A stretch of 64,000 nt of DNA from Owenia fusiformis (taxonomy: Eukaryota > Annelida > Polychaeta > Sabellida > Oweniidae), in contig CAIIXF020000012.1 of assembly GCA_903813345.2 (NCBI GenBank), positions 11,700,932 to 11,764,931 of the forward strand. Direction: 5' to 3'. This document shows positions 1 through 64,000 of the stretch, piece by piece (position 1 is the stretch's first letter; every line of letters starts with the position of its first letter). A program made the translations under genes and the position numbers. The notes below the pieces were generated by a model, which saw only the letters and a list, made by a program, of their open reading frames with translations, was not told the origin of the DNA and ran no database searches.

Positions 1-2097
1 TTATTAGAACGTTTCTGACTTGTAGAACACAATGAACCATTTTTAAGTGTGGAACAGCTCCATAAACTTTATAGATTTCCAACAAATCATCATCTGAGTG
101 GATGAGGACAGTGGAAGAAGTTGTCTGAATGATACTATCTAAATGATCATCATTAATTAAACGTATTAAGAGATATTTGTCAAGGTTGAATTAGGGAATC
201 ATTACAGATACATGTTCTTTACTTGATACTTTCAAGGGGCAAGAATGCATGTAGAGAGAAAAGTTGATTTTTACTTTTCTTGTGTTTTGCCTCTTCGCTT
301 TTTAAGGACTTCACTCGTCGCTATTTTTAATTTGCCTATGAAAAATGTGAGCATAAGTTTGCCTCAAATAAGACTTTAAAACGCCCTTATTGGCTTTAAA
401 CTGACTTCCATGGTTATATTAATGCTAAGCAAGAAGTTAAGTGAAAGTTGAGAAGAAATAATTAGTTTTAATCGTTATTTACTGTTAAAAATCTGAAGAG
501 GACTTGGTTCAACGTATTCTTCCTCCTTTATCGAGGTACCATCATCAAATGACAGCTTTGAGTCTAATTTATCACACATCCGGAATCCATAATCCTGTGT
601 TTTGTAACGCCATATGCCTTTATCACGAAAAGGGACGTCAAGCCTGAATAAATCGGAGGGGTGGTCCCTCTTGAAGTGTTCAAAGAATATATTTTTATCT
701 GCACTTTTAAAAGTGCATTCGTGGCACTTGTTTCTTGGAACTGAAATTACAAAATGTGTGAATATTTAGTACCAGAACTCCTCTAAAACATAATCATACT
801 AAGTGCAATTTTTCCAGAAGCATAGACAATTCATCAAGCAACGAAACGTATAAATACCATTACAAGACAATTCCCAATCGTTGTTTGTATCACGTTGTGT
901 ACAATTCGCAGTCGTTCACCTAGCGATTATAAGACAAGTCCGTGTCAGAATAACGACCATTCGCCGTCGTTAACTCCAACTTTAACATTACGGTCATTTA
1001 TGGAAATTTGAAGGTACAGATAGTTAAAATATTAACACAATCTTTAATGTAATGAATATTGCTCCACGTTGTAAAGTGATTTTTTTGTTTAAACATAGTT
1101 AAATGACACTAATGCAGATTTAGAGCATATTTCTGGCATTTTTGTTATTTAATGCCGATAAATATGAACTATGGTGGCACGATCGCCAAAATAGATATGT
1201 GGGAATGAAAAAGAATGTTTCAGGTAGAAGTTAGTGTATGTATTTTTCTAAACGATTGAATTATATTACCTTTTTGAGCCATTTTGATAAATGTCTCATC
1301 TCATTCTCCTACGAAATCAAGTCCAAATGGTTATGAAAAACAAGTCCGGAACGATTTACGTTGGGTAGTATCGGACACCGTGAATACAGAAAATATTGGT
1401 ACGGAGGGGACAATGTCAGTAACACACACGGTCTCCGATACTACCCAACGTAAATCGTTCCGGACTTGTTTTTCATAACCATTTGGACTTGATTTATGGA
1501 AAAGAGTAGAGGTAGGTTTGTAAATTTGGTTATGAAATTGCTTTCACTTGACTTTATGTAAATATAATACAATTAGATAACTTACCATACTATATACCCT
1601 ATCTTCAGGCACCCGCAAACGCCTTTTTTGTACGAACCGTTCGCTATAGTCTTGTTATTTCGGGATGCAAGCGATTCTGCCAGTGTTTTTACCTATTTTG
1701 CCTTATAATCACCAGCCTGCCTTGTATCCAATGAATACACCGATTCATAATGAAAGTAGCCGGCCAAATTGTGAACGAAAATCATGATTTAAAATGGTTT
1801 AAATGAGTAGCAATTGTCGAAAGAATATTTTTTAGATTTAACCATGTGGACGTGACCTAAATTTTCCAGTTAATGATGTTGACTTGTTATTGGAACGTTT
1901 CTGACTTGTGTTATTGGAACGTTTCTGACTTGTAGAACACAATGAACCATTTTTAAGTGTGGAACAGCTCCATAAACTTTATAGATTTCCAACAAATCAT
2001 CAGAGTGGTTGAGGACAGTGGAAGAGGTTGTCTGAGTGATACTATCTAAATGATCATCATTAATTAAACGTATTAAGAGATACTTGTCAAGGTTGAA
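1..2097. repeat. Mosaic of duplicated non-coding segments
   Basis: No gene is seen. The first ~190 bases recur almost unchanged at about 1905-2097. Bases 481-775 recur at about 3171-3330 plus 3772-3888 and again in the tandem copy downstream. Bases 765-1480 recur at about 5074-5710. These paralogous copies give empty-site comparisons for the insertions listed below. The ancestral content of the unit is unknown. Confidence 0.75.
1313..1497. repeat. Fold-back sequence with ~68-bp arms
   Basis: The stretch from about 1313 to 1380 is repeated in inverted orientation from about 1427 to 1497 with almost no mismatch, leaving a ~46-bp loop. The related segment at 5636-5706 holds only one arm, so the inverted state is specific to this copy. 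A short reading frame through it (1284-1478) is a by-product. Confidence 0.85.
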
Positions 2098-2883
2098 CTA
2101 GATAACGGCAACTCCGCAGAGTAGCAAATCCCAACGAACAAAATATCAATTACCGAATTCCAATCAATTATACTCATTACTTTGGTTGAAAATGAAAAAA
2201 TTAGATTTTAGAATTGTGAATTCCTGCAAAGCAGCCATTTTGAATTTTCTGAGGTACAAATCTGAAAAATAATACCATAATTGTGATCTACTCCAAAATC
2301 CTTCAATTTGAGTATAATATAGCCATACTTTGAAGGGATCGAAAAATTATTGCGAAATCGTACATGAGACGGCCATTTTGAATGTTACGAGGCTCGAATC
2401 AGAAAAAAGATACAATATTTGCAATCTACTCTTAATTGCCTTTCATTTGAGTATAATAAAGCTATACTTCAGAAAGATCTAAAAATTAGCGAAAATTTCT
2501 GTTTTCCTGTCCCCCCATACATGGCCCCTGGGGGTCAGGATGAGAAACACGGAATATATGTGAAATAGATAAATGTTGTGAATACACTACCAAAATTTCA
2601 AACAATAATATTAATTACTTTGGTTTAGAATGAAAAATTTATGATTTTTGCGAAAAAGTCCCGTCATTTTTAAAGCGGCGGCCATCTTGAAAAAAATTTT
2701 TTTTGCGTAAAACTATTCACCAATATACATCTTTCCACTGAATATGAAGAAAATCTGTCAACTAGTATTTGAGTTATCTTCCGGACAGACGGACGGACTG
2801 ACTGACTGACTGACTGACTGACGGACAGACGGACGGACGGAGGGCTTCACTATATCCCTAACGAACTTCGTTCGTTGGGATAA
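2098..2883 (-). mobile_element. Pearl/HINE-like non-autonomous Helentron element, subfamily 2
   Basis: The paralogous segment near position 190-200 lacks this insertion (GTTGAA joined to TTAGGG), which fixes the ends and shows no target-site duplication. Read on the minus strand, the element begins TATCCCAACGAACGAAG, has a compact hairpin (CGAAC/GTTCG), an ACGG-type microsatellite with CTGA repeats and internal AT-rich units. It then has a second inverted copy of the terminus, a short stem-loop (ACTC-TGCG-GAGT), and ends in CTAG. Subterminal inverted repeats plus a terminal hairpin and CTAG match Helentron-associated (HINE) elements; the class assignment is inference. Confidence 0.65.
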
Positions 2884-3330
2884 TTAGGGAATCATTACAG
2901 GTTTAGACTATGTGCGATGAGATTTGGTAGACACATTGTAATATATGTTCCTCTACAATCTGTAGCAATTTCATCGCGAAAATCCTAAATCTCTTGAAAT
3001 TAGAGTATTTGCATCTTTACTTTCTGGACACCCTGTAATTTGCATATATTCAGTTTATATTTTTATTTTTAATCAATAAATATTATTACATCTTCGATTT
3101 CATCATATGAAAAGCTAAGCTCTCTTTTCACAGGGGTTAACGTTGTTCTCTCTGTGAATTGCATATATGCGCTTCTGAAGAGGACTGGGTTCAATGTATT
3201 CTTCCTCCTTTATCGAGGTGCCATAATCAAATGACAGCTTTGAGCCTAATTTATCACACATTCGGAATCCATAATCCTGTGTTTTGTAACGCCATATGCC
3301 TTTATCACGAAAAGGGACGTCAAGTCTGAA

Positions 3331-3771
3331 CTAGACAACAGCAACGCCAAAGCGTAGCAAATCCAATCGAACAGCCATGGCTGGCATATTTACAAACAAA
3401 GTATATAGCAAGAATGGCAGCCATTTTCAAAATGGCCACCTTCTACCAAAAGTGTCATAAGACAGTGTGCCATGCCTATAGTACTCACATACCAAATATG
3501 AACAAAATCGCTCCACTATTTTTCGAGTTATAGTAAAATACATTAAAATGGCGGCCATTTTGAAAAATGGCTACCTTCTACCAAAAGTGTCTTTAGTCAG
3601 TGTGCCATGCTTATAGTATTCACATACCAAGTATAAACAAAATCGCTCCACTACTTTTCGAGCTATAGTAAAATACATAAGTTAAAATGGCGGCCATTTT
3701 CCAAAATGTACGTACGTACGGACGGACGGAGGTGTTCCCTATATCCCTCCGAACTTCGTTCGATGGGATAG
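3331..3771 (-). mobile_element. Pearl/HINE-like element, subfamily 1, copy 1
   Basis: The paralogous empty site at about 640-660 (CCTGAA joined to TAAATCGG) defines the insertion. On the minus strand the element starts TATCCCATCGAACGAAG, has GGAC repeats, two ~138-bp core units carrying the near-palindrome AAAATGGCGGCCATTTT, then an inverted terminal copy, a stem-loop (ACGC-TTTG-GCGT), and the terminus CTAG. No target-site duplication is visible. Confidence 0.7.
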
Positions 3772-4523
3772 TAAATCGGAGGGATGGTCCCTCTTGAAGT
3801 GTTCAAAGAATATATTTTTATCTGCACTTTTAAAAGTACATTTGTGGCACTTGTTTCTGGGAACTGAAATTACAAAATGTGTGAATATTTTTTGCGTAAA
3901 ACTATTCACCAATATACATCTTTCCACTGAATATGAAGAAAATCTGTCAACTAGTATTTGAGTTATCTTCCGGACAGACGGACGGACTGACTGACTGACT
4001 GACTGACTGACTGACGGACAGACGGACGGACGGAGGGCTTCACTATATCCCTAACGAACTTCGTTCGTTGGGATAATTAGGGAATCATTACAGGTTTAGA
4101 CTATGTGCGATGAGATTTGGTAGACACATTGTAATATATGTTCCTCTACAATCTGTAGCAATTTCATCGCGAAAATCCTAAATCTCTTGAAATTAGAGTA
4201 TTTGCATCTTTACTTTCTGGACACCCTGTAATTTGCATATATTCAGTTTATATTTTTATTTTTAATCAATAAATATTATTACATCTTCGATTTCATCATA
4301 TGAAAAGCTAAGCTCTCTTTTCACAGGGGTTAACGTTGTTCTCTCTGTGAATTGCATATATGCGCTTCTGAAGAGGACTGGGTTCAATGTATTCTTCCTC
4401 CTTTATCGAGGTGCCATAATCAAATGACAGCTTTGAGCCTAATTTATCACACATTCGGAATCCATAATCCTGTGTTTTGTAACGCCATATGCCTTTATCA
4501 CGAAAAGGGACGTCAAGTCTGAA

Positions 4524-4964
4524 CTAGACAACAGCAACGCCAAAGCGTAGCAAATCCAATCGAACAGCCATGGCTGGCATATTTACAAACAAAGTATATA
4601 GCAAGAATGGCAGCCATTTTCAAAATGGCCACCTTCTACCAAAAGTGTCATAAGACAGTGTGCCATGCCTATAGTACTCACATACCAAATATGAACAAAA
4701 TCGCTCCACTATTTTTCGAGTTATAGTAAAATACATTAAAATGGCGGCCATTTTGAAAAATGGCTACCTTCTACCAAAAGTGTCTTTAGTCAGTGTGCCA
4801 TGCTTATAGTATTCACATACCAAGTATAAACAAAATCGCTCCACTACTTTTCGAGCTATAGTAAAATACATAAGTTAAAATGGCGGCCATTTTCCAAAAT
4901 GTACGTACGTACGGACGGACGGAGGTGTTCCCTATATCCCTCCGAACTTCGTTCGATGGGATAG
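4524..4964 (-). mobile_element. Pearl/HINE-like element, subfamily 1, copy 2 (by tandem duplication)
   Basis: This is the duplicate of 3331-3771 inside the 1.19-kb tandem duplication. It has the same two core units, the same GGACGG microsatellite and the same ends, so it arose by segmental duplication rather than a second insertion. Confidence 0.7.
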
Positions 4965-5083
4965 TAAATCGGAGGGATGGTCCCTCTTGAAGTGTTCAAA
5001 GAATATATTTTTATCTGCACTTTTAAAAGTACATTTGTGGCACTTGTTTCTGGGAACTGAAATTACAAAATGTGTGAATATTT

Positions 5084-6123
5084 AGTACAAAAACTCCTCT
5101 AAAACATAATCATACTAAGTGCAATTTTTCCAGAAGCATAGACAATTCATCAAGTAACGGAACGTATAAATACCATTACAAGACAATTCCTAATCATTAT
5201 TTTTATCACGTTGAGTACAATTCGCAGTCGTTCACCTAGGGATTATAAGACAAGTCCGTGTCAGAATAAGGACCATTCGCCGTCGTTAACTCCACTTTTT
5301 ACATTACGGTCATTTATGGAAATTTGAAGGTACAGATAGTTAAAATATTAACACGATCTTTAATGTATGTGTAGTGAATATTGTTCCACGTTATAGAATG
5401 ATTTTTTTTGTTTAAACATAGTTAAATGACACTAATGCAGATTTAGAGCATATTTCTGGCATTTTTGTTATTTAATGTCGATTAATATGAACTATGATGG
5501 CACGATCGCCAAAATAGATATGTTGGTATGAAAAAGAATGTTTTAGGTAGAAGTTAGTGTATGTATTTTTCTAAACGATTGAATTATATTACCTTTTTGA
5601 GCCATTCTGATGAATGTCTCATCTCATTCTCCTACGAAATGAGTCCAAATGGTTATGAAAAACAAGTCCGGAACGATTTACGTTGGGTAGTATCGGAGAC
5701 CGTGACACAGAGAATACACATATATATTTCTTAGGGATTATCTCCTAAGTAAAATGTATTGGCCTAAGATCGCAGGATAAAATTTTTATTGATAATAGTC
5801 CTAATTATCATAAATTGACCATAAAACATCGTACCTTTAATAATTTCTAGGTTCACTATAGGATGTATGGGGGTGACAAATGGACTATATTGAAGTTCAT
5901 GGTCTTTATGTATGTATGCTGAACCAATCAATATCCATCACTTGTGTTCTCTGCACAAACTTGAACAAACTAGTTCCACATATTTAATGGACACCAAAAC
6001 AATTTTATTACTGATCATGGGTATTTTGAACAAACTAGCTGAAAAAACTAGTTCAATAGTTTTAATGGACGTCAAAACAACTTTACAACTTATAATCAAT
6101 AGAAATAGACTCGCTGATAAAGC
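5084..6123. other. Non-coding stretch, paralogous to 765-1480 on its left side
   Basis: About 5084-5710 repeats the segment at 775-1380. Beyond that, 5710-6123 is AT-rich with short open frames on both strands and two internal direct repeats of a ~70-bp unit (around 5955-6030 and 6030-6100). No gene is recognised. Confidence 0.6.
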
Positions 6124-6192
6124 TTTGTTACGAAAACGGATCCGTTTACGTAACTCGCTGCGAGTTACGTAAATGGATCCGTTTTCGTAACA
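6124..6192. repeat. Near-perfect palindrome with 33-bp arms
   Basis: The arms read TTTGTTACGAAAACGGATCC... and its reverse complement, joined by about 3 bases (CTG) near 6158-6160, with one mismatch (TTTACG versus AAATGG region). It sits about 60 bases before the LINE fragment and may mark a rearrangement junction or a short fold-back element. Confidence 0.8.
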
Positions 6193-6220
6193 AAATGGAG
6201 CAAACGATTTCGATACGTTT

Positions 6221-7505
6221 TTGTTTTTCCATGATTTCACGAGATATGAGCAGAATCACCACTACCCTTTTGCAAAAAAGTGTGTCAGAGTCTTATACAT
6301 TTACCTGGGAATGGAATTAAGCATAAGTGGGTCAATGAGACCTGCAGCCCAGCATGTCAAAGACAAAGCTGAAAAGGCAAAATCTAAATTATTAAGTCTA
6401 ATTTCTAATGGTAATATGAAACCATCATTATGCTTAAAACTATTTGATCAACTCATAAAGCCCATATGCCTCTATGGATCTGATATATGGGGTACGGGTA
6501 TCTTAAACTCGAGTAAAATTAAAAAAGACCCACAATGGGCATTAGAAAAGGGATATGATGGAATAACATTTGAATCTCTTCATATATCATTTATGAAATC
6601 GATACTCGGTGTTAACAGAAAGGCCAGTAATGACGCTACACGAGGCGATTTAAGTCGGTCTCCTATATTTATTTCTTTGTTTTATCAACAAATGAAATAT
6701 CTTAATCATATTAACAATAAAGGAACCGACTCGCTTCTACGTGAAGCCCTTGAGGTAAATAAACAACTGACAGATATGAATAAACAATCATGGCTCACGC
6801 ACTTCAATGATATATGTACTTAAATATATTTACAATGGTACTTCACCAAACTATTTAAACTTAAAACCAAGAGAAATTAAGAAATTACTGGAAAATAGAT
6901 ACATACAATTTTGGGAAACTAAAATAAAATCAAACAATGATAAATTGAGGTTTAATAAGATAATAAAAGCAAAATGGAACAAGGAACCCTACTTGGATTT
7001 AATCAAAAATGAAATAGACAGAAATAACTTGACAAAGCTAAGAATTAGCGCACATAAATTAGAAATCGAAACAGGTCGTTACACAAAACCAATTACCCCT
7101 ATTGAAGAAAGACAATGTTTAATGTGTAACAAGAAACCGGTTCAGAATGCCATTTCCTATTAGAATGCAATAAGTTAGAAGATGTTCGGTCAAGTTACAT
7201 GGATAAAATAAAAAAACACTGTCAAAATTTAGAAAACATGAATAACGTGGAACATAAATTAATGTTTCTATTTAATTCAGAGGGAATAATATAAAAGTAT
7301 ACTAGCAAAATATATATCTAATATTTTTATCGAGAGAGAAAAAAACACGAAATGCATCCAATAAAATCTTGCAATGATCAAGCACCCTTTGATTAGTTAA
7401 TATACTATATACATAATTAGTTAAGCTTTTTCATTTTTTTCTGTTTAAGCTGTACACTTTGCCCAAATGTGGGATACAAGTATAATAAAGCTCATAATAA
7501 TATGT
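6221..7505 (+). mobile_element. LINE fragment: C-terminal part of a reverse-transcriptase ORF plus 3' end
   Basis: Two open frames (6221-6823 and 6807-7163), overlapping in different frames, encode the part after the catalytic core of a non-LTR retrotransposon ORF2. Typical signatures are LGMELSISGS, the PICLYGSDIWG thumb motif and SILGVNRKASNDATRGDL. A C-x2-C element (CLMCNKK) follows near 7115. At least one frameshift near 6810 and a stop near 7160 show that it is dead, and the 5' part with the catalytic residues is absent (5' truncation, usual for LINEs). The 3' end probably lies near 7505 (AATAAAGCTCATAATAAT). The family looks CR1/L2-like, but I cannot place it more finely. Confidence 0.7.
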
Positions 7506-7539
7506 TTCAGAAAATCCAAGCTTTTGCGAACGTATTTCC

Positions 7540-8165
7540 TTGTAAGACTGCAAAATCATCAATATACTTCCTCAACAAATTTTTTATTGAGCAGTTATCT
7601 TGAAAGACAGAGTCCTATGTCCGTAAAGCATTAGCATGTAAAATTTGAACCAAATCTGTCAACAGTTTTTGAAGATTAGATTTGTACAAAAAAATGGCGG
7701 CTATTTTGATATTTAGCTGCAATCTTGAAAAAATCTTCTTGAGCAGAGTTCAATTGTCCCTAGGCATCAGCATTTGAAAGATATTCATTTTACAAAAATG
7801 GTTGCCATTTTGTAGTGGATGGCAATCTTAAATTTATTTAATAAACAGACTTTCTATGACCCTTTGACATGAGCAAATAAATTGATTATATTTTTAATGA
7901 AAAATTCAGAGGCCATTTTTAAGGATTACTTTTTGAGCACAGCACATTTTTAGAAATAATCGCCGTTTTGAAAATTCAACGGCGATCTAGAATATTCCTT
8001 ATTGAGAAAAAGCTTCTTTTGACCCTAAGCATCACCATATGAGATTCGAACCAGATCCATTAACTGGTATTTGACTTATCAAAGGTTGCTTTACGAAAAA
8101 TGGTGGCATTTTCGAATTAAGGGGCTATCGTGACAATTCCATCTTGAGCAGAGATCCTACACCAA
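7540..8165. repeat. Old, diverged core-repeat array of pearl-like type
   Basis: About four degenerate ~140-bp units contain ATGGCGGC/ATTTTG words and the recurring TTGAGCAGAG phrase. They resemble the cores of the adjoining element but are far more diverged. The younger element at 8166 seems to have inserted into or next to it. Confidence 0.5.
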
Positions 8166-9448
8166 CCAGAACAACGGCAACGCCAAAGCGTAGCGAATCC
8201 CATCGAACAGAAATGGCTGGCATTCTTACATTTGAAATATATAGCAAATATCATAAAATAACACCCATAAGAAAGGCCACCATTTTCAAAATGGTTGATC
8301 ACTAGCCAAGTTGTCATCAGAAGAAGTAATATGCTTTTAAGTAGCCACATATAAAATTCTTAAAAAATCGCCAATGCTGGCCATTTTTTTAAATGGCCGC
8401 TTACAATCAAAAATTTCATAAGACAGTATGCAATCCTTATGAGTATTCACATATCAAATATGAACAAAATCGCTCTATTACTTTTTGAGTTATAATAAAA
8501 AATGTAAAATAACACACATAAAAATGGTGGCCATTTTTCAAAATGGCCGACTACTCCCCAAAGTTTTATTAGACAATGTGGCATGCTTAGAGTATTCACA
8601 TATCAAATATGAACAAAATCGCTCCACTACTTTACAAGTTATAGAAAAAAACGTAAAAATGGTGGTAATTTTTCAAAATGGCCGCCTTATACCCAAAATG
8701 TCATTAGACATTGTGCTATGCTTAAAGTATTCACATACCAAATATGAACAAAATCGCTCCATTACTTTTTGAGTTATAGTAAAAAATGTAAAATAACACA
8801 CATAAAAATGGCGGCCATTTTTCAAAATGGCCACCTACTACCCAAAATGTCATTAGACATTGTGCCATGCTTAAAGTATTCACATACCATATATGAACAA
8901 AATGGCTCCACTACTTTTTGACTTACAGTAAAAAATGTTAAATAACACACGTAAAAATGGCGGCCATTTTTCAAAATGGCCGCCTACTACCAAAAATGCC
9001 ATTAGACATTGTGCCATGCTTAAAGTATTCACATACCAAATATGAACAAAATCGCTCCACTACTTTTCAAGTTACAGCAAAAATCGTAAAATGACGTGCA
9101 AAGGCAGCTGTATTTCAAGATGGCTGCCATGTATTTCTTCTATATTTACATTTCTAGCTTAATCAATGCTTTATATAACTTTTTTACATTTAAAACATGT
9201 TGCTATTACAGTTTTATATGCAGTACCTAAATTACTGTAAAATCGGCACTAAAATGGCCGCCATTTTTTTGAGCGGCCATTTTGAAAATCGGTTTTCGAG
9301 CAGAACTTCTTCCCCCATTGGGTATATGTATACAACATATGAACAAAATCGGGCCAGCAGTATTTGAGTTATTGCCCGGACGGACGGACGGACGGACGGA
9401 CGGACGGAGGCGTTCCCTATATCCCTCCGAACTTCGTTCGATGGGATA
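8166..9448 (-). mobile_element. Large pearl/HINE-like element with about six core repeats
   Basis: The right end carries GGACGG repeats (9373-9407) and the GAACTTCGTTCGATGGGATA terminus. The left end carries the inverted terminus and the stem-loop followed by CTGG on the minus strand. Between them are tandem units of about 134-150 bp (GAACAAAAT phased near 8462, 8611, 8745, 8895, 9043), each with an ATGGCGGCCAT near-palindrome. Short frames inside it are repeat translations. Confidence 0.7.
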
Positions 9449-9774
9449 ATAAATCATAAGTAGCATTTTGGATATATTCTGAAACCACGGATGGAAAGAC
9501 GGCTTCTAGCTCCCTAGCTACAAACTTCTTTCGGTGGTGTAATAACATTCGCCATTAATGTGAATGAGGAATATAACAGTGAATAATGAAATAAAAATTT
9601 AATTCTATTTTCGGTGAATACCTGTGATAATTTCACAAGATTATATTCTACAAGCCCTCTGGGTTCTGTGAAAGATGCACGTACAGGTATTCCCTCGATA
9701 TAATTGAATATTTGTATAATATTCAATCAGCGTAACAAGATGGAAAAACTTCCGGGCTTCGTTTTCGGTAAGAT

Positions 9775-10046
9775 ATTTTTATTTCTCGATTCTACACCAC
9801 TTATGAGTCAAGTTGTGGATAATAATTTAGCTCAAAGTTAAGGAAGATAATCTAGTTTGAGAATATTCATGAAGATCGTCAACGTAACAAAAGCGAGGGA
9901 CTAAAATGTAAATTGCGTCTTCGTTAATATACCGAACATAGAACTGCCTGCATATTCTCAAACTAGACTACCTTCCTTAACTTTGAGCCAAATTATTGTC
10001 CACAACTTGACCTATAACTGGTGTAGAATCAAGAAATAAAAATCGA
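9775..10046. repeat. Inverted-repeat element with ~93-bp arms
   Basis: The left arm, about 9775-9866, and the right arm, about 9951-10046, are diverged reverse complements (for example CTCAAAGTTAAGGAAG against CTTCCTTAACTTTGAG). The loop is ~85 bp. No protein is encoded. This is a probable short TIR transposon derivative. Confidence 0.7.
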
Positions 10047-10231
10047 AGAATTCAGACTGATTACGATTTTGTCAATAATACAGCTTTTCATATTTTCATA
10101 CATGTTTTGTACTAGTACTAAAAATTTTCCTTTTATCCCATACAATTTTATTAATTTTAGCCATAGTCATACATAGTCGACAGGCGTGAGTTGCATTTGC
10201 GAATGCAAGGTAAGATAAGTGTGACCACTGC

Positions 10232-10741
10232 AATATCACGGGATATCATCAACTATTGGATGATCTGGCGGAGCAGATCGTTTTTACAAGAAAGGAGTGG
10301 TATCGATATGGAGAACTTTTTGAACACAAGTTTCTCTTAAACCAGTCATAAAAAAATCTAAAAATTTAACACATCGTCAATTCAATGGTCTTCTTTTGAA
10401 TGGTAACAATATAATTTGAAAATCATATATATACTTTCATCTATATTGTTTTAGAAAACACATCAAACACTTGTTCAACATTACATAAAATACCATGTTT
10501 TTTACAGAATGTTTTCAATGATCGGTTTAAAAGAAAAATGTTGAATTCAGTTCTCAATATCGATACCACTCCTTTCAATATTTTCGCACAATTTGTTTTT
10601 TGACTGAAAAGCTGCTTATTCGCTGAGAAAATGGTTGAACCAGCAAATTAAAAATGAAATGTATAACAATATTCATATTTCTTGTAAAAACGACCTACTC
10701 CGCCACATCATCCAAATTAGTCGATGATATCCCGTGAATAT
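10232..10741. repeat. ~510-bp inverted-repeat element
   Basis: The left arm from about 10232 (CACGGGATATCATC) and the right arm ending at about 10741 (GATGATATCCCGTG) match over ~65 bp. The inner block GGAGTGGTATCGATAT (10296) recurs inverted at about 10556, and ~100 bp of unrelated sequence (about 10577-10676) interrupts the right arm. Confidence 0.65.
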
Positions 10742-11800
10742 TAGTATAAAATTGAAGCCATCTTAACACGGATAATAATTATGATAGACTAAGATAGCAT
10801 TAGCGAATTTAACTGATGGTTGACGGATTAACCTACAATATAATTACAAATTCATTTAAAAATGAATTGAAAAGTGGCAGGTATTATTCATATTTAAATG
10901 AGTTGGCCATAAAATAACAGGTTAATCTTGTCATGTAGGTCTTCCACAGTTGATGAATGTTTGATGAAAATTTCAGTTTGAGAAGAAAACGCATATCCAA
11001 TAAGCTAAGGAGCTTAAGAACCGTTTCTCAAAACATTTTGATTATCCCAGGAACTGTGGAATAACCATTTGATTGGGCATCAAAACGTTAACATACTCGT
11101 ACATTTCAGGTATCGATGATGGTACATACATAGGCATACGTTGATTCATCTTACAGAAAAAATGGTGTTTTTGAAATTGCTATGTTGTATTACATTTGAA
11201 CCTTATTATCATGTAGGGAAATATAAATTTCAATAGTTGTTATTAATCGAAGCCCATGTATTTTATTGAGATAATCATTTATACATTGTTGGATGAATAA
11301 TTTATGGAAAAAATGATTTAAAGCGCTATTAATAATATCTCAATCAGTCAGGTTCAGTAACTAAGTCAACATTCGGAAATAAAAATCTCAAAATCGTTGA
11401 TTTCCAATATGATTTGTGAGGCGGTTATTAAGATGATAATACACATTTTAACGTATTAATTTTGAGTACATCTCGAATCCATTCTCAACAAAGCGTTCGC
11501 GAAATAAGTATTCGAAATGTTTGAGTCCGGGATGATAAAAGTACGTTAAGATATATCGCTCCTTTACAAATTCCTTTGGGAACAAGATATACAAAGAGCA
11601 TATTCTTCTTATTTACTTCCTGACACATGCCATTGCCAACGAATGTTATATTTTTGTACATATTTATAGGATATCCTATGTTTTGAGGAATATCATTTTT
11701 ATCTACGAGTTGATCGAGAGAGCGAAGCGAACGAGTGCATATATCAATATCACCGAGTAGATTAAAATGATATTCTGAAAAAATCATAGGATGTTCTTAT
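10742..11800. other. No gene recognised
   Basis: AT-rich sequence with no convincing coding signal. The minus-strand frame at 11485-11787 (100 codons) resembles nothing I know and lacks supporting splice signals. Confidence 0.5.
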
Positions 11801-13012
11801 TATCCTACACTTACAAGGAGTGTACTGAATGTATAATATCATTGTAAAATGAATTTCATGCCAAATAGAGTCCATTTGGCGGGAAATCAACAAGCGGAGT
11901 ATATCGTTACAATATCCTCCGCCTCCGCCCGGAGTATATCGTTACGATATCCTCCGGATATTCATTTTGCCAATAAATATCAAATTTATTTTTTCATGTT
12001 ATCAAACTCATATGCGTGTGATATCGTTTATCTCACGCATATCCGTGTGATATCACATCTGCATTTCGCGCCACAATATTGTTGGAAATTAGGTCAGATA
12101 ATTTATTCTCTTTTGAGAAAATTGGTCCGTAAATTTATTCTCTTTGAAGTGTGCGCCAAAGTTTAAAACTGCGCAGGCGCAGCGCTCTCACTAACCTATA
12201 TAAAGAGATTACAAGGTACAGGCTTCAGAGGTAAGTCAGGAAGGTGAACAATCTTCGTCCCATGTTGATTTCCCGTATAATCGTAAACAGGGAAGTTTCA
12301 CCATTGAAATTGAAAATTACTATTAGATATACTTTGTAGATGTTATTTATGAAGCTATTTAGTGTTTGCATCAATCAAATGGCTCATTTTGAACATATAA
12401 AAAGTATTTGTGTTTTGTTTCCCAGGGAATTGTATTTGTAGTACACACATAAATAGTGTCCATTATACAGTACTTGAATAGCCTGGTTTACATAATATTG
12501 AAGGGCATGCTGATTACATGCACAATAAAAAATAAACTCTTCTAATCCCCTAATGTAAACACGGCGGTATACGTAGCCCGATTTATCGGGGACTTTAAGT
12601 TTCATTGGTGTATTGAACTACGATTGTGTATATAATTTGATAAGAAGGCTGCTAACTAACGATTAAAAAATGGTATTTATGACGAACAATATCATGTTAT
12701 TTACTTTTAATTGTTAAAATAAAGTGTTTCAAATATTCAATTGATATTCTAATTTATAGTTTATATTGTCTGTCAATGTCCTGGAAATTGGATCAGAACA
12801 TCACAAGGTGATTGTAATCACGGGATAAACCCAATATCACATAATTTCTCGTGATATCATTTTATCACCTCGTAGATATCAAATATCAACACTCATTCGC
12901 TTCGCTCACTCGTGTTGATATTTGCTATCAACTCGGCGATAAAAATGATATCACTCAAAATGATGTGATATTCTGTATTTATAATACATTTGGTACACTA
13001 AGTGTAGGATAA
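11801..13012. mobile_element. 1.2-kb element with TTATCCTACACTTA terminal inverted repeats
   Basis: TTATCCTACACTTA at 11801 recurs inverted as TAAGTGTAGGATAA ending at about 13012. The arms are ~35 bp with mismatches. The interior holds several dyad blocks, including GATATCGT/ACGATATC around 11920-11955 and a ~105-bp palindromic segment at 12850-12960 centred on TTCGCTTCGCTCACTCG. No transposase frame is visible, so it is non-autonomous. A related fragment lies near 52790-52850. Confidence 0.6.
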
Positions 13013-15396
13013 AAGTAAATATTCCCGTTTTAAATAATTTTGTAAACGTTGTTCTCTACCGGTGCCATTTTTTATAATTGAAAAATAAAATTGAACATTT
13101 TGCATTTCTAAATTGATAGGTTTCTTGGAATACAGCATAACTGTTGACGATTTAAGTCATTGATAATATTTCCCTCAGTGATCCCATGATAAATAGACAG
13201 TAACTGAGTCAATGTTTTATGTTCAAACTTGTTTCCATAACTTTTAAACATGAGTCGACAATTATGTAGGAAATTTCACTTCCAAATGTCAGCATGTCAA
13301 CAAGTGTTTTTCACAATATTTAGCCTTTTATCCTGATAGATCGCTAAAATCTGCATTTACCTCTAAATGAGGCGATATGTTTTTAATTTTAGAGATGTAA
13401 GCTATAAACTCAAACAAAAATGCAAACTACCCGTTATTATTTTGACTGCACAAGACGAAATTTCCACTCCCGAGGAGCACTTTGGTAACACTTTGAAGGA
13501 GAATTCTTGAAAAATCGTTCGAATTTTCACAAAAGGTTTCATGCAATTTCATTGTTTTGTTTAAGCCTCAACTAAAATCATACTCAAATCCGATAACATA
13601 ATTCTAAATAAATCAAAGAACTAAACTGTAGATATTGATATAAATGTAAGTCGGCATGTATTCGACAGTTAATGTACACATATGATGTATGCATCAACTG
13701 TGACTTAAATACCAATTCGTGACCATAATATTTGGCTTTCAAAAATTAAGTTGGAAGTTACAGTGGCAGAGATTGCCGAAAACGTCAATCACATCCAAAT
13801 AGCCGAACAACGTCAAGTATTAAAAATACACTTTTGTGCATCTCGAACAAGGCAAGGTTCTGTGATCCAGAAATGTGCATTCCGAAAGAAAACATTCACA
13901 AATATCAACAATTTTCATTGAGTAGGAGATTACATTTGAAATCACAACTTTCAAAATATTTGTTTCAACCAAGAATTGTAAGAACTTGACACAAGTTGTT
14001 AGTTTTTCAAACCGCATATCCTCATTTACGTTCTTTGACAAGTATGAATCCATTTGAAAACATGGATTTTCTTGATTATTCTTCAAAACTACCCTTGAAA
14101 TATAAGTATGTAGGATATTACAGTGTAAATTGATACGCATTTGTTTGCTCCATATCATGAAAAAATAAATGCAGTACCATCCGTCAATATGCGAAAATAT
14201 GGTTGGTTCATAAATTAAAAAATGACAAATAACATATATCTTTTGAAATAGGGGTATACGAGGGTTGATCATAAAGTTCTCATAATATCTTTCTAATTTC
14301 TTTATTTTTAAATATATTCTAACGAAATTTTCAAAGAATGTGCAGCATAGAATGTCTTATTAATTCAGCAAAAAATATTTAGTTTAACAGAAATATTAAA
14401 TAAGAAATGGTTGCCATAGTAACTGGAAATCATGGCACTCGGGGCAAATAAAAGTAATTGAGAGAATGAGCTTAATTAACCATGTTTACATACATAATAA
14501 ACTCTCATGAATTGCCAAACACGTTAAAATGTTAACTTGAATATGTTGTTAAGTGCTTTAACAATTAAATAAAATGATCATGTAAATTGTGTGATGTCAT
14601 AGGGGATGCTTTCATGCTTCATTAGATATGATACCAGAGTCTGAGACTCAAAGCTAATCATCAGAAACGACTGAGTAAGAGAATGCAATAGTTACAGAGA
14701 TCTTCAGAAAAATAAAATTCATACTGATAAAATGTAATGTTAAGTTTGTAAGTTCCTTTACACATGGAAATAGTTTCTCTAATTTTTCATATATCAGGCA
14801 AGCCATGTATCTCTAGATGTTTCATTATGAATTTAAGTAGTGTAACAACCATTTGGTATCAAATTAAACGTCCGTTTAGTTTTATCTCAGTGCGAAAATC
14901 CTTTTATGTAAAGGGGATTGTCGTTGGGTAACTGATCTTGAATGCTTTCATTGTTTGAATGTGGAAAATGTGTAATATTCATTCTTATGAACGCTTGGTG
15001 AGCATCAACAACAATCTTGGGGATATGGCCTTTTCTAAATTTTAACTATGTCCATGTACGAGAAAATATTTTTATGATGCTAAACCACTCTTTTCCAACA
15101 CTGTTCGACTTCACATTCATTATGCAATCGTGGCAGGACAGCTCTTAGATATATACCACAATATAAAACTGGAGCCCATATATTACATTTGACAGTCAAT
15201 GAATTTGCCAAATATGGGCATATCACATGATGACCCAGATTGTCCATAACTGACTGTATTCAGCTAAAATCTGATCAGGATTAAAACAACTGACTTGAAT
15301 TAACCTATCATATAAATTCATTCAACAAGCAGGGCATTGTTTCCGGGTCTATTCCGTAACAGTTCAGCAGTCTGTCTTCATTCCATTGTCATTGTT
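13013..15396. other. Downstream flank of CHFR; little recognisable
   Basis: No gene is supported. The region includes the CHFR 3' untranslated region, whose end I cannot place because no AATAAA on the minus strand lies close below the stop codon. At 14251 a mariner-like end (TATACGAGGGTTGATCATAA) occurs without a recognised partner. The 150-codon minus frame at 13820-14272 starts in this repeat and is unlikely to be a gene. Confidence 0.5.
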
Positions 15397-15796
15397 TCAG
15401 AACCGTGTCTGTTCGCAAATATGGTTTAGGTTGCTGCAAAATATAAAAATAACATGACAATTAATATTATAATTTTATTTTCTGCCATGTGCGTATATGA
15501 ACCATTACTAAAATAAATTGTAAAGCAAACAAGGCATTAATATGCAAAATGTCACAACCTGCCATTTGTTACAGACACTAACTGCCTGAACGCTAAAAGA
15601 TGAACACCATCCACAAAAAAGGTAGAGATTATAACAATATGTCACCATTTGTGGCGTTGACATAAATACTGCACCAACCAGAAGATTGATTGACCCTTAT
15701 AATAATACTGATTTACTCACGCAGCATGGTGTGGCTTGTGTCTCTGTGTTCTACAACTCTTGCCCCAATGACAGTCAGCCCTAGCTGTGACAGTGG
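15397..15796 (-). CDS. CHFR: CHFR exons 16-17: PBZ poly(ADP-ribose)-binding zinc finger and stop
   Basis: Exon 16 (15721-15796) and exon 17 (15397-15433) encode DCHWGKSCRTQ...HH and NHICEQTRF followed by TGA. This matches the C-x5-C...H-x5-H pattern of PBZ fingers (C690, C696, H705, H711), with one extra residue in the middle loop compared with the human protein. The intron between them holds a copy of the GTCACC short repeat. Confidence 0.92.
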
Positions 15797-18700
15797 CTGA
15801 AATGTGATTGTAACAAACTTTAAACACGTTATGAAAAGTTACTAACTATTTAATGGATTTGAGCAAAATGAAATGACTGTAAAATTATGACGAAAGAATG
15901 ATTACTAGTGAATGGTTGGAATCTGTAAAACTGAAGTCATCTTGGATTAGTGAGACAATTTTAAGTGACATTGCAAGGATATATTCTCAACCTTGATTTA
16001 GCATTGATTTAATTCTAGGTTATTTATTTCAACCTAGATTCAACATTAAATCAATCCATCAGGCAATGATTCAATCAATACTTGAGAAAATCAAGGTTAA
16101 ATCAAAGTTGATTATATGTTGAAATGTTTGCTGTGTATCTACACTGTAGACATATGCTTTTAATATAAAAATGGCAGTTTCCATTAATCTATAGTCAACA
16201 TACAGCACATGACAGACAAAATCCATTGAAACAACAATAGCAAAATACTAATTATGAAATAAGTGAAAACTGTTCAGACTTTGTGGCAATTTCATACCTG
16301 GAAGTTCACCATTTGGAATATTTTTACGATAGTTGTAGACTAAATCTTTAAAATTCTTCAAGGCACAGCCATAGCATAAAACAGCATTAGAGTCCTTCAG
16401 CTTCAGAGGGAAATCTAATATAATAACAAAAAAAAATAATAAAAGGTGTACTAATAGCCCAAAGGACACAAAATATTTACTGCAAATTAAGATATCTAAA
16501 TCATATGAAGAATGGACTGTGAAAATACTAAATGGACATAAATAATCAATAAATCAATAATCAAATAATACTTTTGAGATGCATGATTTAATTCATAATA
16601 CACAAGTTCATCAGCTACATGTACTAGTACAAGGTGGTCCAAAATGTAAACAACCTGTCTACCTTTCAAAATGTAACCCTATCTACATTCTTAAGCACCT
16701 TGTATAACTATATTTTTACATCTAATTTGACTGACCTGTAGACGCCCATGCTTTGCTATCGAGTTTAGTGCAACATTCATCAAGAACCTGCTTGATGGTT
16801 AATTTCTTCTCTTTCAAATAGTCCTTAAAAACAAAAATATATTACAAAATTGGAGTTGAATTAAAAGTAGAAACACAGTTTTGAATGATCCAAATTGTGT
16901 AATTTCATATACTGGGGACTAGGAATTTATGAAACTGGAACTATTTTGGGAAAATTTGACCAAGTTTTTGAGAATTTATACTGGTACTATATTCTCAAAT
17001 ATCGAAACCCATCTTTTTACGTGATTTTTCTAAAAATAAAGCTTGTATGATAATGTCCAAATTAGGCCCATTTTGGGATAAAAACCACAGTTCGACTCAC
17101 CTTAAGAATTGTTGATTCATATGTATTCTGCAGCAGTATTGTATTCATATCATTCTCCCCAAAATCAAAATCTGTAAATGGTTTGAACATATCAAAATGT
17201 TGATTCCCTGAGGAAATTCAAGTAGTGTTTCAGAATACTGTACTCCTGGTATTTTTCATGTATGATTTAGTTTCGTGCTTTTCGCGATTGTAAAATCGCG
17301 AAAATTAATCTTTGACAAATTGTCAATTAAATCCCAGGGGATTTGTGATATCTTTTATTACCTGGGACTTCATTGCATTTCTTGTTTTGTAAAATGTTTG
17401 TCAAGTGTTATAAGGCAATAAATGGGGTACTACGTAACAATGTCTGTTACAGTGGTTCATTTCGGTAACAAAATGTCGGAACGTCGAAGGTACGATTTTC
17501 GGTAACCAGCGTAATCGAGTGGATCACCAGTGAAAATGAAGTGGGAGTAAAGTATACATTTCCTTGCATTTACACAAAAATTACATGTCCAAAATGACAG
17601 AAAATTGTATAATTGTAACCTTGAAGTAATAATACAGGGTTTCCTTAAAGTCTAAACCTATGTTAAGTGTAAGATACTTTATGGACCCCCTGTACATGGA
17701 TATTTTGAAAATACAAGGCATTAACATGCAAAATGTCACAGCCTGCCATTTGTTACAGATGCCGAACACCAAACCCTTTCCACAAAAAAGTTGGACACTA
17801 TAAAAATTACCCTTAAATCTATTTTTATCCAACAAAAACCTCAAAATTTGAACACCTGCCAATTTGAACACTTTTGGCTGGTCCCATGGGCATTTGGACT
17901 ACAGAAGTTTTACTGTATAATAATAATTACCTTTAAATCTAGCCATACAACCTCTACACCCAGCTCTCTTACAGCCCCAGTAGTTGTGGCAGTAAATCTT
18001 CCAGCATAAAGGACCTATAAATAGAATACATGTACATTAAAGCCATGACATGAATATGTATATGCTAAAGGGAAAGCTCCAAGAATTATCATAGAAAACA
18101 GCAAGAAAACATCTAAGAGTACACAAGTAAAACAAGCCTCAAGTATCCCAAACCATGATCTTACGTGAAAAGAGAATAACTGATATCCCCTCGCCACCCA
18201 GGGGTTTCACCAGAATTTCTCACAACAGGCTATAAATAAATGAAAACAACAGCCAAAATTAATGGAAATCATAAATTTTACATGGAAAAGTTGGCAAGTC
18301 CCTAAAACCAACAGGAGATTTGTGAAAACAATCAGTGAAAATTGCCTGTTGCCTGCTGCTAATAAAACATCTGACACCATTCCCAATTATGACAATCCAA
18401 CACGAAGGGATATTTCTTTCATACTGAAGTCCTAACAAAACATGCCCTATTTCAACTTAACAAGGGTTAATGTCTGTGGTTGTTTGGAAACTTGAAACTA
18501 CCAAAGCAAATTCAATTGAGTTAGAGGACTTGACACAGCACTTTATTAACAAGAACAAGCTCAAAGACTTTACAAAATGGATTACTCAAATTCTTTGAAG
18601 AGAAACTTTTCTTAACCTTTCTTTGCTAAATCATAACTTCCAAGAGTCGTGCCCCTTGTTTTCATTTGTTTTTCGATTTTCTTAAAACTCCTGAACATGT

Positions 18701-21700
18701 TAATATGCTTAAAGTTAGTACTTACACTGCGTAAGCGGCACAGCATCAGGATTTCTAGCTCTTTCGTTTCTTCTGTCTGGAAACGGCTGGAGGCAACACT
18801 GGCATAGACAGTGATCTTGATTCTTAGGACACACAAAGTCTGGATATTCTCTAACTAAAACATGATTAATAATGAATTATATTTTAAAAGATGTTACCCT
18901 GTATTTTACATGCACTTTAAATATAAGGAATCAGTGATTATAAATACAAGGGGCGATCCATATATTCTGATAAAAATGCTCTCATTTTGTGATTTTTTTC
19001 ACATATCCCTCTTATTTTTTCAGAAAATGTAGATTATGTAATTACACATACAATGCTAAAATATTATATCTATATCTTAAATTATCAATGAGATAGGTTG
19101 CCATGGTAACCTGTATTAAGGGTAGGCAGGTCAATTAAATTATAACATATAAATATCATAATAACTTGATATTTTAATTATTTTAAAGCATGCGAAAATC
19201 ATGCATTTTTCTAAAAGAGTTTGGTATTGTTACTCTTCACTCTTTGTTTGTTGCTAAACAAATGTTTATATGTGCTCACTATAACATCACAACAAATCAC
19301 AATAGCATTGTAAGACAGAATGGGCCAATTGACATTACATGTTATGAGACACACCAAAAATCAAATTGTCAGATGAGGTTAATGTGGCTGATGCAGAGTG
19401 TGACATTAACGTCTACATTAGGGAATACAATAAGATTTTCTTTTCTTTTAAGAATAAGTTAGAGGACACTTTCAGAGACATACATGGACTTATTAAGTGC
19501 ATGGGCAAGGTGTTATATCTGCATAAAGAATCTATAGGTAGTATTGTAAAGAGGAAGGCATGGTCACTGTTGAAGATCAACCACAATCTTGTTGCAAGAA
19601 GAGCTTGCGGACAGAGAATAATACTACGATAAATTGAGATGTTACTAATGAAAAGATTATCATAGCTATCCCATTGTATAAATTATCAAACAAGGGCAAC
19701 AGGGGTATGGAACAGATCAATGAATAGTTGGCAATGACTGGAAGATGCGTTTGGTCTGCTTAAAATAGGTACCGAGGAATGATTAAATTAACATATTTAT
19801 CTATTTTTGACGTTATAATTTAACCGACCTGCCTACCCTAAATACAGGTTACCATGGCAACTTCATTTCAAAATCAATTTAAGATATAGCTAAAATAGTT
19901 TAGCATCGTATGTGTAATTACATAATCTACATGTTCTGAAAAAATGAAAGGGATATGTTAAAAAACCACAAAATGAGAGCATTTTTATCAGAATATATGG
20001 ATCGCCCCTTGTATATTGTAATAAAATTGTCCAAATAAAAATGAAATCTTGAAAAAACAGATTAAAAATTGTTCATGAAGAATGCATTTACAAAAACTGC
20101 TCAAGAAGACTGAACAAGACAATATGGTGACTTGAAGGTGGGGTTTGTAACTGATCAATGATGACATGGAAGATTCCAGTCGACGTTACAATATGGAGTT
20201 TAAGCTTGCAAAGTTTTTCACAACCTAATCATGAATGAAAAATATTTAAGCAATGCATTTGTATGGGTGATAGATCATACGTATGGGTTGGTGTAATGTA
20301 TATGGAACTAAAAGTTTAAAGTTGATCAAAAGATGGCACTAGAGAATACTAAACTAGAATCAAAACTGAAAAGTGCAATCAGAGAAGCCAATTATAATTT
20401 TGAAAAGAACATGCAGTTCACAAAGAGAAGTCAATGTATCCACATGTAAATATTATGTGAAGATGTAAAATAAGAAATAAGAACATAACGTTGTACAAAT
20501 GAACCAAGAACCAAATAAGAGCGTGAAATAAGCGACAACTATCAGACCTAGCGAGAACATCAAAGGGGCCCCTCGTCATAACGTCCAGAACCCAAGATAG
20601 GCGTCGACAAGGTAGTATATAACAAGATAATAACAACATTACAGTTGGCATTTCGATTTTATATGCAAGCTTAAACTCCCTCATATTAAATCAATACAGC
20701 GAGCAAAAATTGGAAATCATCCTGACTTACCATAGAACACATATCAGATCTATATAATATTGCTCAACCGCTTTCAGTACTATGACCATTACTATATTGC
20801 CAAGTATATTAATGATTTTGTCCTGATGAATGAATACCTTTGTTTTGTGTCCCACTTGTGGACTGCCCTGGATCTGCAGATGTTGAAGGTTCAGTGTTAC
20901 ATGCTCCAGCTTCCCTACTTGAACCTTCACCTGTTGCCCCTGATTTAGAATGTGTAACCCCAGATGTAGAATCAGCAACCCCTGATTTAGAATTTGTAGC
21001 CCCTGTGTTAGTATTTAAGGTACCTGGTTGATTTATGCTTGATGATGGCTCTGATGGTGATGGGTCAATGTTGTTGGTGGCCCCTGCTTTATGGGGACCT
21101 GTATACTCCTTACACTGTCTGCATACAGTTTTAGGAGGTCTAAAATAAATTGTTTAACACTTAAAAAATACTAAGATTAGTGTTTCAGTAAGTAGCAATA
21201 TTCTCCAGTAAAAAAACACGCTATTACTGTTTAGTTCAATAATATTAGATCCTTTTAGATTATTTAGATTCCATTCGATTTTTAGATCCAGAGCCATGTG
21301 CTTTTATATTGCCTAATTACAGTGAAACCTGCGTATATAAAACACCTATGGAGCCACAAAAATGTGTCCACTGTAGGGTGTTTATTACAGAGAGGGTAAT
21401 TTATACAGAAGTCAGTTTAGCATGTGATGAGGAGGGGTGTCCACTAGAGACATGTGTTTACCAGAGAAAGGTGTTCACTGAGACAGGTGTTCACTAGAGA
21501 AAGGTGTTCACTGAGACAGGTGTTCACTAGAGAAAGGTCTTCACTGAGTCAGGTGTTCACTAGAGAAAGGTGTTCACTGAGACAGGTGTTCACTAGAGAA
21601 AGGTGTTCACTGAGACAGGTGTTCACTAGAGAAAGGTCTTCACTGAGTCAGGTGTTCACTAGAGAAAGGTGTTCACTAGAGACAGGTGTTCACTAGAGAA

Positions 21701-24700
21701 AGGTGTTCACTAGAGACAGGTGTTCACTAGAGAAAGGTGTTCACTAGAGACAGGTGTTCACTAGAGACAGGAGTTCACTAGAGAAAGGTGTTCACTGAGA
21801 CAGGTGTTACTGTACACACAAATAAAACATTGCAATCTTGACAACTTACTGGTAATGTTGGAATGGCTGGGCAGGTGTAAAAACTTGTGGCAATCCAAGT
21901 CCAAAGCCTCCAAGTCCTGGAGGAAAAGGAGGAGGTGCGAAGCCTCTCCTGTAATGAAGCACATACATGTACATGTAAATTCAAACAATGTGAGGCTCAA
22001 ATTCTAAGTCCAAAGCCTCCAAGTCCTCAAGAAAAGGAGGAGGGATGAAGCCTTGCCTGTAATAAAGCACATACATGTAAATTCAAACAATGTGAGGCTC
22101 AAATTGTGCGTATTATAGCTGATAACTACAGCTTGCATAACGTTCTAGCATGGAGTAAACTCAATAGGTATTTCAAGATTGTTGGAACCAATATATCTAT
22201 GTTATCACCACCATAACCTTTTTTGGGCCCATTCACATATTTAAGGGATTCTGGGAGATACAAGTGAAAATAGAATCATCAGACTGGATTTAAACCATGA
22301 AATCGACTCTAAAGCCTGAAAAACATGGTACTTGTTTTAATATGACACACATTGATAAATATTGCACTTTCAAGAGCAAAATGGCTGCCATGCTATTGTA
22401 ATTTACCCAGCTTACCTAGCCATTAAACAAATGATCTTAGTTTACTTACCCAAATGCTACAACACCATCATTATTGTCATCACTATTCTCATCATCATCA
22501 TCATTGTCATCACTATATTCATCACTTTCAGAATCATCCCGATTTCTTTTCTTCTTTGGATACAACTTTAAGAGAGTCAATATTTTACAGTTAATCCCCT
22601 CTCCGGAGAATGTTTAATTTCACATGGATATAATTACAATTTTAAGGGTTATGTGAATTATAATCATCTGAGGGTCACTATAAGGTATATACTACATGTA
22701 GTAATGTAACCTTTATTTGTATGGAATAAAATCTATATTTCCAGATCAAGACAGGTTTTCGGATTAAAACCGTATATAATATTAAATAAAATACATTAAA
22801 TAAGGCATTAACATGCAGAATGTCACCACCTGCCATTTGTTAAATTAAAGACACTGCCAGCCAAATGCCCAACACCATCCACAAAAATGTTGAGAACTAT
22901 AACAATATGTCACCACTTGTGGTGGTGATATGATTAAATAAAAATGGAAATGATCGAGCTACAAAGTTTACCATATCTTTTGTGATTTTGTTCTTTGCAT
23001 CAAGTTCTTTAATATCCTCCTCTGGTCTTTTCCTATCAGGGTGTTCTCCAAGGTAAGCATCCACGAGGTTGTTAACGATGTGATTTTTGTTAATACGATC
23101 CACCTTTAGACGACACTGAAAGAATATATAACATAACAAATGAAAGAAAAGTTGTATCAGGGTAGATTTCATGTTTTGATTAACATCACAGAAAATCGTT
23201 TTAATGTTAATTGGCTGATAAAACAAGCTTTTTAGGGTTGCCGATTTGGGCAATCAGTCAAAAGCACCTAACAGGTGCTGTCGCTGTGACCATGGGGTAG
23301 GAGAAGGAGAGGCGTGAGCTCCTTGCGTTTGTTTACTTACAATGAGAGAAGGAGAATGTTTGGTTACTTACGGAAGGACACTCATTTGATCTTTCATGAA
23401 GAGAAAGAGAATGTTTGGGTACTTACTGAAGGACACTCAATTGATCTTTCATGAAGAGAAAGAGAATGTTTGTTTACTTACAGAAGGACACTCATTTGAT
23501 CTTTCATGAAGAGAAAGAAAATGTTTGGGTACTTACGGAAGGACACTCAATTGATCTTTCATGAAGAGAAAGAGAATGTTTGGGTACTTACTGAAGGACA
23601 CTCATTTGATCTTTCATGAAGAGAAAGAGAATGTTTAGGTACTTACAGAATGACACTCGTTTGATCTTTCATGAAGAGAAAGAGAATGTTTGGGTACTTA
23701 TGGAAGGACACTCATTTGATCTTTCATGAAGAGAAAGAGAATGTTTAGGTACTTACAGAATGACACTCGTTTGATCTTTCATGAAGAGAAAGAGAATGTT
23801 TGGGTACTTATGGAAGGACACTCATTTGATCTTTCATGAAGAGAAAGAGTATGTTTAGGTACTTACAGAATGACACTCGTTTGATCTTTCATGAAGAGAA
23901 AGAGAATGTTTGGGTACTTATTGAAGGACACTCATTTGATCTTTCATGAAGAGAAAGAGAATGTTTAGGTACTTACGGAAGGACACTCATTTCATCTTTC
24001 ATGAAGAGAAAGAGAATGTTTGGGTACTTACGGAAGGACACTCGTTTGATCTTTCATGAAGAGAAAGAGTATGTTTAGGTACTTACGGAAGGACACTCAT
24101 TTGATCTTTCATGAAGAGAAAGAGTATGTTTAGGTACTTACGGAAGGACACTCATTTGATCTTTCATGAAGAGAAAGAGAATGTTTGGGTACTTACGGAA
24201 GGACACTCATTTGATCTTTCATGAAGAGAAAGAGAATGTTTAGGTACTTACGGAAGGACACTCATTTCATCTTTCATGAAGAGAAAGAGAATGTTTGGGT
24301 ACTTACGGAAGGACACTCGTTTGATCTTTCATGAAGAGAAAGAGTATGTTTAGGTACTTACGGAAGGACACTCATTTGATCTTTCATGAAGAGAAAGAGA
24401 ATGTTTGGGTACTTACAGAAGGACACTCATTTGATCTTTCATGAAGAGAAAGAGAATGTTTGGGTGCTTACAGAATGACACTCATTTCATCTTTCATGAA
24501 GAGAAAGAGTATGTTTAGGTACTTAGGGAAGGACACTCGTTTGATCTTTCATGAAGAGAAAGAGTATGTTTAGGTACTTACGGAAGGACACTCGTTTGAT
24601 CTTTCATGAAGAGAAAGAGTATGTTTAGGTACTTACGGAAGGACACTCATTTGATCTTTCATGAAGAGAAAGAGTATGTTTAGGTACTTATGGAAGGACA

Positions 24701-27700
24701 CTCATTTGATCTTTCATGAAGAGAAAGAGAATGTTTGGGTGCTTACAGAATGACACTCATTTCATCTTTCATGAAGAGAAAGAGTATGTTTAGGTACTTA
24801 GGGAAGGACACTCGTTTGATCTTTCATGAAGAGAAAGAGTATGTTTAGGTACTTACGGAAGGACACTCGTTTGATCTTTCATGAAGAGAAAGAGTATGTT
24901 TAGGTACTTACGGAAGGACACTCATTTGATCTTTCATGAAGAGAAAGAGTATGTTTAGGTACTTATGGAAGGACACTCATTTGATATTTCATGAAGAGAA
25001 AGAGAATGTTTGGGTACTTATGGAAGGACACTCATTTGATCTTTCATGAAGAGAAAGAGAATGTTTGGTTACTTACAGAAGGACACTCATTTGATCTTTC
25101 ATGAAGAGAAAGAGAATGTTTGGGTACTTACAGAAGGACACTCATTTGATCATTCATGAAGAGAAAGAGAATGTTTGGGTACTTACGGAAGGACACTCAT
25201 TTGATCTTTCATGAAGAGAAAGAGAATGTTTGGGTACTTACAGAAGGACACCCATTTAATCTTTCATGAAGAGAAGGAGAATGTTTGCATACTTACAGAA
25301 GGACACCCATTTAATCTTTCATGAAGAGAATGTTTGGGTACTTACAGAAGGACACTCATTTGATCTTTCCATCCAATCAGAGTAGCATCCAGCGCAGAAA
25401 GAATGCATACATGGCTGCAGACTGGAAAACAAAGAAGTACAGCCATATCATAAAATTGTGACCATTTGGAATAGACCATTGAGTCTTAAGGAATGAAAGT
25501 ACATTGAACAAGTCGATTAAATTGTGCGAAATATGGCTTTAACTCATTTTGTTATTAACATATTTTGTTTGGGTTACTTTTTTCAGCTCACATCGTATTA
25601 TACAAATAGAACACAACATAATGTCAAACCATCCACTATCTATCATTTTTTAGGCAGCATAAAAGTGTCAATGGGTTTCGCATGGACAAAATAAATAAGA
25701 TGCAGAAAAATTTGGAGGTGAATCACTCTGAAAAAAAATCTGGGATGAAATTAATGGGTGTATATCCTCACCTAATACAATCATGCATGATCTCCTGACA
25801 AATTATACATAGCAATGTTTCCTCAATAGCATCAGGTTTTGCCCCCTCAGCTTTCTTACTTATTTCTGCATCTACATTCTTATTTTTAGCATTTTCTTTG
25901 CCTTTCTCAAGTTCCTTCATATTCGTGTCAGTTGATTTTTGGATGGATACATCTTGTTTAATCCCTGTAGTTTTTATAGTATCAATGTCTTTGTTTGTGC
26001 AATTTTCAGCCTCTGAACTCTGATTTTTGACTTTTTCTAAAGTCTGTTTTGTTGATTCACCAATTTTGTTCTGTTGTTTTGTATTATCCAGCTTTTGTTT
26101 CTTGCTTGGAGGGTCCTCAGTAAATTCCTAAAACAAAAATAAAACATAGTCAAGTACTCATACATGTTTCTGGAGATATCATATTGTAGTCCTTCAATAT
26201 GTATTTCTCTATTTTTCTCATATTTCTCCCAAATATCAAGTGTTCAAAATAAACTTCAAATCAATCACAGTCTAACATGAATTAAAGTTTAGAGTCTGTT
26301 TAAATGACTAGATTTCACATTCAGATCTTTAGTTTCTACACTATACTCTAATTAAGATAGATGCCATTCCACGGATCAAACCTCAAACCAGAGCCACATT
26401 GACATTTGAAACATACACAGAAATCAATGAAGCTTAGAAAACCATACCATGTACATGCTGTAAAACATATCATACTTATCTTTGGGGGCATCCAAACCTA
26501 ATGAGGCATTTAACTCTTAGATATGAAGTTTATCAGGCCCATAGTCAGCTTTTGTCAAGTTTAAGTGGGGGAAGGGAGTTAGCCCAAATCACTTGAAAAG
26601 TACTAAACAAGTGAGTGATAGCAAAAGCTCACCATGTGAGCTAAAAATAGTGAAAAATCAGAGGATCTTGAAAGAATTTTTAGCCAAGTACACTGTAGGG
26701 GTTCACTTGCACTTCTGAACCCCCTGGCTACGGGCCTATCTATATCATAATGTCATACTTACCACTGGATCTGTATACTCTAAGGTCCCATCAATCTCTG
26801 CATCAGAACTATACTCCTGTGTGGCATCTTGCATCTCTTGCTCCAATTTTACAAGGTCTTGAAATATATAGGCTACATCTAAAATAAATAGGCTATAATT
26901 TAAATATATGCGCTACATGTGGAACACATAGACGACATCTGAAGACAAGAGCTGAAAAATGTTATACAGGCTTGAAATGGCTTCATAGAATAATAATGGT
27001 ACCAATTCCTTAACAAAAAGAGGTAAAGCAACTGAACTTACTCGTTTCTGGACTGTCTCTCCTGAACACAATATGGATTTCATCTCCATGCTCCAATAGA
27101 TGGCTCTGTAAAAATCAGAATTGCATAAACCTTTTTAACATTTGTCGAAATCGCACGAAGTAAACATGTACATGCACACATATATTTTACATTGTGCATT
27201 GTTTAAAACATTATTAGACTTATTTATTTTAAAGATATTGAATAATTCCGAATAATATTTAATGGCTTCATGAAGGAATATTGCAAGTGAAATTTACAAT
27301 CGTGAGTAAAGAGTACTGCCATACAATAATGATTTATATAAAAGTAGATGCTGGCATCAAAGGCTGCAATTATAATCATTGGGTGCAATGAATGAATATC
27401 AAAGGGTTATCTGAATTTACTCACTCTTTTACATATTCTCTCTTTCATGTTCAATAGGGTGCCATTTGTACTGGTATCCTTCAGTGAGACAATGCCATTT
27501 TTGTCTCTGTATATAGCACAGTGTTTGCCAGATACCATCTTGTTTGATGCCAGGCTGATATCACATCCTTTAAAAAGACATGCAAAAATAAGTACATGTA
27601 GTTTTTATTTCAAAATTCAAAGTGACCATCGAGTTATTTACCCAGCATGCCCAAAACCTAATCAGATCTTGGCTCTAGTCTGCTTTTATTTCTGCAAATA

Positions 27701-28430
27701 TTACAAGTTTAAGAGGTACAGTTGGGGACAAAAATAAATGACAGGTCGATTTTCGATCACCATTTCCTAATTATGGTGGTCTGAAAGCCCATAATTTCCA
27801 ATATTGTCTAGATACATATCCCAATTTGTATATTTTACATTTTGTATAATCTCATCCACTGATTTATGGCCTCTTGTAAATTCTCTTATTTTTAACATGG
27901 GAAATCCTCACTTCAGCAAATCCACCTGTCATTTATTTATGTCCCCAACTGTAAGCAGTTTTCTTGGAATTTAATTATATTGTGCAAGACAAACAACTTG
28001 GTATACATGACACATCAGGCTAATAGCCAGGGGGGGGGGGGGGTTCCATAAGTTTCAAAATTTAACATGGCTCTCGAAGTGAGTAACCTGGGGTAATTTC
28101 CCCTCTTGGAGTAACATGTGGGCGATAATAGGGAATTTTACATGTACCAAAGCAAAACGCATATATGTAAAAATGAAATACATATCAGAGTATTTTACCA
28201 TGATTAATGGTCGAATAAAGGTTTATAATTTCATATCATATCAATTGCTGCTAGAACTAGCATAAAACTAAGCGTAAACACCCAAATTTTTATCAACAAA
28301 AAATGTGAAAAAATAGGAAAATTTTACCTTTGGCCCGTCCAATACAAAATGAGTTTTTATCGATGAAAATCGGTTCTGAATCCAAATCAGTAGTGCATAC
28401 AAGCTGTGCCCACTTCTCCCCACCTTCCAT
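15397..28430 (-). CDS. CHFR: CHFR, checkpoint with forkhead and RING finger domains E3 ubiquitin ligase, 17 exons, complete
   Basis: CHFR is a nuclear RING E3 ligase that delays mitotic entry under microtubule stress and binds poly(ADP-ribose). Coding exons (minus strand): 28328-28430, 27425-27567, 27042-27105, 26763-26878, 25772-26127, 25346-25421, 22972-23115, 22450-22565, 21850-21948, 20838-21139, 18726-18854, 17931-18014, 17101-17207, 16736-16823, 16298-16414, 15721-15796, 15397-15433. All introns are GT-AG and phases agree, giving 718 residues (human protein about 664). Domains in order: FHA (about residues 8-100, IGRAKGCDIS and NKMVSGKHC), a lysine/glutamate-rich linker, RING C3HC4 (C249, C252, C265, H267, C270, C273, C284, C287), an acidic Asp/Asn run and Gly/Pro-rich segment, the Cys-rich region (about 507-660), and a C-terminal PBZ zinc finger. 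The start is the first ATG after an in-frame stop. The linker and the serine/threonine-rich exon 10 are the least conserved parts. Identification is by remembered family sequence. Confidence 0.95.
15530..15669. repeat. Short GTCACCAC interspersed element, copy 1 (CHFR intron 16)
   Basis: A ~140-bp repeat beginning AAGGCATTAATATGCAAAAT and ending near GTTGACATAA. The family carries ATGTCACCAC near one end and GTGGTGACAT at the other. Further copies lie at about 17714-17805, 22801-22931, 35494-35622, 36184-36311, 46238-46305, 57340-57475 and (inverted, interrupted) 58962-59163. Confidence 0.75.
15989..16105. repeat. Short inverted repeat in CHFR intron 15
   Basis: CAACCTTGATTTAGC near 15989 recurs inverted as AAATCAAGGTT near 16090-16100, with further ATTGATTTAA/TTAAATCAAT pairing inside. 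Likely a short TIR derivative. Confidence 0.5.
17714..17805. repeat. GTCACCAC element, copy 2, truncated (CHFR intron 12)
   Basis: AAGGCATTAACATGCAAAAT followed by GTCACAGCCTGCCATTTG. The match to the other copies stops before the second end. Confidence 0.65.
18945..20013. mobile_element. 1.07-kb element with ~200-bp terminal inverted repeats (CHFR intron 10)
   Basis: TACAAGGGGCGATCCATATA at the left recurs inverted ending at 20013. The arms extend about 18945-19145 and 19809-20013. TA at both edges suits a TA target duplication as in Tc1/mariner relatives. The ~660-bp interior has two overlapping plus frames (19190-19462 and 19366-19632) that I do not recognise. It is the largest insertion in the gene and lies clear of both splice sites. 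Confidence 0.8.
20014..20837. other. CHFR intron 10 remainder
   Basis: Non-coding AT-rich intron sequence between the long-TIR element and exon 10. No repeat or gene is recognised. Confidence 0.5.
21318..21814. mobile_element. Short TIR element carrying an internal 33-bp minisatellite (CHFR intron 9)
   Basis: TACAGTGAAACCTG at the left end and its approximate inverse CAGGTGTTACTGTA at the right define the element, with TA at the edges. From about 21452 to 21805 it is filled by ~33-bp units made of GGTGTTCACTAGAGAAA and GGTGTTCACTGAGACA half-units, which resemble the right terminus. It ends about 35 bases from the donor site of exon 9. Reading frames through it are repeat translations. Confidence 0.75.
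21897..22107. repeat. Direct duplication of the exon 9 acceptor half
   Basis: About 105 bases covering the 5' half of CHFR exon 9, its 3' splice site and ~50 bases of intron (21897-22004) are repeated at 22005-22107. The second copy keeps the acceptor (TTACAG on the minus strand) but lost two bases plus others in its exon part and has no donor. It looks like a decaying decoy exon. Confidence 0.8.
22801..22931. repeat. GTCACCAC element, copy 3 (CHFR intron 7)
   Basis: Runs from AAGGCATTAACATGCAGAAT to CACTTGTGGTGGTGATAT; the two ends form the inverted GTCACCAC/GTGGTGA pair. It ends ~40 bases from exon 7. Confidence 0.75.
23345..25345 (-). repeat. 55-bp minisatellite built from the CHFR exon 6 splice donor, 36 units
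   Basis: Units are phased every 55 bases from 23366 (ACTTAC on the plus strand) to 25291; the real donor is at 25340-25345. On the minus strand each unit contains the last ~25 bases of exon 6 (AAAGATCAAATGAGTGTCC), the donor GTAAGTACC and ~28 bases of intron. By my count 28 of the 36 extra units keep GT at the donor position, six have AT and two have CT. Units 21-25 and 26-30 form a five-unit higher-order repeat. Confidence 0.95.
25346..26127 (-). CDS. CHFR: CHFR exons 5 and 6: basic linker and RING finger
   Basis: Exon 5 (25772-26127) ends with the first RING cysteines (LLCIICQEIMHDCI). Exon 6 (25346-25421) supplies LQPCMHSFCAGCYSDWMERS and ECPS, and the last cysteine opens exon 7. All eight zinc ligands are present. 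The 3' end and donor site of exon 6 are the seed of the 55-bp minisatellite that fills the next intron. Confidence 0.93.
26536..26738. repeat. CAGGCCCGTAGCC-type short TIR element (CHFR intron 4)
   Basis: CAGGCCCATAGTCAGC at the left and GGCTACGGGCCT at the right form the inverted ends. Related copies lie at about 33870-34014 and 50786-50994. Confidence 0.65.
27425..27567 (-). CDS. CHFR: CHFR exon 2: core of the FHA domain
   Basis: Carries the FHA signatures NKMVSGKHC and DTSTNGTLLN, whose Ser, His and Asn residues contact phosphothreonine in the family. It is entered in phase 1 and left in phase 0. Confidence 0.92.
27717..27953. mobile_element. 237-bp short TIR element (CHFR intron 1)
   Basis: TACAGTTGGGGACAAAAATA at 27717 recurs inverted ending at 27953 with ~30-bp arms. 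The edges are TA, typical of a Tc1/mariner-derived MITE. It lies between exons 1 and 2. Confidence 0.85.
28328..28430 (-). CDS. CHFR: CHFR exon 1: start codon and beginning of FHA domain
   Basis: Encodes 34 residues from MEGGEKW to CIGRAK and ends in phase 1 at a GTAAAA donor. The FHA domain binds phosphothreonine; its IGR motif starts here, and the GCDIS strand follows on exon 2. An in-frame TGA upstream excludes a longer start within this exon. Confidence 0.9.
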
Positions 28431-29994
28431 ACTTCTCTCTGATAAACGGCGGTTAGTGGTCGTTAGGGAATCATTCCTTCAACATTTTATTTCCGTTTCT
28501 ACATGCTCTAATTGAAATACGGTATGCTCCCTGCTATGCTCCCACTTTGAAAGACCCGTATGTAAACAAAAATGATTCAAAAGACCCGTATGTAAACAAA
28601 AACAAAACCACGTGTTTTTTTGTACCTCAAATCTCTGGCATTGGGCACGACGGTTAAAATGTCGTACGGCAGTTTGGAATGTAATTAATATGGCTCCAAA
28701 TTGACCATGATAAACAACATATTCATGGCTCTAAAAATAAGGACAATGGGTATGACTATTTAGACTAACTTACCTTCTACTTATAAGTCTATAGCCTTGC
28801 CCAAGTTGGTTTCTTTTGCTTATCTTGATTTATATTATGACTGCCGGTATTAATTCAAGATCAGGTACTAAGGCTTCCACTATATTGGATTTGGCTAGAG
28901 ACTCAAGTAAATGCTAACTACATGTACTTGTAAACTACAGGTGCTACACTACGAAATGATTTTTTAATGTTTTTATTACACAATGATTGATATGCCTGAA
29001 TTGCTCCTAGATAAGTGTTCCCCATGTTGTTTTCCCATAGAGAAAACTCATGCTATCCATTGATTTCAGCTGATTGAATTAAAGTCCCCGTCTTAAGTTT
29101 GAAAATATTTTTTTTATCATTCATTTACTATTTGTCAGGACTTAAAAAGTGATTTTAGAGATTTTTGAACAAAAAATTTTTTTTGAAAAAAAAGTTATGA
29201 GCATTTCATTTCTCAAATATTCAAATTTCCCGCCATTTTTTAAAAAAAGTTGAAATTTCTTAATCATCAAATATTTCTTAATGCATTTCAAAAAAGATTA
29301 TATTTTTAACACCAATGCAAAGATTGAACAAAAGACACACTATTTCAATAACAAAATGTCATATTTAATGGGCCACTTCAATGTTTTAGCTTATCAAAAA
29401 TATTTTGAAACATTAGTGATGTCACTAAGGTAACAAAAACTTTTTGAAAAAAATTGAATTTTTTTTCGATGTCAATCTTTTCTAAATATGCTAGACTTTC
29501 ATAAAAAAAAACAATGTTGATTGTCTAACCAGGTTAAAAGGAAGAATAAATTATGTTTTAGATATCATTGTACCATTGGCTTCTATGAGAACTAAAATTT
29601 TGAAATGCATTTTTCTCAGAACCATTTTCATGCACTGATAAGTTCATTTCTCGCTTGTTTATCAACCGATTTTTTAAACTTTTTCGGCAAAAAACATGGA
29701 AGGATGTATGCTATGCATTGGTATGAATTGTGGCTAATTAGAAGATATGAGTGACCTCTAAAAGTTGGTTTTAAATAAATTCACAAATTTTGGAACAAAA
29801 AGTCTATCAAAAACCACTTTTTGAAATTAAAAAAAAAAGTTTCACATATCACACTTTGATAACATTGGGTAAGACTACAATATAAGCCAAAGTGGTTTAA
29901 ACTTTACATGGGGCCTTTAAAAATGGTCTTGATTGCAAAAATTGTTTGTACATTTTATCAATGGGCAAGCCCATGATTTTATTTACTTGTCTAT
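28431..29994. other. CHFR 5' flank, then AT-rich non-coding DNA
   Basis: The CHFR promoter should lie here but no TATA box stands out. A direct duplication (AAAGACCCGTATGTAAACAA) occurs at about 28549 and 28579, roughly 30 bases apart. From 28900 to 29990 the sequence is A/T-rich with long homopolymers and no recognised feature. Confidence 0.5.
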
Positions 29995-30255
29995 CAGTGG
30001 TGGATCCAGCAATTTACAAGGGGGTCCAAAATTGAGCCAGGAAAAAATTTTGGGGCCCTAAAACCCAAAATTGGGCCCATATATTGAAAAACTAAGGCCC
30101 ATTTTTTGATAAATTGGCTCAAAAAGGCTTAATAAGGCCAAATTATGTCCTAAAAATACCCATTTTTTAAGGTCCTACTAAAACTTTGGGGCCCAAGAAC
30201 TACAAAAAACTTCTGGGTCCACTAAAGGGGGGGGGGGGCGGATTTGCCAATGTCT
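29995..30255. repeat. GGCGGATC-type GC-skewed repeat
   Basis: Begins CAGTGGTGGATCCAGCA and ends with a G-run followed by CGGATTTGCCAATG, with GGGCCC-rich words between. It belongs to the same family as 54023-54543 and 54689-54855. Confidence 0.6.
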
Positions 30256-31440
30256 ATATATGTATATTGTGAATCAAATGTTTATGGAATGAAATAAATG
30301 GGTTACTTCATAGGATATCAATAATTTATTAAAATGAAAACAATTATCCCCATTTATAGCTCAGTGATTTTTCTGCAAAAAGGCAACCATTTGGACAAGC
30401 AATCTCTTGAAACAGGAGTTGTAACTGACAATTAACCAAAACAAGATTACAACTCACTCATGTGAACAAATAAATGAAGAAAGGGATTATGTACCAATTA
30501 TTTTGACCAATGACAGTGTTCAGGACAGTTTTGAATCCTTTATATTTTATATACAGCAGTGACATCTTTACTATGAATGAATACTAAAACCATCTGCTAA
30601 TTGTTGGTAAAAGGAGGACAGTTTTTAAATTCTTTTTAAGAGAGGACATAAAACGACCCTTGCAACTGACTGGTGGTGGATAGGTCATTACAAAAGCTCA
30701 CAATATGAGCTAAAAAGTGGAAGCTATAACAATATTTCACCACTCAAAAATGTGACATAAAATCATTTATATTTAAAACTTATTTATTTCAATGAACATA
30801 TGAAATGAATAGCATGACAATCAGACAATTGAATCTCATCATTTCCTCTTTTTAATATACCTATATTTTTCTGGATATTTACCTTCCAAAATATTCCAGT
30901 AGCTTTTCTATTTCATATCTAAAATCTACATTACTAATATAAATACTACAAAGTATAAAACGACTACATGTACAAACTGGAATAGAAGATAATTCCGTAA
31001 ATAAATCAAGAGCAAATTAACACAGGTATGTTGTTTTAATTGAACATGATGACAATACATTGAACAACATCCAATGAAGACACGGAGTGATTGTTAGTAA
31101 GGAATTAAATGTTTGATGTACTTGTACTGTACTTATGGGTAACCCAAAAATAGGACCCAAAAATTAAAGATTCCCGGTCCTGCTTTTTTGAGACACCCTG
31201 TACACCTTCAGGTAAACCATATTGCTATGTCAAAGTTGACCAGAAGAAGCATAAATACATGAAACAAATAAAGTTTGTTTGTTGAAACTTATAAGATGTA
31301 TAAGATCAGTTTCTATAGCAGGATTACTATTGATAATGTTTCAAAATCAACATTTCTCCAGACGTCACCATTTCAAATCTCAATTCGTTTGCTATACTCA
31401 TTCATAATGGGTGACCTGGGTGTTTTAATTTAAGTTTGAA
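30256..31440. other. Intergenic, nothing recognised
   Basis: AT-rich, no coding signal on either strand and no clear repeat. Confidence 0.5.
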
Positions 31441-31449
31441 ATACAAATG

Positions 31450-31655
31450 ACCTTTATTTGAGTGCTATTAACAATAAAATGTTGGTTTATATGAGTGCTA
31501 AAAATACAATATGTTGGTTTATATGAGTGCTCTAAACAATACAATATTGCTTTATATGAGTGCTATAAAACAATACAATGTTAGTTTACATAAATGCTCT
31601 TAACAATACAATGTTTGTTTATATGAGTGCTCTTATGATATAATATGGATTTATA
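31450..31655. repeat. Degenerate tandem array of TATATGAGTGCT units
   Basis: About five units of 30-46 bp share TTTATATGAGTGCT and AACAATACAAT. The words reappear in the larger array at 32262-32705. Confidence 0.65.
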
Positions 31656-32261
31656 GGTCTGCTCCTATACAAATACAAGGGTGTGAGGGTTGCCACAACA
31701 TTTTCAAATCAAAAATCCTGAATTTTTCTCGAATTTAAAAGTGAAATGCCCTCGCAAAATGCATTGTTGTTGAATTAAACTTATAAAGGCAAGGGTAGTA
31801 CTGCAATTGCATGTATCCACTGCCACATTTATTTATTTATTATACAGCGCTGATAGGGGAATTTACATTCTTGAGATTTTTAAGTTTTTTATGAACATAC
31901 ACCTTTTTTCAGAAAGTCAAATTTTCAACTTTCAAAATATTTCCTTCTATTTCCCATATATTTTTCAGAATTCAGGACGGAATTAATCTTTTATTAGACA
32001 TTTTTGGAGAGATTTCACAATTTCCTGATTGTGGCAACCCTGATACCCCAAAAATATTCATAAACAATTCTTTAACAATACAATACTGAGTGCTCTTTAT
32101 AAGAATACAATATAGAATAGGGACTATACATATTGAGTGCTTGTTACAGTGCAATATTAATTTATTTACATATAATGGATGTTTTGAACATTTTAAATTC
32201 AGACTAAGTAGCGCCCCTTAAATTACTTTATTTATGTACTCCCGTGTTATTGACAATACAA

Positions 32262-32705
32262 TAATTTTGAGAGTCCTAAGAGTGCAATGTGACTCATACA
32301 CAAGTGATTTTAACAGTGCAATATTATTTATAAAAAATATTGAGAGTTCTTAGAGTGCAATGTGACTCATAGTCTCATACACAAGTGATTTTAACAGTGC
32401 AATATTATTTATAAAAAATATTGAGAGTCCTAAGAGTGCAATGTGACTCATAGTCTCATACACAAGTGATTTTAACAATGCAATATTATTTATAAATAAT
32501 ATTGAGTCCTAAGAGTGCAATGCGACTCATACACAAGTGATTTTAACAATGCAATATTATTTATAAATAATATTGAGAGTCCTAAGAGTGCAATGCGACT
32601 CATACACAAGTGATTTTAACAGTGCAATATTATTTATAATAAAAAAATATTGAGTCCTAAGAATGCAATGTAACTCATACAAGAGTGGTTTTAACAGTGC
32701 AATAT
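32262..32705. repeat. ~75-90-bp tandem array, about six units
   Basis: Units contain AGAGTGCAATGTGACTCATA, CACAAGTGATTTTAACAGTG and CAATATTATTTATAA. Length differences come from presence or absence of the TAGTCTCA insert. Confidence 0.85.
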
Positions 32706-33869
32706 TAACTCGCAAATAAGCACCCTTGGCAATTCATACATAATGAATGTCTTTAACATAATACAAACATACCCTTGATAATACTCAACCATTCATTTAT
32801 GCATCAAGATAAACATCCTTTATTGTATTTATTTAATCTTAATTAAGATCGGTCAATCTTGTCAAACTATACCATATTAATTTTTCATCAAAACTCACAT
32901 CAAAACTATAATTTTTTTCAACGTAGTGGGCGCTCTAACATATATAAATGTGGTTTATAAAATACGATTTCACCGGAATAAAATATAAGTACCTGCAGTT
33001 TTGATTTAATACTTCCTTGGTTATAATTTCATAGTACATTTATAATTACAGTAGAAGTAGGACATATCAGATTTTCTTGTAATAAAGCCTCTTTGTAATT
33101 TGATCCATGGACTTAAAAGCACTTAATAATGTCCAAAATAATCTTCAAAATACTTATCTATTTTATGTCAATCAAGAAAGACCATTCAGGAGAGCTACAA
33201 AATTTCTATGTAATATTCTGTATCAATTTACAAACTATGGCAAATGAGCTGTTAATTTATATATTACAGCTCCATCAAAAATTATGTTTCACTTTCATGA
33301 AAATATCTAGGGCCTTACTGCAAGAAGATCTGGTGCCATAACTAAATATATATAATATATTAATAACACTTAACTCAAAACTACACAGACATCACATAAC
33401 AATCACTTTTAAGTGTGGCAATTTGGCAAAATATACTTTTTGAATCTCTGAGTGTGAAAAGATGTCACTGTATGCAAAGAATCTTGTTTATAATAACAGG
33501 TTTATTTTCAAACTAAACATAAATTACGAACTTTGTTATATCAAACAGGCATTTGATAACCTTGACTAGAATGATAAATCGATACTTTTAAAATTATTGC
33601 TGTGTACCTTCTGCTGTGTTATATATAACCATACTCAGAGCTTGGTGTATTATATAAGCATACGTTTAAAGGGACATTCCAGGCCAGACCAATTCTATTC
33701 TGATAAGATAGCTTTAATCATATAAATACTTTCCATATTCAGCAAAACATTGGAAAATGTTTTAACATAGTTAATGTTGATCGAGATCATTTAAAAATGT
33801 AGTATTTCCAGTTAGCTGGTAATCTTTTAAGATTTCACTCAGGAAGTGATGGCGTTGACTCTCATAACC
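32706..33869. other. Intergenic, nothing recognised
   Basis: AT-rich non-coding sequence. The 70-codon plus frame at 33129-33341 has no recognised similarity. Confidence 0.5.
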
Positions 33870-34014
33870 TTGCCGTAAAAAATTCTTTCAAAATCATGTA
33901 GTTTTTTACCATAGTGATTTGGGTCATTTTTGGACCAAAATTATCAAATATGAAGCCCACCTGGAAATTTTTTTAATTCGAACCCCCCTTGGCAAATTCT
34001 GGCTACGGGCCTGT
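33870..34014. repeat. CAGGCCCGTAGCC-type element, right part
   Basis: Shares TTCTTTCAAAATCATG and CAAATTCTGGCTACGGGCCT with the copy at 50786-50994. The left terminus is not preserved. The mariner-like element starts a few bases downstream. Confidence 0.6.
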
Positions 34015-34021
34015 AGTTACA

Positions 34022-35075
34022 TACAGGGTGTTCCAAAAGTAACAGGACTGGTGCTGGAATTTTGTTGAACATGCACCAATCGTCTTCAAAATTGTACATA
34101 ATACACTTTCATGTATTGTTACTAAAACTGCAAAGTTTCGACAAAAATTATGAAACTGGGGTAGAGTTATGGTTGCTATGGTAACAAGACATCACAATAC
34201 CCGGGGCAACATTCCACGCAGAAAGTTACAGAGACTTAAGCATTTTGTACATCCCATATCAAAGTTAGAATCCAACAACTGGTGGGAATTAGATTTGCTA
34301 AATACATCATTTGATATTCCTATGTATCCTCTACTTTGAAATGTGGGGTCCTCTTGGGTCAGTCCAAGAGTAGCACTCTGTATCCATGACTCAAACACAT
34401 GAGTGAACCCATTTGAGGCATGTCACGCAGAGTCGATAGGACAACTTGGAGAAGGTCATTCTCATCTTTAACGGTCTTACCGCGCTGATTAGCATTCCAT
34501 TCTCCATATAAAAGTAAAAATTAGATATTGCATGATCAGAAGAGTATGGTGTATGGTCTTAGACCTCAAGACCTAGCTCTGCTATAGTTGCAGTGGCCTT
34601 TAATGCTGACTTGCGGGCAGGCGCCTTATCAATGTGGATGACTGGCTTCAAATTGGGTCTTTTAAAAAATTCAACAGTGAATTGTGCAGACTGTTATACA
34701 TAATGAAATTTCAGGAAATTGAATAAATATTATTATTATGAAATCATACTTGAATCTGAGTTGTATAGGAACACCATATCTATAAAGCAACTAATAAAAT
34801 AAACAAGAAATGTTGTATTGTAATAGGTGAATAAGATACTTTCTTCAGTAATATAAAAATGTTAGATATTACATTTTCATGAAAAAGTTGCCCCGGGTAT
34901 TGTGATGTCATGTTACTATAGTAACCATAACTTTACCCGCATTTTATCATTTTTTCTGAAATTTTACAATTTTAGTTGCACTATGTCAAAGTACAATTTG
35001 TGAAAATTTGAACACACTCGGTGCAGAATTGACAAAATGCCAGCTCCAGTCCTGTTACTTTTGGAACACCCTGTA
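34022..35075 (-). mobile_element. Decayed mariner-like (Tc1/mariner) transposon
   Basis: TACAGGGTGTTCCAAAAGTA at the left recurs inverted ending at 35075, and TTGCTATGGTAACA-type blocks pair further in. On the minus strand, about 34665 to 34450 reads RPNLKPVIHIDKAPARKSAL, then TIAELGLEV, then DHTPYSSDHAISNFYFYMEN. This corresponds to the mariner catalytic region (HxDNAPxH, then PPYSPDLAPxDFxLFP). Stops and lost residues (NFYF in place of the catalytic DFYLF; KAP in place of NAP) show it is inactive. Length about 1.05 kb, shorter than the usual ~1.3 kb. Confidence 0.8.
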
Positions 35076-35493
35076 CAGGATTAGGTTTACTAACTGAGAA
35101 CAGTCTTGTAGAAATGTGATTTGTGTTATTTACAATATTTTTTGCAAATTATTCTGGTTTAAAGATGAGGGCACACACATTGTATATAGTACATTAATAC
35201 AAATCACATGCAACACTACACAAATGGCATATGGTAAGGTGACGCAACAAAAATATGAGATAACCAGTAAAGAACTACATACATGTAACTAAACCTATGA
35301 TCACCTCTATTTTATATTTTTCCATATTTTACTGTAAAAGAAAATGATATGAACTTACCTAATATTGATGTAAACTGAAACAATGTTGACACAAGAATGA
35401 AATATAAATGGAAATAAAACTTCAAAAAATAAATCTTCAACTCTTGGCAAACTTGTTGCTACGCGATGATCCTTTACATATAGATACAAGCCT

Positions 35494-35622
35494 ACAAGGC
35501 ATTATTATGCAACATGTCACCACCAGCCATTTGTTACAAATGCCAACAACCGAACACCATCCGTAAAAAATGGATACTAAAACAAAATGTCACCACTAGT
35601 CATGCTTGTGGTGGTGACATAA
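35494..35622. repeat. GTCACCAC element, copy 4
   Basis: AAGGCATTATTATGCAACAT to TTGTGGTGGTGACATAA. The best preserved pair of inverted ends (ATGTCACCAC / GTGGTGACAT). Confidence 0.8.
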
Positions 35623-35989
35623 AAATATGTGAACTTATTGGGGTTAACACTTTTGCATATACAGTAACATTATTTGCCACTTGATAAAACAATTATTTAG
35701 ATTGCACAATGCACAAAAAAACTATAAATCATAGTCTACAAAACTAAAGTAAGATTTTACTAAGAGACAACTTATAAATATCACATACAATCCGAACTGT
35801 GTTCTTGAAAATAATGAAGTGCACAATCAGTGACTAAATGGCACTTTTCTATTTAAATATGGCACTATTTCACTTAACATATAGCACTGTTTCACAGTGA
35901 GAAATGGTAATGATTCAGGACTCTTTAACATTCTCCAATTTTCAAAAAACAGAAATAGCAAAACATATTTTTAGTTGCTCTCTGTTCTC

Positions 35990-36095
35990 TGTTACTGTTA
36001 CCTATTTCCCGACATCTGTTACCTATTTCCCCATATCTGTTACCTATTTCCCCACATCTGTTACATGTTTCCCCTCATCTGTTACTCATTTAACA
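35990..36095. repeat. 21-bp tandem repeat
   Basis: Five units of the type CTGTTACCTATTTCCCCACA. The overlapping 80-codon frame (SVTYFPT repeats) is a translation of this repeat. Confidence 0.85.
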
Positions 36096-36183
36096 TACAT
36101 ATTCTTTGAGCAAGTTACAGTAATTATAGGCACTGGAGAAAGTTAAGCCTCTGTTTACCTGTAGCATTTACGTGCTATAAAAA

Positions 36184-36311
36184 TACAAGGCATTAACATG
36201 CAAAATGTCCACACCTGTCATTTGTTACATACGACAACCGCCAAACACCAACTGCCGAACACCATCAACAAAAAGACTATAACAATATGTCCCCACTTCT
36301 GGTGGTGACAT
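36184..36311. repeat. GTCACCAC element, copy 5
   Basis: AAGGCATTAACATGCAAAAT to CTTCTGGTGGTGACATT. Same family as 15530-15669. Confidence 0.75.
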
Positions 36312-36774
36312 TATAAATTATCATTACTATTACAAAAAATAGACCAAAATATCAGGGTTTAGAATGGGACTATGAAAGTTAAATTCTGAATTCAATGAAA
36401 GTTAAATTCAGAATTCTTCGGATGAGTTTCTGGTCACAATTCGGAATACTTAAACTGGATGCAACTATCTTATTGGTTAAAATATGACAAATAAACGAAG
36501 TCTCTTATATATACTTTAAGTACTTTAACCTACATAACAACTTAACTAATTATATTATGCTATAACCTTATATAGTTTCTTAACAATGGAATACCAATTT
36601 ACATGTAATGAATGTTTTTAACATTATATATTCAGACAAAAGTACCACACTTGATCAAACCACATTAACATTTACTTAGTGTCAATCACCAATTTTCTGT
36701 ACTCAAACTTTGACAAGCCTTTTCCATACTCCAAAGTGTTAAGTAAGTGTTACTGTTGGGGAAATCCAGAGATG

Positions 36775-36799
36775 TTACCATGAACGCCATAATTTATAA
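36775..36799 (-). CDS. Possible last coding exon of the two-DM gene
   Basis: A strong acceptor on the minus strand (TTTTCTTACATTTCAG) precedes a base that completes the AG left by exon 3, then YKLWRSW and TAA. Phase fits and the exon would end the protein at about 265 residues. Eight codons are too few for similarity and I found no AATAAA nearby, so this is tentative. Confidence 0.3.
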
Positions 36800-37069
36800 C
36801 TGAAATGTAAGAAAAACATGGTTTGATTAAATAATTTTGAGAAACTGGATAAAGATATACGGAGGTTATTTACTGGAAGAGAATTAGAGAATCAATATAG
36901 GTTTTATTCTGAGGGACAATATGATATTTCATGAGGGCCTCGAGGGCAATATATGTCACATGTAACAAACCCAATATTTAATCCGGACCAGTAAATATGG
37001 AAAACTTTTATCCCATGATATTCAACATCTAACTCTCTTCACAAAATCAATAGTTCAAAATCCATATCT

Positions 37070-39389
37070 CTGTCCCCTCAGTTTTATGCAAAAAAAAATC
37101 TCAAATTATGCGATGGAAATTTTAAAATTCTGGATATTATGCAAATTGATGCGATTTTCATTTTGTTGAGTTATGCAAAAATATCCGATCGATTTAACAC
37201 AAGAAATTGAATGAAATGATGGCTGGATAGTTGATGAATGTGGCAGTCGAACTCGTAGTCAGAAAAAAAGTTAGGATCAGTATCATAGTCATATCAGCAG
37301 TTCATAGATTGAAAATAAAGCTACCGTTAATAGCTGTTGTTTCGAAATGATATAATATATATTCTCGTATATAACTGAACAAAGACACGCAGTGTTCGCG
37401 TTGACGCCGTTTTTTCTCGTTTTTACGGAAATTTCAAGAGGTTGGACGGAAAAATCAGAAATAACTTACGTCCTTGGGACGCAAAGATTCTACACCACCA
37501 TCAGGTAACTTTTACTGCAGCGTAGAAGTGATAAAACATGATTTTCTGAAGAATTTTCAGATCGTCTACTTCCTTGATCTCGATAATGTTTATGTCGGCA
37601 AATCTGATTGGCTACGAAGTGTCTCAGTATATTCGCGGGGTTTCTAGTCTGAAACGCAGCATTTGATTGGCTATGGTGCCCTCCGAGTCATTCCGGAGTA
37701 TACCGAAGCTGGATAATCTGTTGTACGCAAACATTAGTTTCAAAATTGAGAATTGAGACTTGTTTTTCACGATAACCTAATTACTTCCACTAGGAACCGT
37801 TAGATATCGATCTAATGTTATACATCAATATAATTATTTAATGATAGATCAACGTTTTTCATCTAAAAGTCGTCAGAGAAAGGAGAAATGTTATAAAAAG
37901 AAACAAAAAGTTCACGACCTTGACACGACCTTGAAGATCGCTGGTTGGTAAAATGTGAAAACAACTCTTAATTTGAATATTTCTTTCCAGTGTTTTCAGT
38001 AGGCTTGTCCAAAATTGCGTCCCTTGGACGTAATGATTTTCAAAAAATGCGTCTCCCTTCAAAAAACTGCGTCCCTTGAAAAAATGTTCCCGGGAATTCA
38101 AAAGTCACGTTTTTACACTGGATGAAATAAATTGATGAAATTTTGTACCACTGCTTTTGCTATTTATCGGTCTGAATCAGCGTTCTTGCAAGTCTAGTAT
38201 GTCATTGAATGATACAGATACCATCATAACTTATATTCTCCCATTTAAAACACCTTTTCCTTGCGAATTTCGAAACAATTTGCTATTGATTTTGCTTTAA
38301 CATGTTTAGTTTAGGGGCAATCTGCGCGAGGTTCAACTTTTTAGTTCAGTTTCTTGCGCATATGCAGTCTCAAATAATGATCACGTGATCACACTTGACC
38401 AATTGAAAATGGTTTGAATCAGGTCTTAAGCTACCGGCCAATCGTAGGACTCATACTGATTACTGCTCGGAAATCGAGTATTGTATAAATTTTTGTCCTA
38501 TCACATGCCTCGTACTATTTCGATCAGAAATCAACTTCCGGGAAGGAAATTTCGAAAGAAAATTTTATTTCTTTTAGAAATAGAATTTTCTTCAATTATT
38601 TATTGGATTCTGACGAAATAAAGGGACTGAAGGTAAGATCTTTATCAAATCATTCATCCAAAGTTGATTGTATGAGTATGGCTTGCACTGCGTCCACAAA
38701 ACGCAATCACTTTTTATTTCCGGGTCCATGGATTTTTCATTACGTTTTTGCAATACTTGGACGGCGTTATTGAAATAGCAGCTTTCATTCATTTCGGAGA
38801 ATTTTGGTATAGCATTAGTAAAGAATTGTGTGAAAAGGACCAAATGATAGATATTTATCGGGAGAATGCATAGAATTACAATACATGTCATTTTATCCGG
38901 TTTTAGCGGAAGCACTCTATTATCGCCCACTTTACTTTCACTTTAATATTAATTAATAACAAAATATGAGGGACGCAAAAAATATTAGACGGGACTCACA
39001 TTTTTCAAATGTGTTGCGTCCCTGGGACTCAGAAATTTAAATGGCTAGCGCGAACACTGGACACGGCATATGTGCAGTGAGATAAACTGCCGGATCCGGA
39101 CCATTATCCGCAAAATACACCCCATCGCCAAGCTTCCGCTAAAAAGTTTTGAACGTAGAACTATGATTTCTTTTAATTTTGTCATTATTTTGATAAGGAA
39201 CTGTTCAAGTAACACATATTCATTCCAGGTTAATCTATAAATCAATGGCTGAGTTGGCATTTTTTGCAAGTAAGTGGGGATTTTTGTCTTTTATGCAACT
39301 TTATGCGCTTGTGTGTGGATTATGCGGGCAAAGGTAAAATATGCGGAATTATGCTGCGGGCGCGTAATCGCATAAAACTGAGGGGACAG
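37070..39389. mobile_element. Outer TIR transposon with 6-bp target duplication, interrupted by another element
   Basis: CTGTCCCCTCAGTTTTATGC at 37070 recurs inverted ending at 39389. ATATCT flanks it on both sides (37064-37069 and 39390-39395). The outer sequence is rich in TTATGCG words. Without the inner insertion it would be ~650 bp. No transposase is recognised and the superfamily is unassigned. Confidence 0.8.
37390..39059. mobile_element. Inner 1.67-kb element nested in the outer transposon
   Basis: CAGTGTTCGCG at 37390 and CGCGAACACTG ending at 39059 are the ends. GACACG occurs directly outside both (37384-37389 and 39060-39065), a 6-bp target duplication. Near both ends lie GGGACGCA-type words. 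The interior carries a 112-codon minus frame (38930-38592) beginning MGDNRVLPLKPDK with a hydrophobic stretch that looks like a membrane segment. I do not recognise it. Confidence 0.75.
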
Positions 39390-39459
39390 ATATCTGCTTT
39401 TTGTGAGCAGGATGTTCTGTGTTTTGATTGGATGGAATATGATATGCTTAAACAGTAAT

Positions 39460-39655
39460 CTCAACAGGATTTTTTTCATGTGGGCGCAGAATTCTCAGTT
39501 TCACATTTCAGAGCAAAATTGGTCAAATATGCCCATTTTTCATAATTTTTCACATTTTCAAACGGGTGCAAATGGATTCTCAGGTGGGTGCAAGCCTATT
39601 ATCAAAATCTCAGGTGGGTGCCACGCCCACTTGCTATAATGCTGGGGTGATCACT
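39460..39655. repeat. GGGTGCAAG-type dispersed repeat
   Basis: AATCTCAGGTGGGTGCCACG and AATGCTGGGGTGATCACTGC recur in opposite orientation at about 50648-50770. Confidence 0.65.
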
Positions 39656-39900
39656 GCTTAAAGCTATATGTGAATAAGATTTTCTGATCAAAAGAGATTA
39701 TGCAGATTTCACTAGAATTTCTCACAATAGGCTAGATAAATGAAAAGAACAGGCAAAATTAATGGAAATCATATAAATTTAACATGGAAAACTTGAAAAG
39801 TCCATAAAAACAACAGGCGATTTTGCGAAAACAACAGGTGAAAATCGCTCAATCATCACATTATTTGAAAATCACAAACATAAAAACAGCAAGTAATTAC

Positions 39901-40249
39901 CTATCTGACATATTTGGGGATGATGCACTGGGCCATGTCCCCCACGTGGCTCTTTGTGATACATAACCCCCCTGCTCCTGCCCCTGATGAAGAATTGGTC
40001 CTGTGACCCCCGTCTGACTTAATGGAAATGGCATGCTTTCTAATGGTGCTAAAGTGAACGCTGCATTCATCATACTTCTGTCCATTGGCCTCAATTGTGG
40101 GTTGGGAGCGCTGAGTGGCATATGAGCAATAGTGTGGGGTTTCTCCAGACCAATCGGGAAGGTGTTGATATTGTTTTGTAGTATAGGTTGAGGGACTGGA
40201 ACAGGGAATACTGGAGCGGGCGTAGTATCTGTTGAATGACCCAGTTTAA
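39901..40249 (-). CDS. Proline-rich third exon of the two-DM gene
   Basis: A 349-base open exon between a TTTCAG acceptor and a GTAATT donor. In the phase set by exon 2 it reads [15 protein letters not shown] ... [16 protein letters not shown] ... SASSPNMSD without stops. No domain is recognised. Assignment to the DMRT gene rests on strand, phase and order, not similarity. Confidence 0.65.
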
Positions 40250-43200
40250 CTGAAACACATAAAAGGTGAAATTATTATATAATACTGTTAATATATATCA
40301 AGCAACTCCAACTCCATAGGGACAGATACATGTAAACATAAAACGTAAAATGAACACCTCTATCGGGAATGAACAGAGTAGAGAATGAGGTGGTGTGATA
40401 TTTCAGCACCTCTATGGGGAAAGAACTGACGTACAAGTAGAGAATGAGGTGGTGTGATATTTCAGCACCTCTATGGGGAAAGAACTGACGTAGAAGTAGA
40501 GAATGAGGTGGTGTGATATTTCAACACCTCTATGGGGAAAGAACTGAGGTACAAGTAGAGAATGAGGTGGTGTGATTTCAAAGTATAAGTAATGTGAGCT
40601 CGTGTTCAATTTTGTTTTGTTTAATTTTCAATTCTATCTAAAGATGGCAGAGTTCAATCTTCAATTCAATTCGATTCAATTTACAATACATCAGTATGGG
40701 TCAGAGATCAGTTTTACACAAGTTGACAATAGCAATGCCATTGCATAGCAAATCTTAACAAACATCTTAAGCATCTGACAAGAATGCTAGCCATCATTTC
40801 TCAAAATCACCACCATACATAGTGAATTGCTAGAGGACCATGCCTTGTAAAATATAAACTTAATCATTCCTGCTACTTTTCAATAAAGAGTTTTGAGAGC
40901 TTTTGACATTTTTGAACACTTTCAAAAAGCTTCATTTGGTATATAATACATGTACAGCAGCCCTGTCAACCCTCACGCATTAGGCGTGATTGTCACGCTT
41001 TTGCTGGAAAAATAGAAATCACACATCAATTTAGCATGAATGATCAAATATCACGCAAATTACGCATTATGTTGGTATTTTTAAAAATCGTATTTTATGA
41101 AAAGCCGATATGGTAAAAATCCGAACGGCGAAAAAAGCGAACAAATTCCGTTTGGTCTTTGCACACCATTGCCATTTATTTCACATATTTGGTCCAAAAA
41201 ATGTGATTATATCATGGATTTGTTTCGAAAATATTTACACCTATCCAACCCCCCCCCCACCTGTTGAGGGACTCAAAATATTTCAGGTGTCCTACATTGA
41301 CCAGTGTTCAGTCCAATATGTGAAGGAAGGTGTTCAACATTTGCAAGTCACTCATGTTAGATGGTCCCAAGTTGACAGCCCTGGTACAGTGATATACAAA
41401 AGAGATTCATGGGTGCCTACCTAGACACACAGGCGCATGCCAATTAGCAGAAGATGCCAATGATACAGCATTTTTCAGAGTATAATATAAATGACATAAA
41501 ATATTCCCATGCCTAACTTTGATGAACAAATATTTCCTACACCTCCTTGCTCAATCCTTAGAATCATACTTGCATTTCATTTTTATATCTCATGTTTTTG
41601 GTTCACGCAATATAATGTTGAACAATTTTAAAATGTGATGGAGGGATAGGACAATATGGGACACGACCCATCTAATAAAAGCTCAAGATCAAATGTGACA
41701 TAGGGATATTTTTGTGTGAGCATGGCGAATAAACCTTCCAATAAAATTCAAGTTAAAGATCACGTTGTGGGTTTGAACCATTGTTTACCATTATTTACTT
41801 TACAAACAACTGAATATATAAATCATGCAATATTATATTTGAATGCCAAGAACCTGTATACTGTATGTACCTTACAAACACTTATCAAGATCACTTGCTG
41901 AATATATCAAATTGCATAATATGTTTTAGTTGAGTTCAACTGTACATGTTAGAACATGTAATGCAGATTTAGATGAATTATGATTTTATCTGAATGTGCA
42001 ATGTATTGTGAACTAATTTAAAAAAATAAAAAATATGAATTATTATCATTTTTGCAAGTACAGCAGTACAGAGTGCCCTGGTGAACTCTATTTGACTCAA
42101 GACCAGTTCTTTATGGAGGTAACTGCCTGTAATATTTCTATGGGAAACATATGTAACTCAATCTTTAATATTTTAGTGAATAAAGGTTATTAAACTTGTC
42201 AACCTCTGTTAAATTAAATAATCATTAAAAAATTTAACACATGTGTAGCAGTAAAGAATTTTATCCTAAAACAACTTTTAAATGATAATTTGTATTTTGT
42301 CCAAATAGTTATTAGTGCAGATATTTTTTCAGTGGTAATAAATTGTTAAATATTTCAGTCGATATTTTTTTCAAAATACTGTACTTCAACTTAATTTGGC
42401 GCTACTTGTTTTGGCGGATTTGCTGTTTCGAACATTTGGCGGCTACATAATTTGGCGGACTTGCAATATTGAAATGTATCTACTTTATATATTTCTGACT
42501 GAAGTATGAAATATTGAATTTGGCAGCTACTTAATTTGTTAATTTAGTGGACTTAAACAACATGGCATTCCGCCGAATTAAAAGGGCTGCTAAATTAAGT
42601 AGAAGTACAGTAGTTTTCAGGAGCATGAACCAAGATATATTAATCAATTCATGTAAGCCTAATTAATACAGGTGTGGCAACAATATTAATGAAAATTTGT
42701 TACCTAGAGTCCATTTCACTGTTTAACTGCGTCAGTAAAAGCTAAAAAATAAGAAATCAAAATAATATATGGAAAACTATATTCCTACTGTACATGAATG
42801 ACATTTGTATATATTGGATTGCTTCTAGTTTGGCTTATAAAGTGTGTGGCCTCTTATATTTGGATGCTTCTCTGCCATGTTATTTTCAATAAGATTAACA
42901 TGGCTGAAATTCTTCAAATTACAAGACGGCACAGGCTTATTGCACAAAAAACTAAAAATCTGAAATACACAAATGTCATTCATGTACATTATGAATATAC
43001 TTTTCCATATATTATTGCACAATGATCTCCCAATTTCTTATTTTTGCCGTTCTACTGACGCAATGAAGCAGTGAAATGGACTCTAGGTATTTATTGTTGA
43101 ATTTGAATTGAACATGGGGTAAAAGGTATGCAGCTAAGCACTGTCATAAAATGTTTATTTTTGAACATTTGAATTTCATATTTCATCTTTATATACAGCA

Positions 43201-46200
43201 GATTGTCATTATAGAGAATATCAAAATGTAAGGGCATCCAGCAGTCTCCCAAGATTTATTTTGATTTGGTACTTTATAACTTTAACCCCCTTCCTATGCT
43301 ACTTAGTAAAGAGCATGACTGGGGAAGTTAACTAAGATATTTGATCTGTGAGTTAACTTAAATTGTAATAAAAAGTCTGCATTTCAAAGTTTTATAACTA
43401 GCAAGTTAATTGGAATGATTGAGAAGGGAACAGAAGTTGATGCTTTAATAACACTTTTAACACGAGGTTAATGTGACCTTATAGAAGTTGATTCAAAGCA
43501 AGCATAATGTAGCTATCAGTTGTATACTTTGTTGTATTATCATTTTCTAGTGAAACTGGTGATTAAACAAGTAGAAATTGCAAATCAAAAAATAGCTACA
43601 TTTCTCACTAGAGTTCTTTGTTGAAGTAGCAAGCAACCCAACATGAACCCCTAGGCTTACAGTATACATGTATAGTACTACAAAATAGCAATGACAATCT
43701 ACTTTCCACTTGATAGATCATTTTTTCACTTTACCTCAAGAGTATTAAACTGCAAGTTTCTACACAAGAGCCCATTTTTCACTTTGCCCACATTCATGCA
43801 CTCATAAATGTAGGCTCAAGTACAAATTGCAATAACAATGTGTCCCCATAATAGCTCATTTTTCACTTGGCCACCTAACATGCAATCCTAAATGCAGGCT
43901 CAAATGCAAATTGCAAAGGCGGTGTGTTCCACATAATAGCTCATTTTTTCACTTGGCCACCTAACATGCAATCCTAAATGCAGGCTCAAATGCAAATTGC
44001 AAAGGCGATGTGTTCCACATAATAGCTCATTTTTTCACTTGGCCACCTAACATGCAATCCTAAATGCAGGCTCAAATGCAAATTGCAAAGGCGGTGTGTT
44101 CCACATAATAGCTCATTTTTTCACTTGGCCACCTAACATGCAATCCTAAATGCAGGCTCAAATGCAAATTGCAAAGGCGATGTGTTCCGCATAATAGCTC
44201 ATTTTTTCACTTGGCCACCTAACATGCAATCCTAAATGCAGGCTCAAATGCAAATTGCAATAGCAATCAGTTACTTAATAGCTCATTTCTATCTTCACTT
44301 GGCCACCAAACAGGGCACAGGCACTCCTAAATTTTCACTTGGCCACCTAATAGCATGCAATCCTAAATGCAGGCTCAAGTGCAAATTGCAATGGCAATAT
44401 GTCACATTTAATAGCTCATTTCTTCACTTGGCGACCCAACTCGCATTCCCAGGCTAGAATGCAAATTGCAATGTAAATGTCAATGTGTCTGACTAAAAGG
44501 TTCATTTTTCACTTGGCCAACCTATATGCACATCTATGCTTAACAAATGGATCAGAAACACTACAAAACAGTGTCACATAGACATTTGTAATGACAATTT
44601 TACCAGGTAGTTACTTGAGCTTATTACACTGCTAAGACACCCAAGCTGGATGAATAAGGCTAAGATGGTTCCAATTCAGCTTAAAAACAGACACAGAAAA
44701 ATTAAACAATGTGTGTCTACAAAACTGGCAATTGCCCATCATAAAGCTTTTTTACATATGAATTATAGCTTATTTATTGGCCATGTGTCAAATCATCCAT
44801 CGAGAGTTCAGCAGAATCTTGCTGCAACATGTTTCAATCTGTACGAGTAAGGAGCAAGGGGGGGGGGGGGGGGGGGGGGGGGTGCTGCGATTGGTAAAGG
44901 TTGGTCAAATTAGCATTTTTAACCAAAATTGATGTTTTTGTTAGAAATTGGCAATTTTAGCCCTCTTCGAAAAATCAAACTACCCTGACAGGCCTTGTAC
45001 ATGGTGAGGAACATTTACCTCACTAAGTGGGGCACATTACCGCACTCAGTGAGGCACATTACCGCACTCAGTGAGGCACATTACCGCACTCAGTTAGGCA
45101 CATTACCACACTCAGTGAGGCACATTACCACACTCAGTGAGGCACATTACCGCACTCAGTGAGGCACATTACCGCACTCAGTGAGGCACATTACCGCACT
45201 CAGTGAGGCACATTACCGCACTCAGTGAGGCACATTACCGCACTCAGTGAGGCACATTACCACACTCAGTGAGGCACATTACCACACTCAGTGAGGCACA
45301 TTACCACACTCAGTGAGGTACATTACCGCACTCAGTGAGGCACATTACCACACTCAGTGAGGCACATTACCACACTCAGTGAGGCACATAACCACACTCA
45401 GTGAGGCACATTACCACACTCAGTGAGGCACATTACCACACTCAGTGAGGCACATTACCACACTCAGTGAGGTACATTACCGCACTCAGTGAGGTACATT
45501 ACCGCACTCAGTGAGGCATATTACAACACTGCCTTTGACATAACCACATGACAAGCATTCGGGAGCATGATAAATTTTTTCATGGTGTGACATTGTAGCG
45601 AAATGTTAAAAAGTAAAGTGCTTAATAGCCTTTCTTATCAGTCAATGAAAGGTGAGCATCTTTTTAAATTACATACTCTTAACAAATGTGAACAAAGTGC
45701 ACAAGTTCAGTATGATCTTGAAGTCAGCTGCAAATAAGCATGTGTAATGTTACAGTCTAATGGGATTTATCGCAGGGATCATTTAGCAAGGATCTTATGT
45801 AGGTTTAATGATATGTGTGTTGATTACCCATTTGTTATTTAAATTAACAAGTTCAAGTAAAGTTCACACTGTAAAAAAGCGAGTACAAACTCTGTGAGTA
45901 AAGAATGTTGCTAAAATTTCCCAAAATTAATAAATACAGAATGTGTGATGTAATTTATTGGTATTTGTTAAAAGATGTTAGTCTAAACAGTAAACAGTGA
46001 TCTGCTGGGTGTTGAGCTAGCATATGATAGCATATTTATAAATTGTAACTAACATCTATATTGTTGCAAACCAAAACTACATTGTTGCAATTGCCAATCC
46101 ACTTTCTTTACAACTCAAACAATGAACAATTTATTGCCTTTTTGGAAAGTGAATATGTCAAAATATGCACTACTGAAAGATAAGACGGAGAGAAAACTAC

Positions 46201-49200
46201 TCTACAAAACCTTTTGCCAAACTGAGTTCATATTTATGTCACCAACATTTTTGAGGACAGCGGTTTGTGTTTGGTGGTCGGTGTTACAGCAGTCGGTGTC
46301 TGGGAGCCTGGGAGAACATGGCACAAAATGAACAGTATTGCATGAAAAGATTCATAAGATTTATTGGAAACTGAGAGTGAAGATGAAGCTCTCTTTTAAG
46401 AATCAAAGTGGAATGAATGCAAAGGATACACCCAAAAGCTGCATTTGAAAATCACGATACCATAAATTTTCAGTTTTGTGACCAAGGGAATTCCGTTCCA
46501 CTTTGACAGGTTTTACTGTATTTGCTTCCATGTCAACAGATATTGGGACTTAAACATGAAAAAATTCAACTGTGTTACCATGACAATGAATTATAATTTA
46601 GATCAGTGCTTAATATTATGCAACCAGGTAATGCCTGATTCAGTACCCTGCGTGCAGAGTCTAGTTAAACTACACTCTGCCTAGTAGAGACCATATTACA
46701 GTTTAGTAGCGCCGCCCCCATGATGGGTACCAGTGACAGTTTGGGTAAATCACTTTTGACCTACGCGCTGACCTTCCGCCAATCAGCGAGCTCGAAGAAA
46801 CATACGGCAAATGCGTTCTAATTAAATATGCGCATGTCATTGGTCAATTCCGGGCTCAACGATGACGTCAGAAGGAATGACTATGTAAAGAACGTCGGTC
46901 AAATTTGGCCGACGAACACTGATTGGGGCGGTGAGTTCACAGGTTTATTTTAGTTTGAAAGAGTGAAGACGAAGCTCTCTTTTAAGAAGTGAAGTCAAAC
47001 GAATGCAAAGGGTACTGATTCAGTGAAGATGTAACCTCATGAATTTTTACTTTACTGTTTATGCAATATTTTTGATTTACTGTACTCCTGGTAATTTTTG
47101 CGTGATACTATTTTTTCGCAAGTTTTGGAAAATTATATTGGAAATATAATAGCCACAAAATTCTTACAGTTCTAATTCCCAAAATATATATACACAGGCT
47201 GGTATCGAAATATTTGTCCGCTGTGACGGAGCATGCTATTTTTCATAAAAACACTAAGAATACTTCACGATTTATTTTTTAACTCATATGTTTCGTTATA
47301 CCATACAAAATTACTTACTCCATGCAATGGATATATCATCTGCGGGTAACTTTCACTTCTGTTTGAAGTCCAATTACGATGGGAAGAAAAGCTATTGAAA
47401 ATGGCGCCGGAGTATCATACTTCAAAATGTACCATTTCTTGTTTAACTTTCTAATGGCACGATATAGTGACACGATAATATTTACACATGGTTTCAGCAT
47501 AACTATGAAGGTATAAATGAGATGTTGATGTATTTGGTCTTTTAAATTCTTTTATAAAAAATAATGTTTAATTTTTTTGTCCGCTGTGACGGAGCAGTTG
47601 CAAATGTGAACTGTGAAAATTCGGACAGCGGACAAAAAATATTAATATTATTTTTTATAAAAATATTAAAAAGACCCAATGCATTAATATCTCATTAATA
47701 CATTCAGATTTATGCTGAAAACATATGTTAATATTATCGTGTCACTATATCATGCCATTAAAAAGTTAAAAAAGAAATGGTACATTTTAGAGTTTGATAC
47801 TCTGGCGCCGTTTTCAATAGATTTTACTCCTAGCGTTATTGGACTTCAAACAGAAGTGAAGGTTACACGCAAATGATATATCCATTGCATGGAGTAAGTA
47901 ATTATCTTTGAGATAACGAAACATATGAGTTAAAAAATAAATCGTGAAGCAGATTAGTGTTTTTATGAAAAATAGCATGCTCCGTCACAGCGGACAAATC
48001 TTTCGATACCAGCCTGTGATATAATAGTCACATAATTCCCGGGAATTTATTTCACTAGATATTGCCGATATCGCGTCGCCCACAATGTAAGTCAATGGGA
48101 CGGAAAGAATGGCAGAAGGACCAGTTTTAACTTTATCTGATTTTGTTAAAAAAAAATCAGTGAACTACCAACACCATTTGTAACCCCGTGTTAAAGGGCC
48201 GTTGTAATCTGAGAACATTCCAGGGTCTTACCTTAACTTTTTTTACCAGTAGCAAGGATTTGCTACCTTCTACCAAACCAAGGAGCAAATTCCCATATTC
48301 AGGTAGCAACAAATATGCTCCAAGAAAATATTATCAGGTAGCAAATTGGTCCTCAAATTCTATTCATGTCTTATAACGAATCCCCGGTTATTTCTCGCCT
48401 TTTTGCACTGAACGAAACAACCATTTTTACATTCAAGAGTCGTCTGAGAACAATTTGTGGTTTTTCAAACCAAAATCCGAATGTTTCCATTGAAAATAGG
48501 AGAATGAATCATCTAATCCTAATAAAGGTAGTATAATCAATTGGGGGGGGGGGGACAAATTGATGAAACATGGTATCGTGCAGGCGACATTTTTTCAGCA
48601 AGAAATTCTGTTTCGCTAAAGCGAGTAAAGTCCAGTCAGTGATGTTGTCTTATTTTGTTTCATTTTGAGATCCGTATCAACCAATCAGCGTTGAGGTTGT
48701 ATATCGCTATCGGAAACACAATGAAAAAATATCGGGAGTGGTAAGTTCCATTGATTCTATGCAATAGAAGGGTTGAAATACGTGAGATTCGTTGCGTAAA
48801 TTTGAGGTAGCAAGCATTTGCTCCCAGCCACGAAGTTTTTGGAGCAAAATGTGAAATCAGTAGGGGTGGGACGGATAACCGAAATACCGAAAAACCGCGG
48901 TTCATAGCCTTCGGATCGGTTTTCGGATCACGGCCCTACTTTCGGATCAGCTTTTCGGATCGTTTTCGGATTAATATTTCATTGGTCAAGTATCAATAAA
49001 ACAGTTAAAAACACTGTTTTACAGCAACATTTTTGATATTCCTAGTCCCTACCTTGTCTGTCTTGTCTGTTGCTAGCTCACTCGTTTACTAGATTCGTTT
49101 CGTATCCGCGTATTCGTATCCCTCGGTAATCAATCATGTGGTCCCTGGTACTATATTCTTTAGTCGTGTATTCTAAATAATATGTATTGTTCATGAAATA

Positions 49201-50527
49201 CTATAACATAAAATTCCATCTATAGAATATTGTTATAACGTGGCATAATTGATACAAATCATGTCAATCAATACAAATCCTTAAAATGAATGAACCGAAC
49301 CGAAAAAACCGAACCGACGGCTGATGATCCGAAAAACCGAACCGAACCGTCCCATCCCTAGAAATCAGGTAGCAAATTTGCTCCTTGCTACCGCTAAGAT
49401 CGAACCCTGCATTCTTGAAAACTGAAACACCCTGGTATACAATCAAATATACTTACCCATTTCTTCGTCTTGTTGTCGACGTCTTCGTAATGCTATTTGA
49501 GCAGCACTTATCTTCTGTTTTTCACCAAGTAGACTACACAATCTACACTGACAGTCTCTGTGTTTACAATACGCTTTGTGATACTTCAATGGACTTATGT
49601 CTCCATGATTTTTACATCGAGCACATTTTTTAATGTTTTTATTGGTCGATGAATCTGATTGTTGGAGAGTCACTGAAAGTTACATTAAGATGCATTAGAA
49701 ACATATAGAGATATCAATTTATCACTACACGAAGAGTAAGATAAGTCACAAGGGCAACCATAAGAAAACAAACCAAAACTAATCTATCCATATGTCTCAA
49801 GATACAATGAAAAGACACAAAGGGCAACATAAGAATAGGAAAACACAATTCCTCCAAATCAATACATGAAGATGCAATGAGAAAACACAATAGGCGACAT
49901 ACAAAAACACAACTCCTCCAAATCAATACACAAAGATGCAATGAGAAAACACAATAGGCGACATAAAAAAAAAAAAACTCCTCAAAATCAATACACAAAG
50001 ATGCAATGAGAAAACACAAAAGGCGAAATACAAAAACACAACTCCAAATCAATACACAAAGATGCAATGAGAAAACACAAAGGGTGACATACAAAAACAC
50101 AACTCGTCCTAATCAATACAAAAAGATACACTGAGAAAATGCAAAGGACAATATAAGAAATCAGAAGTCCAGTGACTTATATATAAAGATACAATTGCGA
50201 ACCAACAAATAACAATAAATGAAAATGATAATGAAAAGGGGTAACTGAGAATTCTGAACACACTGAAAGGGCAAAAATGATTTATACCATACTTCTTTTT
50301 ACTTTACATGTAGCCTTACCCAAATTGTAGATGAAATCATCCGCCAAGGCTACCGAATTTTGTCTGCGGCTTGTGTTGATCGCAGCATTAATGGTTTGTC
50401 TTTGCGTAATTAGTGTACATTTCTTACACATGCACATCCTATACGGGCAGACTCTCTTGTGCCCTTTCAAGTCTTTTATCAAGTCATGGTTTTTACACCG
50501 ATTGCATTTTGGCTTGTCTTTCGACAT
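39901..50527 (-). CDS. DMRT-family transcription factor with two tandem DM domains
   Basis: DM domains are intertwined zinc modules that bind DNA in the minor groove; the Doublesex/MAB-3/DMRT family controls sexual development and neural patterning. Exons (minus): 50320-50527, 49457-49672, 39901-40249, with a possible last exon at 36775-36799. All junctions are phase 1 or 2 and agree. Exon 1 encodes DM1 (residues 8-55: C8, C11, H14, H23, C27, C32, C34, C37). Exon 2 encodes DM2 (residues 86-133: C86, C89, H92, H101, C105, C110, C112, C115, then [16 protein letters not shown]). Exon 3 is rich in Pro, Met and Ser ([12 protein letters not shown]) without a known domain. The start is the first ATG after an in-frame TGA. 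DM1 is the more divergent copy ([18 protein letters not shown]). Two DM domains recall nematode MAB-3/DMD-3; most animal DMRTs have one. Orthology is not settled. The 9.2-kb intron 2 holds many transposons. Confidence 0.85.
40350..40580. repeat. 59-bp tandem array, about four units
   Basis: Units start CACCTCTATGGGGAAAGAAC and contain GAATGAGGTGGTGTGATATT, spaced 59 bases (40407, 40466, 40525). Lies ~100 bases upstream of DMRT exon 3. Confidence 0.9.
40963..41389. repeat. Possible short TIR element
   Basis: CAGCCCTGTCAACC at the left and AAGTTGACAGCCCTGG at the right are approximate inverse ends. A C-run lies at about 41251. The 104-codon plus frame (41110-41424) inside is not recognised. 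Confidence 0.4.
41390..42376. other. DMRT intron 2 segment, nothing recognised
   Basis: AT-rich intronic sequence without gene or clear repeat. Confidence 0.5.
42377..42612. mobile_element. 236-bp short TIR element
   Basis: TACTGTACTTCAACTTAATT at 42377 and AAATTAAGTAGAAGTACAGTA-type inverse ending at 42612, with TTTGGCGG words inside. TA edges. Confidence 0.75.
42701..43089. mobile_element. 389-bp short TIR element
   Basis: CCTAGAGTCCATTTCACTG at 42703 recurs inverted ending at 43087, with TA outside both ends. Long inner pairing (ATGAATGACATTTGTAT against CACAAATGTCATTCATG) makes it a fold-back. Confidence 0.85.
43765..44520. repeat. 86-bp tandem array, four near-identical units plus degenerate flanks
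   Basis: CATAATAGCTCAT recurs at 43932, 44018, 44104 and 44190, exactly 86 apart. Diverged units extend to about 43765 and 44520. Each unit contains CACTTGGCCACCTAACATGC and AATGCAGGCTCAAATGCAAA. Confidence 0.95.
44858..44882. repeat. Poly-G run
   Basis: A run of more than 20 G following GGAGCAAG. Length is likely variable and error-prone in sequencing. Confidence 0.9.
45022..45521. repeat. 22-bp minisatellite, about 22 units
   Basis: Unit GAGGCACATTACCGCACTCA followed by GT, with a common C/A variant (CCGCA or CCACA). Embedded in DMRT intron 2. Confidence 0.95.
45522..46235. other. DMRT intron 2 segment, nothing recognised
   Basis: AT-rich, no coding or repeat signal that I can support. 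Confidence 0.5.
46376..47010. repeat. Two copies of a ~50-bp GAAGCTCTCTTTTAAGAA repeat flanking a promoter-like segment
   Basis: GAAGCTCTCTTTTAAGAA followed by AATGCAAAGG occurs at 46384 and 46972. Related copies lie at 59025-59070 and, inverted, at 56158-56204. The direct copies bracket the GC-richer segment 46700-46935. Confidence 0.6.
46700..46935. promoter_or_regulatory. Promoter-like segment: CCAAT boxes, CRE-like and GC-box motifs
   Basis: Within ~240 bases are CCAATCAGCG (46779), ATTGGTCAAT (46840), ATGACGTCAG (46862) and GATTGGGGCGG (46921), in a segment visibly richer in G+C than its surroundings. It could be an internal promoter or enhancer in DMRT intron 2, or part of a repeat. 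No transcript start is shown. Confidence 0.3.
47193..48019. mobile_element. ~826-bp fold-back element with ~385-bp arms
   Basis: Arm 1 (about 47193-47585) and arm 2 (about 47635-48019) are reverse complements with scattered mismatches. Ends are CACAGGCTGGTATCG and its inverse, the second landmark is TTTGTCCGCTGTGACGGAGC (47212, again inside the arm at 47577), and the loop is only ~50 bases. No protein is encoded. A transcript would fold into a long hairpin. Confidence 0.92.
48221..49409. mobile_element. Outer TIR element with TTGCTACC-rich ends, interrupted by a hAT-type insertion
   Basis: CAGGGTCTTACC at 48221 and GATCGAACCCTG ending at 49409 are the ends; CATTC flanks both sides (48216-48220, 49410-49414). 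Subterminal GTAGCAAGGATTTGCTACC and GTAGCAAATTTGCTCC pair with each other. No coding frame is recognised. Confidence 0.65.
48861..49360. mobile_element. 500-bp hAT-type non-autonomous element, nested
   Basis: TAGGGGTGGGACGG at 48861 and CCGTCCCATCCCTA ending at 49360, with a perfect 8-bp target duplication GAAATCAG (48853-48860 and 49361-49368). An 8-bp duplication and TAGGGGTG-like ends are hallmarks of the hAT superfamily. GGATCGG/CCGATCC words are dense. No transposase remains. Confidence 0.88.
49457..49672 (-). CDS. Second DM domain exon
   Basis: Encodes [29 protein letters not shown] and [18 protein letters not shown]. Closer to the usual DM consensus than the first domain. Acceptor TTTCAG and donor GTAAGT are both strong; phase 1 at both ends. 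Confidence 0.92.
49850..50120. repeat. ~64-bp minisatellite in the intron between the two DM exons
   Basis: Four to five units contain AAATCAATACACAAAGATGC and AATGAGAAAACACAAAAGGC, with GATGCAATGAGA at 49871, 49935, 50001 and about 50057. The 128-codon minus frame 50100-49714 (CVLIW/FLIASLC repeats) is a translation of this array and not a gene. Confidence 0.92.
50320..50527 (-). CDS. First DM domain exon
   Basis: Encodes [33 protein letters not shown] and LITQRQ; all zinc ligands are present. Ends phase 1 at a GTAAGG donor. A good acceptor (TTTCAG) at 50597-50598 suggests a 69-base untranslated part before the ATG, so the transcript begins further upstream. Confidence 0.9.
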
Positions 50528-50596
50528 TTTTCTTGGCAAGTACAGCCAAAAGCTGCGTCTGTCCTCAGCTTTTCAATGTCTTTCGTTTATTGCAGG
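50528..50596 (-). other. 5' untranslated part of the first DM exon
   Basis: Lies between a polypyrimidine acceptor (ATTTCAATTTCAG on the minus strand) and the ATG. Contains the in-frame TGA that sets the start. Confidence 0.5.
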
Positions 50597-50647
50597 CTGA
50601 AATTGAAATCATTCTGATTAGTTACAGTATAAAACAAGATAAACAGC

Positions 50648-51563
50648 AGTGATCTCCCCAGCATTAAAACAAGTGGGCGTGGCACCCACCTGAGATTTTG
50701 AAAACAGGCTTGCACCCACCTGAAAATCAATTTGCACTCCCCCCTTGAAAATGAGAAAAATCATGAAAACTGACATATTTTCACCAGGCCCGTAGCCATG
50801 GGGGGGGGGGGGGGGGGGGGGGGTTCAGGCGAACCCGAACCCCCCCCCTGGCCAAAATTTCTTTCAAAATCATGCAGTTTTTCACCATTCTGACTAGTTT
50901 TTGAGTGATTTTTGGCCAAATTTGCCAAAGTGACCCCCCCTAGAATTTTTTGGAAAAGTGAACCCCCCCTTGGAAAATTCTGGCTATGTGCCTGTTTTCA
51001 CCAATTTTGGTTTGTATTTAGAAAATAAGAATTGTGCACCCACTTGCACTCCCCCCAGTTTTCTGCAAGTTAAAATGCTCAATTCTGCAAGTGAAATTAG
51101 TGAATTCTGCAAGAAGAAAGGGCTAATTCTGCAGAAATTCCGCGGATATTCGCGGCATTTTTTTATATAATATAAATAACTGTTATTAATTTATGTCTTT
51201 GTTTAACTTTCTGACGAGAACCGAAAGAAAAACTAATGGTTTTCGAACCAGTAAACGGGAAAATATCGTGATAGTCAGGTAGTCAGTCACTACATACATG
51301 CTGCCATCTAACGGCAGAAATCAAACGATGGCGTTTAGAATTTTCACTTCGCATAATTTGGGTTATTTCTGCAAGGGATTTGACTGAAAACGTGTCAAAT
51401 TGTTACAGGTAAGACTGACTTTTTAAACTTTTGGAAAATATATGGATTCTGCGGAAAATTCCGCGGAAATTGACCAAAATAGTTGATTCTGCAATTCCGC
51501 GGGCAGAGGCAAATTCCGTCCGCGCTCTGCAAACACGGAATCCTGGGGGCAGTGCACTTGAGA
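50648..51563. repeat. Dispersed repeat with GGGTGCAAG and CCGCGG-rich parts, carrying a nested element
   Basis: GTGATCTCCCCAGCATT at the left matches the inverted copy near 39655. TTCCGCGGA words cluster from 51135 to 51505. CTGGGGGCAGTGCACTTG near 51543-51560 may be the diverged opposite end. Confidence 0.4.
50786..50994. repeat. CAGGCCCGTAGCC-type short TIR element with poly-G
   Basis: CAGGCCCGTAGCCA at the left, then a run of more than 20 G, and TTCTGGCTATGTGCCTG at the right as approximate inverse. Family members at 26536-26738 and 33870-34014. Confidence 0.75.
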
Positions 51564-54022
51564 AAAAATTCTGTGGAGAACACTGCAGGCATAATGATAA
51601 ATATTGGAACATTTTATCTCATAATTTAAAATGGCCATCAAGTTATTTACCCAGCATGCCCAAAACCTAATAATCAAATTTTTACCTTAACAACATCAAT
51701 ATGGAATATATTCAGCAAAATGTACATGGATGAATTAAGAGCATTTTGGACAAATTCTATCCCAATGCCATACGACTTTCTAGATATTTATAGCACTGCA
51801 TTGTACATGTATATCTTGATATTTTTATGGAATGTCAGATAAAAAAGTAAACTGATAAAACATTCACATTTTACATGTGAACTGATGACGACAATGGTAA
51901 AACTTGATTTCAATCAATCGCATCACCCAAATTTTAAATTTAGATGTATAAGTACAATAAACTAAGAAGAATTCAACTCTCATGTTCTTATACTGCTGAT
52001 AGTGTTGATTGCATGAATCTGTTCCTATTACATCTCTAAGAAGTTGAGATGAACAGGTAACTTGTTTCCTTTAATTTGATGACAAGATTTATGCCTTACA
52101 CCTGGGTAAGAAACACAGGAGAATTCCCAAAGCTGACATGTCACAGTGACCTTTAATGACCAACTTATAAATGGAATCTGAAACTGATCTCAGAGGGTTG
52201 AATCGGTTGATGTTGTATCATTTTAATTCAAGTGAAATATATGTCAATTGAAACATTAGCAACAGAAATTCATCATTCCATGATTCCTCCTAATTATACA
52301 TTCTGAGGTTGATTCATGATTGAAACTTATTTCTAACTTCACATAAAATTTAATTAGGATGAATCTCCAATCGGATTACGGTTTATCATTGTAAATTGTG
52401 TGAAAGACTCTTATACCTCAAGACCAAAAAAACAGAATTTATAAAAATGTCTCAACTCACCAACTGTTGAGCCTCTCAAATCCATGCTGACATAAATACT
52501 GTAATTTGTTAATATTTACTTTATTAAAAAACATTGTGTCAACTTGTTGGACACTCTGACATTGTAGTTTCAACAAGAGTCACTGTATTGGTACAACAAT
52601 GTAGCAAAACGTTACTCTAATTTCATGAGTTATTAAATTATAGGATAAAGTCATGCTAAAAGGCATCGTGTTTTCCGCAATCTTGTCATTGTTTTTAGCT
52701 TGTAACATAAAACTGATCAATAAAAACTAAAAATAGCACGTTAACATTTTACAATTTTTACTTCCTACCAAGAACATTTTGATCTTGTGATCATTTTGAG
52801 TGATATCATTTTCATCGAGTTGATATCAAATGTCAACATATGAGTTTAGCAAAGGGAATGAAAATTGGCTAGACACTCGGGTACTTCGGGCCATTATTTC
52901 AAAAACCAATCAAATCACTAGATTTTTAAATTGAACAGTCGAAATATAATGGCAGACCGAAATCGATCGAATTCTGTATTTCCCAAAATTTTGACCCAAA
53001 TCTGGATGATGGCAAAAAAGTCGCCCATGCATATTATGGATAAGGTAATGATGCATGTTGGGATTAAAATTGGAATTTATCCAAAATTTGTGAATTTGTA
53101 CGAATCAGGATAAATTTTATCCAAATCCCAATCTACCTACGTCCTACATAGGTAGATTAATTTTTGGATAAAATTAATCTGAATTCCAATGTAATTTGGA
53201 TAAATCTTGGTTCCCTAGAGGATCGTATCGCCAAAATATTTATCTTGATCGATCAATAGGCCTAATCCAGAAAAATAAAATGAATTCTGATAAATTCTCA
53301 GATCGTACATTCTCAGATCGTACAAATTCACGGACCCTGATGTTAGTCACAATTAATCAAACTAAACCAGAACTGGGGCAGCCCCAGGGGGGGGGCATCC
53401 CAAGGCATCCATATTCAAAACCCAGATAAAGTTTTTTTTCATCCAGAATTTGTATTGTCAAATATTTTAGTCAATGCACTGAGTAAAATATGATAATATC
53501 TCTTTGTTATTTATCTTAGAGCTTTGTTTGCATTTGATTTTTACTGTCCACTCGAGCTGAGTGCCGGCTGAGTGACACATCAAATGACATGTGCGCGGAA
53601 AAAAATTAGAAAAAATCTTGAAACTATTTGAATGGATTTCAACGTTTACATGTCAACTTCAAATAAACGACCGCTTTCGATAGATATATTATTTACTCTT
53701 ATTAACAATATTACACTTGCAGTTATTGCAAAACAATAGGATCGAGGAATAAATAACAAAATGTTCCACTTACCAAGTTTAAACACTTGCCGCTCAAAAT
53801 GGCGAAATAAATGCGCCACCTATTGGCGAATAATTTATGACTATGACTTCCTGCTGAACAGAACGGACCACACGGACACAACAATGCAATTTTCCTAATT
53901 CCGAGTACTGCTCAGTACTGCTTTCATCATGGAATTCAAAGGCGCTAGAAGTCCATGATTTCATCTTCTTTAATCCGTTCAGCTACCAACTGGAGTTGTG
54001 TAAACAGGGACATAGCATTGTT
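51564..54022. other. 5' flank of the DMRT gene; mostly unrecognised
   Basis: AT-rich and non-coding as far as I can see. A possible 38-base minus exon lies at 52461-52498. At 52786-52850 there is a fragment resembling the element at 11801-13012 (TGATATCATTTTCATCGAGT). TCTACCTACGTCC pairs with GGTAGATT near 53130-53160. Confidence 0.4.
52461..52498 (-). other. Possible upstream exon of the DMRT gene
   Basis: Between AAATTACAG and GTGAGT on the minus strand lies ATGGATTTGAGAGGCTCAAC. Joined to the acceptor at 50597 it would give only a short upstream frame ending in a stop. Joined to a weaker AG nearer the DM exon it would extend the protein N-terminus in frame. Weak evidence. Confidence 0.2.
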
Positions 54023-54543
54023 CACTGGCGGATTAGGGGGGGGGGGGGGCCTGGGGGCCCGGCCCCCCCCCCTTGGGTGGGCCCAGAAAAAAAAATTGGG
54101 CCAAAAAAAAATTTTGGGCCAAAAAAGGCCTTAAGGCCCCCAAAAAGTCGGCCTTTTTGGTCATTACTAGGCCTTTTAAGGCCTTATTTTTTTAATTCAG
54201 GCCAAATTTTGAAGAAAATGGGCCTCAAAATTTCAAAATTTGGGCCCACTTTTGCGTTTTAGGGGCCCAAAATTTTTTTCCGCGCAAGCGCGGACGTTTT
54301 TTTCTCTGACCTGAAATTTGGGCCCCCCCCTCTTGTTGGTTCCCACATCCGCCCCTGTTGTTAATGTTGTTAATTAATTCAGGCCAAATTTTGAAGAAAA
54401 TGGGCCTCAAAATTTCAAAATTTGGGCCCACTTTGGCGTTTTAGGGGCCCAAAATTTTTTTCCGCGCAAGCTCGGACGTTTTTTTCTCTGACACGAAATT
54501 TGGGCACCCCCCACCTTGTTGGTTCCCAGATCCGCCCCTGTTG
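54023..54543. repeat. GGCGGATC-type GC-rich repeat with an internal ~181-bp duplication
   Basis: CACTGGCGGATTAGGGG at the left and CAGATCCGCCCCTG at the right are inverse ends. AATTCAGGCCAAATTTTGAA occurs at 54195 and 54376, showing a direct duplication. GGGCCC and GGCCTT words are dense. The frames across it are repeat translations. Confidence 0.75.
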
Positions 54544-54688
54544 TTAATGGTCTAGTTTAGCCTGCAATTTATAACTGGCTCATCTGTGTTGAAAATAAGT
54601 TGGCATATTTTTTGCCTAATTATGGTTCCACTAGGAGGCTACTCGTTAGGCTTTTTCAGCCGCCGTTTTTCAGGTACAGAACTCATCC

Positions 54689-54855
54689 CAGGGGCGGATC
54701 TGGGAACCAACAAAGGGGGGCCCAAATTTAAGGTAAGAGAAAAAAAACTTCAAAATTTGGACTGCAATTTAAAAAAAGGCCCTAAAAGACCAAATAATGA
54801 CCAAAAAGGCCCATTTTTGGGCCTTGAGGCCTTTTTGCCCAGATCCGCCAGTGCA
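54689..54855. repeat. GGCGGATC-type repeat, second copy, inverted
   Basis: CAGGGGCGGATCTGGGAACC at the left and CCCAGATCCGCCAGTG at the right; same family as 54023-54543 and 29995-30255. Confidence 0.8.
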
Positions 54856-54864
54856 TCCCACGTA

Positions 54865-55710
54865 AGGGAACATGGGGCAAAACGGCCCTAAAAATTTAAT
54901 TTAAAGTTGTTCTGTACGGGGTATTTTCTTATCTGTCAATCATCGCGCACTCTGATGTTCCACTTTATCAATGGTTTGTGGTTTACTTTTTTCGAGTGTT
55001 TTATACTTTCCTAGGACTATCTTCTGTGATTTTTCAATGGTCAAAAATAGTGTCGAGAGTGGGGCAAAACGGCCCATGGGTGGGGCAAAACGGCCCACCC
55101 TCTGTTACATGGGTTTTAAAACCAGAATTAATCAATTACAAGACTCGTCCACACACACATTATCTCAGACGTTTAAACCTTTGACAGATAAAGTATTCTT
55201 AACCCCTACCATAATTCTATAGTCATTCGATATGTGTCGGAAGAAAATAAGGTACGAGCCAATTTGTTAAAATCGTTATATTTGGAAACCAATTGTTCTT
55301 GCACAATAAGATTTTTGTATGTTATAACATGTGTGGGCCGTTTTCCCCAAAGACTTGTGAATTTTCAAATAGACGTCATTTTAATTTGCCTAATATTTGA
55401 AGCTCGAAATTTTTACAAATAAAGAATAAATGTGTATACTCTATGTAAAATGTTAAATCAAAAAGATATTCTATTGTTGCCGGATTTTTTAGAGATTCTC
55501 GTGGGAGAGGTACTTTACAAAAAGAGTGTGAGAAGTAGAATTACCTCTTACTTAAAGCGAGACGCTGCTTGGTTAAAAATGGGCGGTCGAGAAGGTGGCA
55601 GAAATTCCAAAATTCGATTATGTGACTTTTGAAGAACCATCTTTTTAAAGTTCAAAAGATATTTCGATGGGCCACTTTGCCCAAGAGGGCCGTTTTGCCC
55701 CATGTTCCCC
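54865..55710. mobile_element. ~846-bp TIR element with GGGGCAAAACGGCC ends
   Basis: GGGAACATGGGGCAAAACGG near 54866 recurs inverted as CCGTTTTGCCCCATGTTCCC ending at about 55710, with TA at both edges. GGGCAAAACGGCCCA recurs internally near 55064 and 55083. The 66-codon frame at 55432-55632 (LPDFLEILVGEVL) is not recognised. Confidence 0.75.
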
Positions 55711-57930
55711 TATATAGATTAATTCGTTTAGAATTACTAATTTCCTACAGTGTATAAAATTGTGAAAATTCATTGACCTACTTTTTCAATGAACTAAAAA
55801 GGAGCCGTCGCTGAACTCGAGTCTTCATCTATTTTTTTATACAGCCAAAAATTGCACCCAACTGACACAGTAATAACATTTTCCATCATCGAACATTTTC
55901 AGCATTTAAAATTTCTTAACTTACTGTGAAATACATTTTAGATAACAAGAAGTAGAAGAAAACGACAATTAAAACTGGCCGCATCGGGGAAATGATCACT
56001 TGGAAAACTTGATGACAAAGATATTCATATCACTTAAATTTAGTCATATTCGGAATGCCATCTATTCATTCAAAAGTAATTTAAGAACACATTGGTGAAA
56101 AGTGCAAGCCGCAAGCGCCTCTAATAATCTCTGAACTTCTGATCACTTTTTTAGTTCCCTTTGCATTCGTTCGACTTCGCCTCTTAAAAGAGAGCTTTGT
56201 CTTGAGGTTAACTAGGTAGGGAGTTTGATTTTTCTCCTTTCAATATTTACACATGTTTTCACGTGAAAAGTAAAGGAATTATTAAGCACATAGCTCAATA
56301 AATGTGGATGATTTAAAGGCAGAATCAGATCTATAGGCAGGGGTGACAAAATTGCAAGCAAAAAGTTATATTTAACCAACCAATGCATCCATTATAAGCT
56401 GAATCATAATATCTCCCAAAAGATCCGACATCTGTTATGAAGATGGGGAAGTTGTTAGATTCAAACACAAAGTACAAAATGAGGGGAAAATGTTTAAATT
56501 CTTCCAAATAATAAAAAAATGGTAACCACGGTAAAAATCGTTTCCCTTTCCTCAAATAAACTTTACACTTTGGGCATTTTTAGAAATTATGACAAGGACT
56601 GATTTGACCTCAAAATATTCGTCAAGATCATGATGAAGATAATGATGGATCATTGCTTAATCTGATTCTGCCTGTAATGCAATCATGGCTTGTATCCTAT
56701 AGCCTTTACTACCGCCCTCATTCAAATTATTGATGCAAGACTTTCGTGATTCAGTGATTCAATCATCCACAATTTATTAAGACCCAGTGGCCCGGGGATT
56801 ATGGTTCCCCTTCTTAACGGCCCTTACTGGCCCTGATTGTGTATAAGATGATAAGGGAAAGAGGTCACCATATAAATCAATGGAAAGTAGGACCATATAA
56901 TTTGATCACATCCTCTTCAAAGTAAGCATTGGTTGATAAAAGAATTGGGAGGGTTAAGGAGATTGATTCAGTACTAGATCTTCTTAAGAACTTGGCACTT
57001 CATTGTAATCGAAATACTACAAGGCCGCCTAATATGTACGATAGAACACAAGTAGGGTGTGAATGTATTCTTATCTTTGCAGCTCATAATTTGAAATGAA
57101 GAATCTTCGTACAAGAGTTTTTGTTAAAGCCTAACGCATCTCTCGCTTCGCGCATTCCCATACATACCCACAAAACACGTTGGATAGATCAATTTACGAC
57201 GTAACAAATTAAAGGGAGGATCAGATCCATGGGGAGTGACAAAATTGCAAGCAACATGTACAGTTAACCCGGGAGTTAATATTCCAATATATTCCTTACA
57301 ATCTCAAATATGGTATCTCCCCGGCGAAAGATCCACGACATGTAATGCAAAATGTCACCACACGCCGTTTGTTACAGATGCCAAACGCCGAAAACAAACT
57401 TCAGAGCGTTGACTGCCGAGCACCGTCCACCAAAAGTTGGAGAGGATAGCAATATATTACCACTTCTAGTGAAATGATTAATTCCAAAATAATGAAACTT
57501 TCAGATTTGATCAGACATTGGATTGAGGTCATTTGTTTCAAACATGAAGCACCAAAAATCTTAATAGTGCCAAATTAATAACTTTTTAGAGATCCATTTT
57601 TGTTGTACAACCTGTATTAGGGTCCTACTAACAATGTCTGATAAGAGCCTTTAACATTAGAGAACGTGTTATCAAAGATAGGACACAATGATCTCGAATA
57701 TTTCAATAACATAAAACAAGCGGCAGATGTAAGTAAAACTAAGAAATATCAAGATACTTAAGTATATTGAATAATACTGAAGATGTTTCCAAAGATGTGA
57801 TATATCTTCATATCTCGTATCTAGGCTACATATGGGAAGATAGGTCACTCATAAACCATATCAAAACCCTAGCCGCACGGGACATGACTTTCGATTATTT
57901 GGCTCTTCCATAAAACAGATACCACGAACA
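55711..57930. other. 5' flank of NAGPA with short repeats
   Basis: No gene is seen. 56317-56671 is bounded by GGCAGAATCAGAT and its inverse. An inverted GAAGCTCTCTTTTAAGA-type repeat lies at 56158-56204, and GTCACCAC element copy 6 at 57340-57475. No clear promoter motif precedes the NAGPA start. Confidence 0.5.
57340..57475. repeat. GTCACCAC element, copy 6
   Basis: ATGCAAAATGTCACCACACG through GAACA-type words to CCACTTCTAGTGAAATG; one end is worn. About 455 bases before the NAGPA start. Confidence 0.65.
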
Positions 57931-60900
57931 ATGAGCTTTATACTTTGGATATGCATCATTGGATTCCTCGTTCAACCAGGGAAATCGCAGGATGAAGACC
58001 TCATGGATATATTATTACCGTATTCGTCTTTCGCACGCGGGCCGCATTTCTCACATAGACACGTTAGGGACTGTCAACCTGTAAAATACGGTAACGTTAC
58101 TCACGAAACTACGTTACCTGGAGCAAAAAACGACTCTGTCCCTCTGATTGAAACAAAATATTTTACAACACCAAACGAGATTTCTCAGGGTCACGTGACA
58201 TTTGTGCAAGATCCCGCGAGACACGTGTCTGTTTTAGAACCCGGGAAGGAAGGAGGCTGCACTGCAGAGAACGACGGAAATGTATACATATTTTGATTTT
58301 TTCCAGAATAATTTCATTTTGACCTAAGGTTTCCCGATTTTTTATATTTGCGTTGCCCATTTGTTTCAACATGGGTATTCTGGCCTACATAATAGATTAA
58401 ACTGATATACACGTATACATATTATATGCATTTATCTTTCGTAGTTCAAATTAAAGATAAAAATGAAAAAAATATATTTAAAGTAATATCGTCATGCTTC
58501 TCTCTATCCTATATCGTACTTAATGATTGTATAATGAACAATTCTCACTAACATGATATTTACCAAAATGGTACCTTGCAGTACACCAGAGCAACAGTGG
58601 CTAAAAGCGGAGAAAGGAAAAAATGTCTTGTAGCTGTAAATGCGGGTTTCTTTAACACTACAACAGGAGACTGTTATGGTACGTCAAACGCCCCTCTTCT
58701 TCCCCATACGTTTGGGAACTGGAAGTCCCCGTACGTGCATAAGCAGATAAGCAGATGTGTTAAAACCATTTCATGTGGAAATCATTTTTCTTTCTCAATT
58801 TTCTCAATTACAATATTACAATACGTTGGAAGTTTGTGACGAATTAGATAGAATATGTTTAAATGGCACATTACTTTTCCGTACATCCAGCCATTATCCT
58901 TTTCAGCTCATTTAGCAATTCATAACTTTATTAATCTATATTAGTAATTATCTGTTTTATGTCACCCCCACAAGTTATGGCATATCTACACTGCGCGCAA
59001 AGTCTAGTTTTAAACTAGAAGACGAAGCTCTCTTTTGAGAAGCGAATTCAAACGAATGCAAAGGGTATGGTATATTATTATAGTCTCCAGCTTTTTTGAG
59101 GCCGGTTGGCGTTCGGTGGTCGGCGTTCGGCATCTGTAACAAATGGCTTGCATGTTTATGTCTTTTCAATTTGAGCGTCATAACATGTTAAAGGAGTAAA
59201 ATCAAACCTAACGAGTAAAACCTTACTCGTATGGAGTGCCAAATCTCAAAATTTGGCGGCTGCATTAAACGTAAATCACCAAAAATACTTACTCGAAAAA
59301 AGTTTGCTTCTTAAATTAAAGGGAAAGAATCTCTTTTAAAAAATCAGTAGCTAATACACGGTTACTAATCATTTTTTCATTAAAGGCAATGTCGTATCTG
59401 ATGGCAAACTGGCAAAAGATGGCAAAGGAATCCAGAACTCACATTTTGGAGTAAAGAAGAACGGTGAATTATATTTTGGGTGAGCACAAAACGATTGAAG
59501 GGAAAAATCATAAATGACATTCAAATTCAATATTCTAGCTTCGAACTAGGTTATACATGTACCTAGTATGCAGAATGTCACCGACCTAGAAAGAGTTCAA
59601 ACAACCGTCTTAAATTTCTAGCGTACACAATCAGACGATATCATAAATATTCAAAACGTTTCCATTTACACCCCACTAAAAAATTGCAAACGGACCGCGT
59701 GTTATAGGCTGTTTCTACTCGGATTACGTGTTATTGATAGTTACTCATTTTCTGAACTAACTTTACGGTATCATGAACAGAAGGAAGCTGGCTTTTACAT
59801 GTACCCCCATCTTAGCCTTGCCTATGTCGGTTCTCTTTTAAAAAAAAACGTACATGTATCTTTTAGGTATGTAACTGAAGAGGAAGTCCTAAGTGGTGAT
59901 TTTGACCAGTTGGTTGCTGGGGTGCTGTGGCTGGTGAGAAATGGCGAGATCTACGTGAACGAGAGCGAAAAAGCTGAATGTGCTGACACGCAAGAAACTG
60001 GTACAGTCCAGCTAATAAGACCTAATAGCATTCTCCAAACGCACGGCACCTAGATTGAGAATATCCACGAGTATCTCTTGCCCTTGTAGATTCCCCTTTT
60101 CAATAGTAAAAGGCCAAGTCCCAAGACTCTCATAACCAATCAAAAACTAAAATGTATGTACAGGTTGGGCCAATCACAGCTTCCAGTTCAAAGTTTTTTT
60201 GTAAATGGCAACCACATTTTCATCTATCCTGTCAAACTGCAATCTGCAGTTTGTACCTTGGAAAGTAACTGACATTCGATATCCTCTTTCTAAACAGCAA
60301 CTCCGGGAAAAGACGAATATGTTTTCTGCGCAGTTTTTTGGGGCTTCTACTTCCGGTAAAGGTCATAAAAGCTCGTTTTTGAAAGGATAATCACCGAAAC
60401 TGTAAATGAACTTGTTTTTTAAGAGCGTTGCATGGTACTGCAGATGTCCTTGGGTATTGTTAATCTCTGGGTTTTTTGAGTCCCGCATTGGAGAATACTC
60501 GCCTCACTTAGGACTTAGTAACTGGACTGTACTAGTGTCTTGTTTGTCTGTTGATGAAATACTATAATAAAAAGATTCACAAATGCGGATTGTAGGTACA
60601 AGTACAGGTATCACGAGGCCGTATGGGTGAAATTAATTTGGTCAGTATTTCGTTTGTTGTAAATGATCTAATTAAGAAAATTGAAAATTATTCAGAAATA
60701 AAATTTTTATATTGTATAAAAGTATGAGGAACTTAGTTGTACTTACGTCCCTCAGTGGTATAGATTAATTTAAAGGCTGGACGTAGAGGCTGACGGTAAT
60801 TCCGGTTATACGGTTTCGGTACGGAATTGAGCATTTACCGGTATTGAAATTATTTACCGGTTAACCGACGATAATCCCCGGGAAAATAAAAGACACGTCA

Positions 60901-63778
60901 TTTTTTAATTATTTCGTTTAATTTCCACTTTCACGATGCGTACATTTACATAGACATTTAGATGTCCATGTTTGGCAGTTCAGGTGTGATTTCCATGTTT
61001 GGCAGTTCGGGTGTTGTTACGTAGCTTCATGCTCAGGCTCAGATTTGGTTGTAGTTATGTTTGGCAGTTCCGGTGTAGTTGTAGTGTCAACGTCAGATCC
61101 AGAAACTGAATTATGTTGAAGTCGTGCCCGTTTGGAAGTGATGGTGTTGCCAGTTACACTGAACTGGCGTTCACTTGACATGGATGACGCATGAATACTT
61201 GAATAGCACGATATGTTTCAGCCAAACTCGCCACATCAGGATTTCCTCCGTTTACTTTCCAGAACTCAACTAGACAGTCAATAAAATCTTTTTACCTACC
61301 CCACCCCCATGTATAATGCACGCTCTTGCTATTGATAGAGTTGAGAAATGGTTTGAAATGTGTAATACATTTAATTTAAAACTAAAAATACATCTTGATT
61401 CGTAAGATAGTTACATACTATTTCGTGAAGTTCATCAGTATGGGTTCAAATCGGTCTTGCACCATGTATACATATATACTTGAGAAGGTACGGAGAGAGT
61501 TAGGAACAAAGTGGGGGTGGCAGCGCATTGGCATTTTATCTTACATATTTTTACCGGTATTTCGGTAACGGTACGGTTATTAGCGTGACGGTTACCGGTA
61601 CTGATTTTCAGTACCGTTGCGACCTCTAGCTGGACGTCTCATGGTAACACGTCTCACGTCAAAGTTAAAAGAAGAATAAGCTACACGTTTTCAAAGAACT
61701 TGTACGTGAAGATATAATAATATTTTCTAAAAGGTGTGTGCCAGATATTCATTGATGAAATGTAAACATTCTTTAAAACCTTGGTTTATTCGTTCATCAA
61801 CCCAAATTTTCAGGATTAATCACTATAATTGTAACTAACATTCGAGTTTTAGACAGATTCAACCAATCCACTATTTGATAAATCATAGCATCAAGTGACT
61901 ATTGCAAGTTTTTAAGAATAAAGTCTATGGCAGTCTGGCCCACCAAAACAAATAGAAACATGCTGACATCTGTTTATTTAGCTTCATTCAATTATGAACT
62001 TGGAAATATTTGCCTATGATTGCCTATTAGTCAATGGATTCAATTCCAAAATGGTAAATCGTGCCATTCATGTTTTTAACCTTAGTTGTGAACCCTGGCC
62101 AAGAGATTTTCCTAATAGCGCAAATTGCAAAATCCAGTCGCCATTTACCGTTATTACTGTCGTTGTAGGGACTCTAAACACTTTTATCAACGTCCTGTCA
62201 GCCCGAGCTGCTGTAGGGGTCGATGCAATGGGAAGATTAGTAATTGCCCACGTGGATGGTCGCACGAGGAGTAGAGGGTAACTGATACACACTTCCTTCT
62301 TTCAAATTCCCTTTACGTTAATCAAAAATCATCAAAGGCGAACACGAACTCATTTGTTTATTTTTACGACTTTTTTATCACTTTTGAACTTGTTTCAAAG
62401 CTACAGAATTTAGATTTGAATTGTTTTTAAAGATTTTTTAAGATTTGATATATGATTTTATTTTTGGCATTATTTGCTGGAATTACACCACAAAATCCGC
62501 TAAAACGTTTTAGTGGAAGGCGCTTTACAAAATCGCCATTCTGATTACATCAACATTTCTAAAGCGTCTTAGGAATTATATTTTGGAATTACACCTGTTT
62601 TTTCTAAAACGCCTTTCGTGCACTTTTAACGATGTAGTTATGGGTAATATCCAGCATACATGTATGTGTACATCTCCTGTAAATGTATTCTTTTTGCATC
62701 TAAGACAAAACTGATCTGCCATTATTTGATTAAAAATGCATGACATTGCATAATTTTTATTTATCTTTTATTAATTTTGAGAAAACATAATAAAAAGGTA
62801 AGAGAAAAATATGTACATATTCTCTGAAGATAACACCTGATTTCGATGTGACCTGGCGACCATCATCCATTTTTCAATTTAGATATAGCCAGATAGCAGC
62901 GTGAAATGAGGTCTTATTTCGTTTAGGGCAAATGTTAAAAACTAGTAAAAACCCGGGTAAGGCGTCTAACAAAAAGCGATCGGTATTACACTGCACACTT
63001 AAGCGCCTAACGACTTATGCCGTTTACTAGTGACAAGGGTTCTTGGAGTTTTAGAAAAGCGCTTTTGTAAACCGCAATCGTGATTACACCTAATTCTTAA
63101 ACCTGGTTAAAACCGAAGACGCTTTTGTAAAACGCCATGTGTAATTCCAGCAATTGTCTAAAACCAAGATTAGTGAGAAATGGATCACTTCGAATTTACA
63201 ACTAAAGTTTTAGTTTCGTTTGATATATTCTACGTTCATTAACAAGTCTTTCATGCATTGAAGGATGACTTTGCACGATTTTGCCCAGCTTCTGATTGAC
63301 TTCGGTGTTGTTAATGCCATCAACTTAGACGGGGGTGGATCCATGACTTACGTTAGCAATGGTACTGTCATCAATTATCCATCAGACTATTGGTGAGTTT
63401 GTGGTCCAATCATTTTAAAGTTCAGTTGTCAGCATATCACGAATTTGTTATTCAAAATCGGAATTTTGTAATCTTATATGAAAAATTCATTTTTTTTGAA
63501 AATCTCACTTATTCTAAAAAATCAACACCCTTTATTTCCAAATTAGCATATTTGGTAAAATCTTGATTCTTGACATTTGAATACACTTATTTGCATGTGG
63601 GGTTGTATATATTTTAATTATTCCGAAATGTATAAAGCTCACGGGACTCCAAGCTGTATCGGTGCCCACGACGCGTCTCTACCATTGTGTGTGTCCATGA
63701 CGGCGGCAACACTCCTGTGGAAACTACCGACGCTCCCAATGAGGCGACACAAACACAGTCGGGAATGGCCTTGTTAAT
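57931..63778 (+). CDS. NAGPA: NAGPA, N-acetylglucosamine-1-phosphodiester alpha-N-acetylglucosaminidase, exons 1-7, 3' end beyond the window
   Basis: NAGPA removes the covering GlcNAc from GlcNAc-phosphomannose on lysosomal hydrolases in the late Golgi, exposing the mannose-6-phosphate signal. Exons: 57931-58281, 58582-58678, 59386-59479, 59867-60000, 62169-62277, 63264-63392, 63638-63778. All phases agree and 351 codons are covered; the human enzyme has 515 residues. An N-terminal signal peptide (hydrophobic residues 3-15) is followed by a propeptide-like arginine/histidine segment and DCQPVKYGN. The phosphodiester glycosidase domain shows VSVLEPG, VAVNAGFF, NVVSDGKLA, GVLWLVRNGEIYVNES, NVLSARAAVG, AINLDGGGS (about residues 281-288) and RRVSTIVCVHD, each matching the human protein. 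The EGF-like repeats, membrane segment and tail expected in the family should lie to the right. Intron 4 carries a hAT remnant. The exon 1 donor (GTATAC) is the weakest junction. Confidence 0.94.
58962..59163. repeat. GTCACCAC element, inverted, interrupted by a GAAGCTCTCTTTT repeat (NAGPA intron 2)
   Basis: Starts GTCACCCCCACAAG and ends AACAAATGGCTTGCATGTTT, inverse to the other copies. About 59015-59070 is a GAAGCTCTCTTTTGAGAA-type repeat sitting inside it. Confidence 0.65.
60784..61628 (-). mobile_element. 845-bp hAT remnant in NAGPA intron 4
   Basis: TAGAGGCTGACGGTAATTCC at the left and ACCGTTGCGACCTCTA at the right are diverged inverse ends, flanked by a perfect 8-bp duplication GCTGGACG (60776-60783 and 61629-61636). 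On the minus strand about 61270-61080 resembles the C-terminal dimerisation region of hAT transposases (FWKVNGGNPDVASLAETYRA, then SSERQFSVTGNTITSKRARL across a frame change). It is an internally deleted, inactive element. Confidence 0.88.
62474..63153. mobile_element. 680-bp TIR element with TTGCTGGAATTACAC ends (NAGPA intron 5)
   Basis: TTGCTGGAATTACAC at 62474 recurs inverted ending at 63153. GGCGCTTTACAAAATCGCC and TTTTGTAAAACGCC dyads lie just inside. No coding frame is recognised. Confidence 0.75.
63264..63392 (+). CDS. NAGPA: NAGPA exon 6: NLDGGGS catalytic-domain motif
   Basis: Reads MTLHDFAQLLIDFG then VVNAINLDGGGSMTYV and ends in YPSDY with a split cysteine codon completed by exon 7. 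The DGGGS motif is the most conserved part of the domain. Confidence 0.93.
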
Positions 63779-64000
63779 GTAAGTACGAGGTGCATTTGAA
63801 AATGGTTTCTTCTTTCTGCAGAAAAAATCTATTCAGTAAGACTCAACGAAAATCATTTCCATATAGGATTTTGATTTTGGGTTAAGGCAACATCGTATTT
63901 TGAAAATATGTCACAGTCATCTTCGAGGGCAAAAATAAACAACTTTTCAAACGCATCTCGTATATGAGAATGTGGTGGCGATTACCCCCCTATCGTATGT

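What the first reader, a model, noticed from the sequence alone, without database searches (positions are those of the whole stretch)
23345..25421. A minisatellite of 36 copies of the CHFR RING-exon 5' splice site
The 55-bp unit is not random intron sequence. On the minus strand it holds the last ~25 bases of exon 6, the donor GTAAGTACC and ~28 bases of intron, so the gene's own exon-intron junction has been amplified ~36 times directly behind the real donor. By my count 28 units keep GT, six read AT and two read CT. Many intact copies match U1 as well as the true donor. This could saturate U1 binding, allow alternative exon 6 ends inside a RING domain, or reflect a recombination hotspot at the junction. 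No unit supplies an acceptor, so use of a distal donor would add many 55-bp units to the message, with frame disruption (55 is not a multiple of 3).
Basis: partly seen in the sequence, partly recalled or inferred. Interest (0 to 1): 0.8.

Follow-up and report, generated by a model that had tools for sequence, protein, structure and literature searches.

The report
Splice-junction minisatellite in CHFR gene
A short piece of DNA spanning the end of one protein-coding segment and the start of the next intron has been copied 36 more times in a row inside a cell-cycle gene; this looks like a known but little-studied kind of neutral repeat that turned up at other genes of the same animal genome.

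Summary
Behind the exon-6 donor of a CHFR gene lie 36 further tandem copies of the junction (24 exonic plus 31 intronic bases each): 28 keep GT, 6 read AT, 2 read CT. They fill 2001 of the intron's 2230 nt. 26 of 36 copies pair with U1 at least as well as the true donor.

The special readings are weaker. Any distal donor meets an in-frame TGA 24 nt into the intron; donor bases in the copies are neither protected nor specially degraded; five of six AT losses fit CpG decay.

It is not unique. Of 10 consensus-donor arrays in one capped listing, 8 begin at an apparent coding exon end (three with Pfam E<0.001). Of 12 chosen acceptor-motif arrays, 5 end at one (three with E<0.001). Such border-spanning repeats are known in amphioxus as "mirages", reported not to disturb splicing (PMC3087553, PMC3902484, passages). 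This host is probably an annelid. Best reading: a neutral mirage-type minisatellite with the first donor used. RNA and population data are missing.

The parts
25346..25421 (-). CHFR exon 6 of my model (76 nt), encodes LQPCMHSFCAGCYSDWMERSNECPS of the RING; the last RING cysteine comes from exon 7
   Evidence: gene model with AG/GT borders and intact frame; Pfam RING and PDB matches
25340..25345 (-). true donor GTAAGT of intron 6, U1 duplex -6.8 kcal/mol
23116..25345 (-). intron 6, 2230 nt, phase 0; 2001 nt are array and 229 nt remain before exon 7
25321..25369 (-). unit 0: real exon end plus 25 intron bases; 49 bp, 6 bp shorter than the others in its pyrimidine tract
23345..25320 (-). 36 tandem copies of the junction, 55 bp each (the last with a degenerate end); donors 28 GT, 6 AT (units 6, 7, 12, 26, 28, 30), 2 CT (units 10, 15)
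24441..24935 (-). units 8-16: units 8-11 and 13-16 are the same four unit types in the same order (5-unit spacing, 275 bp); further block repeats at units 18-20/23-25 and 28-29/30-31
   Evidence: unit-type string; coordinates checked
25319..25321 (-). in-frame TGA met when exon 6 is read through its donor (CPSVSTQTFSS then stop); lies before the first copy's donor
22972..23115 (-). exon 7, begins with the last RING cysteine codon (TGT CGT)
   Evidence: the genome protein search matches it at G000:C12:11723903-11724049
21891..22101 (-). two-copy tandem duplication of an acceptor junction in a later part of the same gene (about 22101-21998 and 21999-21891)
   Evidence: local alignment; sequence

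Best explanation
A stretch of about 55 bp straddling the exon 6/intron 6 border of CHFR was tandemly duplicated and then grew to 36 extra copies by unequal or slippage-type duplication of single units and blocks of units. Because all copies lie downstream of the real border they are intronic. The array persists because the outermost, first-transcribed donor still defines the 76-nt exon, and the decoys drift neutrally. It is a mirage-type minisatellite, one of several exon-border arrays found in this genome. Shown: anatomy, copy number, block duplications, lack of constraint on the donor bases here, the stop codon, and other such arrays. Inferred: that only the first donor is normally used, that rare distal use gives a truncated RING or an mRNA degraded for its premature stop, and the duplication mechanism.
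For: Array and counts. The exon is the source and not the copy: its last 24 bases encode RING residues in a frame matched by Pfam and PDB. Repeated blocks of units. Neutral pattern: diversity is 0.077 in the exon-derived part, 0.082 in the donor hexamer and 0.055 in the rest; 21 of 45 hexamer windows are less variable than the donor. Five of the six AT donors stand in CCAT, as expected from decay of the CpG made by the copies' C at -1 (C in 21 of 35 units; the real exon has T). A distal donor always brings the in-frame TGA. The same architecture at unrelated genes: 8 of 10 arrays in the capped listing start at an open exon with acceptor and donor, three with Pfam support (Rieske_4, Tudor, NIF). 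Exon ends also at 4 of 8 inspected arrays, two with Pfam support (Muted 5.9e-15; SAD_SRA 7.1e-11). Literature: amphioxus mirages, reported not to interfere with regular splicing (passages of PMC3087553; PMC3902484).
Against: In two of the four donor arrays tested the donor is among the least variable hexamers (L063: 2 of 45 windows less variable, 18 copies; L064: 0 of 45, 7 copies; L062: 20 of 45, 31 copies). L062-L064 were found by a search requiring consecutive GTAAGT, so this may be ascertainment. Consensus-donor arrays exceed the reversed-motif control (503 against 203 hits) although the single motif is rarer (20,041 against 23,050), which leaves room for preferential seeding at donors; in distinct arrays over the same stretch of genome it is 10 against 6. 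No RNA or second individual was available.
Confidence: 0.76

Rival explanations
1. The array is a splicing regulator: decoy donors bind U1 and at times capture splicing, giving stop-containing CHFR transcripts that lower CHFR output (unproductive splicing), or they protect the intron by U1 binding.
For: 26 of 36 copies pair with U1 at least as well as the true donor. Human IFI6 uses two downstream repeat units as donors (one sentence in the introduction of PMC4526556). All distal-donor isoforms would contain a stop.
Against: No sign of constraint on donor bases in this array. Similar arrays sit at functionally unrelated genes. Amphioxus mirages are reported not to disturb splicing.
Confidence: 0.1
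2. Splice junctions are preferred birth sites of minisatellites in this genome (for example through co-transcriptional R-loops or breaks at exon ends), so the CHFR array reflects a junction-coupled mutational mechanism.
For: Consensus-donor arrays exceed the reversed control although the single motif is rarer. 8 of 10 listed consensus-donor arrays are at apparent exon ends. Acceptor-border arrays also occur. CHFR itself carries a second border duplication.
Against: The excess in distinct arrays is small (10 against 6). The hexamer GTAAGT shows little excess (8,216 against 7,796 and 5,723 against 5,468 hits). The window alone has about ten arrays of three or more copies with period 15 or more, so with some 200,000 introns (assumed, not counted) chance overlap with donors would already give hundreds of cases.
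Confidence: 0.2
3. Assembly error: a collapsed or expanded repeat that is not in the animal.
For: Tandem arrays are a common source of assembly faults; reads could not be inspected.
Against: 22 unit types among the 35 regular units, in a non-trivial order. A long contig of a 498-Mb assembly in 525 pieces. Other such arrays in the same assembly.
Confidence: 0.05

Closest known systems
Mirages of amphioxus (Adh3, globins BflGb6 and BflGb9, troponin C, PGBD5); passages of PMC3087553 and PMC3902484 seen, the primary Adh paper not held
   Same: Minisatellite-like tandem repeats that span an exon-intron boundary, at either border, with splice signals in many units; several genes of one genome
   Different: The globin cases have few units (6 and 3 in two haplotypes of BflGb6; one duplicate in BflGb9); here there are 36 extra copies. 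Host probably an annelid. Normal splicing and instability are reported there and untested here.
Human IFI6 (6-16, G1P3) minisatellite that provides multiple splice donors (Turri et al. 1995; known here from its title in reference lists and one citing sentence, PMC306954 not held)
   Same: Tandem units, each usable as a donor, at a splice donor
   Different: There two downstream units are used, giving three mRNAs; unit use here is unknown and would truncate the protein.
Tandem repeats at exon-intron boundaries of human genes in segmental duplications (PMC2812944, passages)
   Same: Minisatellites at borders that change the splicing pattern
   Different: Short arrays (on average 30-bp units repeated 4 times) with transcript evidence of new introns
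Intron gain by tandem duplication across a border (potato RdRp, PMC4974935, passages)
   Same: A duplicated segment crosses an intron-exon border
   Different: A tandem duplication that created a new intron; here an existing intron was enlarged

Membership tests
Mirage (border-spanning minisatellite) | Tandem repeat spans an exon-intron boundary, the outermost copy being the real border | tested here: met
Mirage (border-spanning minisatellite) | Units contain splice signals in many but not all copies | tested here: met
   28 of 36 GT
Mirage (border-spanning minisatellite) | Occurs at several genes of the genome and at both 5' and 3' intron borders | tested here: met
   donor side: with Pfam support; acceptor side: with Pfam p450 5.1e-14, Neur_chan_LBD 1.1e-14 and nSTAND3 5.4e-5 (the last below its curated cut-off)
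Mirage (border-spanning minisatellite) | Regular splicing of the mRNA is not disturbed | not testable with these tools
   no RNA data
Mirage (border-spanning minisatellite) | Length instability between haplotypes or somatically | not testable with these tools
   one assembly only; indirect: block duplications inside the array
IFI6-type donor minisatellite (alternative donors in use) | Donors of downstream units are used in transcripts | not testable with these tools
   no RNA data; only U1 pairing was computed
Transposable element or dispersed repeat | Related copies elsewhere in the genome | tested here: not met
   DNA search of the assembly with 23345-25421 found one place only; that search skips simple repeats and very common words

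The most novel reading that the evidence does not exclude
In this animal, exon borders are a preferred nursery of minisatellites. Hundreds of introns carry arrays of their own donor or acceptor border, a splicing-coupled mutational process that enlarges introns, supplies decoy sites that splicing must ignore by a first-transcribed-first-used rule, and now and then adds coding repeats, as the fully open 54-bp array behind the tetraspanin-like exon of L063 could.
Probability: 0.15. Interest if true: 0.7.

Novelty: new member of a known kind. Interest (0 to 1): 0.42.

Why it matters
The CHFR array is a natural test of how a cell chooses among 27 near-identical donors (the true one and 26 GTAAGT copies) in one intron: proximity to the acceptor would favour the last, order of transcription and exon definition the first. 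A genome with many such loci would let this be measured without engineering. It also extends a phenomenon noted in a few amphioxus genes to what is probably an annelid, with arrays at both borders that could lengthen introns or start intron gain.

Tried and rejected
U1 saturation or regulated alternative RING ends: kept only as a rival; no constraint on donor bases and an in-frame stop in every distal-donor isoform. Dispersed repeat: one genomic place. Second CHFR copy that might lack the array: a search with 94 residues of exons 5-7 gave 32 matches; 3 are the CHFR exons of this window, the other 29 have 33-48% identity and look like other RING genes. Naming the species by assembly size: two unrelated plant papers. 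Mitochondrial COX1 for naming the clade: no match. GFP family (plentiful in amphioxus, recalled): no match, but no control rang. Molluscan haemocyanin domain: no match, no control rang. Annelid erythrocruorin linker domain: three matches over cut-off within 15 kb of C6, one with an internal TAA, none in the 14 control genomes, hence 'probably an annelid'; that the domain is annelid-specific is recalled.

Weakness of the survey: the listings are capped and show only the first places (C1, and part of C2). The 100 rows make 10 arrays when blocks within about 2 kb are merged. The 10 regions and 12 were picked by eye, not at random; of the 10 the flanks of 8 were read. L064, L072, L076, L079, L080, L082, L083 and L085 have no Pfam match under 0.001, and L063 scores E=0.058; these rest on open frame, acceptor and donor. 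One search confirmed an open exon for 11 of the 12 donor cases; for L063 the script took the upstream copy of its duplicated acceptor (204 nt, no open frame), while the exon from the nearer acceptor is open. In one search the frame of L072 was not placed because I had typed a wrong first residue; one search placed it.
Full report
OBSERVATION. The window's minus strand carries a CHFR gene. I joined eight exons with AG/GT borders and an unbroken frame, from a presumed start codon at 28430. The joined protein matches FHA (E=6.6e-15) and RING (1e-8) in Pfam, and pieces downstream match zf-CRD (9.4e-7 and, below the curated cut-off, 1e-4). The best PDB match is the FHA domain of human CHFR, 1lgp, E=7.9e-24. 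Exon 6 of this model is 25421-25346 and ends CCTTCT|GTAAGTACC; exon 7 starts at 23115 and supplies the last RING cysteine. Intron 6 is 2230 nt. TRF reports 36.9 copies of a 55-bp unit at 23345-25369. Splitting by unit gives unit 0 (the real border, 49 bp) and 36 further copies, with 28 GT, 6 AT and 2 CT at the donor position. The array makes up 2001 of 2230 intron bases, leaving 229 nt before exon 7.

DIRECTION OF COPYING. The exon-derived 24 bases of the unit encode RING residues in unit 0, in a frame supported by Pfam and PDB matches, so the exon is the source. The 35 regular copies differ from one another by 3.7 bases per unit on average (6.7%) and fall into 22 unit types. The type string (ABCDEFGHIJKLHIJKMHNOCHHNOPQFRFRSTUV) shows repeated blocks HIJK, HNO and FR, i.e. 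growth by duplication of several units at once.

DECOY DONORS. U1 duplex energy is -6.8 for the true donor; 26 of the 36 copies are at least as good. Of the other seven donors of the modelled exons five are stronger or equal and two weaker. Donor bases in the copies vary like the rest (diversity 0.082 against 0.077 in the exon part and 0.055 in the remaining intron part; 21 of 45 hexamer windows are less variable). The copies have C before the donor in 21 of 35 units where the exon has T; with the donor G this makes a CpG, and five of the six AT donors read CCAT, the expected decay product. Over four donor arrays held in full (CHFR, L062, L063, L064) 80 of 91 contiguous copies keep GT. In L063 and L064 the donor is among the least variable hexamers (2 and 0 of 45 windows less variable), in L062 it is not (20 of 45); those three arrays were found by a search for consecutive GTAAGT.

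CONSEQUENCE OF DISTAL USE. Reading past the true donor gives CPSVSTQTFSS and then TGA (25321-25319), before the donor of copy 1. Use of any copy's donor therefore truncates CHFR inside the RING; frame (49, 104, 159... added bases) does not matter. Whether such mRNA is degraded is inference.

NOT UNIQUE. A DNA search of the assembly (498 Mb, 525 contigs) finds this array once, but the architecture recurs. A search for three consensus donors MAGGTRAGT at 34-64 bp spacing gave 503 hits against 203 for the reversed motif, while the single motif is rarer than its reverse (20,041 against 23,050). The 100 listed hits (C1 and C2 up to 27.5 Mb) form 10 arrays when blocks within about 2 kb are merged. 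I fetched their 5' ends: 8 of 10 start at the end of an open exon with acceptor and donor; L075 and L081 do not. Three of these eight have Pfam support: Rieske_4 3.4e-8 (L073), Tudor 1.1e-10 (L077), NIF 4.9e-6 (L078); L079 scores 0.02 and L072, L076, L080, L082 nothing. From the GTAAGT listings I chose ten regions and read eight flanks: four are exon ends, two with Pfam support, Muted 5.9e-15 (L062) and SAD_SRA 7.1e-11 (L070); the tetraspanin-like exon of L063 scores only E=0.058. Of these twelve exons eleven would meet an in-frame stop within 75 nt of reading past the donor; L063 is open for 996 nt. For acceptors, TTTYAGG triplets gave 2,393 hits against 552 for the reversed motif, inflated by a dispersed element visible in the list. 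Of 12 chosen loci five end at an apparent exon start, three with Pfam E<0.001: p450 5.1e-14 (L084), Neur_chan_LBD 1.1e-14 (L088) and nSTAND3 5.4e-5, below its curated cut-off (L090). CHFR itself has a two-copy acceptor duplication at about 22101-21891. So border arrays are a recurrent class in this genome, at both borders; their total number was not counted.

IS THE JUNCTION A PREFERRED SITE? Unresolved. For distinct arrays over the same genome stretch (C1 and C2 up to 27.5 Mb) the comparison is 10 donor against 6 control arrays. For plain GTAAGT there is little excess (8,216 against 7,796 and 5,723 against 5,468 hits). The window is rich in tandem repeats (46 TRF rows). With an assumed 200,000 introns, chance overlap would already give hundreds of border arrays. 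I therefore prefer random birth plus tolerance, since a border duplicate leaves the outermost border intact.

KNOWN KIND. [quoted passage not shown] PMC3902484 (passage) adds PGBD5 and cites Adh and troponin C. A human case, IFI6, uses two downstream repeat units as donors (one sentence of PMC4526556; the 1995 paper appears in the reference lists of PMC4526556 and PMC2572611, and is not held). The search for annelid, minisatellite, introns, tandem repeats and splice together found one paper, on earthworm metallothionein genes; [quoted passage not shown] In the listings of my searches I saw no report of mirages in annelids; most subscription papers are not held.

HOST. Three erythrocruorin-linker matches over the Pfam cut-off in one 15-kb stretch of C6, one with an internal stop, suggest an annelid. 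No GFP match (no positive control) and 36.6% G+C over the fetched, partly overlapping loci fit poorly with amphioxus, by recall. The species is unknown.

VERDICT. Real and correctly read at the sequence level; a mirage-type minisatellite by the features that could be tested; most likely neutral, with the first donor used. The value lies in the recurrent class and in the natural experiment on donor choice, rather than in a CHFR-specific device.

Noticed in passing
L063 (G000:C1:440500-446500), array at 2207-3188: Border array behind a tetraspanin-like exon has a 54-bp period (18 codons) and is open in frame for 996 nt past the donor: intron retention or distal donors would add repeats such as VSSIYIIIGIGIGIGVVE to the protein. 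Its acceptor border is duplicated too.
   Followed up: partly
window about 21891-22101, minus strand: Two-copy tandem duplication of an acceptor junction within the same CHFR gene, so this gene has border duplications at both kinds of splice site.
   Followed up: partly
window 21436-21812: A 17/33-bp minisatellite begins 37 bases behind an apparent further CHFR donor at 21849; its units contain CACCTTTCTCTAG, which resembles an acceptor.
   Followed up: no
L082 (G000:C2:27478281-27479081): One exon appears to have border repeats on both sides: several copies of its acceptor border upstream and a donor array downstream.
   Followed up: no
L073 and L074 (G000:C1:6976237-6979302): The donor array behind a Rieske exon appears to continue in a second block about 1.2 kb further on, as if split by an inserted sequence.
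   Followed up: no
window 45004-45530: Another well-kept minisatellite, 23.9 copies of 22 bp (GTGAGGCACATTACCACACTCA), each consensus unit with GTGAGG; its relation to an exon was not checked.
   Followed up: no
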